Origin: Sneathiella marina
Lineage (GTDB): Bacteria; Pseudomonadota; Alphaproteobacteria; Sneathiellales; Sneathiellaceae
DNA: 64,000 bases
Direction of reading: 5' to 3'
Assembly: GCF_023746535.1 (NCBI RefSeq)
Contig: NZ_CP098747.1
Span: forward strand, 1,370,364 to 1,434,363
Shown: positions 1 to 64,000 of the stretch, one piece after another
How positions within the stretch are numbered: the stretch's first letter is position 1
Layout of the letters: each line of letters opens with the position of its first letter
The notes under the pieces: model-generated
What the model saw: only the letters and a program-made list of their open reading frames with translations
What the model was told of the DNA's origin: nothing
Database searches by the model: none
Made by a program: the position numbers and the translations under genes

Positions 1-226
1 CTGTATTGGACAAATTCTTGAGCATGGAGAGGACGGTCAGGATATTGTCTGGAACAATCCGCGAAACGGGACGGTATACGAGGTGAGCCCGAGTAGAACC
101 TATCAGCAAAGCAACGGTGAATATTGCCGGGAATATACGGCGCAATCTGATATCAACGGGCAAATTCAAACTACATACGGTATAGCCTGCCGTCAGGAAG
201 ACGGGAGCTGGAAAATCAAGAACTGA
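1..226 (+). CDS. C-terminal part of an RT0821/Lpp0805-type surface protein (partial)
   Basis: An open frame enters from the left edge and stops with TGA at 224-226, giving about 74 residues. The readable end includes YCREYTAQSDINGQ and GIACRQEDGSWKIKN. That tyrosine-cysteine-rich ending, with two cysteines followed by DGSWKI, is typical of the C-terminus of the 17-kDa surface antigen family (RT0821/Lpp0805), small envelope lipoproteins with an N-terminal glycine zipper. The N-terminus, lipobox and start lie outside the window, so family membership rests on the C-terminal domain alone. Cellular role is unknown. Confidence 0.6.
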   Translation, partial: CIGQILEHGEDGQDIVWNNPRNGTVYEVSPSRTYQQSNGEYCREYTAQSDINGQIQTTYGIACRQEDGSWKIKN

Positions 227-335
227 TATTTTCCATGTATTTGCTCTAGTGCCTTCGGGTAATTGCGAATTATACTGATTGAGGTCAATAAAAATACATA
301 TGTACGGCATATGGGGAAAAAAATGGGGGCCTTTG

Positions 336-1127
336 ATGAGCTATGACTATATTTCTGTGACAACGGACGCGCATGTGACCCGGATAACCCTCGATAGACC
401 GGAGGTCATGAACGCAATCAACAAGCCCATGCATGCTGAAATGCAATCTGCATTGGACGGCTTTGCGGCGGATGCGGCACAATATATTTGTGTGATCACG
501 GGCCGGGGCGAGCGTGCATTTTGCGCCGGCAGTGATTTAAAAGCCATCGCACAAAGCGACGGCCTTAAACGACATGTTTACCCGAAGAACGGTTACGCCG
601 GATTGATTGAACGCTACGACCTGGACAAACCGGTTATCGCGGCGGTGAACGGGGTGGCCCTGGGCGGCGGATTTGAGATTGCGCTGGCGTGTGACATCAT
701 TATTGCAACTGACACTGCCAGGTTCGGATTACCCGAACCGCTGGTTGGCGCGGTCGCAATTGGGGGCGGAATGCATCGGCTGGCCCGCCAAATTGGCCTC
801 AAAAAGGCCATGGGATTGATCTTGAGCGCCGAGAGTATCGACGCGGATAAAGGCGAAAGGCTGGGATTCGTAAATGAGGTTGTCTCGCCAAAAGATCTGG
901 AGGAGGCCATTGAGCGTTGGTGCAGCTCCATTCTTCGGTCTGCACCGCTTGCCATTCGGGCCTCGAAGGAAACCGTGATGCGCGGGCTGGATGAGACCAG
1001 CCTGGAAGCCGCGATGGACGGGCAGGCAAATTACCCGGCCTTTGCGACCTGGCGCAATGCTGAGGATACTTTGGAAGGACCCAAAGCCTTTGCCGAAAAA
1101 CGCAAACCCAACTGGAAGGGACGATAG
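336..1127 (+). CDS. enoyl-CoA hydratase/isomerase family protein (crotonase)
   Basis: A crotonase-fold enzyme of about 263 residues that probably hydrates or isomerises an enoyl-CoA in the cytoplasm. The oxyanion-hole segments are visible as RAFCAGSDLKA and GVALGGGFEIALACD. The two glutamates used by classical hydratases are present, in GGGFE and in FGLPEPLVG. I chose the ATG at 336 (MSYDYISV) because it matches the usual family N-terminus and has a G-rich stretch just upstream. The frame stays open to 279, but that extension (MRSIKIHMYGIW) does not look like family sequence. It runs alone and converges on a lipocalin-like gene only 7 bases away. The exact substrate cannot be read; the sequence resembles the carnitinyl-CoA dehydratase/CaiD branch as much as fatty acid hydratases. 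Confidence 0.85.
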   Translation: MSYDYISVTTDAHVTRITLDRPEVMNAINKPMHAEMQSALDGFAADAAQYICVITGRGERAFCAGSDLKAIAQSDGLKRHVYPKNGYAGLIERYDLDKPVIAAVNGVALGGGFEIALACDIIIATDTARFGLPEPLVGAVAIGGGMHRLARQIGLKKAMGLILSAESIDADKGERLGFVNEVVSPKDLEEAIERWCSSILRSAPLAIRASKETVMRGLDETSLEAAMDGQANYPAFATWRNAEDTLEGPKAFAEKRKPNWKGR

Positions 1128-1134
1128 CGGGGTT

Positions 1135-1545
1135 TCAGGTGCTGACGCGCCGCCAAAGCAGATGATGTTCGTAGATATTTCCAGACTTCGTCGTTTCCGG
1201 CTTGGTCTTGAGGAGCAGGTCCTTTCCCTGTTTTGCCATGGTTCTGACGAGCGGATGGCCAATCCAGTGGGCAATGGTCGAGACAACAACATCATGGCTG
1301 ACACGATCTCCCTCCAGATGGTAGGTGCCGCCATATGCAAGGCTGGTATCCGCGGTCGCAGAGGCGCCATGGGGGGCGTTCTCAAAATCCGCCCGCATCA
1401 GAAATCCGGACATTCGACCATCTGCGGCGTAAATAATCTGGCCCTTGGCATCCTCTCCCATGGGGTATCCGTCAGGTTTTCCGTTTTTGACAGACGTCCA
1501 GCTTATCAGTGTCCAGCTCCCTATTAACTCGTCAACGGTCATCAT
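1135..1545 (-). CDS. lipocalin-like domain protein
   Basis: A 136-residue soluble protein without a signal peptide. The opening MTVDELIGSWTLIS, followed by a YPMGEDAKGQIIYAADGRMS segment, is the hallmark of the lipocalin-like family (PF13924-type), where GSW is the first strand of the barrel and GxxxYxxDGRMS the second. Such proteins are often encoded beside polyketide or fatty-acyl enzymes and may bind small hydrophobic ligands; no catalytic function is established. Here it converges on an enoyl-CoA hydratase gene with only 7 bases between stops. No operon partner is visible on its own strand. Confidence 0.75.
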   Translation of the reverse strand: MMTVDELIGSWTLISWTSVKNGKPDGYPMGEDAKGQIIYAADGRMSGFLMRADFENAPHGASATADTSLAYGGTYHLEGDRVSHDVVVSTIAHWIGHPLVRTMAKQGKDLLLKTKPETTKSGNIYEHHLLWRRVST

Positions 1546-1707
1546 GATCCAAATTCCCCTTTTCTTATTATTCTAGCAGCTGCGGGGGAGCGGTCAAACC
1601 CGTTTGTAGTTGCGATCACTTGTTGTTGGCGCAGTGACCTTGTAGTCTTTTACAAGCAGTTCGAAGCTGGCCGAATTTGTCGATAATCTTGAAAGCCATG
1701 TGAACAC

Positions 1708-2331
1708 ATGAAACGAATATGTTTTGTCGGTGCCTCGACAACAGAAGGAATGGGTGATGAGACGGGACAAGGATGGCCCGGTCGCTTAAGCGCGCCACAT
1801 CGGGACCTTATCGTTCCGTATAACCTGGGTGTCGCCAGTCAGTTGCTGGGAGAAATTCGCCAACGCGCGGCGGCAGAATGCGCAGCCCGCATTAGTGATC
1901 CGGATGAGGGCGGAATTGTTTTTTGCTGTGGGATGAATGATCTTGCGCGGCATCAAGGGATTTCCCGAACGCCAATCCGACGCGTTATCCAGACTTTCGA
2001 GACGTTATTAAATGATCTGAAGCCGATCGCACCGCTGATTGCCATCGGGCCTTTCCCCGTCTATATGCCGAGTATGCCGTATCATTCGAATTTAACCGGT
2101 TTTGACCTGGATTTTCGAAATGAAGATATCGAAGAAGCGGACACCGTTTACAAAGGCCTTTGCAAAAAAAATGCGGTACCCTACTTATCTGTATTTCCCG
2201 ATCTCATGGAAAGCGATCTTTATGGCCAGTCTTTGAAGGAGGGGGATGGATTGCATCCGGGCGGCGACGGATACCAATTGCTGGCTGAAAAAATCTCACA
2301 TTGGTCCGCTTGGAAGACTTTCATCAGCTAA
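1708..2331 (+). CDS. SGNH/GDSL-type hydrolase
   Basis: A 207-residue cytoplasmic esterase or lipase of the SGNH superfamily. The family blocks occur in order: block I as FVGASTTEGMGD with the nucleophile Ser near residue 10, block III as CGMNDLAR supplying the Asn, and block V as DGLHPGGDGY supplying the Asp-His pair near the C-terminus. No signal peptide precedes block I, so it is probably intracellular. A VOC-family gene starts 23 bases downstream on the same strand, suggesting co-transcription. The substrate (acyl ester, thioester or carbohydrate ester) cannot be told from sequence. Confidence 0.82.
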   Translation: MKRICFVGASTTEGMGDETGQGWPGRLSAPHRDLIVPYNLGVASQLLGEIRQRAAAECAARISDPDEGGIVFCCGMNDLARHQGISRTPIRRVIQTFETLLNDLKPIAPLIAIGPFPVYMPSMPYHSNLTGFDLDFRNEDIEEADTVYKGLCKKNAVPYLSVFPDLMESDLYGQSLKEGDGLHPGGDGYQLLAEKISHWSAWKTFIS

Positions 2332-2354
2332 CTTCAAATGCAAGGAGAGGCGAC

Positions 2355-2771
2355 ATGTTTGCAATAAAGCACATAGATCATCTGGTATTGCGGGTCATGG
2401 ATATTCAACTGATGATGGATTTCTATATGGAAACCTTGGGCTGCACCCTGGAAAAAACCAACGAGCAAGCCGGACTCTATCAATTGCGGGCCGGCAATAG
2501 CCTCATTGATCTTGTCCCGGTTGACGGAAAAATAGGCAGGATGGGCGGCGCAGCGCCTGGCAGTGAGGGCCGTAATTTGGACCATTTTTGCCTGTCTATT
2601 GAGCCTTTTGAAGCCGATGATCTCAAATCTTATTTAAGTGAGAAGGGAATTGACCCGGGGGAAGTCCAGCAAAGATATGGCGCAGAGGGCACTGGCCCGT
2701 CCCTTTACCTGACCGATCCGGAGGGAAATGTCGTTGAACTTAAAGGACCGGCGACGGCATCCCGTGCCTGA
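2355..2771 (+). CDS. VOC family (glyoxalase/dioxygenase fold) protein
   Basis: A 138-residue protein of the vicinal-oxygen-chelate fold. Two beta-alpha-beta-beta-beta modules are recognisable: IDHLVLRVMD near the N-terminus, LDHFCLSIE in the middle and YLTDPEGNVVELKGP at the end. His in HIDHL, His in LDHFC and Glu in VVELKGP are positioned like the metal ligands of the family. The start at 2355 is favoured over the longer frame (2301) because AAGGAGAGG lies just upstream. It follows the SGNH hydrolase gene closely. The family covers glyoxalases, dioxygenases and resistance proteins; the reaction is unknown. Confidence 0.8.
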   Translation: MFAIKHIDHLVLRVMDIQLMMDFYMETLGCTLEKTNEQAGLYQLRAGNSLIDLVPVDGKIGRMGGAAPGSEGRNLDHFCLSIEPFEADDLKSYLSEKGIDPGEVQQRYGAEGTGPSLYLTDPEGNVVELKGPATASRA

Positions 2772-2800
2772 ATGAGAGAAATCCTGGCGGAAGGGGATTT

Positions 2801-3058
2801 ATGACTTGCCGGCTAATGGTCATCACCTTTGCGGTCCTGTATGCGGTCGCGATAAGCCTGTTTTTGGTTGGTACATTTGACTGGTTTGAGCTGCAAACGG
2901 GCCCCTTGGCCGGACTATTGCTTATCCCTCTCGGTCTACCCTGGTCACTCATCGAGGCGCCTGATGCCATAAGATTGCCCTTGGGCATCGGGGCGCCGTT
3001 CCTGAACCTGGTCATTTTATGGGTTGCGTGCCGGCTGATCCGCAAAAGAAACCTGTAA
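2801..3058 (+). CDS. small membrane protein of unknown function
   Basis: An 85-residue very hydrophobic protein with three likely membrane segments, roughly residues 5-25, 33-50 and 58-78, ending in the basic tail CRLIRKRNL. A good ribosome site (GGAAGGGG) sits just before the ATG, and the gene fits neatly between the VOC gene and the convergent LysE gene, which supports it being real. I do not recognise a family. The positive-inside rule suggests the C-terminus faces the cytoplasm. Confidence 0.55.
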   Translation: MTCRLMVITFAVLYAVAISLFLVGTFDWFELQTGPLAGLLLIPLGLPWSLIEAPDAIRLPLGIGAPFLNLVILWVACRLIRKRNL

Positions 3059-3064
3059 ATTAAG

Positions 3065-3697
3065 CTAGGGGGAAAGCGGGTTTCGGGCGTCGGCCAGGAG
3101 CTTTCCACCAATTCCCACAAAACAGATCCCGGCCGCCCGCTCGATCCAGTGGCTGGTTTTGGCGAAGCGCTCCATAACCGGCCTTGACGACATGAACAAG
3201 CTGACGATGCTGTACCACACAAGCGCAGAGGCAAAGACCAGGGTGATGATCACCATCAATAGCCAGGAGGGTGTTTGTGCGGTTACGGCCGTCGCGAAGA
3301 CACTGCTGAAGATAACAATGGCTTTGGGGTTGGTGAGGGTGACGAGAAATCCGAAGATAAATGGGTTTGACGTTGAACCGCGCCTCCCTTGTGAAATATC
3401 AATCCGCGCTGGTTTTGCAAAAAGCAGGCGCACACCCAGATAAATCAGGTAGCCCGCGCCCAGAATGCGAATGGACCAGGCAAGCCATTCATACTGGACC
3501 AGGATGGCCGACAACCCGACAAGGCTTAACCCGGCGTAAGTCAGCAGGCCCAAGGATACGCCCAGGGTTGTCATCAAACCCGCGCGCGTCCCCCCCTTGA
3601 TTGAAGATCGGACAACGGCGACGAAATCCGGGCCGGGCAGCATCAGGGCCGGGAGGAAAATTCCGAAGATACTCAATAAGACAACAACAGGGTCCAT
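3065..3697 (-). CDS. LysE/RhtB family exporter
   Basis: A 210-residue inner-membrane protein with about six membrane segments. The N-terminal MLPGPDFVAVVRSSIKGG segment and the central LVTLTNPKAIVIFSS stretch (residues about 125-140) are the family's conserved motifs. Members export amino acids, homoserine lactone or related solutes using the proton gradient. It is the last gene of a three-gene minus-strand run (alpha/beta hydrolase, NTF2-like protein, exporter) with only 3 bases separating it from the preceding gene, so export of a product of those enzymes is a reasonable inference. Confidence 0.88.
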   Translation of the reverse strand: MDPVVVLLSIFGIFLPALMLPGPDFVAVVRSSIKGGTRAGLMTTLGVSLGLLTYAGLSLVGLSAILVQYEWLAWSIRILGAGYLIYLGVRLLFAKPARIDISQGRRGSTSNPFIFGFLVTLTNPKAIVIFSSVFATAVTAQTPSWLLMVIITLVFASALVWYSIVSLFMSSRPVMERFAKTSHWIERAAGICFVGIGGKLLADARNPLSP

Positions 3698-3700
3698 GAT

Positions 3701-4087
3701 TTATCCGCGCTTGTAAGTTATTTTACGAACCAGTTTCCCGTTCTCGAAATGCAGAAGATCAAGGCCGATCATGCTGCGTTCCTTGTCGGCACCTTCTCCG
3801 CGAAACATGTGCAACGTCCAGCTATCCATTACCTTACCCGTTGCGTCATCGATAAAGCGATCGTCGCCGTTGAAACTGATTTTACCGAGGGTTCCGTCAA
3901 GCACTGGCTCAAACGCTTTGGAAATTGCCGCTTTTCCCTCATGTGACTTTCCCGTCGCATCTTTATACACGGCCTGCTCGGAGAAAAAACTCATGACATC
4001 TTCCATATTTTGACGATTGAAAGCATCGACGAAGCGGTCAACCAGATCAGACAATTCTGCACGGCTTTGTAATGTTGAGGTGGTCAT
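3701..4087 (-). CDS. nuclear transport factor 2-like (SnoaL-type) protein
   Basis: A 128-residue small cone-fold protein. The N-terminal helix LVDRFVDAFNRQNMEDVMSFF and the following EQAVYKDATGKSHEGKAAI are typical of SnoaL/NTF2-like ketosteroid-isomerase-fold proteins, and the end HFENGKLVRKITYKRG forms the last strand. It lies 10 bases downstream of an alpha/beta hydrolase gene and 3 bases before a LysE exporter gene, so all three are probably one transcript. NTF2-like proteins may be isomerases, cyclases or ligand binders; no specific activity can be assigned. Confidence 0.75.
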   Translation of the reverse strand: MTTSTLQSRAELSDLVDRFVDAFNRQNMEDVMSFFSEQAVYKDATGKSHEGKAAISKAFEPVLDGTLGKISFNGDDRFIDDATGKVMDSWTLHMFRGEGADKERSMIGLDLLHFENGKLVRKITYKRG

Positions 4088-4097
4088 GAAATTCTCC

Positions 4098-4976
4098 TTA
4101 TGTAGTTGCTCTGTTCAGCCCCATTTGTCGTAATATGGCGCCAACCAATGGATCATTTGCGTCATGCAATCTATCTGAAATATCGAAATGATTATCGCTA
4201 TCCAGCGCGAGATATTCAACTGCGAGCCCGGCATCCCGGCATTTTTCCGAGAACTCCTGCGATTGGCGCAGAAATGAGGCTGGTTCTCCGCCACCAACGG
4301 CGCAGATAACCGGGCAGGCGCAATAAAGCGCCAGATTTTGCGGACTATTGTCCAAAGCTTCCTGTTCTGTCAGCCGGATGTCTTCCTGCAGATCCGTATA
4401 TCTATGGGGCATGATATCGAATAAACCACTTAACGGGGAGGCACCCTTCAACAAATTAGCCGGCAACCCAAATTGCCGGGCCCAGTCTGTGGCCATCATC
4501 ATGCCGGTCAAATGACCTCCCGCAGAATGACCGGATAAGAACAAACGGTCGGGGTCACCATTATACCGGGATATATTTTCATAGACCCATTTGAGGGCCA
4601 GTTGCATTTGACGAACAATGGTTTGAATAGTGACCGCAGGACATAAATCATAATTGGGAAGGACAACCGTTGCGCCTGCCTCATTGAAAATTGGCGCAAT
4701 TTCACTATAAAAAGACTTGTCACCGCCGCGCCAGTATCCACCATGGATGAAGATAAAAACCGGCGCATTTGGTCTGTCCGCCGGAAAAATATCAACCATT
4801 TGTTTTTCAGAGTCGCCATATAGGACATCTAAATGGCCGGGTTGAGTACGCCTGACCAGGGCACTCCGGGCTCCCGCAGTTTCTATATAGTCGTTCATGT
4901 TCTCTACCGTGCGGCTCGGCAGATATTGCACGTTTAAGGCTTCTATTTCTTCCCTGTTGAGATTGTCATACCTCAT
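4098..4976 (-). CDS. alpha/beta hydrolase, arylformamidase-like
   Basis: A 292-residue cytoplasmic serine hydrolase. HGGYWRGGDKS (about residues 78-88) is the oxyanion-hole motif of the hormone-sensitive-lipase and kynurenine formamidase branch, GHSAGGHLTG holds the nucleophile Ser, and the C-terminal DNHFDI supplies the His. These motifs match bacterial arylformamidase-like esterases. It is the first gene of a three-gene minus-strand operon ending in a LysE exporter. No tryptophan dioxygenase or kynureninase is nearby, so a role in kynurenine metabolism is not supported by context. Confidence 0.78.
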   Translation of the reverse strand: MRYDNLNREEIEALNVQYLPSRTVENMNDYIETAGARSALVRRTQPGHLDVLYGDSEKQMVDIFPADRPNAPVFIFIHGGYWRGGDKSFYSEIAPIFNEAGATVVLPNYDLCPAVTIQTIVRQMQLALKWVYENISRYNGDPDRLFLSGHSAGGHLTGMMMATDWARQFGLPANLLKGASPLSGLFDIMPHRYTDLQEDIRLTEQEALDNSPQNLALYCACPVICAVGGGEPASFLRQSQEFSEKCRDAGLAVEYLALDSDNHFDISDRLHDANDPLVGAILRQMGLNRATT

Positions 4977-5222
4977 TATATTCCCTTTATTGGTTAGAGG
5001 GTTATTTTCAGTATTACATAATTATTATTGCAGTGCTAATTTCTAAATACTGTCCGTAAAATATCGAAAACTGGATTACGATCCACTTGTTTCCGCTGTG
5101 TTTTTTTGGGCAGTTAAGGTCCCATTAACCCAAATCCACTAAATTCAGTCGAGACCAAAAGTCTCATTGTTAAAATCCAAGCCGGTTCAATCAAAAGAAC
5201 TCGTCAAAGTTGGGAATGTAAT

Positions 5223-6242
5223 ATGCGTTTAAAATCACTCCTCGGTGCGGGAATCCTTCTTGCAGCAACATCTATGATGACGGGGGTTTTGGCAGCTGAA
5301 ACCATGATATTCAGGATCGGCACCGGCGGCATCAGCGGCACATATTATCCGGTTGGCCAGGCAATTGCGACGATGATTTCCAACCCTCTTGCAAAATCTG
5401 ATTGCGGCACACTCCCTTGCGGCGTATCCGGATTACTCGCCGTCGGGCAGGCATCCAATGGATCTGTTGCAAATATTGCCGGTATTCGTTCCGGACAGAT
5501 AGAAAGCGGCTTCTCCCAATCCGACATTGCCCATTGGGCGCGAACGGGCACCGGCTTCTACATTGGTGACAGTCCGGACCAGAAAATTATGGCGATCGCG
5601 AGCCTTTATACGGAAACTATTCACCTGGCGGTCCGTCAGGATTCTGGAATCAAATCAATTTATGATTTGGCCGGTAAGCGGGTTTCCCTTGATGACCCCG
5701 GGTCCGGCACCCTTGTCGACGCACGGATTATTCTGAAGGCTTACGGGATTTCCGAAACGGACATGGATGTACAATATGTGAAGGCATCGGAAGCCATAAA
5801 AAAAATGAAGGCCGATAAGCTGGACGCTTTTTTCGTCATCGCAGGATTTCCCTCTAAAGCGATTTCCGATTTAAGCAACGACATTCAGATTTCCCTGATA
5901 AATATTGACGGGGCGGCAGCGTCGAGAATTACGCGGGAAAATGAGTTCTTCTCTGAGCAAACCATTCCTGCCGGAACCTATCGGAATGTAAGCCAGGTCA
6001 AGACACTGGGTGTCGGGGCCTTATGGATCGTAAATAAAAATGTCGATGCGGAACGGGCGTATAAAATCACCCGTAAATTCTGGGAAAGCCTGCCTGATTT
6101 TAAAAAGTCGGGAGGCCATCCCAAACTGTCAAAGATTTCTCTTGAAACGGCCTTCCAGTCAATGAGTGTGCCTTTGCATCCCGGCGCAAAAAAATATTAT
6201 GAGGAAAACGGGTTGCTGAACGAAAAGATGTTGCGAAATTGA
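5223..6242 (+). CDS. TAXI family TRAP-type solute-binding protein
   Basis: A 339-residue secreted binding protein. A classic signal peptide (MRLKSLLGAG then a hydrophobic core, cleaved after VLA near residue 24) precedes FRIGTGGISGTYYPVG, the characteristic TAXI-family opening. Downstream, SGQIESGFSQSD and LAGKRVSLDDPGSGT match the ligand-binding lobes. Two cysteines in SDCGTLPCG may form a disulfide. TAXI proteins normally feed a fused DctQM permease, but none is encoded here. Instead a membrane histidine kinase begins 10 bases downstream, so this protein probably works as a ligand sensor for the kinase. Ligand unknown. Confidence 0.87.
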   Translation: MRLKSLLGAGILLAATSMMTGVLAAETMIFRIGTGGISGTYYPVGQAIATMISNPLAKSDCGTLPCGVSGLLAVGQASNGSVANIAGIRSGQIESGFSQSDIAHWARTGTGFYIGDSPDQKIMAIASLYTETIHLAVRQDSGIKSIYDLAGKRVSLDDPGSGTLVDARIILKAYGISETDMDVQYVKASEAIKKMKADKLDAFFVIAGFPSKAISDLSNDIQISLINIDGAAASRITRENEFFSEQTIPAGTYRNVSQVKTLGVGALWIVNKNVDAERAYKITRKFWESLPDFKKSGGHPKLSKISLETAFQSMSVPLHPGAKKYYEENGLLNEKMLRN

Positions 6243-6252
6243 GGCCAGGCAA

Positions 6253-8067
6253 ATGATCAGAAATTGGCTGATGAAGCTCAACGATAAAATAGAATCAAAA
6301 AACATTCCTGAATGGAACAACGCCTATGTTGCAGGTATTTTTTGCCTGTCATTATTTGTGATTGCGACAATTACTTATGTGCAGGTTACGTTGTCAAAAA
6401 TCGAGGAATCCGTGCCTTTGCAGATTGTTGCCCAGGAGCAAGCCGTTGACGAAATAATTGACCAGTTCGCGGTTGCCAACAACGCACTTGTCCTTGCCCA
6501 GCTTGCAGAAGGGGTGAAGCGCAGAGGGTATATTGACCTCGCGCGGGAAAAGATCCAGCAAGTTCACGAGGCATTGGAAAAAGAACGTATCCTGTTCAGC
6601 TTTGATAACCTTATCGGTACAGCAGCAATTTATGCTGTTATTCAGCCGGCGACCTATGATGTCCAGAATTGGCTTGCGCAGGGGATCAGTGGGTTACCGC
6701 CCGAAGCCTCCATCGTGCTTGAAGCGGCTTCCGTTCGATCGCGAACAGCCATTGATGAAGCTGAAAAATTACAAAAACAGACATCGGAAATGGCCTCAAG
6801 TCTTTTGGCGGCCCAGGCGGAACGGATCAACGCGTTTCGAGGCATCATGATCCTCGTTTTATTTTTGCTGGCAGGGCTCGCGGCTGTGCTGACTTACTAT
6901 ATCTACAACAGATGGCTGGCCAGCCGTGAACTGGAAAGAAGCGAGCTCAAGCATCGACGTATATATGAAAATGCGACTGAAGGAATTTTTCAAGTTCATC
7001 TCAACGGTACTTTTATCGATACCAATCCTGCTATGGCTACCATGCTCGGATATGGGTCGTCGCATGAAATGGTGGAAGAGGTTAAATCCTTTGTCACTGA
7101 AATTTACCTGGATACAGAGGTTGCCGAAAAGCATTTGATGCTGTTGACCAAGGGTCAGTATCTTATCGACGAAATCTATCAGTGGCGACGCCGGGACGGG
7201 ACGCTCATTTGGGGGGCACTCAATGCGCATGCAGTCTATGATAAAAAAGGCACATTGATGCATGTTGAGGGAACCCTGACAGATATGAATGCCCGGGTGC
7301 GCGCAGAATTGAATTTGCGTAAAGCCAAGGAACTGGCGGAGTTGGCCAACCGCGCCAAGTCTGAATTCCTGGCAAATATGAGCCATGAACTTCGAACCCC
7401 GCTGAACGCTGTTATCGGGTTCTCGGAAATCCTTCAATCAGAGGCCTTCGGACCTTTGGGCCATGCAAATTACAAGGATTACTCCAATGATATTCATGCG
7501 GCCGGAAAGCATTTGCTGGATGTGATCAACGATGTCCTTGATGTGGCCAAGATTGAGGCCGGTCAGCTTACTCTGACGGAAAGCAATATGGAGCTGTCGG
7601 CGACGGTTGCCTCCTGTATCCGTATGTTGTCGGTGCGGGCATTCAATGCCGGTATCAAACTAACCTCCGATATACCCGGCGATTTACCGGGCTTTCTGGG
7701 GGACGAAACCCGAATCAAACAGATACTTGTCAATATTGCGTCGAACGCGATCAAATTTACGGACAAGGGTGGATCGGTCACGGTTACCGCCCAGATGCGG
7801 GATGATGGCGGCATATCCCTGCGTGTCACGGATACGGGAATTGGCATAGCAAAGAAAGATATCCCGCGTGTTCTTGACCGGTTCGGACAGGTTCAAACCA
7901 CCTATGCCCGTAACAACGAGGGGACGGGCCTTGGGCTGACGCTGGTCCAGATGCTGGTCGAAGTGCATGGCGGTGAGTTTACTCTAACAAGCGAGGTGGA
8001 AGTCGGCACAGTATGCTCTATTCATTTCCCATCTGATCGCACTGTGAAAATGGCCGCAGCTGTCTAG
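6253..8067 (+). CDS. membrane PAS-domain sensor histidine kinase
   Basis: A 604-residue inner-membrane kinase. Two membrane segments (about 27-46 and 197-217) flank a roughly 150-residue periplasmic helical region. A PAS domain covers about 232-350. The HisKA dimerisation helix has SHELRTPL with phospho-acceptor His378, and the ATP-binding domain shows N494 in NIASNAIKF, DTGIGI (527-532) and GTGLGL (557-562). There is no receiver domain and no response regulator gene nearby, so the partner is elsewhere. It starts 10 bases after a TAXI binding protein with a GAGG ribosome site, implying co-expression and sensing of the ligand-loaded TAXI protein. Confidence 0.9.
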   Translation: MIRNWLMKLNDKIESKNIPEWNNAYVAGIFCLSLFVIATITYVQVTLSKIEESVPLQIVAQEQAVDEIIDQFAVANNALVLAQLAEGVKRRGYIDLAREKIQQVHEALEKERILFSFDNLIGTAAIYAVIQPATYDVQNWLAQGISGLPPEASIVLEAASVRSRTAIDEAEKLQKQTSEMASSLLAAQAERINAFRGIMILVLFLLAGLAAVLTYYIYNRWLASRELERSELKHRRIYENATEGIFQVHLNGTFIDTNPAMATMLGYGSSHEMVEEVKSFVTEIYLDTEVAEKHLMLLTKGQYLIDEIYQWRRRDGTLIWGALNAHAVYDKKGTLMHVEGTLTDMNARVRAELNLRKAKELAELANRAKSEFLANMSHELRTPLNAVIGFSEILQSEAFGPLGHANYKDYSNDIHAAGKHLLDVINDVLDVAKIEAGQLTLTESNMELSATVASCIRMLSVRAFNAGIKLTSDIPGDLPGFLGDETRIKQILVNIASNAIKFTDKGGSVTVTAQMRDDGGISLRVTDTGIGIAKKDIPRVLDRFGQVQTTYARNNEGTGLGLTLVQMLVEVHGGEFTLTSEVEVGTVCSIHFPSDRTVKMAAAV

Positions 8068-8085
8068 CCTGCAATCGGGAATATG

Positions 8086-8715
8086 CTAGGTATTTGCGCG
8101 CCAGTATTCCTCCAGTATGTCAGCTTGCAACAGGGCGAGGGTCACGGCGACAACCATCAGAATTGCCAATGCTATATTAATGACACGCAGCGCTTTTGTG
8201 GATTTAACCAGCCGCCGCAGGACATTCCCTCCGTAACACCAAATGGAATTCAGCGGGAAACTGACGGCCGCAAAAATCAGCATGATTGTTATCACCTGTC
8301 CAACATAACTGGTGGTCGGTGAGACGAATTGTGAATAGGCCGCAATTATGGTGACCCAGGCTTTCGGGTTGAGAGGATGCAGGATAACACCGGCCAAATA
8401 CCCGGGATTACTGGACCTGTCATCGATTTCAGGGCTCGCGGTTGCAACCTTGAAGGCCAGATAGATGATGTACAGAACAGACACAAACAAAAAGACAACC
8501 TGCAGGGTCGGGAAGGTTACGAAGAGCGACCCCAGCCCGAGCGCGACGGCCAGGCAGACCAGCAGAAATCCGGAAATGCTGCCAACAAGAAACGGCAAGG
8601 ATCGACGATAGCCAAAACTCGCGCCGGAGGCCATCAACGCCATATTGACCGGACCCGGCGAGCCGACCATGGAGATCGCGAACATGGCAATGAGAGCAAT
8701 TTTTCCGAATTCCAT
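8086..8715 (-). CDS. LysE family exporter
   Basis: A 209-residue inner-membrane transporter with about six membrane segments. GSPGPVNMALMASGASFG near the N-terminus is the family motif, and LHPLNPKAWVTIIAAYSQF is the central one. It exports an amino acid or similar solute. The gene is divergent from a MocR/GntR-type regulator with a 102-base shared intergenic region packed with ATTGTCA repeats, so that regulator very likely controls it. It is a different paralogue from the LysE gene at 3065-3697. Confidence 0.88.
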   Translation of the reverse strand: MEFGKIALIAMFAISMVGSPGPVNMALMASGASFGYRRSLPFLVGSISGFLLVCLAVALGLGSLFVTFPTLQVVFLFVSVLYIIYLAFKVATASPEIDDRSSNPGYLAGVILHPLNPKAWVTIIAAYSQFVSPTTSYVGQVITIMLIFAAVSFPLNSIWCYGGNVLRRLVKSTKALRVINIALAILMVVAVTLALLQADILEEYWRANT

Positions 8716-8734
8716 CGGGATTCTTTCTTAAATA

Positions 8735-8805
8735 GGACAATTTACATTGTTCCAATATTGTCATAAAATTGTCTCCGTCAATTTCAATATTGTCACAGTG
8801 ACAAT
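8735..8805. promoter_or_regulatory. repeat-rich operator between lysE-type exporter and MocR regulator
   Basis: The shared intergenic region carries several copies of ATTGTC(A) or its complement: GACAAT at 8736-8741, ATTGTCA at 8757-8763, ATTGTC at 8768-8773, and a perfect inverted repeat ATTGTCAC-A-GTGACAAT at 8789-8805. The three direct copies begin 11 and 21 bases apart, close to one and two helical turns. MocR-type regulators are known to bind direct and inverted repeats in divergent promoters, so this is the likely binding region; the binding itself is inferred. Confidence 0.65.
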
Positions 8806-8817
8806 TTAAAGGTCCCA

Positions 8818-10203
8818 ATGCGTAAATTTGAAGAAATCACCGAAAGAATTATCGGTATGATACAGCAGGGTGAACTGAAGGCGGGTGAAAGACTGCCCAG
8901 CCATCGCGACCTGGCCTATGATTATAACTGCAGTGTCGGTACCGCCAGCCGTGCCTACGGAGAATTGGAGCGGCGCGGATATACCTACGGCAAAGTCGGG
9001 CAGGGCACATTTATCTATGGTACCGAAGCGGATGATGCCGCCATAGGCCGCGGGGCATTTTTCCCCAAGGATAGTTGGGTGAGCGGGGAAAGCCAACTGG
9101 TGAACCTGTCCCAGAATAACTATTACCATAAGGATACGGATGCCCGTATGCGCGATGCCTTTCTACAGCTGTCGACGGAAAACAAGCCGAGCCGGTACCT
9201 GGAATATTTCGATAGCCGGGGGCGCCCGCAGGATCGCGGCGTCGCGGCAAACTGGATTTCGGAGCAGATAGAACAGGTTGACCCGGAAAATATTATTATC
9301 ACCCAGGGCGCCCAGCCCGGCCTGTATGTTGCCATGGCTGCGCTGGCCAATCCGGGAGATATGGTGGCGACCGAGGCGTTCGGCTATCCGGGGATAAGGG
9401 CCGCAGCCCATGAACTTGATTTGCGGCTGGCCCCCGTGGCCATGGATCAGGATGGTCTTATCCCGGAAGAGTTTGAGGCCATATGCCGGCGCAGCTCGGT
9501 CAAGCTGCTGGTGACCATGCCGACCGGGCATAATCCGACCGGGACAACACAACCCCTTGAACGCCGGCAGAAAATCCTTGAAATTGCCCGCACCCATAAT
9601 GTTCTGATTGTTGAGGACGCGGTTTATGCGCCGCTTCAGGGGGCGTCGCCGCCGGCCTATATAGACCTTGATCCGGACCGGGCGCTATATCTCACCAGCT
9701 TGTCCAAGGTTTTCAGCCCCGGATTGCGGGTTGGATATATGGTCGCGCCAACCAATCTTGTGCCGCGCCTGGCAACGAAGTTGACGGCGATTAGCTGGAT
9801 GACGTCCGCCATCACCTTGGATATGGCCAATTTTTTCCTGCAAAGAGGCATTGTCGATATCCAGGCGGAGAATTTGATCGAGATTTGCCATCACCGGGAA
9901 CTGCAGGCCATGGAAATACTGTATCCATGGATCAAGCATTTGGGGGGCGGGGAGTATTCGTCGCTGGCGCATTTATGGATTGAGTTGCCGCCTGAGCAAA
10001 ATATGACGGAATTTGTTGCCGCCGCCCGGCGCGAACATATCGTTATCATTGCAGGAGATAGCTTTGCCATGTCGAAATCCGTCCCCGTCAACCATATCCG
10101 GGTCTGCCTGATGTCGGAACCGGATGACAAGCGCCTGGAGCGGGCATTGACACGTCTGGCCGCCTTGCTGGCGCAACCGACGTCACCGGTTATGGTCACC
10201 TGA
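8818..10203 (+). CDS. MocR-type transcriptional regulator (GntR winged helix fused to aminotransferase fold)
   Basis: A 461-residue regulator. Residues 1-70 form a GntR winged helix, with AGERLPSHRDLAYDYNCSVG and the wing RRGYTYGKVGQGTFI. The rest is a fold-type-I aminotransferase domain with TMPTGHNPTG, VEDAVYAPL and the PLP lysine in LTSLSKVFSPGLRVGY. MocR proteins use PLP or an amino acid adduct as effector. It is divergent from a LysE-family exporter, so it probably activates or represses export of an amino acid or amine. The start at 8818 places the ATG 12 bases after a perfect inverted repeat, so autoregulation is likely. Confidence 0.9.
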   Translation: MRKFEEITERIIGMIQQGELKAGERLPSHRDLAYDYNCSVGTASRAYGELERRGYTYGKVGQGTFIYGTEADDAAIGRGAFFPKDSWVSGESQLVNLSQNNYYHKDTDARMRDAFLQLSTENKPSRYLEYFDSRGRPQDRGVAANWISEQIEQVDPENIIITQGAQPGLYVAMAALANPGDMVATEAFGYPGIRAAAHELDLRLAPVAMDQDGLIPEEFEAICRRSSVKLLVTMPTGHNPTGTTQPLERRQKILEIARTHNVLIVEDAVYAPLQGASPPAYIDLDPDRALYLTSLSKVFSPGLRVGYMVAPTNLVPRLATKLTAISWMTSAITLDMANFFLQRGIVDIQAENLIEICHHRELQAMEILYPWIKHLGGGEYSSLAHLWIELPPEQNMTEFVAAARREHIVIIAGDSFAMSKSVPVNHIRVCLMSEPDDKRLERALTRLAALLAQPTSPVMVT

Positions 10204-10213
10204 TATCGGCACG

Positions 10214-10618
10214 CTAGTCGGTTTCGGGGCGGGGTTTGCTGGGACGGGTCAGGACAAATCCGGCCCCGAACCCCATCAGGGCGAGCATGGCGACAAGCCC
10301 ATACCAGGGGGTGCTGGAAAAGGTGATGACCAATATGGCGCTAACCGCCATGGTGCCAACAGCAACAAATTTTGCCCGCGGCGGAATGACGCCATGTTTC
10401 GACCAGTCCTGAAGCGGGGGGCCAAAAATCTTGTGGTTGTAAAGCCAGTCATGGAATCGCTCGGAGCTTTGCGAGAAAGCCCATAGGGAAATCAGCAAAA
10501 ACGGGGTCGTCGGCAAAACAGGCAGAAAAATCCCGACGGCGCCAACGGCAACAAAAAACCAGCCGATGAGAAGGAGGAGTATCTTCTTGCTTGGTTGCAT
10601 CATCGAGTTTGTTGCCAT
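10214..10618 (-). CDS. YbaN/DUF454 family membrane protein
   Basis: A protein of about 134 residues with three or four membrane segments. LLLLIGWFFVAVGAVGIFLP followed by VLPTTPFLLISLWAF and the soluble RFHDWLYNHKIFGP segment is the DUF454 (YbaN) signature. Function is unknown; E. coli YbaN is an inner-membrane protein. I chose the ATG at 10618 (MATNSMMQ). A TTG at 10633 and ATGs at 10603 and 10600 are alternatives, none with a strong ribosome site. It converges on the MocR gene, ending 10 bases from its stop. Confidence 0.8.
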   Translation of the reverse strand: MATNSMMQPSKKILLLLIGWFFVAVGAVGIFLPVLPTTPFLLISLWAFSQSSERFHDWLYNHKIFGPPLQDWSKHGVIPPRAKFVAVGTMAVSAILVITFSSTPWYGLVAMLALMGFGAGFVLTRPSKPRPETD

Positions 10619-10714
10619 TAAGTCGAGAATCAAGATTAAAAATGCCCGGAGAATAATCCGGCTGATGAAGGATATACCTTAAACAATGAAGACATGCTGA
10701 AAAAAACCGAATTT

Positions 10715-10743
10715 TTGTCTTTCAAAGCTTTTCCCTGTATATT
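10715..10743 (+). promoter_or_regulatory. possible sigma-70-type promoter for the liv-type operon
   Basis: TTGTCT (10715-10720) and TATATT (10738-10743) are separated by 17 bases, near the consensus spacing and sequence. It points toward the binding-protein gene 330 bases downstream. The match is by eye and alphaproteobacterial promoters are variable, so this is tentative. Confidence 0.3.
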
Positions 10744-11060
10744 TGAAGCCGGATCCCCTGTTTCAATATGGGGCCCCAGCGCTCGATTATTCTCGGGGTG
10801 CATTGTAAGTATCTAATATAGTTGAATCTTTTGCCTATTTTTTAGGCAGGCCACCACAGATCAACATATTTGGCCCTTCTTGGGAATAAAATACGAAATT
10901 TCACTCCTTATTCGCAATATTTCATTTGATTTCAAGGTTGTTCTGGGCTTTCATGACCACTGCAAGAACGCATCTAAGCGCCTTCACTGCAACATTGTCG
11001 GGATCTAACCAAGTAAGAATAAAGAACCGGGCATACATTGGGACGTCATTAATTTCCTTA

Positions 11061-11067
11061 AGGGAGG
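11061..11067 (+). promoter_or_regulatory. ribosome binding site that fixes a TTG start
   Basis: AGGGAGG lies 5 bases before TTG at 11073. This strong site, together with the signal peptide that begins exactly there, decides the start of the ABC binding protein against the longer in-frame ATG-type options upstream. Confidence 0.7.
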
Positions 11068-11072
11068 AAAAA

Positions 11073-12317
11073 TTGAAAATTAAATCCATTATATTGGCCA
11101 GTGCCGTTGTTTCGGCAATCTCGGCTTTCAGCGCGCAGGCAGCTGATACTATCAAGATTGCGTTTATTGATCCGCTTTCCGGGCCATTTGCCGCAACAGG
11201 AACCAATGGCTTGAGAGAATTCGAATTCGCCGCCGACACACTCGTCAATGCCAAAGGTGGTGTGCTGGGTGGCCAGCAATTCGTTATTGTGCCGTTTGAC
11301 AACAAAATCAGCCCCAAAGAAAGCCTTGTTCAGCTGAAACGGGCAATTGGTGAAGGCATCCAGTATATCGCGCAAGGAAACAGCTCCGGTGTTGCGAACG
11401 CGCTGACAGATGCCATCAAAAAGCACAACAAGCGGAACCCGGATAAACCGGTTCTTTTCCTGAACTATTCTGCTGTTGATCCGGCGCTTACAAACGCTAA
11501 ATGTAACTTCTGGCATTTCCGCTTTGACGCCAATGCGGATATCAAGATGAACGCGCTGACGGACGTAATCGCCCAGGAAGACGGGATCAAGAAGATCTAT
11601 CTGATTGGCCAGGATTACTCCTTCGGTAAAGCGGTTGCAGCTGCGGCGGTCAAGTTCCTGGGTGAGAAACGCCCTGATATCGAAATTGTCGGGAACGAGC
11701 TTCACCCGATCGGAAAAGTGAAAGATTTCACACCTTACGCAACAAAAATCCGGGCTTCTGGTGCGGATGCGGTTATCACGGGTAACTGGGGTGCGGACAT
11801 GGTTGGTCTGGGTAAAGCCATCGGCGATACCGGTCTGGACGTTCCGATTTACACTTACTATGCGGCTAAAAATGGTATCACGAAAACCATTGGCGCTTCG
11901 GGTAAGAATAAAATCCGTCTTGTTCACGAAGGAAATGACAACCCTCCTTTGAATGAAGAAATCACGGCTTACTACACCGGCTTTAAAGCCAAATATCCTG
12001 ACATGGATATCACTCAGTACCGGATCGCCAATACAGTTGGCATGCTGGCTGATGCGATGGAAAAAGCCGGCTCGTCAGATCCGGTTGCTGTTGCCAAAGC
12101 TCTTGAGGGCATGGAATTCAAAACGCTGAACGGTGACATACTGACCATGCGGGCTGAAGACCATCAGGCAATCCAGCCAATCCGGATTTCTGTTCATACT
12201 GACGAAAACGTCACGTTTGATGCAGATAACTCAGGGTTCGGCCTGGTAACTGAATCAACAGTTACAGCGGCTGATTCTGCATTGCCGTCCACTTGTAAAA
12301 TGGACCGCCCTAGCTAA
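11073..12317 (+). CDS. livK: branched-chain amino acid-type ABC transporter substrate-binding protein
   Basis: A periplasmic type I binding protein of about 414 residues. It begins at TTG with a signal peptide (MKIKSIILASAVV, cleaved after AQA near residue 23) and continues TIKIAFIDPLSGPFAATG, the standard LivJ/LivK opening. YLIGQDYSFGKAVA and TGNWGADMVGLGKA are the usual hinge and pocket segments. It delivers ligand to the LivH/LivM/LivG/LivF proteins encoded directly downstream. Family members bind branched-chain amino acids, urea, amides or aromatic acids. The adjacent indolepyruvate-type oxidoreductase hints at an amino acid or 2-oxoacid, which is inference. A strong hairpin separates it from livH and could raise its relative expression. 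Confidence 0.9.
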   Translation: MKIKSIILASAVVSAISAFSAQAADTIKIAFIDPLSGPFAATGTNGLREFEFAADTLVNAKGGVLGGQQFVIVPFDNKISPKESLVQLKRAIGEGIQYIAQGNSSGVANALTDAIKKHNKRNPDKPVLFLNYSAVDPALTNAKCNFWHFRFDANADIKMNALTDVIAQEDGIKKIYLIGQDYSFGKAVAAAAVKFLGEKRPDIEIVGNELHPIGKVKDFTPYATKIRASGADAVITGNWGADMVGLGKAIGDTGLDVPIYTYYAAKNGITKTIGASGKNKIRLVHEGNDNPPLNEEITAYYTGFKAKYPDMDITQYRIANTVGMLADAMEKAGSSDPVAVAKALEGMEFKTLNGDILTMRAEDHQAIQPIRISVHTDENVTFDADNSGFGLVTESTVTAADSALPSTCKMDRPS

Positions 12318-12342
12318 CAGGCGCGTTTTTCAAGTTTGATCG

Positions 12343-12370
12343 TACTGGCCGGAGAAATCCGGCCAGTATT
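12343..12370 (+). terminator. intercistronic hairpin between livK and livH
   Basis: Perfect 11-base arms TACTGGCCGGA (12343-12353) and TCCGGCCAGTA (12358-12368) enclose a GAAA tetraloop. Only a short T-run (TTTCTC) follows, so it is probably a partial terminator or an mRNA-stabilising structure rather than a full stop. Such elements commonly let binding protein be made in excess of the membrane components. Confidence 0.7.
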
Positions 12371-12428
12371 TCTCAGTCAGGCGTAAGACCTGGTTTCTAA
12401 GAATATGTGTAATTAAGAGATTCAACCG

Positions 12429-13379
12429 ATGTTTGAATTGATCTTCTTTTCCCTGCTAAACGGGATTGTCACCGGACTGCTGCTATTTATGCTGGCAAGT
12501 GGTCTGACCCTAATTTTTTCCATGATGGGCGTCTTGAATTTTGCGCATGCCAGCTTTTATATGCTCGGCGCGTATCTGGCCTATACAATTAGTATTTATA
12601 TGGGGTTTTGGGTGGGCCTCATTGTCGCTCCGATCCTGGTCGGCCTTATTGGCGCGGTCGTTGAGCGATATGGTCTTCGCTATGTCCATCGATGGGGACA
12701 TGTGGCAGAACTTATTTTTACCTTTGGTCTCGCCTTTCTTATCGAAGAAGTGGTGCAGTTCATTTGGGGCAAGGATACGAAAGCATATCTTGAGCCTGAA
12801 GTTCTGCAGTTCCCGCTCTTTACATTCTTCGGCCAGAATTTTCCGGCGTACAAAGCCTTCATGTTGCTGATCTCCATTGCAATCTTCGTCATGCTGCTGT
12901 TGATCCTGACCAAATCCCGGGTCGGGTTGATCATTCAGGCGGCCATTCACAAACCAAACATGACCGCCATGCTCGGCCATAATGTCCCGTTGGTTTTCAT
13001 GGGTGTGTTTGGCGTTGGTTGCGCGCTGGCCGGTGTTGCCGGTGTGATCGCCGGGCCGGCGCTGGGAACATTCCCGGGAATGGCCGTTGTCCTTGGCAGT
13101 ATTGTTTTCGTGATTGTGGTGATAGGCGGTCTTGGATCCCTGACCGGCGCCTTCGTTGCCTCCTTGATAATCGGCTTGTTGCAGACATTTGCAATTGCCC
13201 TTGATTATTCGGTGAACGATCTTTTGACGGCCCTGAATATTTCCTTTGATGCGGACAGTGCGCTGCGTGATTTATGGTCTCTCTCTTTACCGCAGGTCGC
13301 TCCTATCTTGCCGTATCTTCTCCTGGTCCTGGTCCTGATTTTCCGACCGACCGGCTTGTTTGGGAACCGTGAGACATGA
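12429..13379 (+). CDS. livH: ABC transporter permease, LivH type
   Basis: A 316-residue inner-membrane permease with about eight membrane segments. The opening LLNGIVTGLLLFMLASGLTL and MMGVLNFAHASFYMLGAYL are the classic LivH motifs, and FVIVVIGGLGSLTGAFVASL near residue 230 is the conserved cytoplasmic EAA-like loop. It forms the heterodimeric channel with the next gene product. Its stop overlaps the start of livM by four bases (ATGA), showing translational coupling. Confidence 0.93.
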   Translation: MFELIFFSLLNGIVTGLLLFMLASGLTLIFSMMGVLNFAHASFYMLGAYLAYTISIYMGFWVGLIVAPILVGLIGAVVERYGLRYVHRWGHVAELIFTFGLAFLIEEVVQFIWGKDTKAYLEPEVLQFPLFTFFGQNFPAYKAFMLLISIAIFVMLLLILTKSRVGLIIQAAIHKPNMTAMLGHNVPLVFMGVFGVGCALAGVAGVIAGPALGTFPGMAVVLGSIVFVIVVIGGLGSLTGAFVASLIIGLLQTFAIALDYSVNDLLTALNISFDADSALRDLWSLSLPQVAPILPYLLLVLVLIFRPTGLFGNRET

Positions 13380-14674
13380 GTGAAATTGCAAAAACAGCAA
13401 CTGCTGAGAATTCAGTGCCTTTCGTCAAACGTTACGGTGTCTGGATCGGGTTTTTCATCATGCTCATGGTGATGCCGTACATTTTCTCATCAAATGTCGG
13501 TTTATATACCATGAACCTGATGGGTATTTTTATCATCTTTGCCCTGTCCTATAATATGCTGCTGGGGCAAGGCGGAATGCTGTCTTTCGGTCATGCGGTG
13601 TATTTTGGTCTTGGCGGGTTTATGTCCGTGCATTTCATGAACTACATTGAGGATGGTTCGTTTATCTTTCCCATGTGGCTGTTGCCGATTTTCGGCGGCC
13701 TAATCGGGTTGGTCTTCGCCATTATCATCGGCAGCTTTTCAACCCGCAAAGCCGGAACCGTTTTCGCCATGATATCGCTGGGTGTCGGTGAGCTTATGGC
13801 GGCCAGTTCCCTGATCTTCGTCGCCTTCTTTGGCGGTGAGGAAGGGGTGAGCGGCGACCGGACAATGGGACCGCCCTTATTCGGGTTTGACTTTGCCCAG
13901 GACGTACAGGTCTATTACCTGATTGCGGCATGGGTGTTTGTGACTGTCGGGTTGATGTACCTGTTTTCCCGCACACCGGCCGGTCGCATGGCGAACGCGG
14001 TTCGCGACAATGCGGAGCGGGCGGAGTTTGTCGGCTACAGTCAACGTAAAGTGCGCTTTGTGTCCTTCTGTGTTTCCGGTTTCTTCGCCGGGATTGCAGG
14101 TGGTTTATTCGCCATCAACTTTGAAATCGTCACCGAAGAAAATCTCAATGCCCTGACCTCTGGCGTGGTGTTGTTGATGGCATTTATCGGCGGTGTCGGC
14201 TTCTTTGTCGGGCCGATCATCGGCGCGGTTGTCTTCACTTTGCTGCAGAGTATCCTGAGTAACTATACGGATATCTGGCAGCTTTATGTGGGTGTGCTGT
14301 TTGTGCTGACCGTGATGTATGCGCCGCATGGATTGACCGGCATCATGATGATGCATACGCCGGCGTATAGAATGAAGCGGATGGGGAGCTTGCTGGTCCC
14401 TTATTTGCGAATTGGCATCCCGACAATTTCATTTTTGGCCGGGGTGGCCGGTTTTCTGGAAATGATCCACCATGTCAGAAGCGCCCCTGTCGACGAGACC
14501 TTAATGAGCCTCGTCGGTATTGAGTTTGATACCCATTCGGTTATGCCCTGGGTGGTCATTGCAATTCTTGCTGTTGTTGGGGGCTATTTGGCGAAGACGC
14601 AGGTTGGACAATTTAGGGAAGCTTGGGAAACAGCGAATAATCCTGATGCGAAAAGTGAAGGAGCCTCCTCATGA
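13376..14674 (+). CDS. livM: ABC transporter permease, LivM type, with C-terminal extension
   Basis: A 432-residue inner-membrane permease. NLMGIFIIFALSYNMLLGQG and MLSFGHAVYFGLGGF are LivM motifs, and LMAFIGGVGFFVGPIIGA is the EAA-like coupling loop (about residues 262-280). The usual family core ends near APHGLTGIM (about residue 320). This protein continues about 110 residues further with two more hydrophobic stretches (about 343-365 and 382-402), which is unusual for LivM. The gene overlaps livH and livG by four bases each. It should pair with LivH and contact the LivG/LivF ATPases. Confidence 0.92.
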   Translation: MSEIAKTATAENSVPFVKRYGVWIGFFIMLMVMPYIFSSNVGLYTMNLMGIFIIFALSYNMLLGQGGMLSFGHAVYFGLGGFMSVHFMNYIEDGSFIFPMWLLPIFGGLIGLVFAIIIGSFSTRKAGTVFAMISLGVGELMAASSLIFVAFFGGEEGVSGDRTMGPPLFGFDFAQDVQVYYLIAAWVFVTVGLMYLFSRTPAGRMANAVRDNAERAEFVGYSQRKVRFVSFCVSGFFAGIAGGLFAINFEIVTEENLNALTSGVVLLMAFIGGVGFFVGPIIGAVVFTLLQSILSNYTDIWQLYVGVLFVLTVMYAPHGLTGIMMMHTPAYRMKRMGSLLVPYLRIGIPTISFLAGVAGFLEMIHHVRSAPVDETLMSLVGIEFDTHSVMPWVVIAILAVVGGYLAKTQVGQFREAWETANNPDAKSEGASS

Positions 14675-15423
14675 GTGCAGCAATTGAGCTTCGGGATCTG
14701 CGCAAGAGCTTCGGGCCGACGGAGATTATCCGCGGCGTGGATCTGCAAATCGAAAAAGGCGAGCGTCACGCGATTATCGGTCCCAATGGTGCCGGAAAAT
14801 CAACGCTGTTTCACCTGATCAGCGGCCGCTATAACCTCAGCGGAGGGGCGGTCCATCTGCATGGGGAAGATATCAGCAATCTGCCACCTTATGAGATCTA
14901 CCGTAAGGGCCTTTCCCGGAGTTTCCAGGTCACGAATATCTTTCCCAATATGAGCGTGTTTGAAAATGTTCGCTGTGGATTGATGTGGGCAAAGGATTAC
15001 AAATACTCGTTCTGGCATCTGGTCGACCGGGAGCATGACCTTAACCGGAAAACCGCACAGGTTATCGAGGAAATTGGCCTCACCTCCCGCCAGCATATAC
15101 CGGCGGGTGTTCTGACTTATGCGGAGCAGCGGGCGCTGGAAATCGGCATTTCCGCAGCTGGCGGCGCTGATGTCATCATGCTGGACGAACCAACGGCCGG
15201 CATGAGCCATTCGGAAACAGATCAGGCAATTGAATTGATCCGCAAAATTACGGACGGTAAAACCTTGGTGATGGTGGAACATGACATGGGCGTTGTGTTT
15301 GATGTGGCGGATCGTATTTCCGTGCTGGTATATGGCGAAATCATCGCCTGTGATACACCGGAGAACATAAGGAATAGTAAAGCTGTGCAGGAAGCTTATC
15401 TTGGCGCGGAGGCAGAAGACTGA
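14671..15423 (+). CDS. livG: ABC transporter ATP-binding protein, LivG type
   Basis: A 250-residue cytoplasmic ATPase. Walker A is intact as GPNGAGKST (about residues 37-45), Walker B is VIMLDEPTAG, and the switch histidine is in MVEHDMGVVF. The signature motif reads LTYAEQR, where the LSGGQ-like glycine expected at position four (LAYGQQ in E. coli LivG) is alanine. ATP sandwiches form between one subunit's Walker A and the other's signature, so this change falls in the same composite site as the altered Walker A of LivF. Overlaps livM by four bases and livF by one. Confidence 0.92.
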   Translation: MSAAIELRDLRKSFGPTEIIRGVDLQIEKGERHAIIGPNGAGKSTLFHLISGRYNLSGGAVHLHGEDISNLPPYEIYRKGLSRSFQVTNIFPNMSVFENVRCGLMWAKDYKYSFWHLVDREHDLNRKTAQVIEEIGLTSRQHIPAGVLTYAEQRALEIGISAAGGADVIMLDEPTAGMSHSETDQAIELIRKITDGKTLVMVEHDMGVVFDVADRISVLVYGEIIACDTPENIRNSKAVQEAYLGAEAED

Positions 15424-16118
15424 TGCTTGAAGTACTTGATTTACATGCATTTTACGGTAAAAGCCATATTCTGCAAGGCGTGAATTTTACGGTTGGTGAA
15501 GGGGAGATTGTCTCCTTGCTGGGCCGAAATGGCGTGGGCCGGTCGACGACGATTAAATCGATCATGGGAGAAGTCCCGCCCCATGGCTCCATTAAATACA
15601 AGGGGGAGGAAATCGCCGGCCTGAAGGAACATGAGATCGCCCATCGCGGTCTTGGATATGTACCGGAAAACCGCGATGTCTTTCCCGGCATGACCGTGCG
15701 TCAGAATCTTCTGATGGGTGTCAAGGACATGAAAAAACAGGGCCGCTGGGCCATGGAAGACATGTTCAAGATGTTCCCGAACCTGCGGGAGCGGGCCGAT
15801 GTGGATGCGGGTGTTCTGTCCGGCGGTGAGCAGCAGATGCTGACCATGTGCCGCACCTTGATGGGAGATCCGGATCTGGTGATGATTGACGAGCCGACCG
15901 AAGGACTGGCGCCGAAAATTGTTGCGCAAGTGGGGGATCTGTTGGCCGAAATTGCCAATCGCGGTGTCTCTATTCTTCTCGTCGAGCAGAAGCTGGCAAT
16001 CGCCATGCGTATTTCCCATCGTTTATATGTGATGGGGCATGGCCATATGGTATATGAAGGAACGCCCGACGAGTTGAAAGCCAACGACCAGGTCCGCAAG
16101 GAATGGCTGGAAGTATAG
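15423..16118 (+). CDS. livF: ABC transporter ATP-binding protein, LivF type, with Arg in Walker A
   Basis: A 231-residue cytoplasmic ATPase. The signature LSGGEQQM and Walker B LVMIDEPTEG are canonical. Walker A reads GRNGVGRSTT: the nearly invariant phosphate-binding lysine is arginine (codon CGG at about 15540-15542). The switch position is Gln (VEQK), as is common in LivF proteins. This suggests that its own ATP site is weakened while the site using LivG Walker A and LivF signature is normal. The gene ends the liv run, 50 bases before the oxidoreductase gene. I recall, but cannot check, that some HAAT LivF proteins share this Arg. Confidence 0.92.
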   Translation: MLEVLDLHAFYGKSHILQGVNFTVGEGEIVSLLGRNGVGRSTTIKSIMGEVPPHGSIKYKGEEIAGLKEHEIAHRGLGYVPENRDVFPGMTVRQNLLMGVKDMKKQGRWAMEDMFKMFPNLRERADVDAGVLSGGEQQMLTMCRTLMGDPDLVMIDEPTEGLAPKIVAQVGDLLAEIANRGVSILLVEQKLAIAMRISHRLYVMGHGHMVYEGTPDELKANDQVRKEWLEV

Positions 16119-16168
16119 AGAGGTCACTCTTTAGGTAATCGCTGTATCCCGGGGCGCGGGAGTTCAAA

Positions 16169-19100
16169 ATGCAGAATACAAACGTTAGTCTTGACGATAA
16201 GTACGAACTGGAAGCGGGGCAGGTGTTTATCACCGGCACGCAGGCTCTTGTCCGAATTCCGATTATGCAGCGACAGCGGGATGCGGCGGCTGGCCTCAAA
16301 ACCGGCGGCTTTATTTCCGGCTATCGGGGGTCGCCTTTGGGTTTGTATGACCAAAGTCTCTGGAAAGCGAAGCCTTTCCTGAAGAATAACGACATTCATT
16401 TCCAGCCCGGCGTGAACGAGGATCTGGCGGCAACCAGTATCTGGGGGACGCAGCAGCTGCCGATGTTCGGCCAGTCGGATTTCGATGGCGTCTTTGGTAT
16501 CTGGTACGGCAAGGGGCCCGGCATCGACCGTTCCGGTGATGTGTTCAAGCATGGCAATATGGCCGGCAGCTCGGAGCATGGCGGCGTGCTGGTTCTCATG
16601 GGTGACGACCATATGGCGAAATCCTCGACCGTTGCCCATCAAAGTGAACAAGCACTCGTCGCGGCGATGATGCCGGTCCTGAACCCGGCAACCGTCCAGG
16701 AATATCTGGACTACGGCCTCTATGGTATCGCCCTGTCACGCTATAGCGGCGCCTGGGTCGGGATGAAATGCCTGACCGATACGGTGGAAAGTTCCGCAAC
16801 CGCTTATGTGGGGCCGGACCGGGTGGACATAAAGATCCCCGAAGATATTGACCCTCCCCTGGGCGGTGTCCATATCCGCTGGCCTGACAGCTCAATTGGT
16901 CAGGAAACCAGACTTCTGCGGCACAAATTACCAATGATCAAGGCGTTTGTGCGTGCCAATAAACTGGACCGGATCACCCAGGACAGCAAAAACCGGAAAA
17001 TTGGCATCGTCACGACCGGGAAATCCTGGCTGGATGTGGAACAGGCGCTGGGCGATCTTGGTATCGGTTCCTCCGAAGCGGAGGAAATCGGCCTGTCCGT
17101 CTATAAGGTGGCCTGTCCCTGGCCGTTGGAGCCGGAAGGCATTCGCAAATTCGCAGACGGGCTTGACGAGATACTGTTTGTTGAGGAAAAACGCAGCCTG
17201 ATCGAAGAGCAGGCCGCCCGGATCCTGTATGACCTGGAGAGCCGCCCTGTTCTTGTCGGCAAAGAAGATGAAGCCGGTGCCATGCTGTTACCCTCCGACG
17301 GTGAACTGACGCCGGCCCTGGTCGCCCGGGCCATTGCCTCCCGGCTGAAGCGCCGGTCCATTTCCGATGCCATTGCCGAAGGTATCAGCCTGGCGGAAGC
17401 CCGTGAAGATGGCAATGCCATGCCGGCCGCGCCGGTGACACGGTCCCCGTGGTTCTGTTCCGGATGCCCGCATAATTCATCGACGAATGTGCCGGAGGGC
17501 AGCCGCGCCATGGCCGGCATTGGCTGTCATACCATGGCCATTTACATGCCGAACCGACGCACGGAAACCTACACCCATATGGGGGCGGAAGGGGCAAACT
17601 GGATCGGCCAGGCGCCCTTCACCAATGAAAAGCATATCTTCCAGAATCTGGGCGATGGCACCTATTATCATTCAGGCTTGCTGGCCATTCGGGCCGCCGC
17701 CGCGGCGGATGTGAATATTACCTATAAGATCCTGTTTAATGATGCCGTCGCCATGACCGGCGGGCAGCCGTTTGACGGGCCCTTATCCCCGTGGCTTATC
17801 AGCCAGCAGGTTCATGCGGAAGGGACGAAGAGGGTCGTCGTCGTCACGGATGAGCCGGATAAATATGACGCAGGAACCAAATGGGCACCGGGTGTCAAGA
17901 TTTACCACCGGGATGATCTGGACAAGGTTCAGCGGGAACTCCGTGAGGTCGAGGGGGTTACCGCCCTGATTTATGACCAGACTTGCGCCGCCGAAAAACG
18001 CCGCCGCCGCAAACGCGGAACGTTTCCGGATCCGGCCAAGCGGGTGTTTATCAACGAAGAGGTTTGCGAAGGCTGCGGGGACTGCGGGGTGGCGTCCAAC
18101 TGCGTTTCGGTGAAACCGCTGGAGACGGAACTGGGCCGCAAGCGGGTAATCGACCAGTCAAGCTGCAACAAGGATTTCTCCTGCGTAAAAGGCTTTTGCC
18201 CGAGTTTTGTCACCATTGAAGGCGGGGACCTCAGGAAACCGGAAAAGCAGACGGTCACCTCCAGTGATATTGATGTCTCAAACCCTGCGGCCGGCCTGCC
18301 GGAACCCGCAAGTCCGGCCATCGACGGCACCTATAATATTCTGGTGACAGGAATTGGCGGAACCGGTGTGATCACCGTTGGCGCCTTGTTGGGCATGGCG
18401 GCCCATATAGAAAATAAGGGGGCCTCCATCCTCGATCAAACGGGGCTGGCACAGAAAAATGGCGCGGTCATGAGCCATGTTCGCATTGCCAACAACGCGG
18501 ATGAGCTCAGCGGAACAAGAATTCCAAACCGCCAGACCGATCTGGTTGTCGGTTGCGACCTGGTTGTTGCCGCCGGGCGGGACGCCCTGCAGACATATGA
18601 CCTGGGCAGAACACGGGCGATTATTAACGATCACGTTGTGCCTGTCGCGGCCTTTACCCTGTCGCCGGACCTGGCCATGGATCGGGATACCTTGACCGGC
18701 CTGGTGGCCGATAGCATTGGACGTGAACAGGCCGAGTTTATTAACAGCACGACCCTGGCGACCGCCTTGATGGGCGATTCCATTGCCGCCAACCTGTTCC
18801 TGCTGGGGGTCGCCTTCCAGCGGGGCACGATCCCGCTTTCTTTAAGTTCCATCGAGATGGCTATTGAGTTGAACGGCATTGCCGTTGACGCCAATAAACG
18901 GAGCTTTGCGTGGGGACGTAAGGCCGCTGAAGATCAAAAAGCAGTTGAAAATATCGCCCTTCCGGCCATGCCAAAGCAAGTTGCCATAGTCGATACTCTG
19001 GATCAAATTGTTGCCAAGCGCATGGACCGTCTGAAAGCCTATCAAAGCGGACGATATGCCAAGCGATACGGCAAACTGGTCGCATCGGTTCTGGCAGCAG

Positions 19101-19654
19101 AGGAAAAGGCGAAACCCGGCTCGACCGCCCTCAGTGGCGCTGTGGCCAGATATTTCTATAAATTGATGGCTTATAAGGATGAGTATGAGGTTGCCCGGCT
19201 TTATACGGACGGAGTGTTCTCGGCGAAAATAAAGGACCAGTTTGAAGGCGACTTCAAGCTCAAGTTCCATCTGGCACCACCGGTTTTTGCCAAACGGCAT
19301 GAAGAAACCGGCCATCTGGTGAAGAAGGAATTCGGCCCCTGGATGTTGAAAGCTTTTGGCGTCCTTGCCAAGCTGCGATTCCTGCGGGGCACAGCGCTTG
19401 ATCCTTTCGGCAAATCCCATGAGCGTAAATCGGAACGGGCATTGATCGGTGAGTATGAAGCAACCCTGCTTGAGCTGTGCGAGACCCTGAGCGCGGATAA
19501 CTTGCTGCTGGCCGCGGAAATCGCCGAAGTACCGGAGCAAATTCGGGGCTATGGCCATGTCAAGGAACAGCATCTCGCCATTGCCCGGGCCCTGCGCGAA
19601 GACCTGCTAAGCCGCTATCATCAGGGTGAAGCCCAGCCCCTGGCGGCAGAATAG
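16169..19654 (+). CDS. indolepyruvate ferredoxin oxidoreductase family protein, fused alpha-gamma form
   Basis: A 1161-residue cytoplasmic enzyme expected to oxidise an aryl or branched 2-oxoacid to the acyl-CoA with thiamine diphosphate and Fe-S clusters. The N-terminal pyruvate-type domain starts with SGYRGSPLGLYDQ. The TPP domain lies around 430-600, with CSGCPHNSSTNVPEGS and GIGCHTM. A ferredoxin-like cysteine cluster CEGCGDCGVASNC is near 630-645, with later cysteines in SSCNKDFSCVKGFC. The gamma domain begins GIGGTGVITVG near 726, and a long C-terminal domain follows. This single-chain form is typical of proteobacteria and needs no separate iorB. Its position 50 bases after livF suggests it oxidises the imported compound's 2-oxoacid. 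Confidence 0.9.
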   Translation: MQNTNVSLDDKYELEAGQVFITGTQALVRIPIMQRQRDAAAGLKTGGFISGYRGSPLGLYDQSLWKAKPFLKNNDIHFQPGVNEDLAATSIWGTQQLPMFGQSDFDGVFGIWYGKGPGIDRSGDVFKHGNMAGSSEHGGVLVLMGDDHMAKSSTVAHQSEQALVAAMMPVLNPATVQEYLDYGLYGIALSRYSGAWVGMKCLTDTVESSATAYVGPDRVDIKIPEDIDPPLGGVHIRWPDSSIGQETRLLRHKLPMIKAFVRANKLDRITQDSKNRKIGIVTTGKSWLDVEQALGDLGIGSSEAEEIGLSVYKVACPWPLEPEGIRKFADGLDEILFVEEKRSLIEEQAARILYDLESRPVLVGKEDEAGAMLLPSDGELTPALVARAIASRLKRRSISDAIAEGISLAEAREDGNAMPAAPVTRSPWFCSGCPHNSSTNVPEGSRAMAGIGCHTMAIYMPNRRTETYTHMGAEGANWIGQAPFTNEKHIFQNLGDGTYYHSGLLAIRAAAAADVNITYKILFNDAVAMTGGQPFDGPLSPWLISQQVHAEGTKRVVVVTDEPDKYDAGTKWAPGVKIYHRDDLDKVQRELREVEGVTALIYDQTCAAEKRRRRKRGTFPDPAKRVFINEEVCEGCGDCGVASNCVSVKPLETELGRKRVIDQSSCNKDFSCVKGFCPSFVTIEGGDLRKPEKQTVTSSDIDVSNPAAGLPEPASPAIDGTYNILVTGIGGTGVITVGALLGMAAHIENKGASILDQTGLAQKNGAVMSHVRIANNADELSGTRIPNRQTDLVVGCDLVVAAGRDALQTYDLGRTRAIINDHVVPVAAFTLSPDLAMDRDTLTGLVADSIGREQAEFINSTTLATALMGDSIAANLFLLGVAFQRGTIPLSLSSIEMAIELNGIAVDANKRSFAWGRKAAEDQKAVENIALPAMPKQVAIVDTLDQIVAKRMDRLKAYQSGRYAKRYGKLVASVLAAEEKAKPGSTALSGAVARYFYKLMAYKDEYEVARLYTDGVFSAKIKDQFEGDFKLKFHLAPPVFAKRHEETGHLVKKEFGPWMLKAFGVLAKLRFLRGTALDPFGKSHERKSERALIGEYEATLLELCETLSADNLLLAAEIAEVPEQIRGYGHVKEQHLAIARALREDLLSRYHQGEAQPLAAE

Positions 19655-19662
19655 GGACGGTT

Positions 19663-19986
19663 ATGTCGCACCAATATACAGCAGAGCTGCTGCGGGAGGC
19701 GTTACAATCGCGCCAAGGTATCACTGAAAAGAAAATGTTCGGTGGAATCTGCTTTTTAATGAACGGCAATATGCTGTGCGGGACGGGTGAGGATCGCGTG
19801 ATGTTCCGTGTTGGTAAAGACCTGGAAGCCGAGGCGCGCGCCCGTCCCGGAGCAGAAACCATGGAGATGGGGGGCCGCAAAATGGGCGGCCTTGTCTGGG
19901 TTGATCTGGATGCCGCCGTTGAGACCGGCCTTGACAACTGGATCTCTCTCGCTAATAAATTCGTTGGTAGCCTACCCCCGAAATAG
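19663..19986 (+). CDS. TfoX N-terminal domain protein
   Basis: A 107-residue protein matching the TfoX/Sxy N-terminal domain: KKMFGGICFLMNGNMLCG followed by RVGKDLEAEARARPGAE and MGGLVWVDLDA. The C-terminal HhH-like domain of full-length Sxy is absent, as in many stand-alone bacterial copies. It begins 9 bases after the oxidoreductase stop, so it is probably in the same transcript. Function is unknown; a competence role is not implied by this context. Confidence 0.8.
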   Translation: MSHQYTAELLREALQSRQGITEKKMFGGICFLMNGNMLCGTGEDRVMFRVGKDLEAEARARPGAETMEMGGRKMGGLVWVDLDAAVETGLDNWISLANKFVGSLPPK

Positions 19987-20016
19987 TTAATCTGAAACTT
20001 CAGGAAAACCCTCTAA

Positions 20017-20979
20017 ATGATGGAAATTGCGGGACTTGTCTTCCCTCTGTTCGGGCTGATCCTGCTGGGATATATGGCCGCGCGGATCACCAAGCAACCC
20101 GAGGCGGCCATGGGCTGGCTCAGTACGTTCATTGTTTATGTATCGCTGCCCTGCCTGTTTTTCAAACTACTGTCCCAAACACCCGTGGAAAAACTGGCGT
20201 CCTGGGATTTCATCGGGATCAACCTGCTGGCGACCTTTTCCGTTTTCGTCATGGTCTTCGGCATATCCAAGGCGACCACGCGATCGACCACCCCAGAGGC
20301 GACGATACAGGGGCTGGCCGGGGCTTACGGGAATATCGGCTTTATGGGGCCGGGGATTGCCCTGTTGTCGTTTGGAGAACTGGCGGCGGTACCGCTCGCC
20401 CTGATTTTCTGCTTTGAAAATATCATGCATTTCACATTGGCGCCGACCCTGATGGCGTTTGCCAGCGGCAAGGCAAACAATATTGGCGGCCTGGTCTTCG
20501 AAATCGGCAAGAAAGTCCTTCTTCACCCCTTTATCCTCGCGACCATCGCCGGGGTATCCGCAGCCGTTATCGGCTTCACGCCGCCGACACCCATCGAAAG
20601 ACTGATCGACTATCTGGCGCAAGCCGCCGCTCCGTGTGCGCTGTTTGCCATGGGCGTGACCTTGGCGCTACGGCCCTTGCGGCGCATCCCGGGTGAGCTT
20701 TCCTTTATCATTCCCTTCAATCTCGCGGTCCATCCGGTGCTGATGTATCTGGCCCTGAGCTGGTTTGGCAATTTTGATCCCATCTGGGTATATACGGCGG
20801 TGTTGCTGGCCGCCTTGCCGACAGCAACCAACGTCTTTGTCATCGCCCAGCAATATGGCGTCTGGATCGAACGCGCCTCCGCCACCATCCTGCTGTCCAC
20901 CATGATCTCCGTCGTCTCCGTCACCGCCCTTATCTACGCCATCACCACCGGACTGATGCCCGCGGATCTGTTTCCGTAA
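20017..20979 (+). CDS. AEC family transporter (auxin efflux carrier-like)
   Basis: A 320-residue inner-membrane protein with about ten membrane segments. FPLFGLILLGYMAARIT at the start, GLAGAYGNIGFMGPGIAL at about 102-120 and LAALPTATNVFVIAQQYG near 265-280 are the family's conserved segments. AEC carriers move malate, malonate or other weak acids by proton coupling. It follows the TfoX-like gene by 30 bases on the same strand and may belong to the same functional region of organic acid metabolism. Confidence 0.87.
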   Translation: MMEIAGLVFPLFGLILLGYMAARITKQPEAAMGWLSTFIVYVSLPCLFFKLLSQTPVEKLASWDFIGINLLATFSVFVMVFGISKATTRSTTPEATIQGLAGAYGNIGFMGPGIALLSFGELAAVPLALIFCFENIMHFTLAPTLMAFASGKANNIGGLVFEIGKKVLLHPFILATIAGVSAAVIGFTPPTPIERLIDYLAQAAAPCALFAMGVTLALRPLRRIPGELSFIIPFNLAVHPVLMYLALSWFGNFDPIWVYTAVLLAALPTATNVFVIAQQYGVWIERASATILLSTMISVVSVTALIYAITTGLMPADLFP

Positions 20980-21032
20980 GGTACCGATAAAAGGAAAAGT
21001 GAGAGTAGGTTTAACCCCATTCGAGGTATGGT

Positions 21033-21614
21033 TTGCAAACATCAAGTGAGAAGCCTGAAACGTCAAATAGGGTGGTCATAATATCTGGATGTTCCGGTGG
21101 TGGTAAGTCAACGCTGGTTCAGGCGCTTTGTGAACGAGGTTGGAATACCGTCGAGGAAGCGGGTCGGCAGGTTGTTCAGTCTGAACTGGCAAAGAATGGA
21201 AATGCCTTGCCATGGCGTGATCCGGCTGCTTTTGTTGCCCAAGCCGCAACCGTGAGTATCCGCCAAATCGACCAGGCGCTAACAGGCTCAAAAAAATCAC
21301 TGATAATTTCAGACCGCTCGATCATCGATACCATTTCTTATCTCGAATTCTGTCACCTTGAAACTCCGGAAAAAATGCTGAACTGGCTTCAAATCCACCG
21401 GTATAATCTGACCGTGTTTTTTGTCCCTCCGTGGGAGTCAATATTTGCCTCCGATCAGGAGCGGCCAAAACCGTTCAAACAAGCAATTGCTGAATATGAA
21501 CATTTAAAAAGAGCGTATCAATCGCTCGGCTATCAATTACTGGAAATCCCGCAATTGCCGGTCAAGAAACGGGTAGATTTTGTTGAACATCACCTACACC
21601 GTCTAGCGGAATAA
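21033..21614 (+). CDS. P-loop AAA ATPase (AAA_28-like)
   Basis: A 193-residue cytoplasmic nucleotide-binding protein. Walker A is GCSGGGKSTL near residue 20, and a Walker-B-like SLIISDRSIID is near 90. EEAGRQVVQSEL after Walker A and FFVPPWESIFASDQERPK are typical of the AAA_28 group, predicted kinases or ATPases of unknown substrate. The start is TTG at 21033 with CGAGG six bases upstream; no in-frame ATG fits better. It stands alone between the AEC carrier and ettA. Confidence 0.75.
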   Translation: MQTSSEKPETSNRVVIISGCSGGGKSTLVQALCERGWNTVEEAGRQVVQSELAKNGNALPWRDPAAFVAQAATVSIRQIDQALTGSKKSLIISDRSIIDTISYLEFCHLETPEKMLNWLQIHRYNLTVFFVPPWESIFASDQERPKPFKQAIAEYEHLKRAYQSLGYQLLEIPQLPVKKRVDFVEHHLHRLAE

Positions 21615-21708
21615 ATCTGTTGCAGAATCACGACAACAATTGCGCCCAATGCATTGTTTCGCTACAAGAAGCGCAAATGAATTTTGATTAATCGGAGGGG
21701 CGGCCCCC

Positions 21709-23388
21709 ATGGCGTCTTATCAGTATATTTATGTGATGAACGGTCTGTCCAAGACCTATCCCGGCGGCAAGCAGGTTTTGAAGGATATCCGGCTGAGCTT
21801 CTTTCCCGGTGCCAAAATCGGCGTGTTGGGCCTGAACGGCTCGGGTAAATCGACCTTGTTGAAAATCATGGCCGGTATCGAGACGGAATTTAACGGCGAG
21901 GCCTGGTCCGCCGATGGCGTCAAAGTCGGCTATCTGGCGCAGGAACCGGAGCTGGATCCGGCAAAAGACGTGCTGGGGAATGTGATGGACGGCGTGCATG
22001 AGAAGAAAGCGCTGCTCGATCAGTTTAACGAGATTTCGGCCCGTTTTGCAGAAGAACTGACCGATGATGAGATGAATGACCTGATTGCCGAGCAAGGCGA
22101 GTTGCAGGAGCAGATTGACGCCCAGAACCTGTGGGACCTGGACCGCGAGGTTGACATCGCCATGGATGCGCTGCGCTGCCCGCCGGGGGACGCGGATGTG
22201 ACCAAGTTATCGGGCGGGGAACGCCGCCGTGTGGCGCTGTGCCGATTGTTGCTATCGCAACCTGACATGTTGTTGCTCGATGAGCCGACCAACCATCTGG
22301 ATGCGGAAAGTGTCGCCTGGCTGGAGCGGTTCCTGCATGACTATCCGGGAACCGTTGTTGCCGTTACCCATGATCGTTATTTCCTGGATAACGTGGCGGG
22401 CTGGATACTGGAGCTGGACCGCGGGCACGGCATTCCCTGGGAAGGTAACTATTCCAGCTGGCTGGAGCAGAAGGAAAAACGTCTGGCGCAGGAAGGTAAG
22501 TCTGAAGATGCCCGCCGCAAGACCCTGGATCGGGAGCTGGAATGGATCCGGCAGGGACCAAAAGGCCGTCAGTCAAAATCCAAGGCCCGGATCAGCGCCT
22601 ATGAAGAGTTGCTTGGTCAGGAAAATGCCAGCCGCGCCGACAATATGCAGATTTACATTCCGGCCGGACAGCGGCTCGGCGATCTGGTGGTCGAGGCGGA
22701 TAATGTATCCAAGGCGTTTGGCGACAAATTGCTGATCGAGGGATTGAACTTCAAACTTCCCGCGGGGGCAATCGTTGGTGTTATCGGCCCCAATGGCGCC
22801 GGTAAAACCACCCTGTTCAAGCTGCTAACTGCTCAGGAAGCACCGGATACGGGGGACTTCAAGGTTGGCCCGACCGTACAGCTGGGCTATGTGGACCAGG
22901 ATCGCGACACGCTGGATGGCACCAAAACCGTCTGGGAGGAAATCTCCGAAGGCAACGAGATTATTGAGCTTGGCAAGAAGGAGATCAACAGCCGGGCCTA
23001 TGTTTCGGGGTTCAATTTCAAAGGATCGGATCAGCAAAAGAAGGTGGGCCAGCTCTCGGGCGGGGAACGCAACCGGGTCAATCTGGCCAAGATGCTGAAA
23101 ACCGGCAGTAACTTCCTGCTGCTGGATGAGCCGACCAATGACCTGGACGTGGATACCCTCCGCGCATTGGAGGAGGCGTTATTGCAGTTTGCTGGCTGCG
23201 CCGTGGTTATCAGCCATGATCGCTGGTTCCTCGATCGTATCGCCACCCATATCCTGGCCTATGAAGGCGACAGTCATGTGGAATGGTTCGAAGGGAACTT
23301 TGAAGCCTATGAGGAAGACAAGCGCCGCCGCCTGGGGAAAGAGGCCACCGAGCCCCACCGGATCAAATACAAACCCATCAGCCGGTAA
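21709..23388 (+). CDS. ettA: energy-dependent translational throttle protein EttA (ABC-F ATPase)
   Basis: A 559-residue cytoplasmic ABC-F protein that binds the ribosomal E site and gates initiation according to ATP/ADP. Two ATPase domains are complete: GLNGSGKST near 42 with [11 protein letters not shown] near 168, and GPNGAGKTT near 362 with [11 protein letters not shown] near 450. Both have LLLDEPTN plus Asp Walker B motifs. The linker between them and the C-terminal [17 protein letters not shown] tail match EttA rather than Uup or YheS, and the length is typical. AGGGG-rich sequence precedes the ATG. Confidence 0.94.
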
Positions 23389-23504
23389 GTGATCATGGGC
23401 ACTCAAATGGGAGTTTTATTGTAAGAATATAAAACAATTTATTATTGTTGTAAAAATCGACTTGCGATATTGTTTTTGCGTTCAGGTTTGAAACGGGGGA
23501 ATAG

Positions 23505-24569
23505 TTGGACAAAGCTGAAGCGAGATTAAGGGTACGGCAAATTGCCTCCTTCCGCTCGGAACTGGCGGAATTGGAAAAAAGCGATATTTTACGCCTGACC
23601 GATGAAAAAGCTGAGACCATCGGGAAATTTCACGCGCAAATTCTGAACGATATTGCCGAGGAATTTGATACAGATCTCAGCGACACAGAGGCCCAGCTGT
23701 CATGGGGAATGAAACTGGCGTCCACATGTGGTGCCGTGGCCCTGTCCATGGCCATCTTTATGTTCTTCAATTATTATTGGGACAATTTTTCCACCGGGCT
23801 GCAGGTGAGTTTGGCCGTTATCGCCCCTTTTCTGGCATGGGGAGTTACGGAGCTTGTTGCGAAACTCTATAGAGTTTCGTATTTCACGTCCCTCGCTGTT
23901 CTCGTGGCCATTGCCTGTTTCGTGATTGATATTTACATCGTTGGAGAGATTTACAACCTGTCACCATCTCCAACGCCGTTTTTGGCGTGGGGCTTATTCG
24001 GCCTCCTTTTGGCATTTAGACATGATTTGTCATTCGTATTGGCCCTGTCCGTGGCGAGTTTACTTGTCTTTGCCGGAGGTATTTTGACGACACTGCTCGG
24101 CTATTCCTGGTCGTTTAGTATTGTTCCGGAAGTATATCTACCCGGCTGTTTTGTGATATTGGCAACGCCCTTTCTCTTCCCGCATGGACTGGTTCGGGAG
24201 CAGCGTTCGACATTTCTGCTGGTCGGGATGCTTGGCATTTACGGGATACTGATGAGTTTGCTGTTTATGCCCTATAAAAGTCTTTTGCCCTTACCGGTCA
24301 GCAGCATTGAATGGGTTTATACAGTCATTTCACTGATTTTATCCTGCGCTTTAACATGGGCGTGCCTGCGTGCGAAATGGACCGTTGGATCGTATATTTC
24401 TGCGGGATTCCTAATACTTTATATATTGCAGAGATATTGTGACTGGTTTTGGAAAATCTGGCCAAGCTATCTTTTCTTTCTCGTTTTAGGGTTGTTCGCC
24501 ATTTTTGCCATATTGATTTTACGCCGTGTCCGGTTTTCAGAAAGAAGGAGGCAGCGTGAAATTTCTTAA
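23505..24569 (+). CDS. DUF2157-type polytopic membrane protein
   Basis: A 354-residue inner-membrane protein. A cytoplasmic N-terminal helical region of about 65 residues is followed by roughly ten membrane segments. The pattern of DTEAQLSWGMKLAS followed by IFMFFNYYWDNFS resembles DUF2157 proteins. It starts with TTG (23505) after GGGGGAATAG. The next gene overlaps its end and encodes a membrane-anchored periplasmic protein, as DUF2157 genes usually have a DUF4401 or GDYXXLXY-type partner. Function unknown. Confidence 0.7.
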   Translation: MDKAEARLRVRQIASFRSELAELEKSDILRLTDEKAETIGKFHAQILNDIAEEFDTDLSDTEAQLSWGMKLASTCGAVALSMAIFMFFNYYWDNFSTGLQVSLAVIAPFLAWGVTELVAKLYRVSYFTSLAVLVAIACFVIDIYIVGEIYNLSPSPTPFLAWGLFGLLLAFRHDLSFVLALSVASLLVFAGGILTTLLGYSWSFSIVPEVYLPGCFVILATPFLFPHGLVREQRSTFLLVGMLGIYGILMSLLFMPYKSLLPLPVSSIEWVYTVISLILSCALTWACLRAKWTVGSYISAGFLILYILQRYCDWFWKIWPSYLFFLVLGLFAIFAILILRRVRFSERRRQREIS

Positions 24570-25224
24570 ATTTTCTATGCCTTTGGCTGTGCTGTTGATC
24601 GCCAATATCTTCGTTTTTGGCGGCGTTTACTGGAACCAAAGTGGTACCCCAACTGGAACGATATATTTAAATGACTGTGGACTGGGCCAAAGGGGCGGGT
24701 ATTTCTTGAGAAAACACGACCGCTTTCTAAGCCTCGCCATTGTTTCTGAACCGGTGACGGTAACCGGCCTCGAAGATCCGGACAGGGCCAAATATGGCAC
24801 GCGGGAAAGAGCGTTGTCATCATATGTGTTGGTCCGGCAGGGTGGCCCTGAATGGGATAAATTTGTTGCAAGAGAAAAATCGAGACTAAAAACATTGGAG
24901 ACGAGATCCAGTAAATTGATTTATACGGATAGCTCTCCAGACTTACAGGTGCTGATAGACAGGCAATCTAGCACCGACGGGGAGGCCATCCTGCGCGGAA
25001 GCATACGAAAGAGGCAAAATACATCCGAATTCTACCCCAGAGCCCTGACGACACAAATTTCCATAGACAGTAAATTTCGACAGCATTTCGAAGAAATTGC
25101 CAAATTGGAAAAGGCTCGCAAGGACAAGGCCAAAGATCCGCAATCCTGTGTGCCCCAGTTTGAAATCACGGTAAACTGGGGCCGGCGTTATGACCCGTGG
25201 ATCAGTTCCGTCAGCAAGCTGTAA
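24556..25224 (+). CDS. membrane-anchored protein paired with the DUF2157-type gene
   Basis: A protein of about 222 residues with one N-terminal membrane anchor (about 6-24) and a soluble, probably periplasmic domain containing CGLGQRGGYFLRKHDRFL and a C-terminal cysteine. The GTG at 24556 is preferred over 24526 because AAGGAGG is just upstream, and it overlaps the upstream stop by 14 bases. It resembles DUF4824-type partners of DUF2157 proteins, but the GDYXXLXY motif is not present. Function cannot be assigned. Confidence 0.65.
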   Translation: MKFLKFSMPLAVLLIANIFVFGGVYWNQSGTPTGTIYLNDCGLGQRGGYFLRKHDRFLSLAIVSEPVTVTGLEDPDRAKYGTRERALSSYVLVRQGGPEWDKFVAREKSRLKTLETRSSKLIYTDSSPDLQVLIDRQSSTDGEAILRGSIRKRQNTSEFYPRALTTQISIDSKFRQHFEEIAKLEKARKDKAKDPQSCVPQFEITVNWGRRYDPWISSVSKL

Positions 25225-25227
25225 CTT

Positions 25228-25854
25228 CTATGCGGCATGCTTGTCGACAATATACTTGACGGCGGGGCGGGCGAGCATGGCGGCGCGATGGGCCTTCATG
25301 ACCGGGAAGTCGTTGATATCGACGCTGTCGCCTTCCATCCACTGGGTGATGGAGAACAGGTAAATATCCGCGATGCTATAATCCTCTCCCATAACCCAGG
25401 GGCCCTTGAACATCTCCGCCTCGATCAGGGCGAAGCATTCCTGCATATTACGGGTCACCTTGGCCTGCATGGCCTTGATGGCATGGCTGTCACTTTCATC
25501 CACCCAGCGTTTCCCGCGCATGCGGTGGGCGTGATTGACATGGGCCGTTGAGCACAGATAGCTGTTGAACGACTGAAGCTGTGCCAGATCAAAGATATCT
25601 GCAGGCGGCGGAAAGACATCGCTGCCAAAACGCTGGGCAATATACAGCAGGATTGCCGGGGTTTCCGTCAGAATGCCATGCTCGGTCACCAGCGACGGTA
25701 CCCGGCCCTTTGGGTTGATTGCCAGATATTCAGGCAAGGTATGTTCCAAAATCGCGGAATTAAGTCTTATTCCCTCATAATTCACACCGGTTTCTTCAAG
25801 GGCGATATGGGAGGCGAGGGCAATGGACCCGGCATTATAAAAGAGTTTCAGCAT
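25228..25854 (-). CDS. glutathione S-transferase family protein
   Basis: A 208-residue cytoplasmic protein. The thioredoxin-like domain shows LFYNAGSIALASHIALEE at the start, the cis-proline segment NPKGRVPSLV and the TETPAILLYIAQRFG helix. The C-terminal all-helical domain has VMGEDYSIADIYLFSI, the GST N-capping box. The catalytic position in SIALASHIA suggests a Ser/Cys-type beta- or theta-like class. It converges on the DUF2157 partner gene with 3 bases between stops. Substrate unknown. Confidence 0.87.
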   Translation of the reverse strand: MLKLFYNAGSIALASHIALEETGVNYEGIRLNSAILEHTLPEYLAINPKGRVPSLVTEHGILTETPAILLYIAQRFGSDVFPPPADIFDLAQLQSFNSYLCSTAHVNHAHRMRGKRWVDESDSHAIKAMQAKVTRNMQECFALIEAEMFKGPWVMGEDYSIADIYLFSITQWMEGDSVDINDFPVMKAHRAAMLARPAVKYIVDKHAA

Positions 25855-26024
25855 CTATCTTTCTTTCCACCATCAGGGTTGGTCGTGATATGTGTTTATT
25901 GGCGCTATTATGGTCCGGGATTTTACAGCTGTCGCGTCAATAAATTGGCATTTAAATCCATTAAAGGAATATGTTAAGAATTTGCCGGTATTTTTACGCA
26001 AAATCACGAGGAAAAGTTGCCTAA

Positions 26025-26594
26025 ATGGAAATAGAAGACACAGCCATAGCGGATGTAAAGATTCTAAGCCCGAAAAAATTCGGGGATCATCGCGGGTTTT
26101 TCTCCGAGGTCTGGAATGAACGGACATTGGCGGATGCCGGACTGGACCTTCGGTTTGTACAGGACAATCATGCTTTGAGCGCTGAGGCAGGCACATTGCG
26201 GGGGTTGCATTATCAGCTGGACCCGGCGGCGCAGGGCAAGCTGGTCCGTGTTGTTCGCGGTGCTGTCCTGGATGTGGCGGTGGATATCCGGGCCGGATCC
26301 CCGACTTTTGGCCAGCATGTGGCGGTTGAGCTGTCGGCGGATAACTGGCGGCAGCTTTGGGTGCCGCGCGGATTTGCCCATGGATACTGCACTTTGCAGC
26401 CGAACACTGAACTGGTTTACAAGGTCACGGATTACTATAGCCCGGACCATGATTGCGGTATTTTCTGGAATGACCCTGCCTTGGGGATCAAGTGGCCTGT
26501 GGCACCGGAAAAGGCGATCCTGTCCGAAAAAGATACGGTTTTGCCCCGGCTGCAAGATCAAACAAGATTATTCGATTTCGAGGGAAAGACATGA
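26025..26594 (+). CDS. rfbC: dTDP-4-dehydrorhamnose 3,5-epimerase
   Basis: A 189-residue cupin enzyme, third step of dTDP-L-rhamnose synthesis. [21 protein letters not shown] holds the catalytic His, [17 protein letters not shown] is the core strand, and FAHGYCTLQ with [15 protein letters not shown] completes the active site. It begins the rfbCBD operon; its stop overlaps the rfbB start (ATGA). The nucleotide sugar feeds surface polysaccharide or LPS. Confidence 0.93.
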
Positions 26595-27646
26595 CGGTTT
26601 TTGTAACAGGTGGTGCCGGATTTATCGGCTCGGCGTTGGCCCGCGATCTGGTCAGTCAGGGTGAACAGGATGTGGTGATTATCGACAAGCTGACATATGC
26701 CGGCAGTGTCGAGAGCCTGAAACCCGTCAGCAACAGCCCGCACTATCATTTCTCTAAGACGGATATTTGCGACCGCGACGCCATTGGCGCGCTGTTCGCA
26801 AAATACAAACCCACGGCGGTGTATCATCTGGCCGCAGAATCCCATGTGGACCGGTCCATTGACGGCCCGGCGGATTTTGTCCAGACCAACCTGGTCGGCA
26901 CCTTCACCATGCTGGATGCGGCATATCATTACTGGCGCGACCTGCCCGAAGAGGGTCAGCAGAATTTCCGTTTCCTGCATGTCTCGACCGATGAGGTTTA
27001 CGGGGAACTGGGCGCAACAGGCGAGTTTTCGGAAACCAGTGCCTATGACCCCAACTCTCCGTATTCGGCCAGCAAGGCGGGATCAGACCATCTGGCGCGC
27101 GCCTGGCACCGAACCTATGGATTACCGGTGCTGGTCACCAATTGCTCCAACAATTATGGCCCCTATCAGTTTCCCGAAAAGCTGTTGCCGGTTGTCATCC
27201 TGAATGCCTTGCAGGGCAAGGAGCTGCCGGTTTATGGCAAGGGCGAGAATATCCGGGACTGGCTGTATGTGGAGGATCACGCGAGCGCCCTGCAACAGGT
27301 GGTGGCGGAGGGTGTTGTTGGCGAGACCTATATGATCGGCGGCCGGGCCGAGCAAACCAATATCCACATGGTCCGGGCCATTTGCCGGATCATGGACAGG
27401 AAATTCCCGGATAAAGCCCCCCATGAGGACCTGATCCGCTATGTAACAGACCGTCCGGGGCATGACGCCCGCTATGCCGTCGACTGCACGAAAATAGAGA
27501 AGGAACTGGGCTGGGCGCAATCGCTCAACCTGGAGACAGGGCTTGAAAAGACTGTCGACTGGTACCTGGACAATCTCGACTGGGTCCGGGCCGTGTCCGA
27601 AGATTACACGCAGGAACGCTTGGGACTGGGCACTGAAAAAACATGA
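26591..27646 (+). CDS. rfbB: dTDP-glucose 4,6-dehydratase
   Basis: A 351-residue short-chain-dehydrogenase-type enzyme, second step of the dTDP-rhamnose pathway. The NAD-binding motif [13 protein letters not shown] is at the N-terminus. HVSTDEVYG and the catalytic [10 protein letters not shown] (Tyr and Lys) are near 133-165, and [16 protein letters not shown] and [14 protein letters not shown]-like sequence follow. The start at 26591 overlaps rfbC by four bases; the longer frame upstream lies inside rfbC. It overlaps rfbD by four bases. Confidence 0.94.
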
Positions 27647-28488
27647 AATTTCTTGTAACAGGGGCGGGCGGGCAGGTCGGCAGCGCTCTTGGCCTTATGG
27701 GACCGCTTAACGGGCATGAGGTTATCCCCCTCGACCGGCAAACACTGGATATCACCGGCACAGCAGAGGTGCGCGCGGCGATATCCAATTATAACCCGGA
27801 CGCCGTTATCAATACCGCCGCTTATACAGCCGTTGATAAAGCCCAAAGCGAGCCCGAACTGGCCCTGGCGATCAATGCGGCGGGCCCTGAAAATCTTGCG
27901 CTGGCCTGCGCGGATCTGGATATCCCGCTGTTGCATATCTCCACGGATTTTGTCTTCGATGGCAAGAAATCCGAGCCGTATTCAGAAACAGACCCCATCG
28001 GCCCGCTCAGTGTCTATGGCAGCAGCAAGGCGGAGGGTGAAGCGCGGGTTGCGGCCATTGGCGGAAAATTCCTGATCCTCCGGACCGCCTGGGTTTTCGG
28101 TGGTGAGCAGAATTTCGTCGCGACCATGCTGCGCCTTGGCGAGACCATGGAGGAGCTGAATATCGTCGATGATCAACGCGGCGGCCCGACGGCCAGCACT
28201 GATATTGCGGCGGCGCTCCTGAGCATGGCGGAGCAGGCAAACGCACCAGCATTTAGTGACTGGGGCATTTATCATTACAGCGGCGCACCGTCCTTAACCT
28301 GGTTCGGATTTGCGCAAGCGATCTTTGCCGGGCGCGACAAACCGGTCTTGCATCCCATTCCGACAAAAGACTATCCAACACCCGCAGCGCGCCCCAAAAA
28401 CTCCGTGCTCGATTGTTCAAAGATCAAACGGGTATTTGATATTGACCAGCCGGACTGGCGCACGGCATTATCTCAACTGCTGACATAA
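27643..28488 (+). CDS. rfbD: dTDP-4-dehydrorhamnose reductase
   Basis: A 281-residue NADPH-dependent reductase that completes dTDP-L-rhamnose. The Rossmann motif is [29 protein letters not shown] and the catalytic YGSSKAEGE are near 105-130, and [17 protein letters not shown] follows. It ends the overlapping rfbCBD run. No rfbA (glucose-1-phosphate thymidylyltransferase) lies in the window, so that step must be encoded elsewhere. Confidence 0.93.
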
Positions 28489-28510
28489 TTTTATTTCCAA
28501 AGGTAGGCAT

Positions 28511-28945
28511 ATGGCCCGGAGTGACTTTTCGTTTTTTTATGATTTTCGGGTGCGCTATTCGGAAATCGACGGGCAAGGCGTCGTCTTTAACGCCCATTAT
28601 CTGACCTATTTCGATACAACCATCACGGAATATTTCCGTGAACTGGGGTTTGATTACCGAGCGTATGTGGCCCAGACCGGGCAGGATTTCCATCTGGTCA
28701 AGTCGTTGGTGAATTACGAAAAACCGATCCTGTTTGATGCGGATATCCAGGTTGGCTGTCGCGTATCCAACATTGGGTGGACCTCCATTACCTTCCTGCT
28801 GGAGATTTTTGGCAAAGGAGAGGACAGCCGGTATTGCACTGGGGAGATCATCTGGGTCAACACCGATCAGGCCACCCACAAAACAGCGCCCGTCAATGAT
28901 GAAATCCGGGCACTCTTCGGCCATTCCGAGCTTGCCGCAACCTGA
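28511..28945 (+). CDS. acyl-CoA thioesterase (4-hydroxybenzoyl-CoA thioesterase fold)
   Basis: A 144-residue hot-dog fold thioesterase. The motif RVRYSEIDGQGVVFNAHYLTYFD has the catalytic Asp and the family's HxxYxxY pattern, followed by TEYFRELGFDY. The gene sits 23 bases before an acyl-CoA synthetase gene and 22 bases after rfbD on the same strand. Pairing of a thioesterase with a synthetase suggests handling of the same acyl group; the acyl chain is unknown. Confidence 0.85.
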   Translation: MARSDFSFFYDFRVRYSEIDGQGVVFNAHYLTYFDTTITEYFRELGFDYRAYVAQTGQDFHLVKSLVNYEKPILFDADIQVGCRVSNIGWTSITFLLEIFGKGEDSRYCTGEIIWVNTDQATHKTAPVNDEIRALFGHSELAAT

Positions 28946-28968
28946 TCATTTCGAAATGGAATCCTGAC

Positions 28969-30513
28969 ATGCCGTTTGCCGGACCAGATTTATCGACACC
29001 CGTTCAACTCTCCACATTGCTGCAAGCCGGTGTCGATGCTACGCCCGATGACGTCGCGATCGTCTCCGCGGAAATGAGCTGGACATGGCGTGAATTACAG
29101 TCTGTGGTGGATAACGTGGCGGCAAATCTTGTGTTAAAGGGATTGAGAACAGGGGATCGATTGGCCTGTCTCATGCCAAACCGAACGCATTTACTGATCC
29201 TGTATCTTGCCAGTTTTAAAGCGGGATTTGTGCTGGTGCCGCTTAATTATCGCTATACGCCGAGCGAGATTGACTATGCGCTGAATGTGAGCGGGGCCTC
29301 CTTGCTGGTGTATCACTCAGAGCGTGAGACTGATATTGCCGCCTCAAACTCTGTGCCCGATTTGCCACTGGGCCTTATTCCCTACCGCCCGTTAAAGGAT
29401 ACGGACGCCGGTTTCGAGGATTTATATTCTGAACCGGACAGCGCGGTTGTTTTCGATAAGTTTGACAAGACGGATCCGGCGGCCATCTTTTTTACATCCG
29501 GCAGCACCGGCAAACCCAAGGGCGTTACCCATAGCCATCAAAGTCTGGGCTGGATGTTCGCCGCTGTGGTCGGGGCCTGCGGACTAACCGCGAACGATGT
29601 CCTGCTTCCCGGATCCTCCATGTCCCATCTGGGCGGGTTCATGTTTTCCTTTGCCGCCCTGTCCGAGGGCGGTCGGGTAGTGATTGCCCGGGTTTATGAC
29701 GCCACCGAAATACTCCCTCTCATGCGGCAGGAAAAACCGACCGTGCTTTGCATGTTACCGGCCACATTGATGGGACTGGTCCGTGACAAGTCCGCAAAAG
29801 AGGAAGACTTCAAATCCATCCGCCTCTGCCGCTGTGGCAGTGACAAGGTGCCCGAGGAGCTGGAAATCGAGTTTGAGGCGCTGACAGGCTATAAGGTTGA
29901 TGAAGGGTACGGCATGTCGGAAGTCGGGCTGGCAGCCCTTAACCCGCCAGAAGGCCTGATTAAAATGGGGTCTATCGGCACGGCCAATCCCGGATATGAG
30001 ATGTCGATCCGCGATGATCAGGGTGTCGAGGTGATGAACGGCACCATTGGCAATCTGTGGATGAAAACACCCAGCCTGATGACGGGCTATTGGAATAACC
30101 CCGAAGAAACAGACAATACTGTCCATGATGGCTGGATTGACAGCGGCGATATCATGCGGGCGGATGAGCAGGACTATCTATGGTTCTGCGGCCGGAAGAA
30201 ACAAATCATCGTTCATGATGGATCCAATATCTTCCCGCAGGAAGTGGAAGAGGCCCTGATGGCGCATGACGCGGTATCCGCCGCCGGGGTGATCGGCTTA
30301 CATGATCTTGTGCATGGTGAAAATGTCCGGGCCTATGTGGTGTTGCGGCCCGATCACGCCTTGCCGTCGGCCTTGGAACTGATCGAGTTTGCCCGGACCC
30401 GTATCGGCTATAAGGCACCGGAGGAAATTATATTCCTGTCCGAAATGCCGATAAATCCAACAGGCAAAATCGACCGCGTCCGCCTGAAAACCATGGCCGC
30501 CGCCCATCATTAA
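28969..30513 (+). CDS. class I adenylate-forming enzyme (acyl-CoA synthetase)
   Basis: A 514-residue cytoplasmic AMP-forming acyl-CoA ligase. FFTSGSTGKPKGVTH (about 173-187) is the ATP-binding loop, EGYGMSEVGL (about 312-322) the A5 motif, DGWIDSGDI the A7 region, and NPTGKIDRVRL near the end carries the A10 lysine. HGENVRAYVVLRPD lies in the hinge domain. It shares long identical blocks with the synthetase at 36087-37655, so the two are paralogues. It follows a thioesterase gene. Substrate cannot be read; fatty or aromatic acids are likely. Confidence 0.88.
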   Translation: MPFAGPDLSTPVQLSTLLQAGVDATPDDVAIVSAEMSWTWRELQSVVDNVAANLVLKGLRTGDRLACLMPNRTHLLILYLASFKAGFVLVPLNYRYTPSEIDYALNVSGASLLVYHSERETDIAASNSVPDLPLGLIPYRPLKDTDAGFEDLYSEPDSAVVFDKFDKTDPAAIFFTSGSTGKPKGVTHSHQSLGWMFAAVVGACGLTANDVLLPGSSMSHLGGFMFSFAALSEGGRVVIARVYDATEILPLMRQEKPTVLCMLPATLMGLVRDKSAKEEDFKSIRLCRCGSDKVPEELEIEFEALTGYKVDEGYGMSEVGLAALNPPEGLIKMGSIGTANPGYEMSIRDDQGVEVMNGTIGNLWMKTPSLMTGYWNNPEETDNTVHDGWIDSGDIMRADEQDYLWFCGRKKQIIVHDGSNIFPQEVEEALMAHDAVSAAGVIGLHDLVHGENVRAYVVLRPDHALPSALELIEFARTRIGYKAPEEIIFLSEMPINPTGKIDRVRLKTMAAAHH

Positions 30514-30542
30514 AGACGCAGAAGGCGCGAGATCTGAGCGGA

Positions 30543-31793
30543 TCAGCCTTGTTTTTTCATATGGATATCTATGGATCCCGTGCAGCTGCCATCCTCTGCA
30601 ATTAGGGAGAGCCGCTTGTCAGGCCGATCGAGGTCAAACCGTTCGGTCCATTTCCAGTTTCGGCCGCCGGAGGGAACATCGAACTTTAGGTCCAGATAGT
30701 CATCATCCATTTCTCCGGTTACATATAATGCTTTGCTATTTGTATAATATGTTTCCGATATCTCGCCGTTTTTCAACTGGAGAGTAAAATTCCAGTCGGC
30801 TGCTTTTGAACACCAGCTTGAATTTGATGATGTCGAGACATAGGACGCCGAAACAGTCCATTGACCCTTGGCGGAAAAGCTGTTTTTGGACGTGGTGGCT
30901 GTCGGGCTGGAAGCGGTATGAGAGCCGCCGCCTTGCTTTTTCATGACAATGTCGATCACACCGATACAGTTGGTCGCCGTGCTGGTTTCAGGTTCCGCAG
31001 TCAAGCGTACTTGCGGTTTATCAAGCTTGAGCCGTTCGGTGAAATTCCAGTTATTGCCGCCGGAGGGAACGGCAAAGGACAACTCCGAGACGTCCGAAGA
31101 ATGCTCTCCGGTGACGTTTAGCTGGACGCCATCACTCCAGTATGTTTCCGAAATACCCCCGCGTTTGGAATAGTCCAGCTGGAAATCCCAGCTGCGTTGT
31201 TTCGAACACAGGGCTTGCGACAAGGCGGTGGGAGAATATGTCGCGGAGACATTCCAGATTCCCGCAGGATTAAATTCACCATCAGCTGTCGGCGTTGCCG
31301 CCGCTGTTGCGGCAGCGGCGGCTTTCGCCGGTGCCGGTGGCGGTGTGGCAGGCTGGCCCATCTGCACTTTAGTTGCCATATAATTCAGGCTTGACCCAAT
31401 GCTGTTTTCCAGCTCGCGGACCCAGGCGTTGTAACTGCGATGAATTCGGGCGCCCTGGCTCAATAGCTCGCGGCTCGACACATAGTTGATGGCATATTGC
31501 CGGTTATTGAAAACAACATCGACAACGGCCTGATGCTTGCCTCGAACGTCAAGGGTCCCGCGCACGACACCGGGCTCCAGTTCCTGCATTTTCCATTTCT
31601 TCGATTTACCGGCAGCAATGATGCCTTCACCAATGACCGGCAGCGGTGTTTCGTTTAGACTCGCAGGTATGGCGATTTCGCTCGGGACGTAAATCGGTTG
31701 TATGCGGGGCTGGCAGGCGCTTACGACCATGACCGCCAGAACGAGGAAGATAAGGCGAGGGAGGGAATTCACAATATAGTTCCTCAGTAACAA
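30543..31793 (-). CDS. lipoprotein with two Cys-pair repeat domains
   Basis: A 416-residue envelope lipoprotein. The signal peptide ends in VVSAC, with lipid-bearing Cys27 followed by QPRIQP; with no Asp at +2 it should sort to the outer membrane. Residues about 55-140 form a domain (PGVVRGTLDVRGKHQAVVDV, IHRSYNAWV) that I recall from many uncharacterised bacterial lipoproteins. After an Ala/Pro linker come two repeats (174-287, 306-415), each starting GxWxVSAxY, holding VPSGGxNWxxTER, and ending IxIxMKKQ, with a cysteine pair 80 and 76 residues apart. The three-repeat protein at 31999-33753 is its paralogue. Function unknown. Confidence 0.8.
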   Translation of the reverse strand: MLLRNYIVNSLPRLIFLVLAVMVVSACQPRIQPIYVPSEIAIPASLNETPLPVIGEGIIAAGKSKKWKMQELEPGVVRGTLDVRGKHQAVVDVVFNNRQYAINYVSSRELLSQGARIHRSYNAWVRELENSIGSSLNYMATKVQMGQPATPPPAPAKAAAAATAAATPTADGEFNPAGIWNVSATYSPTALSQALCSKQRSWDFQLDYSKRGGISETYWSDGVQLNVTGEHSSDVSELSFAVPSGGNNWNFTERLKLDKPQVRLTAEPETSTATNCIGVIDIVMKKQGGGSHTASSPTATTSKNSFSAKGQWTVSASYVSTSSNSSWCSKAADWNFTLQLKNGEISETYYTNSKALYVTGEMDDDYLDLKFDVPSGGRNWKWTERFDLDRPDKRLSLIAEDGSCTGSIDIHMKKQG

Positions 31794-31807
31794 ACGGATT
31801 GATTTCT

Positions 31808-31832
31808 AATTACCGCAGAAAGATTAACAGAC
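31808..31832 (-). promoter_or_regulatory. 25-base box shared upstream of both repeat lipoprotein genes
   Basis: The plus-strand sequence AATTACCGCAGAAAGATTAAC (running on to 31832) matches 33790-33814 in 21 of 25 positions. The boxes lie 15 and 37 bases before the respective starts. This could be a shared promoter or operator element, or simply a remnant of gene duplication. Confidence 0.35.
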
Positions 31833-31998
31833 CATGTCACAAGACTGGAAGCGCAGCCTAAATATTAGTGTTTCAGCAAACAAAAAAGCAACGCTTTTGC
31901 AACAGATGCCGTGAAATTCGATTTAGTATTCAAGGGACCCTGCGCCTTTGTCTTTGAGGAACGCTCTCAATATTTCCGGCGACCTCAAGAATTATCCC

Positions 31999-33753
31999 TC
32001 ATTGGCGTTTATCCATACTTACTTTGAGCTCTCCGCTGCAGGCCCGCCAAACATCACTAATAGAATAGGATTTTGTCGTAAAAACAGTCTTGCCCTTAGT
32101 CAACAGCAGCGGCTTTTTTGATTGCCAGTCACTGCCGCCCTTTGGCATGTCGAAGGACATCTGGACGCCACCTTTGGCCGGTTTAGCCGTTACATAAAGG
32201 GCGTAGGTATCATTCCAAATGGTTTCCGATTGCAGGCTGGATGTTACCAGCAGGTCAAAGTTCCATTGGATATCTGATGGACAGTATGAATCGTTCCCTT
32301 CCTGAAAAATATACTTTGCCGACACCGCCCACTTGCCGACGGGTGAAAAGGAATTGGGAGATTTCCGTTCCAATATCTTGTTTAAGGCTGTGACGGCAGC
32401 TTCTGCATATTTGCTTTCAGGATGGCCCTTCAGAAAAAGCCGCAATTCCTGTTCGTCATTATTGTCCTTGATAGCCAGCCAGGCGGCTTTTGCCGCCGCA
32501 TCCTGATTGTCGACGGGAATAGTTGTCTCTCTGGTAATGGCTGCCGGTTGCTTTTTCAAATTGACCGTAAGTGTACCTCTACAATCAGAAGAGGACGAGG
32601 TGTCCGGGAGGGCAATAAAGGTTTTCTCTTTTTCATCAAGTTTGAAATGTTCCGTCCAATTCCAGTCGGAGCCACCATTTGGAACGTCAAAGTTCATCTC
32701 GATTTTCTCATCCGTAAACAGCCCGGAAACATAAATCGGTGATCGATCCTTCCAAGCTGTATGGGAAATTATACCTTTTTGTAGAGCCAGATCGAATTCC
32801 CACTTATTTGATTTTCTACAAAAACTCTGCCTCTGCGAACTTGCCTCATAAATAGCTGTAACTCTCCAGTTACCGGTGGGATAAAAAGGGGGCCGCGGTG
32901 TTGTTGATGCAATTGTGGTTTTTTGGTTGGGGTCATATTGCTTTCTCATAATAATATCTATGACGCCGAGGCAATTTGACGGCGAGCTGGTTTTAGGCTC
33001 AGAGGTCAATCTGACTTGCGGTTTGTCCAGGGCAAGTTGCCGTGTCCATTGCCAATTGTTGCCGCCTTGGGGAACTGAGAAATTTAACTCCGAATGGTCA
33101 TCGGAATGCTCCCCGCTGATATTCAGCTGGACCCCATCACTCCAATAAGTATGTGAAATATCACCGCGCTTGCTGTAGTCCAGCTTGAAATTCCAATTTC
33201 GCTGTTTTGGGCAAAAGGACGCGCTCATGACCGTGGGCGTGTAAGTTGCATAGACATCCCAGATGCCCGCCGGATCGAAAGCGGTTTTGCTGGGGGCCGG
33301 GGCCACCGGCGTTCCAGAATTCTGAGGCGTGTTTTGGGCGGCTTGTTGCCGGGAGGAAATATAGTTCAGGTTGGAGCTAATGCCGCTTTCCAACTGACGT
33401 ACCCAGGTATTATAGCTGCGATGGATGCGGGCGCCCTGGCTTAACAAGTTGCGGCTGGAGACGTAGTTTATGGTATAGGCCTTGTTGGTATAAACCACGT
33501 CGACAACGGCCTGGTGTTTATTCTGGACATCCAATGTCCCGCGGATCACGCCGGGTTCAATCTCCTTCATTTTCCAGCTTTTCGCCGCCCCGGCATCGAG
33601 AATTCCATCCCGGATAACCGAGAGCGGTGCCGTCTCCAGCCCCGGCGGCAGGGCGACGGAGCTGGGAACATAAATCGGCTGGATGCGGGGCTGGCAGGCG
33701 CTGATGAAAATAACAAACAAAATAAGGGAGGCGAGGCGGAACGGGATTTTCAC
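31999..33753 (-). CDS. lipoprotein with three Cys-pair repeat domains
   Basis: A 584-residue paralogue of the neighbouring lipoprotein, with lipobox FISAC and lipid-bearing Cys20 followed by the same QPRIQPIYVPS. The N-terminal domain (about 47-133) carries EPGVIRGTLDVQNKHQAVVD. Three repeats lie at 159-272, 290-402 and 469-584, with cysteine pairs 181/261, 312/391 and 491/572, so spacing is 79-81. Between repeats two and three is a helical segment (about 418-463, WLAIKDNNDEQELRLFLKGH) resembling the helical modules found in caspase-like and TPR-associated proteins. Conserved spacing suggests each repeat is a disulfide-closed beta domain in the periplasm. Function unknown. Confidence 0.8.
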   Translation of the reverse strand: MKIPFRLASLILFVIFISACQPRIQPIYVPSSVALPPGLETAPLSVIRDGILDAGAAKSWKMKEIEPGVIRGTLDVQNKHQAVVDVVYTNKAYTINYVSSRNLLSQGARIHRSYNTWVRQLESGISSNLNYISSRQQAAQNTPQNSGTPVAPAPSKTAFDPAGIWDVYATYTPTVMSASFCPKQRNWNFKLDYSKRGDISHTYWSDGVQLNISGEHSDDHSELNFSVPQGGNNWQWTRQLALDKPQVRLTSEPKTSSPSNCLGVIDIIMRKQYDPNQKTTIASTTPRPPFYPTGNWRVTAIYEASSQRQSFCRKSNKWEFDLALQKGIISHTAWKDRSPIYVSGLFTDEKIEMNFDVPNGGSDWNWTEHFKLDEKEKTFIALPDTSSSSDCRGTLTVNLKKQPAAITRETTIPVDNQDAAAKAAWLAIKDNNDEQELRLFLKGHPESKYAEAAVTALNKILERKSPNSFSPVGKWAVSAKYIFQEGNDSYCPSDIQWNFDLLVTSSLQSETIWNDTYALYVTAKPAKGGVQMSFDMPKGGSDWQSKKPLLLTKGKTVFTTKSYSISDVWRACSGELKVSMDKRQ

Positions 33754-33789
33754 AATAAGGGTCCTACGAAGATGGCATAGCGGTTAACC

Positions 33790-33814
33790 AACTACCGTAG
33801 AAGGATTAACAAAC
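33790..33814 (-). promoter_or_regulatory. second copy of the 25-base upstream box
   Basis: This is the copy upstream of the three-repeat lipoprotein, matching the box at 31808-31832 in 21 of 25 positions. A/T-rich sequence follows toward 33900. No promoter can be pinned down. Confidence 0.35.
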
Positions 33815-33954
33815 TATTTTTACGCGTGAATAAAACAATCCAGAGTTTATTCTCAATACACGCAGCAGGGCAACGCATTTTTTATTTATCTGAATATTTT
33901 ATTAATAGCGCCGTTTACTCGAAAATTCCTATGAATGAAACGCAGCCTGAGGTC

Positions 33955-34554
33955 CTAGGTGATATCGGTCGGGGTATTTGACAGAATGTAGACGCCCACG
34001 GCCATCAGCAGGAAGGGGAGAATTTTTGGCGCGATTTTTGTCAGGACCTGGCGAAGTTTCGAGTAGGAAACAGCCCATTGCCCGGCAAAAATGATTAGGG
34101 CCGCCGTCACCAGAACACTGACGGACATCCACGGGACGAGGCTGGTTTTGGTATCCGCCAGAAGCGGGGCCAGCACACCGATGGAATCCCAGCTATGGGT
34201 GAGCATGATGACGGCAACGGCCCAGATCGTCCCTTTGCTTTTGTCCAGATTGACGGGGGTATCGTCGGCGGGCGACTGTTTTTTGGTGATCAACTGATAC
34301 AATTCATAGGCCCCGATACTAAGCGGGACCAGTCCGATCAGCGGAATATACCGGGTCGGGATCAGCTGGGCGCTCTGGGCGAGGACGAGGGCGATTACCA
34401 GCATCATGACAACAGCAAGCATAAAACCGATGCGGACTTGCACCGCGCCGTATTTGGGATGCACTGACAATGTCACCAGCAGGAAAAGATTATCTATGCT
34501 AGTGGAGAGAAATGCCATGAAGCTGACAGAAACGGCCAGAAAGATTTCGTCCAA
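33955..34554 (-). CDS. CadD-type cadmium resistance/LysE-superfamily membrane protein
   Basis: A 199-residue inner-membrane protein with about six membrane segments. VSFMAFLSTSIDNLFLLVTL near the N-terminus matches the [ST]NxDD/IDNL motif of the cadmium resistance transporter family, and the second half repeats it loosely as IMLTHSWDSIGVLAPLLA, giving the usual internal pseudo-symmetry. Family members export divalent metals or cationic compounds. No metal-responsive regulator is adjacent, so substrate is uncertain. Confidence 0.65.
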   Translation of the reverse strand: MDEIFLAVSVSFMAFLSTSIDNLFLLVTLSVHPKYGAVQVRIGFMLAVVMMLVIALVLAQSAQLIPTRYIPLIGLVPLSIGAYELYQLITKKQSPADDTPVNLDKSKGTIWAVAVIMLTHSWDSIGVLAPLLADTKTSLVPWMSVSVLVTAALIIFAGQWAVSYSKLRQVLTKIAPKILPFLLMAVGVYILSNTPTDIT

Positions 34555-34603
34555 TTTTGTTAGTCCCGTTGTTGCGCTATTGCCCTGTATCGCACATTAA
34601 TTC

Positions 34604-35596
34604 CTAATCCTGCCGTTCGGCTTGACCCAAATGAAACAGGCAATCCCCGCGCACGACCCGCGCCGGTACCCGCTTCGCCAAAATCACACCATCAGTATCG
34701 AAAAACAGCTCGACCGGGGGCCGGCCTGGGGTCTCGGTTTGATGGATCAGGGCCGCGGGCTGTCCGGCTTTGACATCCTCACCGGGATCTGCCAACGGCT
34801 CGAACACCCCCGCTTCCGTCGCAAACACGGACCCTTCCTCCAGAAACGCCCGGGAGCGCCCGGCTGCGGCCTGTGGTGCGGAGGCGAGCGCGCCGATACA
34901 TTTGAGAGAGCGTTTCAGCCCGTCCCCGGCGTCACGGGCCAACCCCTTGGTGACGGCGCCACCACCGGCGAGCTCCGTGAGAATACTGCACACCCCTTTG
35001 CGAAACGCCGCTGCCGACGAGAAACCGCCGATTTCATCCCGTTCGAAATACAACGTGTAGGGCAGGCCAAAGGCCTTTTCAACTGCCTGTTTTTCAGCCA
35101 GATGGGGGTCTTCGCCATACAGGGAAATCAGCAACGTGGGCTTGTACAGCAAAGAGCTGCCGCCGGAATGCAGGTCAAACAGATAGTCAGCCCGTTCCAG
35201 CAGGGTCTCCTCGATATAATGGGCAATTTGCTGTGTTGGTGTCCCCGTCGGGCTGCCGGGAAAGGAGCGATTGAGGTTGCCCTGATCGAGGGGCGAGGTA
35301 CGCAAACCCGCCTCTGCTGCCGGGAAGTTGGACATGGGCAGGAAAATCAACTGCCCCGTTACCTCTTCAACCGGCAAAGTCCGGATCATTTCAGACAGGA
35401 TGACCTGGCCCTCATATTCGTCGCCATGATTACCTGCCATCAACAATACCGTCGGACCTGCACCATTTTTAATACTGGCAATGGGGATCGGGATAAAGCC
35501 ATAGGCAGAGCGATGAACGGAATGCAGCAACTGAAGGTAGCCCTGCTGAACGCCGTCAGCATCGAAATCTATTGTACTGGTTATAAGAGAGGACAT
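34604..35596 (-). CDS. succinylglutamate desuccinylase/aspartoacylase family protein, DoeB-like
   Basis: A 330-residue zinc-dependent deacylase. The zinc ligands are visible in GNHGDEYEGQV (His, Glu) and FDLHSGGSSL (His); LTELAGGGAV holds the likely catalytic Glu. SPLDQGNLNRSFPGSPTGTPT is very close to the pattern of N-acetyl-diaminobutyrate deacetylase DoeB of ectoine breakdown. None of the usual doe neighbours (doeA, doeC, doeD, a TRAP ectoine transporter) is present, so DoeB function is only a possibility. It lies alone on the minus strand. Confidence 0.8.
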   Translation of the reverse strand: MSSLITSTIDFDADGVQQGYLQLLHSVHRSAYGFIPIPIASIKNGAGPTVLLMAGNHGDEYEGQVILSEMIRTLPVEEVTGQLIFLPMSNFPAAEAGLRTSPLDQGNLNRSFPGSPTGTPTQQIAHYIEETLLERADYLFDLHSGGSSLLYKPTLLISLYGEDPHLAEKQAVEKAFGLPYTLYFERDEIGGFSSAAAFRKGVCSILTELAGGGAVTKGLARDAGDGLKRSLKCIGALASAPQAAAGRSRAFLEEGSVFATEAGVFEPLADPGEDVKAGQPAALIHQTETPGRPPVELFFDTDGVILAKRVPARVVRGDCLFHLGQAERQD

Positions 35597-35720
35597 GTCA
35601 CCTCATGGTAATCTGGATTGTGAGCCCAAGTTCCGGGCTCGATATGTCAATATTTGCCACGGACGGGCCGGAAATACCAGTGAAGATGTGACAGGAATTG
35701 AAATAGAGCCGGGCCGGTGA

Positions 35721-35948
35721 TTACTGATTTTTGGTATCCCGCCTGAACAACGCCCATTCTTCCATAACGCTGCCATCGGGCAAATGGCAGTATCCAACCT
35801 GACCCGCGGCTTCCGTGACAATTTTAACGGTGCCGCCTTTTTCCGCGCAATGCACCGATGCGGGGTTGGCCAATGTGGTTTTCGGTTCCTCTTCTTCGGG
35901 CAGGCATGCCATCAGGGGAAGGACTAAAATCAGGGATAGAATTCTCAT
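35721..35948 (-). CDS. small DUF333-type lipoprotein
   Basis: A 75-residue lipoprotein. MRILSLILVLPLMAC is a short lipoprotein signal with lipobox LMAC. The rest, NPASVHCAEKGGTVKIVT then GQVGYCHLPDGSVMEEWALF, is the DUF333 motif, with two conserved cysteines around the GG turn. The start at 35948 is supported by GAGG eight bases upstream; the longer open frame reaching 36395 is not protein-like. Function unknown; such proteins are small outer-membrane lipoproteins. Confidence 0.82.
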   Translation of the reverse strand: MRILSLILVLPLMACLPEEEEPKTTLANPASVHCAEKGGTVKIVTEAAGQVGYCHLPDGSVMEEWALFRRDTKNQ

Positions 35949-36086
35949 TATCTTGACCTCAATAAAAATTAAATACACGCAAATAAAGAAAAAATCTTTA
36001 ATACTATCTACAGAATCCTCATATTGTTTATTTACTGTTCCATAGTTATTGTTTTTACAGCATAAATAATTAGGGAAAAAAATAGC

Positions 36087-37655
36087 ATGCCAATCACCGG
36101 ACCCAAACTGGAAAAACCGGTTAATTTCCAGAATATTTTTCAGTCCAGCCTGCAAATAAAACCCGATGAGATTGCGTTGGTGTCCCTGCGGAATAGATTG
36201 ACATGGCGCGAGCTGGAAACAAAGAGTGATACATTGGCGCGCAGCCTGCTCGCCGTTGGCTTGGTTCCAGGTGATCGTGTCGCTTCCCTGATGCCCAATC
36301 GATGGGAGCTTGTGATCCTGTATCTTGCCTGTCTGAAATCGGGATTGGTTGCGACCCCACTTAATTATCGGTATATGGCGCCGGAAATTGATCATGCGCT
36401 GGACGTGAGCGGCGCCAGGATTTTAATTGCCCATGCGGAGCGAGAGGCGGATCTGGCTGAATCCAACCTAGTGACGTCACTACCGTTTGGGGTAATTGGA
36501 TATGCGGCTGAAGACCATCGCGAGCCAAATCTGGAACAAATGATCGAGACCAGCCCGGCAAATATTGACCTTCCGGCAATTGATATTTCGGCGCCGCTGG
36601 CAATCTTTTTTACCTCCGGCAGTACGGGCAAGCCGAAAGGCGTGATCCATACTGTGGAAACCTTTAGCTGGATGTGTTCAAGTCTTGTGAGTGCGGTGGA
36701 AATCCGCTCCGATGATGTGGTGCTTCCCGGATCCTCCATCTCCCATGTGGGCGGTTTTATGTGGTTCTTTGCCTGTTTGTCCCTCGGCACACAGCTCATC
36801 GTCGCGCGATCCTTCGACGGTGACGAAATGCTGCCAATTCTGCGCGATTTCAAGCCAACGATTTTATCCATGATCCCGGCGGCCTTGTTTGAGCTGATCC
36901 GCGATCGTCACGGTATCCATGACGATTTCGCGTCCCTGCGCCTTTGCGTTTCCGGCGGTGACAAGATTTCCAGCGTGCTTGAACATGAATTTATGGAAAA
37001 AGCCGGTATCATCGTCTCGGAACTATTTGGCATGACGGAAATCGGGTGTTCGCATTTCAATCATGACAAATCGCTGCATCACTTGGGTTCAGTCGGGACT
37101 GTTGCCGATGGGTTTGAGGTAATCCTGCGCGATGATGAGGATAAGGAAGCTGCCTTGGGCGAGCCGGGGCGGCTGTGGGTGCGGGCGAACTGCACAACAG
37201 CCGGCTACTGGAACAATGAGCAAGCCACCAATGAAGCCTATGATGACGGATGGTTTGATACGGGCGATATCATGAAGCTTGATCAGGATGGATATTATTG
37301 GTTCTGCGGCCGCAAGAAACAGATCATCGTTCATAACGGATCCAATATCTGCCCGCAGGAAGTCGAGGAGGCGCTGCAGGGTCATGCAGCGGTCGAGCAT
37401 GCGGGCGTTGTTGGCATCCATGATCTGGTGCATGGCGAAAATGTCATTGCCTATATTACACTGCAGGCGGAGGCGGCAATGCCCTCTCTTGCGGATATTA
37501 TTGCGTTTAGTAAAAAACGGGTGGGCTATAAGGCACCGGAAGAAATCGTTATTCTCGATGAAATGCCGTTTAACGCGACGGGGAAAGTTGACCGTGTTAC
37601 CCTGAAGAAGCACGCCGAAGAGGCGCATCGCGTCGACGTCGATGTAACAGCATGA
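36087..37655 (+). CDS. class I adenylate-forming enzyme (acyl-CoA synthetase), second paralogue
   Basis: A 522-residue AMP-forming acyl-CoA ligase. FFTSGSTGKPKGVIH (about 172-186) is the ATP loop, ELFGMTEIGCSH the A5 region, DGWFDTGDI the A7 motif, and NATGKVDRVTL near the end has the A10 lysine. It shares PNR, LNYRY, FCGRKKQIIVH and GIHDLVHGENV blocks with the enzyme at 28969-30513, marking a paralogue pair. Its stop overlaps the start of a DMT transporter (ATGA), so import or export of the acid or its product is likely coupled. Confidence 0.88.
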   Translation: MPITGPKLEKPVNFQNIFQSSLQIKPDEIALVSLRNRLTWRELETKSDTLARSLLAVGLVPGDRVASLMPNRWELVILYLACLKSGLVATPLNYRYMAPEIDHALDVSGARILIAHAEREADLAESNLVTSLPFGVIGYAAEDHREPNLEQMIETSPANIDLPAIDISAPLAIFFTSGSTGKPKGVIHTVETFSWMCSSLVSAVEIRSDDVVLPGSSISHVGGFMWFFACLSLGTQLIVARSFDGDEMLPILRDFKPTILSMIPAALFELIRDRHGIHDDFASLRLCVSGGDKISSVLEHEFMEKAGIIVSELFGMTEIGCSHFNHDKSLHHLGSVGTVADGFEVILRDDEDKEAALGEPGRLWVRANCTTAGYWNNEQATNEAYDDGWFDTGDIMKLDQDGYYWFCGRKKQIIVHNGSNICPQEVEEALQGHAAVEHAGVVGIHDLVHGENVIAYITLQAEAAMPSLADIIAFSKKRVGYKAPEEIVILDEMPFNATGKVDRVTLKKHAEEAHRVDVDVTA

Positions 37656-38545
37656 CCGCTCCGTCCTTTTATCAGGGGCTATTCTTCGGGTTTATCGCGG
37701 CTTTCTTCTGGGGAACCCACAGTGTCATTGTGCGGTTTTTGACAAACGATCTGGGGGGATTGGCAATTGCCTGCATTCGTCTGTATATCGCCGCCATTTG
37801 CCTTGGGTTGTTTCTGAAAATTCGCGGCTATCCAATCCGCGTTGATGTGCGAAGCCCGGTATTCTGGTGGACGACCGTCGCTGCAACGGTAAATTTCGTG
37901 TTTTTCCATGTCGGGCTTGAATATACCGATGCACATAGTGCGATATTATTGGAGAATACGGCACCAATCTTCGTCATTATCGGCATGTTCCTGATTTGGC
38001 GATGGAAAATCAGATGGGCCGAGATATGTGCCGTGGCGCTGGTGGTTTTCGGGGCCTATTACACGGTGCGGGAGAGTTTCGGCACTGGCGGGGATATTGT
38101 CATCGGGGATATCATGGAAATTGTCGCCGGTTTGGTTTGGGCGGTTTTTATTGTTGGCAGCAGCCGGGCGCTGAGCACAAGTTCCAGTATCAATGAGCGG
38201 GTTAATTTTCTGTTCGGCGTGTTTCTGGTGTCGGCCATACTGATGACGCCGTTTTTGTTTTTCTCAACCTATCACGTGACCCTGTTTGATGGTGTTCTGC
38301 TGGTTTTACTTGGAGTATTCCCCACAGCCTTTGCCTTTATTTTCTGGTACGAGGCGGCGGCACGGGTGTCAACGGTGACGGCAGCACTTCTGTTCAGCCT
38401 GTCGATTATCTTCACATTTATTTTTGCCGCCATATTTCTGGGGGAAGAAATTCGTCCCGATATGATGATCGGCGGGGCGCTTATAATTCTAGGGGTTGGA
38501 ATATCGAAATTTTCGTCACCGCAATCGGCGGCGAAAAAAACCTAG
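37652..38545 (+). CDS. DMT superfamily transporter (EamA type)
   Basis: A 297-residue inner-membrane protein with ten membrane segments in two EamA repeats. FIAAFFWGTHSVIVRFL opens the first, and VAGLVWAVFIVGSSRAL the second; LGEEIRPDMMIGGALIILGV ends the protein in the typical way. It is translationally coupled to the acyl-CoA synthetase by a four-base overlap. Substrate is unknown. Its stop codon lies inside the stem of the terminator serving the convergent hsp20 gene. Confidence 0.88.
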   Translation: MTAPSFYQGLFFGFIAAFFWGTHSVIVRFLTNDLGGLAIACIRLYIAAICLGLFLKIRGYPIRVDVRSPVFWWTTVAATVNFVFFHVGLEYTDAHSAILLENTAPIFVIIGMFLIWRWKIRWAEICAVALVVFGAYYTVRESFGTGGDIVIGDIMEIVAGLVWAVFIVGSSRALSTSSSINERVNFLFGVFLVSAILMTPFLFFSTYHVTLFDGVLLVLLGVFPTAFAFIFWYEAAARVSTVTAALLFSLSIIFTFIFAAIFLGEEIRPDMMIGGALIILGVGISKFSSPQSAAKKT

Positions 38546-38568
38546 CCTCTCCCGCAGGAAAGGCCAGG
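38534..38568 (-). terminator. rho-independent terminator of the small heat-shock gene
   Basis: Read on the minus strand, a 12-base stem (38557-38568 pairing with 38541-38552, one G-U pair near the base and one near the loop) closes on a four-base loop and is followed by seven Ts (38540-38534). It begins 17 bases after the hsp20 stop and covers the end of the convergent EamA transporter gene. Confidence 0.8.
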
Positions 38569-38579
38569 TCATTATTTTT

Positions 38580-38601
38580 AGCCGTTAAGCGGCTTTATTT
38601 T
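38580..38601 (+). terminator. weak terminator-like hairpin for the EamA transporter
   Basis: AGCCG (38580-38584) and CGGCT (38590-38594) form a short stem followed by TTATTTT on the plus strand. It overlaps the end of hsp20. The stem is only five pairs, so function is tentative. Confidence 0.3.
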
Positions 38602-39037
38602 CAATCAATTTGCCATTGGAAATTTCGATTGTCCGGGGTTTCAGGGCTTCCGGAATTTCCCGGACCAGATCAATATGAAGCAGTCCGTTTTCCATTTCGG
38701 CACCAACCACCTGGATGGTTTCCGCCAACTCAAAATTCTGGTTGAAGGACCGGGCGGCGAGGCCGCGATGCAGATATTCTGCTTCGTCTTTGTCCTTGGC
38801 CGATTTGCCGGTTACCTTCAGCGAGTTCTGGTTTGCCGTGATCTCGATTTCATTTTCCGCAAATCCGGCAACCGCCATGGTGATCCGGTAGTTATCCGCA
38901 TCTTTCTTGACGATATTATAGGGAGGGAAACTGGTATCGGTCGACGCGCGCTCTAGCCCGCGAAAGAGATGCTCGATGCGGTCAAATCCTACGGAAGAAC
39001 GCAAAAGAGGTGAAAAATCATATGTACGCATTGTCAT
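38585..39037 (-). CDS. small heat-shock protein, Hsp20/IbpA type
   Basis: A 150-residue ATP-independent chaperone that holds unfolding proteins in the cytoplasm. The alpha-crystallin domain runs from NYRITMAVAGFAENEIEITA to IDLVREIPEALKPRTIEI, with RGLAARSFNQNFELA in the middle, matching the class A (IbpA-like) proteins of alphaproteobacteria. The leader before the ATG folds into three hairpins, the last sequestering the ribosome site in ROSE fashion, and a heat-shock-type promoter lies upstream. A strong terminator follows the gene. Confidence 0.92.
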   Translation of the reverse strand: MTMRTYDFSPLLRSSVGFDRIEHLFRGLERASTDTSFPPYNIVKKDADNYRITMAVAGFAENEIEITANQNSLKVTGKSAKDKDEAEYLHRGLAARSFNQNFELAETIQVVGAEMENGLLHIDLVREIPEALKPRTIEISNGKLIENKAA

Positions 39038-39107
39038 ATTCTCCTAAAGAAGCAATATAATTTGTTTCGCCATTATTGGCCGAAACAGTCTTTATCAGAC
39101 CCGATAA
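39038..39107 (-). promoter_or_regulatory. ROSE-like RNA thermometer in the hsp20 leader
   Basis: In the minus-strand RNA, the last 19 bases before the ATG read AUUGCUUCUUUAGGAGAAU (39056-39038). AUU pairs with AAU and CUUC with GGAG, leaving a bulged G opposite the ribosome site, which is the defining ROSE feature (the UUGCU box). Two further hairpins precede it: GTTTCG-CCA against TGG-CGAAAC (39064-39086) and TTATC/GATAA (39092-39107). Heat would melt the last hairpin and free AGGAG. Structure was judged by eye. Confidence 0.72.
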
Positions 39108-39125
39108 CGGCGCCTGACAGACCCT

Positions 39126-39153
39126 ATATGTGGTCAAAAAAAGGGGAATCAAG
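39126..39153 (-). promoter_or_regulatory. possible RpoH (heat-shock) promoter of hsp20
   Basis: On the minus strand CTTG (39153-39150) is followed after 16 bases by CCACATAT (39133-39126). This resembles alphaproteobacterial heat-shock promoters, which have CTTG, a 16-18 base spacer and a C-rich -10 ending TAT. It lies about 90 bases before the start codon, allowing room for the thermometer leader. Confidence 0.45.
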
Positions 39154-39231
39154 CCTTGTGAAGATGGAAAATTAACTTTTTTGATCTAGTTTATTTAAGG
39201 AATCAGGTGAACTTTCCGCGGGAATTATTGA

Positions 39232-39675
39232 ATGAGTACAGGTCACGAAGAGGAAACGGTGCCCGCCATCGGCACGATATTTTTCTCCTCCACCTATGAT
39301 GAGGCATTGGCCCTGACCCGCGAGGCCCGTGCGTATCTCGCCGGACCCGGGCAGGAGGCTGTTCAGGAGCTGTCATCGGAGCAGAGTTTCGGCTATGCAA
39401 CGGAATCACTGCGGATGACCACGCGCCTGACCGAAGCCATGTCCTGGCTGTTTTTTCAGCGGGCGGTGCAAGCGGGTGAAATCACGGCGGAAGAAGCCCA
39501 AGACAAGGACTGTCATCTTCAGCATGCTGATGTGTGTTTACCCGACATAGAAAGGGATGTTTCCGAGCTGCCCGAGGGGCTGGTGTCGTTGCTGGGACGG
39601 ACTGAGCATCTGTACCGCCGTATAGCCCGTCTTGATCAGATGGCGATCCATGCCTATGAACGGGCCCGATCCTAG
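39232..39675 (+). CDS. rcdA: RcdA/DUF1465 family protein (regulator of CtrA degradation)
   Basis: A 147-residue helical protein of the DUF1465 family, whose Caulobacter member RcdA is an adaptor in ClpXP-driven destruction of the cell-cycle regulator CtrA. FFSSTYDEALALTREARAYL, FGYATESLRMTTRLTEAMSW and ATEHLYRRIARLD-type segments are the three conserved helices. The location next to rpmE and an ABC exporter is a recurrent alphaproteobacterial arrangement. The adaptor role is inferred from family membership. Confidence 0.85.
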   Translation: MSTGHEEETVPAIGTIFFSSTYDEALALTREARAYLAGPGQEAVQELSSEQSFGYATESLRMTTRLTEAMSWLFFQRAVQAGEITAEEAQDKDCHLQHADVCLPDIERDVSELPEGLVSLLGRTEHLYRRIARLDQMAIHAYERARS

Positions 39676-39710
39676 GCTCATAAAATGCCCCTGAAAAAGG
39701 CCCAAGAAAA

Positions 39711-39732
39711 AGGCGCTTTAAAAAAAGCGCCT
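39711..39732 (-). terminator. rho-independent terminator of rpmE
   Basis: Perfect 9-base arms AGGCGCTTT (39711-39719) and AAAGCGCCT (39724-39732) with a four-base loop. On the minus strand the stem is followed by TTTTCTT. It lies 38 bases after the rpmE stop; on the plus strand no T-run follows, so it serves rpmE rather than rcdA. Confidence 0.75.
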
Positions 39733-39769
39733 GTCTCAATCGCCGGAGAATACCCGGCGTAAAAATATC

Positions 39770-39991
39770 TTACTTGATACCGAAGCTTGCGAAACGCTTG
39801 TTAAACTTGGCAACCTGTCCATCGTCACGAACCAGCTGTGTGCCGCCGGTCCAGGCAGGATGTGTCTTGATATCAATATCAAGCTTCAAAACATCGCCTT
39901 CCTTGCCGTATGTAGAACGGGTTTCGAAAGTCGATCCATCGGTCATTTCGACTGTGATGGTGTGGTAATCTGGATGTATTTCTTTTTTCAT
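39770..39991 (-). CDS. rpmE: 50S ribosomal protein L31
   Basis: A 73-residue ribosomal protein. [19 protein letters not shown] and the C-terminal THPAWTGG with [12 protein letters not shown] are the L31 signature. The zinc-binding cysteines (CxxC) of the long form are absent, so this is the zinc-independent type usual in many alphaproteobacteria. It has its own terminator downstream. It binds the 50S central protuberance. Confidence 0.95.
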
Positions 39992-40157
39992 GTCGGCTCA
40001 CCCTTTGGGGGACGCTAAAATTCTCTCAGCGCGCCTTATATTAAAGCTTTTCAAGGATAGCAAGTAAAGAAGTGGTTTAAGGGGATTTTTCTTGCATTCT
40101 TGGCCCTGCCGTATACATCCTTTCATCGTAAACAGTAACAAATATGGACATTACCGC

Positions 40158-41966
40158 GTGACAGATAGCAGGGAAGCCGAGATCCGGGCGGAAAACACCG
40201 GAAAGCCGAGGGAGGGGATCGGCCACCTCGTGGAATTGCTGCGATTCGTCCGTCCCTATAAATGGGCTGTTGCCGGTGCTCTGGTGGCGCTGGTGTTTGC
40301 CGCTGGCAGTACCCTCGGGATCGGGCAGGCAATCCGCCTGCTGCTGGATAAGGGATTTTCTGCAAGCTCCGGGGCGCTGGAGCCGTATTTTATCTGGCTG
40401 ATGGGCGTGGTCGCCGTGCTGGCAATTGCCACTTTCGGCCGGTTTTATCTGGTGTCGTGGATTGGCGAGCGGGTCATCGCCGATATCCGCAAAGCGGTGT
40501 TTGATCATGTGCTTACCCTGAACCCGGCATTTTTTGAAATTACCCGGACCGGCGAGGTGTTGTCGCGGCTGACCACGGACACGACCTTGATCCAGACGGT
40601 TATCGGTTCGTCTATTTCTGTGGCCCTTCGAAATTTTCTGTTATTTATCGGTGGGCTGGGTGCCCTGATTTACACCAGCCCGTCGCTGGCCGGTATTGTC
40701 CTTCTGGTAGTGCCCATCGTCATTGTCCCGATCATCGTGTTTGGCCGCCAGGTGCGCAAACTCAGCCGGGCCAGCCAGGATAGTGTGGCCGCCGTTAGCG
40801 CCCGGGCGGATGAAACCCTGCGATCAATCCAGACGTCGCAGGCTTATACCCATGAGCAGCATGACCGGCTGCATTTTGCTGAAGAGGTCGAGATCAGTTT
40901 TCGCATTGCCATCAAGCGTATTCGTGCTCGCGCCTGGCTGACGGCACTGGTGATTCTCCTGATTTTCGGGGCCATTGACTTTGTTCTGTGGAGCGGGGCG
41001 ACCGCGGTGGTGAACGGCACCATGACAGCCGGGACCCTGGGCGCCTTTCTCTTCTATGCCGTTGTTGTCGCCGGTTCCATGGGATCGCTCAGCGAGGTTT
41101 GGGGCGATCTGCAGCGGGCTGCCGGTGCGTCGGAGCGTCTGCTGGAATTACTGGCGGAAGAACCGACGGTGACGGTTGTCGATACTCCCTTGCCGCTGCA
41201 AGACCGGTTGCAGGAAAAAATAAGCTTCGATAAGGTCCTGTTCCATTATCCCTCGCGCCCGGACATGCCGGCGCTGGAGACGGTTTCCCTTGATATCAAG
41301 AAAGGTGAGACCGTTGCATTGGTCGGGCCCAGTGGCGCCGGTAAAACAACGGTTTTTCAATTGCTGCTGCGCTTTTATGATCCGCAAAGCGGCGCAATCT
41401 CCATCGATGGTACGGATATCGCCAAGACCGATCCAACGCAGTTACGCTCCTTGATGGGGCTGGTCCCGCAGGAACCGGTTATCTTTGCCGATACGGCGTA
41501 TAACAATATCCGCTATGGCCGGCCAGAGGCTACCGATGAAGAAGTCCGTGCCGCTGCCGATGCCGCTGTGGCCACGGAATTTATCGACGCCATGCCCGAA
41601 GGTTTCCACACCGAGTTTGGCGAGCGGGGCGTCAAGCTGTCCGGTGGTCAAAAGCAGCGCATCGCCATTGCCCGCGCCATTTTACGCGATCCGGAAATCC
41701 TCCTTCTGGACGAGGCAACCTCGGCGCTGGATGCGGAAAGCGAGCGGTTGGTTCAGGTTGCTCTGGAGCATTTGATGCAAAACCGCACGACGCTGGTCAT
41801 TGCGCACAGGCTGGCAACCGTCCTGAACGCGGATCGTATTATCGTACTGGAGAAGGGCACCGTCGCAGCCGAAGGGACCCATGAAGATCTCATGCGCGAA
41901 GACGGGCTTTATGCGAAACTTGCCAAACTGCAGTTTGATACGGGCCGGGCTGCACTTACTGCTTGA
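40158..41966 (+). CDS. ABC exporter with fused membrane and ATPase domains (MsbA/multidrug type)
   Basis: About 602 residues from the GTG at 40158; the frame stays open to 40092 but that extension is not membrane-protein-like, and neither start has a clear ribosome site. Six membrane segments lie at about 30-310. The ATPase has Walker A GPSGAGKTT near 390, LSGGQKQRIAIARA near 494 and LLLDEATSALD. The substrate may be a lipid, drug or peptide. It stands alone after rpmE, a common neighbour of this exporter. Confidence 0.88.
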   Translation: MTDSREAEIRAENTGKPREGIGHLVELLRFVRPYKWAVAGALVALVFAAGSTLGIGQAIRLLLDKGFSASSGALEPYFIWLMGVVAVLAIATFGRFYLVSWIGERVIADIRKAVFDHVLTLNPAFFEITRTGEVLSRLTTDTTLIQTVIGSSISVALRNFLLFIGGLGALIYTSPSLAGIVLLVVPIVIVPIIVFGRQVRKLSRASQDSVAAVSARADETLRSIQTSQAYTHEQHDRLHFAEEVEISFRIAIKRIRARAWLTALVILLIFGAIDFVLWSGATAVVNGTMTAGTLGAFLFYAVVVAGSMGSLSEVWGDLQRAAGASERLLELLAEEPTVTVVDTPLPLQDRLQEKISFDKVLFHYPSRPDMPALETVSLDIKKGETVALVGPSGAGKTTVFQLLLRFYDPQSGAISIDGTDIAKTDPTQLRSLMGLVPQEPVIFADTAYNNIRYGRPEATDEEVRAAADAAVATEFIDAMPEGFHTEFGERGVKLSGGQKQRIAIARAILRDPEILLLDEATSALDAESERLVQVALEHLMQNRTTLVIAHRLATVLNADRIIVLEKGTVAAEGTHEDLMREDGLYAKLAKLQFDTGRAALTA

Positions 41967-41981
41967 AGAAAATCTTGTAAT

Positions 41982-43043
41982 TTATTGAAATAGAACGCGT
42001 TCAACAACAGTTTTGAGCTGAAGTTCAATGGATTTGGTACTGAAATTTGCATCATAATAGGCGCGGGCGTCGGCGCCAAATACGGGAAGCTGCGCCCTGT
42101 TTTCATACAGCCGTGTAACGCGGGCGGCGAGGGCCCCCGGGTCTCCGGCCGCTATCTGCATCAAACCATTTGTATCTGGACCCGGATAGGCCGTTGAGCT
42201 GCGTGTCACCACCGGTTTGCCGCAGGCAAGCGACTGATAAACCTTGTTGGGAATGACCCGCGCGGCCTTGTCACTTTCTCCGAATATGCCGAGGAGGAGA
42301 TCGGCTTGCCGAATTCGGTCCGGTAACTGGGGATATGGAAGGGTGGGTTCAAAATTAATATTATTCCCATCTTCCGCCAGGGCTTCACAGCCGGGCCGCT
42401 CCGGGCCGTCTCCCAGCAATGTCCAGCGTATGGGTGCGGAACATTGCTTGGCGGCCTCCACGATGATGTGAGGCGCCTGTAGGCCAATGAAACTACCATA
42501 GAAGAGGGCTTCAAAGGGATCCGAAGGTGATGGCTCGGCTGAAGAACCCGGTTTAAAGAGCTTTTCTTCGGCGCCAACCGCAATAACGCTGATTTTTTCC
42601 CGGGCGATATTGAAGGTCTCGGCGAAGAAGTCCGCATGCCCCTGGGTGTCAGCAATGACGCATGCAGCGGAATTCAACAAGCGCGATTCCCAGATACGAA
42701 GCTTATGTCCTTTCGGGGATTCGGGGCTGAATTTTTTACGCTCGAACACCTGCTTGTCATAGGCGGATATCAAGGGGTCGAATATCAACGGAATATTTCG
42801 CGAGGCTGCCCAGCGGGTGGCGGCGGCAACATCCCGTTGGCGAAAAGCCGGTACCCAGACCAGGTCTGGCGTTTTGATCCCGGTGAATAGCGCTTGTAAA
42901 TGCGCAACAGGGCTTATGCTGGGGATAAAGTCCGACACCTGCCATCCAAGGTCGAGGAAGGCTTGCCGGAGGATGCGGTTGCGGGAATAGTCAGGATCAA
43001 AGCGCCCCCACCATAAAACGCGCCGCGGCATATCATCGGCCAT
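41982..43043 (-). CDS. glycosyltransferase family 4-like protein
   Basis: A 353-residue cytoplasmic or membrane-peripheral sugar transferase of GT-B fold. The N-terminal domain starts RRVLWWGRFDPDYSRN. The C-terminal nucleotide-sugar domain has FYGSFIGLQAPHIIVEAAK, WTLLGDGPERPGCEAL and RVIPNKVYQSLACGKPVVTR, the GT4 donor-binding block. It overlaps the GT9 gene by one base (TGATG), so both are co-translated. It probably acts in LPS core or another surface glycan. Confidence 0.85.
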   Translation of the reverse strand: MADDMPRRVLWWGRFDPDYSRNRILRQAFLDLGWQVSDFIPSISPVAHLQALFTGIKTPDLVWVPAFRQRDVAAATRWAASRNIPLIFDPLISAYDKQVFERKKFSPESPKGHKLRIWESRLLNSAACVIADTQGHADFFAETFNIAREKISVIAVGAEEKLFKPGSSAEPSPSDPFEALFYGSFIGLQAPHIIVEAAKQCSAPIRWTLLGDGPERPGCEALAEDGNNINFEPTLPYPQLPDRIRQADLLLGIFGESDKAARVIPNKVYQSLACGKPVVTRSSTAYPGPDTNGLMQIAAGDPGALAARVTRLYENRAQLPVFGADARAYYDANFSTKSIELQLKTVVERVLFQ

Positions 43044-43966
43044 CAGCTTGTAATCTCCAACTGGTCAATAACCGCCTGCAGAGGTAAATCTGCAAGGTTA
43101 TCTTCTCTTAACACCCGAACATCTGCGCCGCGCGGGCGCGACATATCCGGATTGGAGGCTTTTGAAAATAGCACGATGGTCGGGCAACCAACAGCCGAAA
43201 TGAGGTGAAGCGGTCCTGTATCATTGCCAATCGCCAGTTTTGCCTTGGCCCCAAGGCTGGCGATATCGCCGAAACTGGTTTGCGAGGAAAGATCCATGGC
43301 GTCCGGGCAAAGCTGCCGGATTTCAGCAATAGCGTCGGCTTCGGCGGGGCCGCCGAGCAGCACGGCGGTCAGTCCGTTATTCTGAAGATGGCAGGCAAGC
43401 TCGCCAAAGCGGGAGGCCGGCCACCTTTTTTCCGGCCGATGAGCCGATCCTCCCGGGACCAGCAAGGCAATCTCCGAGGGCAGGGAGAATTTGGAAATAT
43501 CGGTCATGGCCCAGGAAAAATCCGCCGCGGGAATGTCCGTGACACCGATGACGCCCAGTTGGTCAACATGTCGCTCGATGGTGTGAATTTTCGTCCGCAT
43601 CGGGCTTAAATGGGGATGCGAGCCGGCTTTCGCATATCCACACCATTCCGGCTTTTTACCAGCCGCAAACAAATTGAAATAGGTATTTGTCCGCTGTGAT
43701 GTCTGTAAATCATAAACCCGATCAAATTCGCCTGATCTTAGCTTTTTTCGAAGTGTCGCCAGGCGCTTGAAATTCCACAGCTTCGGTTTGTCGTCAATCC
43801 AGATGTCATCAAACAAGCCGGATTTTTCCAGAAAACCGGCGAACGGTTTTGTTGTCAGTAACGTAATCTTGGCATCTGGATGCTGCTGCCGGATGGCCTG
43901 AAAAGGGGATTGTGCCAATATAACGTCGCCAAGGGCACCGTGCTTGATGACCAGGATATTCTGCAT
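43043..43966 (-). CDS. glycosyltransferase family 9 (heptosyltransferase-like)
   Basis: A 307-residue GT-B transferase. ILVIKHGALGDVILAQSPFQ is the GT9 opening. LLVPGGSAHRPEKRWPASRF and LAIGNDTGPLHLISAVGCPT are the donor-binding motifs of ADP-heptose:LPS heptosyltransferases. It is 11 bases downstream of the MotB-like gene and overlaps the next glycosyltransferase. A heptose donor is inferred from the family. Confidence 0.88.
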   Translation of the reverse strand: MQNILVIKHGALGDVILAQSPFQAIRQQHPDAKITLLTTKPFAGFLEKSGLFDDIWIDDKPKLWNFKRLATLRKKLRSGEFDRVYDLQTSQRTNTYFNLFAAGKKPEWCGYAKAGSHPHLSPMRTKIHTIERHVDQLGVIGVTDIPAADFSWAMTDISKFSLPSEIALLVPGGSAHRPEKRWPASRFGELACHLQNNGLTAVLLGGPAEADAIAEIRQLCPDAMDLSSQTSFGDIASLGAKAKLAIGNDTGPLHLISAVGCPTIVLFSKASNPDMSRPRGADVRVLREDNLADLPLQAVIDQLEITS

Positions 43967-43977
43967 TCACCCGGCCC

Positions 43978-45402
43978 CTATCTTTCCGTGAGCTTTAATT
44001 CAATTCGCCGATTACGCAAATAGCCGATTTCATCTTCACGATCGTCAATGGGCTGGAATTCGCCAAAGCCGGTGGGGGCAAGCCGGTTTGCAGGGATTCC
44101 CTGACCGATCAGGAATTTCGTAACGGATAATGCCCGCGCCATGGACAGCTCCCAGTTGGACGGGAAGCGGGCCGTATTGATCGGCTGACTGTCCGTATGG
44201 CCATCCACCCGAAGGATCCAGTCGATATCCTTGGGAATATCCTTGGAAATGCTCAGCAATGTTGCGGCAAATTTAGCCATATCCTGCCGGCCTTGCGGAC
44301 CAAGCTGTGCCTGGCCTTCACCGAACAAAACCTCGGATTGGAAAACGAACCGGTCTCCAACGATACTTATGCCGGGGCGATTGCGCAGAACTTCCCTTAA
44401 CTTTCCAAAAAATTCTGACCGGTATTGTTGCAACTCCTGAACTTTTTGAGCGAGCGCCTGGTTAAGCCGGCTGCCCAAATCGGCGATTTGCGCCTGCTGT
44501 TCGATGTCTTTAGCTTCGCTTGCCTCCAGGGCCTGATTAAGTTTTGCCAGTTCAGATCTGAGGGAATTGATCTGTGCGTTCAACAACGCAACTTGCGAAG
44601 CCGCCGCCGCGGATAACGCTTCTTCCTCTGTTAATTTGTCCTGTGTTTGGAGGTAGAGCGTTTGCAACTCGGCCAACCGGATTTCACGCTCTTCTATATC
44701 TTTTTGCGCCAAAACCGTGCGATCCGTTTCCTCTGCCAGGCGGGCTTCCAGTTCCTTACTGCGATCGCGCAAGTTGCCAACTTCGGTTTCACTTGATGCC
44801 AGTTTCGATGTCAGCTCTTCCAGCTGTTCATCGCTGAGCTGCAACTTGGCTGCCATGTCACTGACATCCGTTTCCAGCTTTTTGCGCAGGGCTTCCAAGG
44901 ACACGATATCGCGTTTCAGACTTTCAAGCTCTGCCAGATTGGCTCTGACAACTTCCTCGCTGACCACCAGTTTTTCGGCCGTCGCGGCAAGGGCGGTTTC
45001 GGCCGCCGTTGCTTTTTCAGTTTGCTCTTTCAGCAATATCGTCAATCGATCACGATCTTCTTCGGCAGATAAGGCTCGGCTGTTGAGGGTATCCAGTTGG
45101 ATAATGACATTGTCCCGCTCTTCCTGTGTGCGGGCGAGATCGATTGTTATTTGGCTTATCTCATTTTCAAGTTGCGCACTGGTACCGCGTTCCAGGGCGA
45201 GAAGATCTGAAAGCTCATTGACTTGCTGATTGAGTTTTTCAAGCGCCGCGTCACGGCCGGAGAGAGCTTGTGAGAGGAAAAATTGTGCCAGGACAAAAAC
45301 CACGAGCAGAAATATGATAACCAGCAATAGGGTGGTAAGGGCGTCGACAAAGCCGGGCCATATTTCATAACTGGCGCGCTGTCCGCTGCGTCTACGAGCC
45401 AT
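43978..45402 (-). CDS. MotB-like protein with long coiled coil and OmpA peptidoglycan-binding domain
   Basis: A 474-residue inner-membrane-anchored protein. One membrane segment (about 21-44) begins PGFVDALTTLLLVI, where Asp20 corresponds to the proton-carrying aspartate of MotB and ZorB. A heptad-rich periplasmic region (about 55-310) is almost pure coiled coil. The C-terminal OmpA domain shows VDGHTDSQPIN, SMARALSVTKFLI and NRRIELKL, the peptidoglycan-binding residues. It should form a 5:2-type motor with the MotA-like protein encoded 32 bases upstream. It is not flagellar: no fli/flg genes are present. Confidence 0.85.
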   Translation of the reverse strand: MARRRSGQRASYEIWPGFVDALTTLLLVIIFLLVVFVLAQFFLSQALSGRDAALEKLNQQVNELSDLLALERGTSAQLENEISQITIDLARTQEERDNVIIQLDTLNSRALSAEEDRDRLTILLKEQTEKATAAETALAATAEKLVVSEEVVRANLAELESLKRDIVSLEALRKKLETDVSDMAAKLQLSDEQLEELTSKLASSETEVGNLRDRSKELEARLAEETDRTVLAQKDIEEREIRLAELQTLYLQTQDKLTEEEALSAAAASQVALLNAQINSLRSELAKLNQALEASEAKDIEQQAQIADLGSRLNQALAQKVQELQQYRSEFFGKLREVLRNRPGISIVGDRFVFQSEVLFGEGQAQLGPQGRQDMAKFAATLLSISKDIPKDIDWILRVDGHTDSQPINTARFPSNWELSMARALSVTKFLIGQGIPANRLAPTGFGEFQPIDDREDEIGYLRNRRIELKLTER

Positions 45403-45434
45403 TACTTACTCCGTCATCCGCGGCTTGCACTGAG

Positions 45435-46637
45435 TCACCCACGACGGCTTTCTTCTGCGATCGCGGCAATTGTCCGGGTTAAAAGCTTGATGTCGCTGCG
45501 AATTTCCTGAACCATCAACTCCCGTCCATCGGCGCTTTCTTCCAGCATTCGCACCATATGCACATCCATGTTACGCAAATGATTTCGGCTGGCCTGATCC
45601 AATCCTGCCTGCTCTCCCGATTTGGCAAGCCGTTCCAGAACCGGTTTCAGATCCGTTTGTCCCTCCGCCAGTTTGACAAGTAAATCCTGTTCCGTCCGCA
45701 TCTGGTCGGTGAGAGCGGCGAGGCGTTCGCTGAGTCCAATAAGGGAATTCTCGGCAGATCCGCGCTTGTCCTCATTTCGTACGAGCGTGCGTTGCAAGTT
45801 ATTGAGACTTTCCGCTGTTTGCTCCAACAAGGCCTGAACATAGGCGGGAACACTCGGATCGCCTTCGGTGACAACACCAGGTGTAGAGGCGGAGAACCGC
45901 GTGATCGAGGTTAGCCATTCCTCCAGGTCCGTGTAAAACCTGTTTTGGGCCTGGCCGGCCTGCATATCCAGAAATCCAAGAACCAGCGATCCGGACAAAC
46001 CAAACAAAGAGGATGAAAAGGCAATCGCCATACCGGCCAGCGGTTTTTCCAATCCAACCTTGAGTTCATCGAAAACCTTGGAGAAATCGCCGCTGCCGAC
46101 ATTGAGGGTCGAAATGGCGGCGCCAACGGAATCAACTGTTTCCAGCAATCCCCAAAAGGTCCCGAGCAGGCCGAGAAAGACAAGAACATTGATCATGTAC
46201 CGTGAAATATCACGGCCTTCGTCGAGCCGTGTTCCGATGCTGTCGAGGATCGTGTTCATGGTAATCGCCGTCAGCCGCACAGGGCCGTTGGAATCACCGA
46301 TAATTGTGGCCAGGGGGGCAAGAAGCTTGGGACCGCGAAGAGGAGGCGCGCCAGCATCCAAACGCCGCAACCCTTGAATCCATTTTACTTCGCCCGAGAG
46401 TATGAACACCTGCCGAAGGATAAACCCAATTCCAAACAGCAACACCAGAAGAATTAAACCGTTCAACGCCGGATTGGCAAGAAAAGCTGTTTGTATGGGT
46501 TGGTATAAAAGGACTGCAATAGCGACGACAATTGCCAGAAAAATAGCCATCCGGATATAGTATCTCCGGGGCTTCTTGATATTGGGCGCCCCGATAAGGC
46601 TTGGCGTTTCTAATCCGGATAGGCTTGTCATAGTCAC
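45435..46637 (-). CDS. MotA/TolQ/ExbB-type proton channel protein
   Basis: A 400-residue inner-membrane protein. Four membrane segments lie at about 28-46, 57-79, 147-167 and 200-224; the third (INVLVFLGLLGTFWGLLETV) and fourth carry the family's conserved GTxxG pattern. The last 170 residues form a cytoplasmic helical tail. It overlaps the upstream OmpA-like gene by four bases and precedes the MotB-like gene. Together the pair probably uses proton flow to move a periplasmic rod. ZorA-like in outline, but no Zorya partners are present. Confidence 0.85.
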   Translation of the reverse strand: MTMTSLSGLETPSLIGAPNIKKPRRYYIRMAIFLAIVVAIAVLLYQPIQTAFLANPALNGLILLVLLFGIGFILRQVFILSGEVKWIQGLRRLDAGAPPLRGPKLLAPLATIIGDSNGPVRLTAITMNTILDSIGTRLDEGRDISRYMINVLVFLGLLGTFWGLLETVDSVGAAISTLNVGSGDFSKVFDELKVGLEKPLAGMAIAFSSSLFGLSGSLVLGFLDMQAGQAQNRFYTDLEEWLTSITRFSASTPGVVTEGDPSVPAYVQALLEQTAESLNNLQRTLVRNEDKRGSAENSLIGLSERLAALTDQMRTEQDLLVKLAEGQTDLKPVLERLAKSGEQAGLDQASRNHLRNMDVHMVRMLEESADGRELMVQEIRSDIKLLTRTIAAIAEESRRG

Positions 46638-47695
46638 CGCGCAATCATTACTAAATCAACCCGGTCTACAGGGCCATCACCGGTTGGCTGGCCCAGAGCC
46701 CGTACTTCAATTTTATTGTTTTTCACACCCAGGTCCATCAATTTTGATCGAACAGAAAGGGCCCGGCCCAATGAAAGACGCCGTGCCGCACTATTGCTAT
46801 CCCCGGTCGCGTAGGCGATCAGCTGGACATTCTGTCCCTCATTCTGCAATTGATCGGCAATTGCCTGAATTTCAGCTTCTGCTGAAACTGGAAGCGCTGC
46901 TTCGCCAGCGGGAAACAAAATCCGCGTCATGTCACCGGTCGCCCGTGTAATGGGCGCAGGATCTGGTTTCTGTTCGGGAGGCAGGGCCGCAACAACGATT
47001 TCTTTTTCTTTCGGCGGCTCTGTTGGTGCTTCTACATTGTTCGATTTTTGGGGCGCCGGGCTAGTTTCTTCCGCTTGGGGTTGCGCATCATCCGTTCCTG
47101 CTTGCGGCTGTAAAGGCGCAGTTTCTTTCGGTGTGCCGGTTTCGGTGAGGGGGGCCACCTTTGCAACCGCTTCAGAGACAACATCCTGTTTTACTGCTGC
47201 CGCCTCTGCTGCGTTTGGCTGTGAAGAGCCAGACGCCAGGGCCGTATTTTCGGGAACCGTATCAAATTTTTCAGGCGCGCCGGCACCCGGAGCAGCCTCT
47301 GCTGTTTCTGTTGGTGGAAGCTTTGCCGGATTAACTGGCGGTACAGGTATTGCTGTTGTCTCGGCCGCCGTTCCTGCGGGTTTACTTGCTGCCGTTTCGG
47401 GCAAGGATAATTCGGGCTTAACCCGCGGGGTAACAACCCTCGGCTCAGGGGCCTTTTTCTGTAGACTTGGCGGCACCAGAATGATGACGTTGCTGCCATC
47501 TATTATCCGCTGCGGTGCGGTATATTTTGTTTCGGATTTTGGCGCCGGCAAATTAACCTGTACGTTGGACGTGCTCGTGCTTGATATGACGATTGGTTGA
47601 GCAGCGACTGCAATGGCCGCACTGGCACCGGTAAGAGAGAGTGTCAGGATAAAAGTATTAAGAAGGTGGCGCGCATTTTCCGCATTATTTTTCAT
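46634..47695 (-). CDS. OmpA-like domain protein with long Ala/Pro linker
   Basis: A protein of about 353 residues with an N-terminal signal or anchor (NTFILTLSLTGASAAIAVAA). A long disordered Pro/Ala/Glu-rich linker (about 75-250) leads to a C-terminal OmpA-like fold: RILFPAGEAALPVSAEAEI, LIAYATGD, LSLGRALSVRSKLMDLGV and RVDLVMI. The usual GHTDxxG turn is reduced to ATGDSN, so peptidoglycan binding is uncertain. The ATG at 47695 is preferred over the TTG at 47716 that lies in the GGGGAGG ribosome site. First gene of the MotA/MotB-like operon. Confidence 0.78.
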   Translation of the reverse strand: MKNNAENARHLLNTFILTLSLTGASAAIAVAAQPIVISSTSTSNVQVNLPAPKSETKYTAPQRIIDGSNVIILVPPSLQKKAPEPRVVTPRVKPELSLPETAASKPAGTAAETTAIPVPPVNPAKLPPTETAEAAPGAGAPEKFDTVPENTALASGSSQPNAAEAAAVKQDVVSEAVAKVAPLTETGTPKETAPLQPQAGTDDAQPQAEETSPAPQKSNNVEAPTEPPKEKEIVVAALPPEQKPDPAPITRATGDMTRILFPAGEAALPVSAEAEIQAIADQLQNEGQNVQLIAYATGDSNSAARRLSLGRALSVRSKLMDLGVKNNKIEVRALGQPTGDGPVDRVDLVMIAR

Positions 47696-47921
47696 AACTG
47701 TCGCTAACCTCCCCAATTACAAATGCAGGATCCCAAAATCCTTTGCACCGATATGACGCCCATCATGGAACTTGCCAATTGATAATGGCAACTTTGCGGC
47801 ATGACAAACTTCCGGGATATACAATAACTTAGCAGGGGCTCCCTCACAATCCCTTAGTTTTGCGGCAAATTTGACGCAAGTCCAACGCCCGAGGCCTGTG
47901 GAAGAGTTTAACTTCAGCTAT

Positions 47922-48725
47922 TTAACGTCCCAATCTAATCTTTCGGAAAATATCCAGCATGGATTTATTGATGCCGCCAGCGGTTGCCAGAATATCGCCT
48001 TTTTCCAGCATTTTCTCTCCGCCATCCAGTTGGCTGACCATGGCACCTGCTTCGCGGGCGATAATAATACCGGCAGCCATGTCCCATTCCTTTAAATTCC
48101 GCTCCCAGAAACCATCAAAGCGACCCGCTGCAACATAGGCTAGGTCAAGGGACGCAACGCCAAATCGCCGAATACCGGCAGAGACCTCCATGACCGCCGC
48201 CACTTCCTTCAGGAATTTGTCATGATCTGCGATACCGGCAAAGGGAATCCCCGTTGCCAGAATGCAATCAGCCATGCTTTTCCGGTTTGAAACCCGAAGG
48301 CGGCGGCTGTTCATAAAGGAGCCGACCCCTTTTTCCGCCCAGAAAAGCTCATCACGGATCGGATCAAGAACAATACCGGCAATGATTTCCTTGCCTGCTT
48401 TGACCCCGATGGAAATGGCGAAATGAGGTAATCCATGCAAGAAATTGGTGGTCCCATCCAAAGGGTCAATAACCCAACTATGGACACCGTCTTTTGACGG
48501 GACAACGCCGCCTTCTTCAAGGATGAAACCAAAGTCCGGCCGTAGCCGGCCCAATTCCTCACGCAATGTCGCTTCGGCCGTCAAATCCGCCTGGCTCACG
48601 AAATCAGCAGGGCCTTTACGCGAAACCTGTAAATGCTCGACTTCGTTGAAGTCGCGATTAAGTTTGCGCGCGGCTTTGCGCGCGGAGAGTTCCATTGCGT
48701 TGATAAGGGCGGATTTTCTCGCCAT
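47922..48725 (-). CDS. suhB: inositol monophosphatase family protein (SuhB type)
   Basis: A 267-residue magnesium-dependent phosphatase. The metal-binding motifs are FILEEGGV (Glu), WVIDPLDGTTNFLHGLPHFA (Asp, Asp, Gly, Thr) and KEWDMAAGIIIARE (Asp), as in SuhB and IMPase. It dephosphorylates inositol-1-phosphate or a related sugar phosphate; some SuhB proteins also aid rRNA transcription. It is 41 bases downstream of efp on the same strand. Confidence 0.9.
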   Translation of the reverse strand: MARKSALINAMELSARKAARKLNRDFNEVEHLQVSRKGPADFVSQADLTAEATLREELGRLRPDFGFILEEGGVVPSKDGVHSWVIDPLDGTTNFLHGLPHFAISIGVKAGKEIIAGIVLDPIRDELFWAEKGVGSFMNSRRLRVSNRKSMADCILATGIPFAGIADHDKFLKEVAAVMEVSAGIRRFGVASLDLAYVAAGRFDGFWERNLKEWDMAAGIIIAREAGAMVSQLDGGEKMLEKGDILATAGGINKSMLDIFRKIRLGR

Positions 48726-48766
48726 AGTATTTTACCTGATTAAATTCCGGGAAAAGGACGGCCCGG

Positions 48767-49330
48767 CTATTCCGCGCGCTTAAGATATTCTGAAGTTTCC
48801 GTATTGACGACGACTTTTTCGCCCGTTCCGCAAAAAGGCGGAACCATGATACGGACACCATTTTCCATGATTGCTGGCTTGTAAGAGGACGCGGCTGTCT
48901 GGCCTTTCACTGTCGGCTCGGTCTCTGTGATTTCCAGAATGACCTGTTCGGGCAGAATTACGGTGAGGGGGCTGTCCTCGTGAAATTCAATTTCAACAGC
49001 CATGCCATCCTGAAGATAGACCGCTCGCTCGCCGATCATATCGCTTGAAATGGAAACCTGATCATATGTACTTGTATCCATGAAGGTCAGCATATCGCCA
49101 TCGGCAAACAGATATTGATGTGGTTTTTGCTCAAGCCGCACCTTCTCAACAGACTCAGAAGCCCGGAACCGTTCATTGAGCTTCGTGCCATCCCGCAAGT
49201 TTTTTAGCTCCACTTGAAGATAGGCACCGCCTTTTCCAGGCTGTGTATGCTGAATTTTTACGGCGACCCAAAGACCCCCTTTATGTTCAACCACGTTTCC
49301 GGGGCGAATTGCGTTTCCATTTATTTTCAT
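48767..49330 (-). CDS. efp: translation elongation factor P
   Basis: A 187-residue cytoplasmic factor that rescues ribosomes stalled at polyproline. [21 protein letters not shown] contains Lys33 at the modified loop tip, the lysine-type (EpmA/EpmB-like) site rather than the rhamnosylated arginine type. [20 protein letters not shown] and [17 protein letters not shown] give domains II and III. It sits upstream of suhB; thiE ends 43 bases before its start. Confidence 0.95.
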
Positions 49331-49373
49331 GACTGAACTCTATTTGCTCGACGTTAAATTTCTGGCCGGGACC

Positions 49374-50036
49374 CTAACAGGTTGCGATTACCTTATCAAT
49401 CATGCGATTGAAATCTCGGACCGCCTGTTTCGGGCCAGCCTTGTAGTTCCAGACGCCGGCAGACACGGAAAGAAAATCCGCCCCATTTTTAACCAGCGCC
49501 GGTGCGTTTTCCACGGTTATGCCGCCGATGGCAACACAAGGTGTTTCGATAAGCCCGGAACACCAGCTGAGAATGTCAACATCGGCGCGGGTCGTCTCAT
49601 CTTTGGTGGTTGACGGGAAAAAAGCGCCGAAGGCCACATAATCCGCCCCATTTTCCGCCGCTTGCATGGCCAGGTGCTTGGAATTTTTACAGGTTACACC
49701 AACAATGGCATTTGCCCCAACAATCTCCCGGGCTGCCTTGAACGGCATGTCATCTTGCCCGATATGAACACCATCGGCGCCCAACTCACGAGCCAATTGC
49801 GGGTCATCATTCAATAAAAAAGCGACATTAGCCGCCTGGGCAAGTGGCATCAAACGCTTTGCGGCCGTAACAATTTCATCCCGCGGGCGATCTTTCAGCC
49901 TGAGCTGGAAGCAGGCGACATCTCCGCCTTCCAGTGCTTCCTTGAAGGCTGTTTCAAAGCTGTCCAAATCGATCTCTGCGGGGGAGATTAAATAGAGCCG
50001 AGTGGGTATTCTTTCCGGTAATTCCTGGCCTTGCAT
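49374..50036 (-). CDS. thiE: thiamine-phosphate synthase family protein
   Basis: A 220-residue TIM-barrel enzyme joining HMP-PP and thiazole phosphate to thiamine phosphate. CFQLRLKDRPRDEIVTAAKRL, NDDPQLARELGADGVHIGQDD (Asp, His, Gln for diphosphate and Mg) and GVTCKNSKHLAMQAAENGADY, with GGITVENAPALV, are typical ThiE blocks. The start is placed at 50036 (MQGQELPER), just after the fba stop; the longer frame runs into fba. No THI-box riboswitch is visible because it sits within an operon. Confidence 0.85.
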   Translation of the reverse strand: MQGQELPERIPTRLYLISPAEIDLDSFETAFKEALEGGDVACFQLRLKDRPRDEIVTAAKRLMPLAQAANVAFLLNDDPQLARELGADGVHIGQDDMPFKAAREIVGANAIVGVTCKNSKHLAMQAAENGADYVAFGAFFPSTTKDETTRADVDILSWCSGLIETPCVAIGGITVENAPALVKNGADFLSVSAGVWNYKAGPKQAVRDFNRMIDKVIATC

Positions 50037-50046
50037 TGACGTCGAC

Positions 50047-51057
50047 CTATTCCATTCCCGCGTTATATTCACCGTCGCGAGCGGCACTCGTTAGCTTCGC
50101 CCGGTGCAGAAAAGCAGCTTGGGCCGCAGCAACATTCTCTGGCTTTCCTTGCCATGCAGCCAAGGCTGAGCTTTGTAACGCGCGCCCATATGAATAGCTG
50201 ATTTCCCACGGCTGTTTGCCCTGCTGGTTCATGACGTTCAGATTTTCCGTTGCCTGCTGTTCAGATTGCCCGCCGGACAGAAAAACGATCCCGGGAACTG
50301 CGGAGGGAACCGCTTGCGAGAAACAATACAGGGTTTTATCAGAAATTTCTTCGGCACCAGCTTGCTCCTGACAGTCGGCGCCTGAAATCACCATATTGGG
50401 TTTGAGAAGCATTTGCTCCAACACAACGCGTTGCTTGTACAGCTCATCGAAAACAGATTTCAAGGTTGTTTCGGTTACCGCATAGCATTCGTCAATATTG
50501 TGATCACCGTCCATCAGAACCTCCGGTTCAACGATGGGGACAATATTAGCTTCCTGGCACAAGGCAGCATAACGGGCGAGGGCATGGGCATTTGTATCAA
50601 TACAATATTGGCTTGGCGCGCCATCCTTAATTGCGATCACGGCACGCCATTTCGCAAATCTGGCACCGAGTGAATAATATTCGGAGAGGCGCTCCCGTAA
50701 TCCATCCAAACCTTCGGTGACCAACTCGCCATTTGAAAAGGCGAGGGGCTTTGCGCCCATATCTACTTTAATCCCCGGAATAATACCGTTGGCTTTGAGT
50801 AGTTCGGGGAAGGGTGTTCCCGTGCCTGAGGATTGACGAAGTGTTTCGTCATATAAAATGACACCGCTGATATAATCCGATGCGCCGGTCGCCGTGAAAA
50901 GTAATTCACGATAATCGCGCCGACTGTCTTCGGTACTCGCGGTACCAATACTATCAAGCCGTTTTTTGATGGTCCCGGTGCTTTCATCAGCCGCCAGGAT
51001 ACCTTTGCTCGGGGCAACCAATGCCAAGGCAACATCTTCCATATCAAGATCACTCAT
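50047..51057 (-). CDS. fba: class I fructose-bisphosphate aldolase
   Basis: A 336-residue Schiff-base aldolase of glycolysis and gluconeogenesis. SKGILAADESTGTIKKRL opens the barrel, FAKWRAVIAI (catalytic Lys region) lies mid-protein, and IVPIVEPEVLMDGDH and KPNMVISG (the Schiff-base Lys) are conserved. It is the class I (animal/plant-like) type, common in alphaproteobacteria. It lies 23 bases after pgk in the tkt-gap-pgk-fba-thiE run. Confidence 0.92.
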   Translation of the reverse strand: MSDLDMEDVALALVAPSKGILAADESTGTIKKRLDSIGTASTEDSRRDYRELLFTATGASDYISGVILYDETLRQSSGTGTPFPELLKANGIIPGIKVDMGAKPLAFSNGELVTEGLDGLRERLSEYYSLGARFAKWRAVIAIKDGAPSQYCIDTNAHALARYAALCQEANIVPIVEPEVLMDGDHNIDECYAVTETTLKSVFDELYKQRVVLEQMLLKPNMVISGADCQEQAGAEEISDKTLYCFSQAVPSAVPGIVFLSGGQSEQQATENLNVMNQQGKQPWEISYSYGRALQSSALAAWQGKPENVAAAQAAFLHRAKLTSAARDGEYNAGME

Positions 51058-51080
51058 GATCTCTTCCTTTTTTCGTTTGT

Positions 51081-52283
51081 TTAGGCCGGGTCACTATCGA
51101 GGGCGAGAACACCTGGCAAGTCTTTGCCTTCCATCCATTCGAGAAAGGCACCGCCCGCTGTTGAAATATACGTAAATCCGTCGGTCACCCCAGCCTTGGC
51201 CAACGCCGACACCGTATCGCCGCCACCTGCTACAGATATGAGTGTTCCATTTCGGGTCAAGGCTTCCGCCGCCCGCGCAACTGCAATGGTTCCATCGCCA
51301 AAAGGATCAATTTCAAAAGCGCCAAGCGGGCCGTTCCATATCAGTGTTTTCGTATTCTTAAGGCGATCTTCCAACAGCGATGCAGAAGCTGGTGCGATAT
51401 CCAGGATCATTTCGTCTGACTGAACATTTTCAACAGACGCCGTTCTATTAGCCGCGCCTGCTTTAAATTCCTTGGCGAGAACGGCAAATTCTGGCAACAG
51501 GATTTCGCACCCGATTTTTTCTGCCTTGGAGAGAATTTCGTTGGCCGTGTCCGCGAGATCATGTTCACAAAGCGAGGCGCCAACATCAACGCCTTTGGCA
51601 TTGAGAAACGTATTGGCCATGCCGCCGCCGATTACCAGGCAATCGACCTTTTCAATTAAATTGAAAAGCAGATCGAGTTTTGTTGAAATTTTTGCCCCGC
51701 CGACAATTGCCATAACAGGTCGCAATGGATTCTCAAGCGCAGAAGAAAGAGCGGTTAGCTCCGCCTCAAGGTTTAGGCCCGCATATGCAGGCAAAATATG
51801 CGCGATGGCTTCCGTTGATGCATGGGCCCGGTGGGAACATGAAAAAGCATCATTGACGTAAACATCACCGTTTTTCGCCAGTTCTTGGGCAAATGCATCC
51901 TCATTTGCTTCTTCGCCGGCATGGTAGCGGACATTTTCAAGAAGTATGACACTTCCTTCTGGAAAATCTCGAACTTTCCTGTGTGTATCTGCTCCAATGC
52001 AATCTTCAACGAACTCGACGGGCGATCCGAGATGCCGTGCGAGGCCCGCGGCAATAGGACGGAGCGACATTTCCGGAACCGGCTTGCCCTTGGGGCGACC
52101 AAAATGGCTTAGCAATACGATTTTAGCGCCTTTGGCTTTTAATTCCTGAAGGGTCGGTACAATTCGTTCGATGCGGGTAAAATCAGAAATTTCTCCATCT
52201 ACCATGGGTACATTCAGATCTACCCGGACAAGAACAGTCTTGCCGTTCGCGTCCAGATCATCGAATGTCTTGAAACCGACCAT
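51081..52283 (-). CDS. pgk: phosphoglycerate kinase
   Basis: A 400-residue glycolytic kinase making ATP from 1,3-bisphosphoglycerate. [43 protein letters not shown] and the nucleotide-binding ends [16 protein letters not shown] and [15 protein letters not shown] are all standard, and the length is normal. It lies 28 bases after gap. Confidence 0.96.
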
Positions 52284-52311
52284 CCTATCTAACTCCGTAT
52301 TCTACTTGTAT

Positions 52312-53319
52312 TTAGCTGGCGTTTGACATGGCAATAGCTGTATCACCCATGCGGTTTGAGAAACCCCATTCGTTGTCGTACCAGCTCAAAACCCGAACAA
52401 ATGTCCCTTCGATGACTTGCGTCTGCGTAAGGTCAAAAGAAGAGCTTGCAGGATGATGGTTGAAGTCCATTGACACCAATGGCTCGCTATTGGCGTCCAG
52501 CACGCCTTTGAGGCGGCCATTCGCAGCCTCAACGATTGCTGCATTGACTTCTTCAACGGAAGTTGACCGACCGGCAACAAAGGTGAGATCGATCATTGAC
52601 ACGTTCGGCGTTGGAACCCGCACAGATGTACCATCAAGTTTTCCGGCCAGTTCAGGAAGAACCAAGCCGACAGCCTTTGCGGCGCCTGTAGAGGTTGGGA
52701 TAATTGACATGCCGGCTGCGCGCGCGCGGCGCATGTCGGAATGAAGAGTATCAAGAACAGGCTGGTCGCCGGTGAAGGCATGAACCGTTGTCATGAAGCC
52801 ATGAACCAGTCCGACGGAATCATTCAAAACCTGGGCGACAGGCGCCAGGCAATTTGTCGTACAGGACGCGTTTGAAACAACTGTGTGCTCTGCTTTCAGC
52901 TGATCATGATTGACACCGAATACAACTGTCAGGTCTGCTTCAGCACCGGGTGCCGAGATGAGAACTTTTTTTGCGCCGGCAGCCAAATGAGCTGCGGCCT
53001 TGTCGCGTTGTGTAAAAATGCCGGTGCATTCAAAGGCGATATCTACACCTAGCTCACCCCAGGGTAAGTCTGCGGGATTGCGTTCTGCGCTTACCTTGAT
53101 AGGACCGCGCCCCAGATCGATACTGTCACCGGACACCGTGACGGTTCCCGGGAACCGGCCGTGAACACTATCGTAGCGAAGAAGATGTGCATTGGCTTCC
53201 ACAGAACCGAGATCGTTGATGCCGACGACATCGATATCGGTGCGCCCACTTTCATAGATCGCCCGTAAAATATTTCGCCCAATACGTCCAAAACCATTGA
53301 TTGCTACACGAACAGTCAT
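52312..53319 (-). CDS. gap: glyceraldehyde-3-phosphate dehydrogenase, type I
   Basis: A 335-residue NAD-dependent enzyme. [20 protein letters not shown] is the Rossmann motif and [20 protein letters not shown] holds the catalytic cysteine. [15 protein letters not shown] closes the protein. It is 53 bases after tkt in the same direction, with a central-carbon operon arrangement typical of alphaproteobacteria. Confidence 0.96.
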
Positions 53320-53372
53320 CTTATTCTTACTCCTTATGTCGACAAGCGATCACGTGACCGCCCGTAACTGAA

Positions 53373-55376
53373 TTAAAGTCTTTCCTTTGCAGCGGCAACA
53401 ATCGCCTCTGCAGTAATGCCGAAATGCTTGTAAAGATCTTCGGCGGGCGCGCTTGCTCCGAAGCTGTCAATGCCGATGAAACCGCCGTCAAGGCCGGTAT
53501 ATTTTTGCCAGCCCATGGAGCAGGCCGCTTCTACCGCAATCTTAACGGTTCCCGGCCCGAGAGTTTCGGTCTTATAAGACATATCCTGAGCATCAAAAAG
53601 TTCCCAGCACGGCATGGATACAACACGCGTTCCGATACCTTCTGCCTCAAGTTTCTTCTGGGCCTCTACAGCGATTGTAACCTCAGAGCCTGTAGCAATA
53701 AGCGTGACTTTCGCCTCGATATTCGCAGCCGAAAGCTCGTAACCGCCCTTGGCGGACAAGTTCTCCTCCGTATGTGCAAGGCGCAAAAGCGGCAGGCCTT
53801 GGCGGCTCAATGACAACACGGAAGGTGTTGATTTTGCCTCAAGCGACAATTGCCAGCATTCCGCCGTTTCTACAGCATCGGCGGGGCGGAAGACGTTAAG
53901 ATTAGGAATGGCACGTAACGAGGCCATATGTTCAACAGGCTGATGGGTTGGCCCGTCTTCTCCCAAACCAATTGAATCATGTGTCATGACGTAGATGACA
54001 CGAAGACCCATCAGGGCCGAAAGCCGGATGGCGGGGCGGGCATAATCAGTGAACACCATAAAGGTTCCACCATAGGGAATAAATCCGCCATGCAGGGCAA
54101 TACCGTTCATGAAGGCTGCCATGCCAAATTCCCGCACACCGTAATAAACGTAGCGACCGGAGAAATCCTCAGGTGTTACCGGCAACATATGCGAGGTCTT
54201 CGTCAGATTTGATCCTGTTAGATCCGCCGATCCGCCGATCGTTTCAGCGATATGCTCGTTGATTACATTCAGCGCTTCCTGGCTGGATTTACGCGACGCC
54301 CAACCGGGTGCTGTGTCACTCAACGTTTGCTTATATGCCGCAATGGTGTCGTGAAAATCGGCGGGTATTTCGCCGGATTGGCCGGTTTCGAAGGCCTGGC
54401 GGATATCTGCACTCTGCGCGTTGAGATTTTCTTCCCAGGCAGCCGACAAACGAGCGCCTTTGGTTCCAACGGTCCGCCAGCAATCCAGTATCTCGACTGG
54501 CACATCAAATGCGGCATGAGGCCAGTTTAGCTGTTTGCGTGTAAGCTCAATTTCATCATTGCCCAGCGGTGCGCCATGAGCGGAAGCCGTTCCTTGTTTA
54601 TTAGGTGCGCCATATCCGATTGTCGTCCTGCAGGCGATCATCGACGGCTTGTTGGTCTTGCGCGCGGCATCAATTGCTTTTTCAATTTGTTCGGCATCAT
54701 GACCATCGATAGTTTGCACGTCCCAGCCAGCAGCTTCGAACCGCTTGCCCTGGTCATCTGAAACCGCCAGGTCTGTCGCGCCATCGATGCTGATGGAGTT
54801 GTCATCCCATAACAGCACAAGCTTGCTGAGGCCCAAATGGCCGGCAAAGGAAATCGCTTCGTGACTAATTCCCTCCATCAGGCAGCCATCTCCCGCGATG
54901 ACGTAGGTATAATGATCTACCAGGGTGTTAAAACGCTCTGCCAACATCCGTTCCGCGAGCGCCATTCCGACAGCGGTTGCCAGACCCTGGCCCAAAGGAC
55001 CCGTTGTCGTTTCAATACCATCCGCATGTCCGTATTCGGGATGGCCCGCGGTTTTTGATCCTAATTGCCGAAAATTCCGGATCTCATCAAGTGTAAGGTC
55101 TTTATATCCCGTCAGGTGAAGGAGGGAGTAAAGTAAGCTGGAGCCATGTCCTGCGGAGAGAACAAATCGGTCGCGATCCGGCCAATTGGGCTTTGCCGGG
55201 TCAAATTTCAAAAATTTTGAATAAAGGACAGTTGCCACGTCAGCCATTCCCATGGGCATGCCGGGATGTCCGGAGTTTGCTTTTTGCACAGCTTCCATGG
55301 AAAGAGCACGAATGGCATTGGCCATATCGTTATGTTTTGACGAATTCGCAGACGGCGTAAGCCCGGAGTTGTTCAT
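53373..55376 (-). CDS. tkt: transketolase
   Basis: A 667-residue thiamine-diphosphate enzyme of the non-oxidative pentose phosphate pathway. [39 protein letters not shown] and the TPP motif [18 protein letters not shown] followed by [10 protein letters not shown] are present, and the C-terminal [19 protein letters not shown] and [11 protein letters not shown] complete it. It heads the tkt-gap-pgk-fba-thiE series. A long inverted repeat 50-80 bases upstream may be its operator. Confidence 0.96.
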
Positions 55377-55787
55377 AGTTGGCTCATCTTTGTTCCACCA
55401 GCCACTAAATATGTTCCTTCAACATTAATTTACCACCAGAACAGGAGGTAAATTCCGTTGCGTATATTGCTGGTGCCCATTGAGGGTTTAGTTACAATTT
55501 GCATCCGTGATTTGGGTAAATCCGGTTAGTATGGCAAGCAAAAAACATGCATTGTCCAAACAACAAGATCCACCGGCCTCCAGATGGCACTTTTGGAATC
55601 GTGCGGAAGATGCCGCCCAAACTTCTTTTCGTCAACTGCTTAGTTGCCGGTGACACCCGGAATCCCAATAAAAAGGCCACAACCAATTATGTTGACGGGC
55701 CTTATGGCAAAATCGTATTGTGGAATATGAGGGATATCACGTAAGTGATGCTAACCAATGTAAAAATACAGGGCGGGGGGCAAGCAG
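55377..55787. other. 411-base divergent intergenic region between tkt and the zapA cluster
   Basis: No convincing gene. Short open frames of about 65 codons on each strand (55492-55686 minus, 55547-55744 plus) lack ribosome sites and family-like sequence. The region holds a 28-base imperfect inverted repeat at 55427-55454 near tkt and should contain promoters for both directions. Confidence 0.5.
55427..55454. promoter_or_regulatory. 28-base inverted repeat upstream of tkt
   Basis: AATTTACCACC (55427-55437) and GGAGGTAAATT (55444-55454) are mirror complements except for one A-A mismatch, with a six-base centre. It lies about 50 bases before the tkt start, a position suited to an operator for a dimeric regulator of central carbon genes. 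An RNA hairpin in the leader is the alternative. Confidence 0.5.
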
Positions 55788-56045
55788 ATTAGCGAATCAA
55801 GATTAGACGCTGCTTTATCGCGATTGGAGAAGGCGGCTGCAGCCGCTATAGATGATCGCAATCAGGGTAGTTTCGATATGGGAGCCGACCAAGCGACAGC
55901 TGGTTTGCAAGCCGAAAATGCTGCATTGAGAGAAGAGCTCAAAGCAATGACCGAGAAATACGAAACGCTGGAGCGGACAGCCGATACTATTTCCGGGCGC
56001 CTCGATAATTCCATCAATGAACTGACCGCGATTTTGGAGCAATAA
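55788..56045 (+). CDS. DUF4164-like coiled-coil protein, probable ATT start
   Basis: A small helical protein encoded 3 bases before zapA. From ATT at 55788 it would have 85 residues and begin SESRLDAALSRLEKAAAAI after the initiator, a run that continues the amphipathic helix of the unquestioned part (AENAALREELKAMTEKYETL). A GGGCGGGGGG ribosome-like stretch precedes the ATT. A TTG at 55824 is the first conventional start but would cut the helix in half. Proteins of this kind regularly sit before zapA in alphaproteobacteria; function is unknown, possibly in division. Confidence 0.65.
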   Translation: MSESRLDAALSRLEKAAAAAIDDRNQGSFDMGADQATAGLQAENAALREELKAMTEKYETLERTADTISGRLDNSINELTAILEQ

Positions 56046-56048
56046 ACC

Positions 56049-56348
56049 ATGGCATCTTTGACAGTTAAGGTAAATGGCCGGGCATATCCAATTGTCTGCG
56101 GAGACGGCGAAGAAGAGCATTTGGAATATCTTGCGGAATTTGTAGACAAGAAGGTTCAGGATTTGTCGGAGTCCATTTCCAATGCGAGTGAAGGTCAATT
56201 ATTGTTGATGGCGTCGTTACTTATTGCTGATGACTTATCCCAAGCCTATGAAACTGTCGAAAAATTACGCGAGGAAGCAGGCGGGACAAATACAGATATG
56301 TTGGCTGAAAAAATTGAAGCTATTGCAGATCGCCTGGAAAGCGCTTAA
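56049..56348 (+). CDS. zapA: cell division protein ZapA
   Basis: A 99-residue FtsZ-bundling protein. LTVKVNGRAYPIVCGDGEEEHLEYLAEFVD is the N-terminal globular region and the rest is a long helix ending LAEKIEAIADRLES, as in ZapA. It follows the DUF4164-like gene directly and precedes the 6S RNA gene, a conserved alphaproteobacterial order. It promotes Z-ring assembly at mid-cell. Confidence 0.9.
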   Translation: MASLTVKVNGRAYPIVCGDGEEEHLEYLAEFVDKKVQDLSESISNASEGQLLLMASLLIADDLSQAYETVEKLREEAGGTNTDMLAEKIEAIADRLESA

Positions 56349-56358
56349 GTAGAGCCTC

Positions 56359-56524
56359 AGAGCTGCACTGGCTTGTGCGTTTGATGAATGATATCCTGGG
56401 GCCAATAACGAAATCCTGGGAGCTGTTCCCTGACTGGACCCTGGTCCTAACATATCGGCGCCCACCTGACTTGTCAGGCCACGGTGATTTCCACGCATCG
56501 ACGGCTATGTTGGTGCAGCTTTTA
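56359..56524 (+). ncRNA. ssrS: 6S RNA
   Basis: The 210-base gap between zapA and the 5-formyl-THF cyclo-ligase is the standard position of 6S RNA in proteobacteria. AGCTGCAC at 56361-56368 is the exact reverse complement of GTGCAGCT at 56513-56520, giving a closing stem around a molecule of about 160 bases, the usual length. CCTGG-rich internal segments can extend the hairpin around a central bubble, and a T-rich run follows the 3' arm. 6S RNA binds the sigma-70 holoenzyme as a promoter mimic. Exact ends are estimated. Confidence 0.8.
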
Positions 56525-56558
56525 TTTTCTAGTATATCTTTGATAGAAATCATACCAA

Positions 56559-57128
56559 GTGACATCGCAAGCCTCTCAAAAACAGGTCCAGCGTGGACAT
56601 GCCCAGAAAATACGGGATGGCTTGTCAGTGGCGGATGCTGCGTCTCTGGCGGCCGATAATTTCCTTCACGCTTTTCCGCCTTCCAAAAATGAAACCCTGT
56701 CCCTTTATTGGCCCATCGGTTCGGAGTTAGATACCCGACCTCTCTTGATCAAACTTCACGAAGCGGGCGTCACTTGTGCTTTGCCGGTTATAGAGAAAAA
56801 AAATCATCCACTGTTCTTTCGGTGCTGGGACCCGGAAATGATTTTGCAGCCGGGCCCCTTCAAAGTTCCCGTTCCTCCGGAAACCGCAGAAACGGTAATG
56901 CCCGATGTTGTAATCACGCCTTTACTTGCCTTTGATGCAGCAGGCTATAGACTGGGATATGGCGGTGGTTTTTACGATAGAACGCTTGAGAAATTACGTA
57001 GAAATTCCAGGTGCAAAGCCATAGGGTTCGGATATGTCGGTCAGGAGGTTGAGACAGTCGCGACTGATCAATATGACCAGCAGCTTGATGCTATGGTGAC
57101 AGAAAGAGACGTTAGGATATTTACGTGA
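56559..57128 (+). CDS. 5-formyltetrahydrofolate cyclo-ligase
   Basis: A 189-residue enzyme converting 5-formyl-THF to 5,10-methenyl-THF with ATP. LYWPIGSELDTRPLL, the central DVVITPLLAFDAAGYRLGYGGGFYDRTL and GFGYVGQEVETVATDQYDQQLD are the family motifs, including the ATP-binding RLGYGGGFYD. The start is GTG at 56559, without a strong ribosome site. Its stop overlaps the next gene (GTGA). It sits right after 6S RNA, as in many proteobacteria. Confidence 0.92.
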   Translation: MTSQASQKQVQRGHAQKIRDGLSVADAASLAADNFLHAFPPSKNETLSLYWPIGSELDTRPLLIKLHEAGVTCALPVIEKKNHPLFFRCWDPEMILQPGPFKVPVPPETAETVMPDVVITPLLAFDAAGYRLGYGGGFYDRTLEKLRRNSRCKAIGFGYVGQEVETVATDQYDQQLDAMVTERDVRIFT

Positions 57129-57943
57129 AGTTTGCATATTTCGGTGACGTAGTTGGACGATCCGGTCGAGAGGTCTTGATCGAAAGATTGCCTGAGATAC
57201 GAAAGAGACTCGACCTTGATTTTGTCGTGGTTAATGGTGAGAATGCGGCGGCGGGCTTCGGTATAACAGAAAAAATATCCGAGGAATTTTACGCTGCCGG
57301 TACGGATTGCATTGTCCTTGGCAATCATAGTTTTGATCAAAAGGAAATAATGCCGTACCTGGAAAAGGATGCCAGAATTCTGCGGCCGGTAAATTATCCG
57401 GCTGGCACACCCGGTCGAGGCTTTAGTGGTTTTAAAACGCGCAATGGCAAGACAATTCTTGTCATTCAAGTCATGGCGCGGCTTTTCATGGATCCGCTGG
57501 ATGATCCGTTTGCTGCCGTTGATAAAATTCTTGCTGCCAACCCGCTTGGTAAAAAATTTGATGCCATATTGGTTGATATACATGGTGAGATAACGTCTGA
57601 AAAAATGGCAATGGGGCAATTCTGCGATGGTCGGGCGTCCCTCGTCGTTGGAAGCCATACACATGTGCCGACTGCAGATGCACAGATCTTTCCCGGCGGC
57701 ACAGCTTATCAGACCGATGCGGGGATGTGCGGTGACTATAACTCGGTGATTGGCATGGATAAGGAGGAACCCTTGCGGCGCTTTACCAGAAAAATTTCAG
57801 GGGGAAGATTTACGCCGGCTTTGGGGGCAGGGACGGCATGTGGTGTCTTCGTCGCAACAAATGATAAAACCGGTCTTGCCCAGATGGTTTCACCGATCCG
57901 GGTTGGCGGCCGTTTAATGGAAATCTGGCCGGAATTAAGCTAG
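57125..57943 (+). CDS. YmdB-type metallophosphoesterase (TIGR00282 family)
   Basis: A 272-residue phosphoesterase. FAYFGDVVGRSGREVLIERLP opens the fold, VVNGENAAAGFGIT and LGNHSFDQKEI hold metal ligands, and DIHGEITSEKMAMGQF and GSHTHVPTADAQI complete the dinuclear site. The family includes Bacillus YmdB and Deinococcus DR1281, which act on cyclic nucleotides or phosphodiesters. It starts at GTG, overlapping the cyclo-ligase by four bases. Confidence 0.88.
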   Translation: MKFAYFGDVVGRSGREVLIERLPEIRKRLDLDFVVVNGENAAAGFGITEKISEEFYAAGTDCIVLGNHSFDQKEIMPYLEKDARILRPVNYPAGTPGRGFSGFKTRNGKTILVIQVMARLFMDPLDDPFAAVDKILAANPLGKKFDAILVDIHGEITSEKMAMGQFCDGRASLVVGSHTHVPTADAQIFPGGTAYQTDAGMCGDYNSVIGMDKEEPLRRFTRKISGGRFTPALGAGTACGVFVATNDKTGLAQMVSPIRVGGRLMEIWPELS

Positions 57944-58038
57944 TTATACAACTTCGTTAAAAACCGCGTGCCTCTGGAGGACGGATCGGTTACAAACGGC
58001 AATACCAGTATACATGCATCAAAAATAAGAGACGGAAT

Positions 58039-58791
58039 ATGGCGGGACATTCACAATTCAAGAACATTATGCATCGCAAGGGCGCGCAGGATAAAAAGCG
58101 GGCGAAGATTTTTGCAAAGCATATCCGCGAGCTGACGGTTGCAGCAAAATCCGGCCTGCCTGATCCGAGCATGAACCCGCGTTTGCGGACGGCCATTGCG
58201 GCAGCACGCAGTGATAATATGCCCAAGGATAATATAGACCGGGCCATCAAACGTGCCTCAGGCGAAGGCGACGGTGAAGTCTATGAGGAAATTCGCTACG
58301 AAGGCTATGGCCCGGGTGGTATCGCGGTTATTGTTGAAACCTTGACGGACAATAAAAACCGGACGGCGGCAGAAGTTCGCTCCGCTTTCTCTAAATCCGG
58401 CGGTGCCCTTGGGGAAACCGGATCAGTTTCCTTTATGTTTGACCATGTCGGGCAGGTTGTCTTTGACGCCGCAGAAATTGATGGCGATGATATCTTTGAA
58501 GTGGCCCTGGAGGCTGGCGCAGATAATGTTGAAAGCGACGATCAAATCCATGAAATCACCTGTGCGTTAGAAGATTTCAACGATGTGAGAGATGCGCTGG
58601 AAGAAAAATTTGGCGAACCGCAAGAAGCCGGCATAATCTGGAAGGCGCAAAATACCATCCCTGTGGAAACGGAAGAAAAAGCAAACTCGGTTTTCAAGCT
58701 GGTTGATGTATTAGAAGATAATGACGACGTTCAGAAAGTTTCGGCGAATTTTGACATTCCGGCCGACATAATGGAAAAACTCGGCGACTAG
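58039..58791 (+). CDS. yebC: YebC/PmpR family protein
   Basis: A 250-residue DNA- or ribosome-associated regulator. [20 protein letters not shown] opens the family, followed by [21 protein letters not shown] and [22 protein letters not shown]. It is usually encoded just before ruvC, as here, 24 bases upstream. Members regulate transcription or help translation of proline-rich runs; the role here is unknown. Confidence 0.95.
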
Positions 58792-58815
58792 TCTCTGAAA
58801 GGAAAATCGTCAGGC

Positions 58816-59331
58816 ATGCGTTTATTGGGCCTTGATCCAGGACTTCGCCATACCGGGTGGGGGATCATAGAAGTGGAAGGCAACAGTCTTCGCCATCTCG
58901 GCAATGGGGCTGTTGCTTCTGATGGAACCCTTGGCCTATCTGAGAGGCTGGTGCAGCTTTATGACGGTATCAATCAGGTAATTATCGACTGGCAGCCGAC
59001 GGAGGCAGCCGTTGAGGAAACTTTTGTGAACAAAAACCCGGTTTCTACCTTGAAACTCGGGCAGGCGAGGGGGATTGCCTTGCTGGTTCCATCGTTGCAC
59101 GGTCTGGCTGTTGAAGAATATGCGCCTAACAAGATCAAGAAATCTGTTGTCGGGGCCGGCCACGCCGGTAAGCATCAAATTCATGCAATGGTTGGCATGC
59201 TTTTACCCGGATGCAAGATTTCCAACGAGCATGCGGCGGATGCCCTGGCGGTTGCCATTTGTCATGCTCATTATGCGGGAAGCAATCGCAGCCTAAAGAA
59301 AGCGACAATGATGGTAGGGCGCTCAACATGA
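58816..59331 (+). CDS. ruvC: Holliday junction resolvase RuvC
   Basis: A 171-residue dimeric endonuclease cutting Holliday junctions. The catalytic acids lie in LGLDPGLRHTGWG (Asp7), AVEETFVNKNP (Glu) and HAADALAVAICHAH (Asp). It overlaps ruvA by four bases (ATGA) and acts with the RuvAB branch-migration motor encoded downstream. Confidence 0.95.
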   Translation: MRLLGLDPGLRHTGWGIIEVEGNSLRHLGNGAVASDGTLGLSERLVQLYDGINQVIIDWQPTEAAVEETFVNKNPVSTLKLGQARGIALLVPSLHGLAVEEYAPNKIKKSVVGAGHAGKHQIHAMVGMLLPGCKISNEHAADALAVAICHAHYAGSNRSLKKATMMVGRST

Positions 59332-59954
59332 TTGCAAAGCTTACCGGAAAACTAGATAGCACCGGCGAGGATTGGGTGATCATTGATGTCGGGGGCGTCG
59401 GCTATGTGGTTTTTTGCTCTGGCCGGACATTGAGAGCATTACCGGAAAAGGGCGGCATTGTAAGCTTGCATATCGAAACCCACGTCCGTGAAGATCATAT
59501 TCATCTTTATGGCTTTCAGGAAGTGGCCGAACGGTCATGGTTTTTGTTGTTACAGACTGTCCAGGGTGTGGGCGCGAAAGTCGCGCTTGCTGTTCTTTCT
59601 CTGTATGGCAGTGAGGAGCTAACACAAATAATAGCTGCAGGTGATAAAACCGCGCTGACCCGGGTGACCGGCGTCGGCCCGAAAGTTGCCGGACGGGTGA
59701 CGGCGGAGCTGAAAGATAAAGTCGCGAAAATGGATCTGGGCCCCGTCGCATTTGCCGCTGAAGTTTCAACATCTGCAAATCCGGGAGGAAAGGCAACGCA
59801 AGCAGCGGCAGGGGATGCTGTTTCTGCGTTGGTTAATCTTGGATACGGGCGAGCAGATGCCTTTGGGGCGGTGGCTTCCGCCGCACGGGCCCTCGGGCCG
59901 GAGGCAACGGTTGAAGCGCTGATCACGGCAGGATTGAAGGAGCTCGCTGCATGA
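59328..59954 (+). CDS. ruvA: Holliday junction branch migration protein RuvA
   Basis: A 208-residue junction-binding protein. [20 protein letters not shown] is the standard start, giving domain [15 protein letters not shown] and [18 protein letters not shown] are the two helix-hairpin-helix motifs of domain II, and the C-terminal [18 protein letters not shown] contacts RuvB. The frame extends upstream inside ruvC, so 59328 is the right start. It overlaps ruvB by four bases. Confidence 0.95.
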
Positions 59955-60997
59955 CTGAAGAGCGTCTGGTGGGGGCCGGCCAAGGAGAACAAGATCTGGT
60001 GGAAAGTCAGTTTCGCCCCCAGGTTTTAGAAGATTTTATCGGTCAAAAACAAGTGCGGGAAAACCTGGGTATTTTCATTCAGGCTGCAAAAACCCGCGGT
60101 GAAGCGCTTGATCACGTTATGTTTTTTGGGCCGCCGGGCTTGGGGAAAACCACCCTGTCGCAGATTGTCGCCCGAGAACTGGGTGTAAGTTTCAGGGCGA
60201 CGGCTGGCCCCGTTATCACGAAAGCAGGTGACCTGGCAGCATTGCTTACTAACCTTGAGGAAAATGACGTTCTCTTTATCGATGAAATCCATCGCTTGAG
60301 TCCCGCGGTCGAAGAAATATTGTATCCTGCCATGGAAGATTTTCATCTGGATCTGATTATTGGCGAAGGACCTTCGGCCAGGTCCGTTCGTATTGATTTG
60401 CCGCCCTTTACCCTGGTTGGGGCGACCACGCGTTCGGGGTTGATTACAACGCCCCTTCGGGAACGATTTGGTATTCCGTTGCGGATGAATTTCTACGAGC
60501 CAGATGAATTGAAGCTTATTGTTGCCCGTGGTGCCCGTGTGTTGGGTGTAAATCTAAGTGAAGACGGTGCCATCGAAATTGCTAATCGCAGCCGCGGAAC
60601 TCCGCGTGTAGCCGGGCGATTGCTCCGCCGGGTGCGCGATTTTGCGTCGGTTGCCGGTGCGGATTTGGTTGATGCTGTCAAAGCCGATGCTGCCCTCAAT
60701 CGCCTGGAAGTGGACAAAAGAGGCTTGGATGCAATGGACAGGCGCTATCTGGGGCGGATCGCCCATGATTTTGGGGGCGGGCCAGTTGGCGTTGAAACCT
60801 TATCTGCGGCTTTGTCCGAACCTCGAGATGCCATCGAGGATATCATTGAGCCTTATTTGATCCAGCAAGGCTTTTTACAAAGAACGCCGCGGGGCCGTCT
60901 ATTGACGAAAGCAGCCTTTGACCATCTCGGCCTAGCTTTTCCCAAGGAAATAAGCGCGCAGCTTAATCTCATTGAAGAAGACACTCGTGATGACTGA
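59951..60997 (+). CDS. ruvB: Holliday junction branch migration ATPase RuvB
   Basis: A 348-residue AAA+ motor. [12 protein letters not shown]-type sequence is followed by Walker [11 protein letters not shown] (about 58-67), Walker [16 protein letters not shown], sensor 1 [15 protein letters not shown], and the winged-helix domain with [16 protein letters not shown]-like sequence. It forms hexamers on RuvA-bound junctions. It overlaps ruvA by four bases and ybgC by eight. Confidence 0.96.
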
Positions 60998-61478
60998 GGA
61001 ACGGATGTTGGGGAAGTTTGTCACAGAGGATAAAACTGTCCGTCATGTTTTTCCGGTCCAGATCTACTGGGAAGATACGGATGCGGGCGGGATTGTCTAC
61101 TATGCCAACTATTTGAAATTTACGGAACGGGCGCGAACGGACATGCTGCGCGGTCTTGGTATTAATCAACAGCAAATGATGGTTGAAGAGGGCGCCAATT
61201 TCGTTGTTCGGGCCTGCGGCATTGAATATTTCCGTCCGGCGCGGATGGATGATCAGCTGGATATTTTGACGACGCTTACCGATTTGCGAGGGGCCTCGCT
61301 GCATATGCAACAGGATATTCGATTAGGCAGTGACATTATTGTGACAACAAAGGTGCGTGTCGCCTGTTTGGGGGGTAGCGGAAGGCCTCAGCGTCTTTCT
61401 TCTGCCATAAATGATAAGTTTAATGCAATATTAGGATCTTCGGAAGATTTTGCGCATTCTTTAGCCAGGGAAGACTAA
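60990..61478 (+). CDS. ybgC: tol-pal system acyl-CoA thioesterase YbgC
   Basis: A 162-residue hot-dog thioesterase. [20 protein letters not shown] carries the catalytic Asp and the HxxY-like pattern of YbgC, followed by [15 protein letters not shown]. It starts at 60990 within the end of ruvB; an ATG at 61005 is also possible. Its stop is directly abutted by tolQ. Linked to the Tol-Pal envelope machine, possibly through phospholipid metabolism. Confidence 0.92.
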
Positions 61479-62201
61479 ATGGAAAACGAAACGATTGTCG
61501 TTACCCAAGAATTGGGAGGCGCCGCACATGATTTATCTATGATCGGTCTGTTTTTACAGGCCGATATTGTTGTTCAGATAGTGATGATTGTTCTAATACT
61601 TGCTTCGTTTTGGAGTTGGGCGATTATTATTGATAAATCCTTGCGGTTTCGTCGATTGAGCACAGATTGTGACGACTTTGAAAATGAATTTTGGGCTGGC
61701 GGTAATCTGGAAGATTTATACCGTCGCGTTGGACCGAGCCCCGATAATCCCCTGGCAATGTTGTTCGCGGCCGCAATGAAAGAATGGTCCCGCTCAACCG
61801 AAAAAGGCATCGACAAGCATTCTCATACAGGCTTGCAAGCGCGAATTCATCAGGTTATGCGGGTCACCATTGATCGCGAAGTAGAGCGGCTTGAAAAATA
61901 TTTGGGCTTTTTGGCTACAGTCGGATCCACGGCAACTTTTCTAGGTTTGTTTGGGACTGTTTGGGGCATAATGAATAGCTTCCAGTCTATTGCCGCAACG
62001 CGTGATACCAGTTTGGCGGTCGTTGCACCGGGCATTGCCGAAGCACTTTTCGCAACCGCCTTGGGGTTGGTCGCCGCTATCCCGGCTGTTGTGGCCTACA
62101 ATAAATTTTCCAATGATTTACAAAGAATTATTACTCGCCTTGAAGGGTTCGCCGGAGAATTTTCAGCGATCCTGTCGCGTCAGTTAGACCAGGGCGACTA
62201 A
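61479..62201 (+). CDS. tolQ: Tol-Pal proton channel protein TolQ
   Basis: A 240-residue inner-membrane protein with three membrane segments (about 22-47, 132-158, 170-196). LGFLATVGSTATFLGLFGTVWGIMNSF and GIAEALFATALGLVAAIPAVVAYNKF are the MotA/TolQ/ExbB motifs. It pairs with TolR to drive TolA using the proton gradient for outer-membrane constriction in division. It begins directly after the ybgC stop. Confidence 0.95.
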   Translation: MENETIVVTQELGGAAHDLSMIGLFLQADIVVQIVMIVLILASFWSWAIIIDKSLRFRRLSTDCDDFENEFWAGGNLEDLYRRVGPSPDNPLAMLFAAAMKEWSRSTEKGIDKHSHTGLQARIHQVMRVTIDREVERLEKYLGFLATVGSTATFLGLFGTVWGIMNSFQSIAATRDTSLAVVAPGIAEALFATALGLVAAIPAVVAYNKFSNDLQRIITRLEGFAGEFSAILSRQLDQGD

Positions 62202-62203
62202 TT

Positions 62204-62674
62204 ATGGATAATAACCATTTCACAGCCTTTACCGGCAAGGGGCGCCGGCGTCGCCATCAACAGATGTCTGAAATCAATGTGACACCCTTTGTCGATGTCA
62301 TGCTGGTTTTGCTTATTGTTTTTATGGTGACGGCGCCTTTGTTGACAGTTGGCGTCCCGCTGGATTTACCCAATACCAAATCGACGACGGTTCAGGGAAA
62401 TGACGAGCCACTGGTTATCAGCGTCGATAGTGCAGGGCTGGTGTATCTGGAAGATACGGTTATTGAATTGGAAAATCTTGTTCCGAAATTACAGGCCGTT
62501 ACCGGTGCAAAGCAAGATCAACGGATTTTCGTACGGGGTGACACCAATGTAGCCTATGGGCGCGTCCTGCAGGTTATGGGTGAAATTCAAAGCGCTGGCT
62601 TTAAACGGGTTGCGATGGTGTCGTCGAGTAAACCCGATACCAAAGCCGATACACAAAAAGATAAAAAGCAGTAA
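62204..62674 (+). CDS. tolR: Tol-Pal system protein TolR (ExbD/TolR family)
   Basis: A 156-residue protein with one membrane segment (about 27-48). MSEINVTPFVDVMLVLLIVF contains the proton-binding Asp. The periplasmic domain carries VGVPLDLPNTKS and RIFVRGDTNVAYGRVLQVMG, as in ExbD/TolR. The basic KGRRRRHQQ run before the membrane segment keeps the N-terminus cytoplasmic. It lies 2 bases after tolQ. Confidence 0.94.
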   Translation: MDNNHFTAFTGKGRRRRHQQMSEINVTPFVDVMLVLLIVFMVTAPLLTVGVPLDLPNTKSTTVQGNDEPLVISVDSAGLVYLEDTVIELENLVPKLQAVTGAKQDQRIFVRGDTNVAYGRVLQVMGEIQSAGFKRVAMVSSSKPDTKADTQKDKKQ

Positions 62675-62689
62675 GGGATCTTTTTTAGG

Positions 62690-63613
62690 ATGAGGGTGTC
62701 TGCGCTAACATCGGCTGTGTTGCATATGCTGATCCTCGTGATCATGTATACCGGCTTGCCGTTATTTACGGACCCGAAGATATATGAACAATCGGCAATC
62801 ATTGAAGTTGAAATCGTTGATATTGCGGATATCACCAATTTGCCTGATCCCGCACCTGAGCCAAAGCCGGAACCAAAGCCAGAACCCGAGCCAAAGCCGG
62901 AACCAAAGCCCGAGCCAAAGTCGGAACCAAAACCGGAGCTCGAACCCGAACCCGAGCCGGCTCCAGAGCCCGAGCCCGCACCTGAACCTGAACCTGAGCC
63001 AGAGCCGGAACCCGCACCAGAGCCAGAACCGGAACCTGCCCCCAAAGTGGTGCAGCCGGTACCGACACCCAAAGTAAAACCGAAACCAAAACCCAAGCCG
63101 AAGCCGGTCGAGCCTAAGAAACCCGAGCCAAAACCAGAAGCGAAACCGAAGAAAAAAACATTTGATTTGAAGCAAATGAAGGCGCTTTTGGATAAGAAGA
63201 AAAAAGAGCAGGCGGCGAGCCAGCCGAAGGAAACTGACACAAAAAAGACAAATTCCACTGAAAAAGTGCGGAATTCATCGACCAAGGCTTCAGATGCCTC
63301 GCTGCCGATGACGCTAGGGGATAAGGATGCTTTGAGACAGCAGGTCCAGAGATGCTGGAGCCCGCCACTTGGAGCTGCGGATGCAGAAGGCCTGATTGTG
63401 ACGTTGGATATAAAATTAAATAAGGACGGCACATTGATTGGTTCTCCAATTATTGCTAATGGTTCATCAATAAAAAGCGACGTCCATCGTGTTGCTGCCG
63501 AAAGCGCGGTCCGGGCAGTTTTACAATGTGGTCCCTATAAATTACCGCTGGAAAAATATGAAAGCTGGCGGGAAGTGAAGATGAATTTCGATCCGAAGGA
63601 TATGTTCAGGTAA
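62690..63613 (+). CDS. tolA: TolA-like protein with Pro/Glu/Lys-rich linker
   Basis: A 307-residue envelope-spanning protein. A single membrane segment (about 8-27) is followed by a low-complexity linker at 53-155 made mostly of PEP and PKP units, then a Lys-rich segment. The C-terminal TolA/TonB-like domain (about 205-307) has [20 protein letters not shown] with Cys222, and Cys280, likely the conserved disulfide. The linker looks like a TonB rod rather than the helical Ala/Lys linker of E. coli TolA. Position and C-terminus support TolA. Confidence 0.88.
62846..63154 (+). repeat. Pro-Glu/Pro-Lys coding repeat within tolA
   Basis: Degenerate six-base units (GAR/AAR CCN) code for alternating PE and PK steps. 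Codon choice varies between units, so it is an old repeat, but stretches such as GAGCCAAAGCCGGAACCAAA recur and could expand or shrink by slippage. It also generates long meaningless glycine/serine-rich frames on the other strand. Confidence 0.75.
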
Positions 63614-64000
63614 TGGGAATTGTGATGATTAAAACTCTACGTAGATCTTCTGTTTTCCTGGCTGCATTAGCCCTGCTGCTTGCTTGTTCAAGTGCGGCGA
63701 GAGCCGAGCTTGTCATTGATATTACGCAAGGTAACATCAAGCCCCTGCCAATCGCCGTTACAGATCTCTATAGCCAAACGGAAACGACGGCTAAAATCGG
63801 GAAGCAGATAGCTGAGGTTATCCGCGCCGATCTCGAACGATCTGGCCTTTTCAAACCCATTGACCAACGCGCATTCTTGCAAAAACCAGTCGATTTGCAG
63901 GTTATTCCGGTTTTTGCCAATTGGCGGAAGATAAATGCGCAAGCGCTTTCTACCGGATTGGTGCGTGCGCTGGGGGACGGGCAGATTAATGTTCAGTTCC
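63613..64000 (+). CDS. tolB: Tol-Pal system protein TolB (partial)
   Basis: The gene runs off the right edge; 129 residues are visible. A signal peptide (VFLAALALLLACSSAARA) precedes ELVIDITQGNIKPLPIAV and then IAEVIRADLERSGLFKPID, the N-terminal domain of TolB. The ATG at 63613 overlaps the tolA stop; an ATG at 63625 (MIKTLRRS) is an equally good start. TolB is a periplasmic propeller protein contacting Pal and TolA. The propeller lies outside the window. Confidence 0.92.
   Translation, partial: MGIVMIKTLRRSSVFLAALALLLACSSAARAELVIDITQGNIKPLPIAVTDLYSQTETTAKIGKQIAEVIRADLERSGLFKPIDQRAFLQKPVDLQVIPVFANWRKINAQALSTGLVRALGDGQINVQF

Follow-up and report, generated by a model that had tools for sequence, protein, structure and literature searches.

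Two adjacent lipoprotein genes in the window (the whole 64,000-nucleotide stretch of Sneathiella marina DNA analyzed here) encode proteins whose N-terminal domain is, on profile comparison, that of ApeA, a lipoprotein encoded in aryl-polyene (APE) clusters, combined with two and three copies of a small repeat bearing a cysteine pair (Table 1). We propose, tentatively and with a probability of about 0.45, that the pair descend from ApeA and serve as lipoproteins of the outer membrane that handle lipids or glycolipids.

Gene pair and its ApeA-type N-terminal domain

The original prediction of two adjacent paralogous lipoproteins with an identical QPRIQPIYVPS start was confirmed at the coordinates of Table 1; by eye, this stretch follows a lipobox-like VSAC in gene 1 and ISAC in gene 2. 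The true start of gene 1 is probably GTG 31772 rather than TTG 31793, since a GAGGA-like site, read from the sequence, precedes the GTG; with this start, 19 residues stand before the lipobox cysteine in both proteins alike. Upstream of the two genes lies a common 28-base block (23 of 28 bases identical), and none of 500 base shuffles scored as high. Under the classical Lol +2 rule, Q at position +2 directs a lipoprotein to the outer membrane, and both proteins would be sent there.

Table 1. Features of the lipoprotein gene pair and its flanks (positions in the window).
Feature	Position	Strand	Details
Lipoprotein gene 1 (P0001)	30543..31793	-	ORF, 416 codons from TTG; ApeA-type N-domain followed by two barrel repeats
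Signal peptide of gene 1	31716..31772	-	Lipobox VSAC; sequence, by eye
ApeA-type N-domain of gene 1	31368..31715	-	Cys27 to 142
Repeat 1 of gene 1	30930..31280	-	Residues 172-288; Cys196, Cys276
Repeat 2 of gene 1	30546..30884	-	Residues 304-416; Cys328, Cys404; copy modeled by AlphaFold2
28-base block upstream of gene 1	31808..31835	-	Common to gene 2
Lipoprotein gene 2 (P0002)	31999..33753	-	ORF, 584 codons, GTG start; ApeA-type N-domain followed by three barrel repeats
ApeA-type N-domain of gene 2	33349..33696	-	Cys20 to 135; 68% identical to gene 1 N-domain
Repeat 1 of gene 2	32935..33285	-	Residues 157-273; 68% identity with gene 1 repeat 1
Repeat 2 of gene 2	32545..32892	-	Residues 288-403; 37% identity with gene 1 repeat 2
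Helical caspase-associated motif of gene 2	32362..32508	-	Residues 416-464
Repeat 3 of gene 2	32002..32355	-	Residues 467-584
28-base block upstream of gene 2	33790..33817	-	Common to gene 1; outside the span of the original prediction
Left flank, conserved: rmlC, rmlB, rmlD (dTDP-rhamnose)	26025..28488	+	Pfam, synteny
Left neighbor, 4HBT thioesterase	28511-28945	+	Pfam, synteny
Left neighbor, AMP-binding acyl ligase	28969-30513	+	Pfam, synteny
Right flank, conserved: Cad-family transporter	33955-34554	-	
Right flank, conserved: AstE/AspA-family deacylase	34604-35596	-	

The ApeA of E. coli CFT073 (c1204, here C_RS05650, assigned by gene order) aligned with the N-domain profile A6 at 99.9% in hhalign (E = 3.6e-31, 31% identity, 108 columns) and scored 116.9 bits against the N-domain in HMMER. 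The window pair adjoins rmlCBD and lies outside the APE cluster, and for this reason we call it ApeA-derived rather than ApeA itself; a third paralogue (G000:C1:1345480) is the only one within the cluster, whose gene content in this genome is supported by Pfam. A stand-alone ApeA copy occurs in 15 Sneathiella genomes and in each of them adjoins an APE ketosynthase/chain-length-factor-type gene. The repeat genes lie 50–60 kb from the APE cluster in the six genomes with both on one contig.

A contig search with the N-domain alignment A4 returned 366 loci, and APE linkage was counted on the best 80 of these, a choice biased towards the APE-linked query; among the 18 class loci outside Sneathiella, locus L101 is a weak match (E = 5.7e-4) and probably due to chance. 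The same type of search with the whole of gene 1 gave no relative. Seventeen plasmid records, ten of them from Rahnella, matched the gene 2 protein, none over 80% of the query, and among the ten plasmid matches listed only residues 11–129, corresponding to the N-domain, were aligned.

The predicted model of the N-domain (pLDDT 95.9) has a BamC-N/KA1-like fold: VIA gave Z scores of 8.9 (2laf) and 8.7 (2yh6) to the BamC N-domain and up to 9.9 for KA1-type rows, and the top Foldseek row was the BamC N-domain (E = 3.9e-3, probability 1.00). By analogy, the pair could assist the assembly of outer-membrane proteins from the periplasmic side, as scaffold or accessory lipoproteins whose barrels act as protein–protein modules. 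We consider this unlikely: none of 16 N-domains scanned against Pfam matched the BamC family at E ≤ 1, the nearest sequence relatives are the APE-linked ApeA proteins, and the KA1-type rows score as high as the BamC rows or higher. No literature joining BamC and the KA1 domain was found.

Repeat domain, helical motif and predicted barrel

The repeat is approximately 113 residues long. Its profile placed two and three copies in the pair, within three residues of the limits originally proposed, and the cysteine spacings, expected at 76–81 residues, were 80, 76, 80, 79 and 81 in the five window repeats. Neither cysteine varies in any of the 20 repeats counted from eight Sneathiella genomes, and G7, W9, Y15, W31, F33, P71 and G103 (alignment numbering) are likewise invariant. 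A loss of the cysteines in homologues, which would have refuted the original prediction, was thus not seen. This count leaves out the broken copy of genome G003, and the alignment itself (A1) holds 18 rows, two G018 copies being omitted as near-identical and identical, respectively, to G022 copies. The window repeats seeded the profile, so that their own E-values are to some extent built in. The repeat is nevertheless not a chance pattern, because it occurs intact in seven other Sneathiella genomes and, in G003, inside a gene that is broken; the repeats in other genomes of the genus share 29–50% identity with repeat 2 of gene 1. Searches of Pfam, NCBIfam, PHROGs and PDB sequences with the pair returned zero rows or chance-level rows only; the repeat, which the original prediction did not recognize, matched no characterized sequence family among those searched. 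The repeat thus appears to form a small domain family without an existing model among the Pfam, NCBIfam and PDB sequences searched.

The insert of gene 2 carries a helical motif of ~45 residues (W...F...A..RL), which 49 of 385 class genomes, the window genome among them, contain at E ≤ 0.01. All six of the motif-bearing proteins scanned (29 listed) were caspase-domain proteins, and by sequence comparison the insert is a separate, widespread module of alphaproteobacterial caspase-like proteins. The original prediction had missed both this origin of the helical insert and the ApeA family of the N-domain. Within the lipoprotein family, the motif lies ahead of the first barrel in 8 of 10 cases and between barrels in the other two; Peptidase_C14 was absent from both window proteins at E ≤ 10.

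In some caspase proteins a cysteine-containing Gly-x-Trp-type stretch can be seen by eye behind the helical motif, and the repeats could accordingly be sensor or ligand modules from the C-termini of caspase-like proteins that came to an ApeA lipoprotein along with the helical linker motif. This origin is quite unlikely: sequence similarity was not detectable, the best of 29 caspase tails reaching an hhalign probability of 2.1% against the repeat profile versus up to 1.9% for reversed tails. Convincing relatives were few when one caspase tail was searched against the class: 27 of 367 genomes gave a match at E ≤ 0.1 and four of these at E ≤ 0.001, one of the four being the query's own. An iterated caspase-tail profile gathered unrelated proteins (by eye, some ABC-type ATPase-like) and was set aside as untrustworthy.

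Structure models were built for single domains, i.e., one repeat and one N-domain. AlphaFold2 predicted eight beta strands for repeat 2 of gene 1 (pLDDT 89.4, pTM 0.81), which fits the all-beta domain first suggested. Strand 1 opens with GxW in every one of the 20 repeats; lipocalins appeared in Foldseek at E ≥ 0.066 and TM < 0.4 among the 50 rows shown. In a barrel of meander topology, as predicted, C25 in the beta1-beta2 loop and C101 in the beta7-beta8 loop would share one end, next to the seam where the first and last strands meet, and we therefore infer a disulfide between the two cysteines that clamps the barrel shut. The interior of the model may be solid instead of forming a pocket.

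Structural matches of the repeat model were middling; the VIA rows include the TbpB C-lobe (Z 6.5, rmsd 3.5, 106 aligned), NHBA (5.7) and HpuA (4.8). Passages in two reports (PMC5449769; PMC12282271) describe Slam cargo as lipoproteins that bear an eight-stranded barrel or two of them, and the pair could likewise be surface-exposed, Slam/T11SS-exported lipoproteins whose barrels serve as translocation and ligand-binding modules, a reading close to the adhesion module of the original prediction. De novo designed barrels, however, scored on the same level (Z 6.3, 5.8 and 5.6), so that the structural match to TbpB, NHBA and HpuA means little, and it comes without a sequence match. At E ≤ 0.001, Foldseek gave no row for either the repeat or the N-domain model, although the VIA and Foldseek lists cover part of the known folds and the absence of a family from them excludes nothing. 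SlipAM (PF04575) was found in 0 of 24 Sneathiella genomes versus 35 of 289 class genomes (29 above the cut-off); the class-wide search was run because the genus search had no positive control (0 of 14), and these 14 control genomes were without a match in either search. Nothing pointed to host or surface binding, the adhesion idea was not borne out, and a Slam-exported surface adhesin is improbable, less likely than ApeA-derived lipid handling.

Distribution and genomic site

Repeat genes were found in 9 of 24 Sneathiella genomes, all at one site beside rmlCBD, while other genomes of the genus have the same site without them. A search for the repeat recovered relatives within Sneathiella and none in the 380 class genomes sampled outside it. 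The domain does multiply, as had been suggested: proteins carry one, two or three copies, and the number and type of repeats vary among the genomes. The cultured species S. litorea and S. sedimenti each have a single intact repeat gene. The neighborhood is conserved on both sides, with rmlCBD kept on the left flank and the transporter and deacylase on the right. Of the 24 Sneathiella genomes, 23 have an RmlD homologue and nine have the repeats, and the neighborhood may therefore be just a tolerant insertion site.

Frames are open in seven of the nine carrier genomes, the gene being broken in G003 and cut by the contig end in G001; the G013 repeat gene starts at the edge of a contig. Such partial carriage, breakage and absence would be accounted for if these were accessory genes, neutral or in decay, that sit at an insertion hotspot and have no present role, but this is hardly probable given the open frames and the nine residues, both cysteines among them, that never vary in the repeats. 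No literature titles on these Sneathiella lipoproteins were found.

Proposed role and comparison with known systems

In the ApeA-derived reading, ApeA would have been duplicated into a lipoprotein pair and extended C-terminally by small antiparallel eight-stranded beta-barrels, with the helical linker motif joining the ApeA part to the barrels in most relatives. Passages of a study in E. coli (PMC8253772) report that apeA deletion left pigmentation intact, while immature APE carboxylic acids were seen and the main APE-lipid peak was missing, and assign apeA a role in completing APE-lipid assembly. The N-domain would act at the outer membrane in the assembly or localization of an aryl lipid or glycolipid, as suggested in print for ApeA, and the tandem barrels would bind that lipid or its sugar head group; these two steps are the weakest of the proposal. 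The rml, thioesterase and acyl-ligase genes next to the pair would be in keeping with a sugar- or acyl-modified envelope lipid. Counting against the proposal are the position of the repeat genes outside the APE cluster and an N-domain fold match common to unrelated KA1 proteins.

A further, speculative and rather unlikely extension is that ApeA was turned, in Sneathiella, into a modular lipid- or glycolipid-binding array, in which genus-restricted, disulfide-clamped barrels are added, lost, split and reshuffled with ApeA as their anchor, so that species differ in barrel sets and ligand specificities. The parts of the pair are largely identified at the level of sequence and models, and the job of the barrels is putative. 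The fusions offer a second setting for the ApeA domain, together with a predicted fold. Culturable marine bacteria carry a natural set of such proteins, with one, two or three barrels, in which the role of the ApeA domain in outer-membrane lipid assembly is testable.

Among known systems, the BamC N-terminal and KA1-type domains resemble the predicted N-domain fold (VIA Z 8.7–9.9) without a sequence match; BamC differs further in having another domain of this kind and in binding BamD. Slam/T11SS lipoproteins (TbpB, NHBA, HpuA, fHbp) share with the pair a lipid anchor and, going by the predicted repeat model, eight-stranded barrels that are sometimes repeated, but the VIA Z scores stay below 8, the pair has no recognized beta handle domain, and no SlipAM exporter was found in the 24 Sneathiella genomes. 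Caspase-like proteins have the helical motif of gene 2 in common with the pair, which lacks the caspase domain. ApeA itself is alike in its N-domain, lipobox and IHxNYNxW motif; it stops after the N-domain, at ~130 residues, and is encoded in the APE cluster, whereas the pair stands at another locus and adds barrels (one to three in the family) and often the helical motif.

The lipoprotein pair and its predicted barrel repeat

The products of the two adjacent lipoprotein genes have a common predicted mature N-terminus, C-QPRIQPIYVPS, ahead of an N-terminal domain (N-domain) and the barrel repeats. Gene 1 likely starts at GTG 31772, which lines up with the start codon of gene 2, also GTG. The two genes are preceded by a shared 28-base block with 23 of 28 positions identical; none of 500 base shuffles scored as high, so the duplication included some upstream DNA. 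Identity between the two proteins is 68% in the N-domain and in the first repeat vs 37% in the second, so the C-terminal part either diverged faster or was replaced.

Features of the gene pair, its surroundings and the third paralogue (window positions unless stated; window, G000:C1:1370364-1434363 on the single contig of the 4.07 Mb genome G000)
Feature	Position	Strand	Remark
Lipoprotein gene 1	30543-31793	minus	2 repeats of ~113 residues
Lipoprotein gene 2	31999-33753	minus	3 repeats of ~113 residues
Helical segment of gene 2	residues 416-464		one of ten aligned
AMP-binding acyl ligases	28969-30513 and 36087-37655		either side of module
AstE/AspA-family deacylase	34604-35596		
Third paralogue, stand-alone ApeA lipoprotein	G000:C1:1345480 (L069:7454-7891)		directly before aryl-polyene-type biosynthesis genes

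An iterated profile recovered 20 repeats across eight Sneathiella genomes, including the window genome. Counted along repeat 2 of gene 1, residues G7, W9, Y15, C25, W31, F33, P71, C101 and G103 never vary among the 20, and the cysteine spacing is 75-81. Outside the repeats, the 11 proteins and fragments examined contain the lipobox cysteine, plus one signal-peptide cysteine in two proteins; the lack of any other cysteine argues for an intradomain disulfide, as the original prediction had it. AlphaFold2, run on 18 repeats, predicted eight strands (pLDDT 89.4, pTM 0.81). Foldseek with the repeat model gave no match at E ≤ 0.001. In VIA-align the model scored best against the TbpB C-lobe (Z 6.5; 106 aligned, rmsd 3.5), and designed beta-barrels reached Z 6.3, 5.8 and 5.6. 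We therefore describe the repeat as a predicted eight-stranded barrel arrangement, without family assignment; Pfam, NCBIfam, PHROG and PDB sequences contained no family matching it. The repeat profile matched two of 385 genomes sampled from the Alphaproteobacteria, both Sneathiella, and none of the 380 from outside the genus (the sample held five Sneathiella genomes). A limited literature search on Sneathiella lipoproteins and aryl-polyene ApeA found nothing on Sneathiella barrel lipoproteins.

The helical segment is absent from gene 1 and precedes the last repeat in gene 2; across the aligned set it lies before the first barrel in 8/10 cases and between barrels in 2/10. Its profile matched 49/385 class genomes at E ≤ 0.01, window genome included, and a Peptidase_C14 caspase domain was present in all six helical-segment proteins scanned among the 29 matches listed. 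This W...F...A..RL helical motif recurs in alphaproteobacterial caspase-like proteins (loci L187-L215), some of which, by eye, have a Gly-x-Trp-type stretch with cysteines after it; no relation between these stretches and the Sneathiella barrel was demonstrable by sequence.

Relationship of the N-domain to ApeA

The N-domain is homologous to ApeA, the lipoprotein of aryl-polyene (APE) clusters. In E. coli CFT073, the gene that opens the characterised APE cluster, C_RS05650 (L248:3860-4249), which we took as ApeA by gene order, belongs to the N-domain family (hhalign 99.9%, E 3.6e-31). It is annotated "hypothetical protein", though relatives sit in many APE clusters. Scans of ApeA-type proteins against Pfam (16 + 5 proteins) and NCBIfam (3 proteins) found no model above cut-off, and none was found for E. 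coli ApeA.

A stand-alone lipoprotein form of ~135 residues occurs in 15 of the 24 Sneathiella genomes, adjoined in all 15 by an APE ketosynthase/chain-length-factor-type gene. The APE cluster of the window genome has Pfam matches to Ketoacyl-synt_2, Acyltransferase, AMP-binding (acyl ligase), an ApeI-like dehydratase and glycosyltransferase/lipid A acyltransferase, and presumably also includes LolA- and MMPL-like genes, the LolA-like one without a Pfam match. Class-wide, the N-domain was matched in 21/385 genomes, 18 of them outside Sneathiella, and in 10 of these 18 a ketosynthase gene lies at most about 1.5 kb away. A pattern search of genome contigs yielded 366 relatives; among the best 80, a set biased towards APE-linked members, 65 show four or more of six APE genes within the retrieved stretch, with Vibrio, Photobacterium, Shewanella and Pantoea represented. 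In one alphaproteobacterial MAG, two ApeA-type ORFs close to each other (L144:4462-5055 and 5851-6417) head an APE cluster.

The predicted N-domain structure (pLDDT 95.9) resembles BamC-N and KA1-type domains: BamC-N ranked first in Foldseek at E 3.9e-3, with no row reaching E ≤ 0.001, and scored Z 8.9 in VIA-align, where KA1-type domains went up to Z 9.9.

Genomic site and distribution of the repeats

Repeat proteins were found in 9/24 Sneathiella genomes (the window genome G000 and G001, G003, G008, G013, G016, G018, G021 and G022). All eight loci outside the window match at least one window flank, five of them both: rmlCBD with a thioesterase on one side and a deacylase, mostly with a Cad-family transporter, on the other. 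The site is empty in G010, with 6 bases from the ligase stop to the Cad gene; in G002 the deacylase adjoins the thioesterase, in G014 different genes follow the thioesterase, and no part of the module is present in G005 or G012. In G020 both contigs end at the site. The repeat-lipoprotein gene is broken in G003 (L068:8158-8427) and cut by the contig end in G001. The acyl ligase copies flanking the module come and go among relatives. The window deacylase resembles DoeB, far under its cut-off (251.9 vs 402.7 bits); 12 other Sneathiella genomes carry a close copy (at least 69%). These are also the 12 with the RmlD closest to that of the window, and they include all eight other repeat-bearing genomes. 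In the six genomes with both genes on one contig (G000, G001, G003, G018, G021, G022), 50-60 kb separate the repeat genes from the stand-alone ApeA gene.

Repeat copy number changes, and in the repeat tree, which has several long branches and 9/16 inner branches open, clusters follow repeat type rather than parent protein. Three types occur within one protein in G016, two of these in G018 and G022, and in G008 they are divided over two genes.

Proposed mode of action

Tentatively, with a probability of roughly 0.45, we propose that the pair would be anchored in the outer membrane, a disulfide linking the beta1-beta2 and beta7-beta8 loops beside the barrel seam, and that the barrels may bind lipid or glycolipid in whose delivery the ApeA domain would act. 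In E. coli, ApeA is a predicted lipoprotein of the APE cluster, and apeA deletion is reported to leave pigment, but with immature APE acids present and the main APE-lipid peak missing (PMC8253772). Surface display through Slam, the exporter of barrel-bearing lipoproteins such as TbpB, is a rival explanation: Slam cargo is reported to carry one or two eight-stranded barrels (PMC5449769, PMC12282271). It is disfavoured because the exporter domain SlipAM (PF04575) is found in 0/24 Sneathiella genomes vs 35/289 class genomes. Anchoring with lipid or glycolipid delivery remains our tentatively preferred reading of a barrel domain, found here in Sneathiella only, that is joined to a lipoprotein family already recognised but still little understood.
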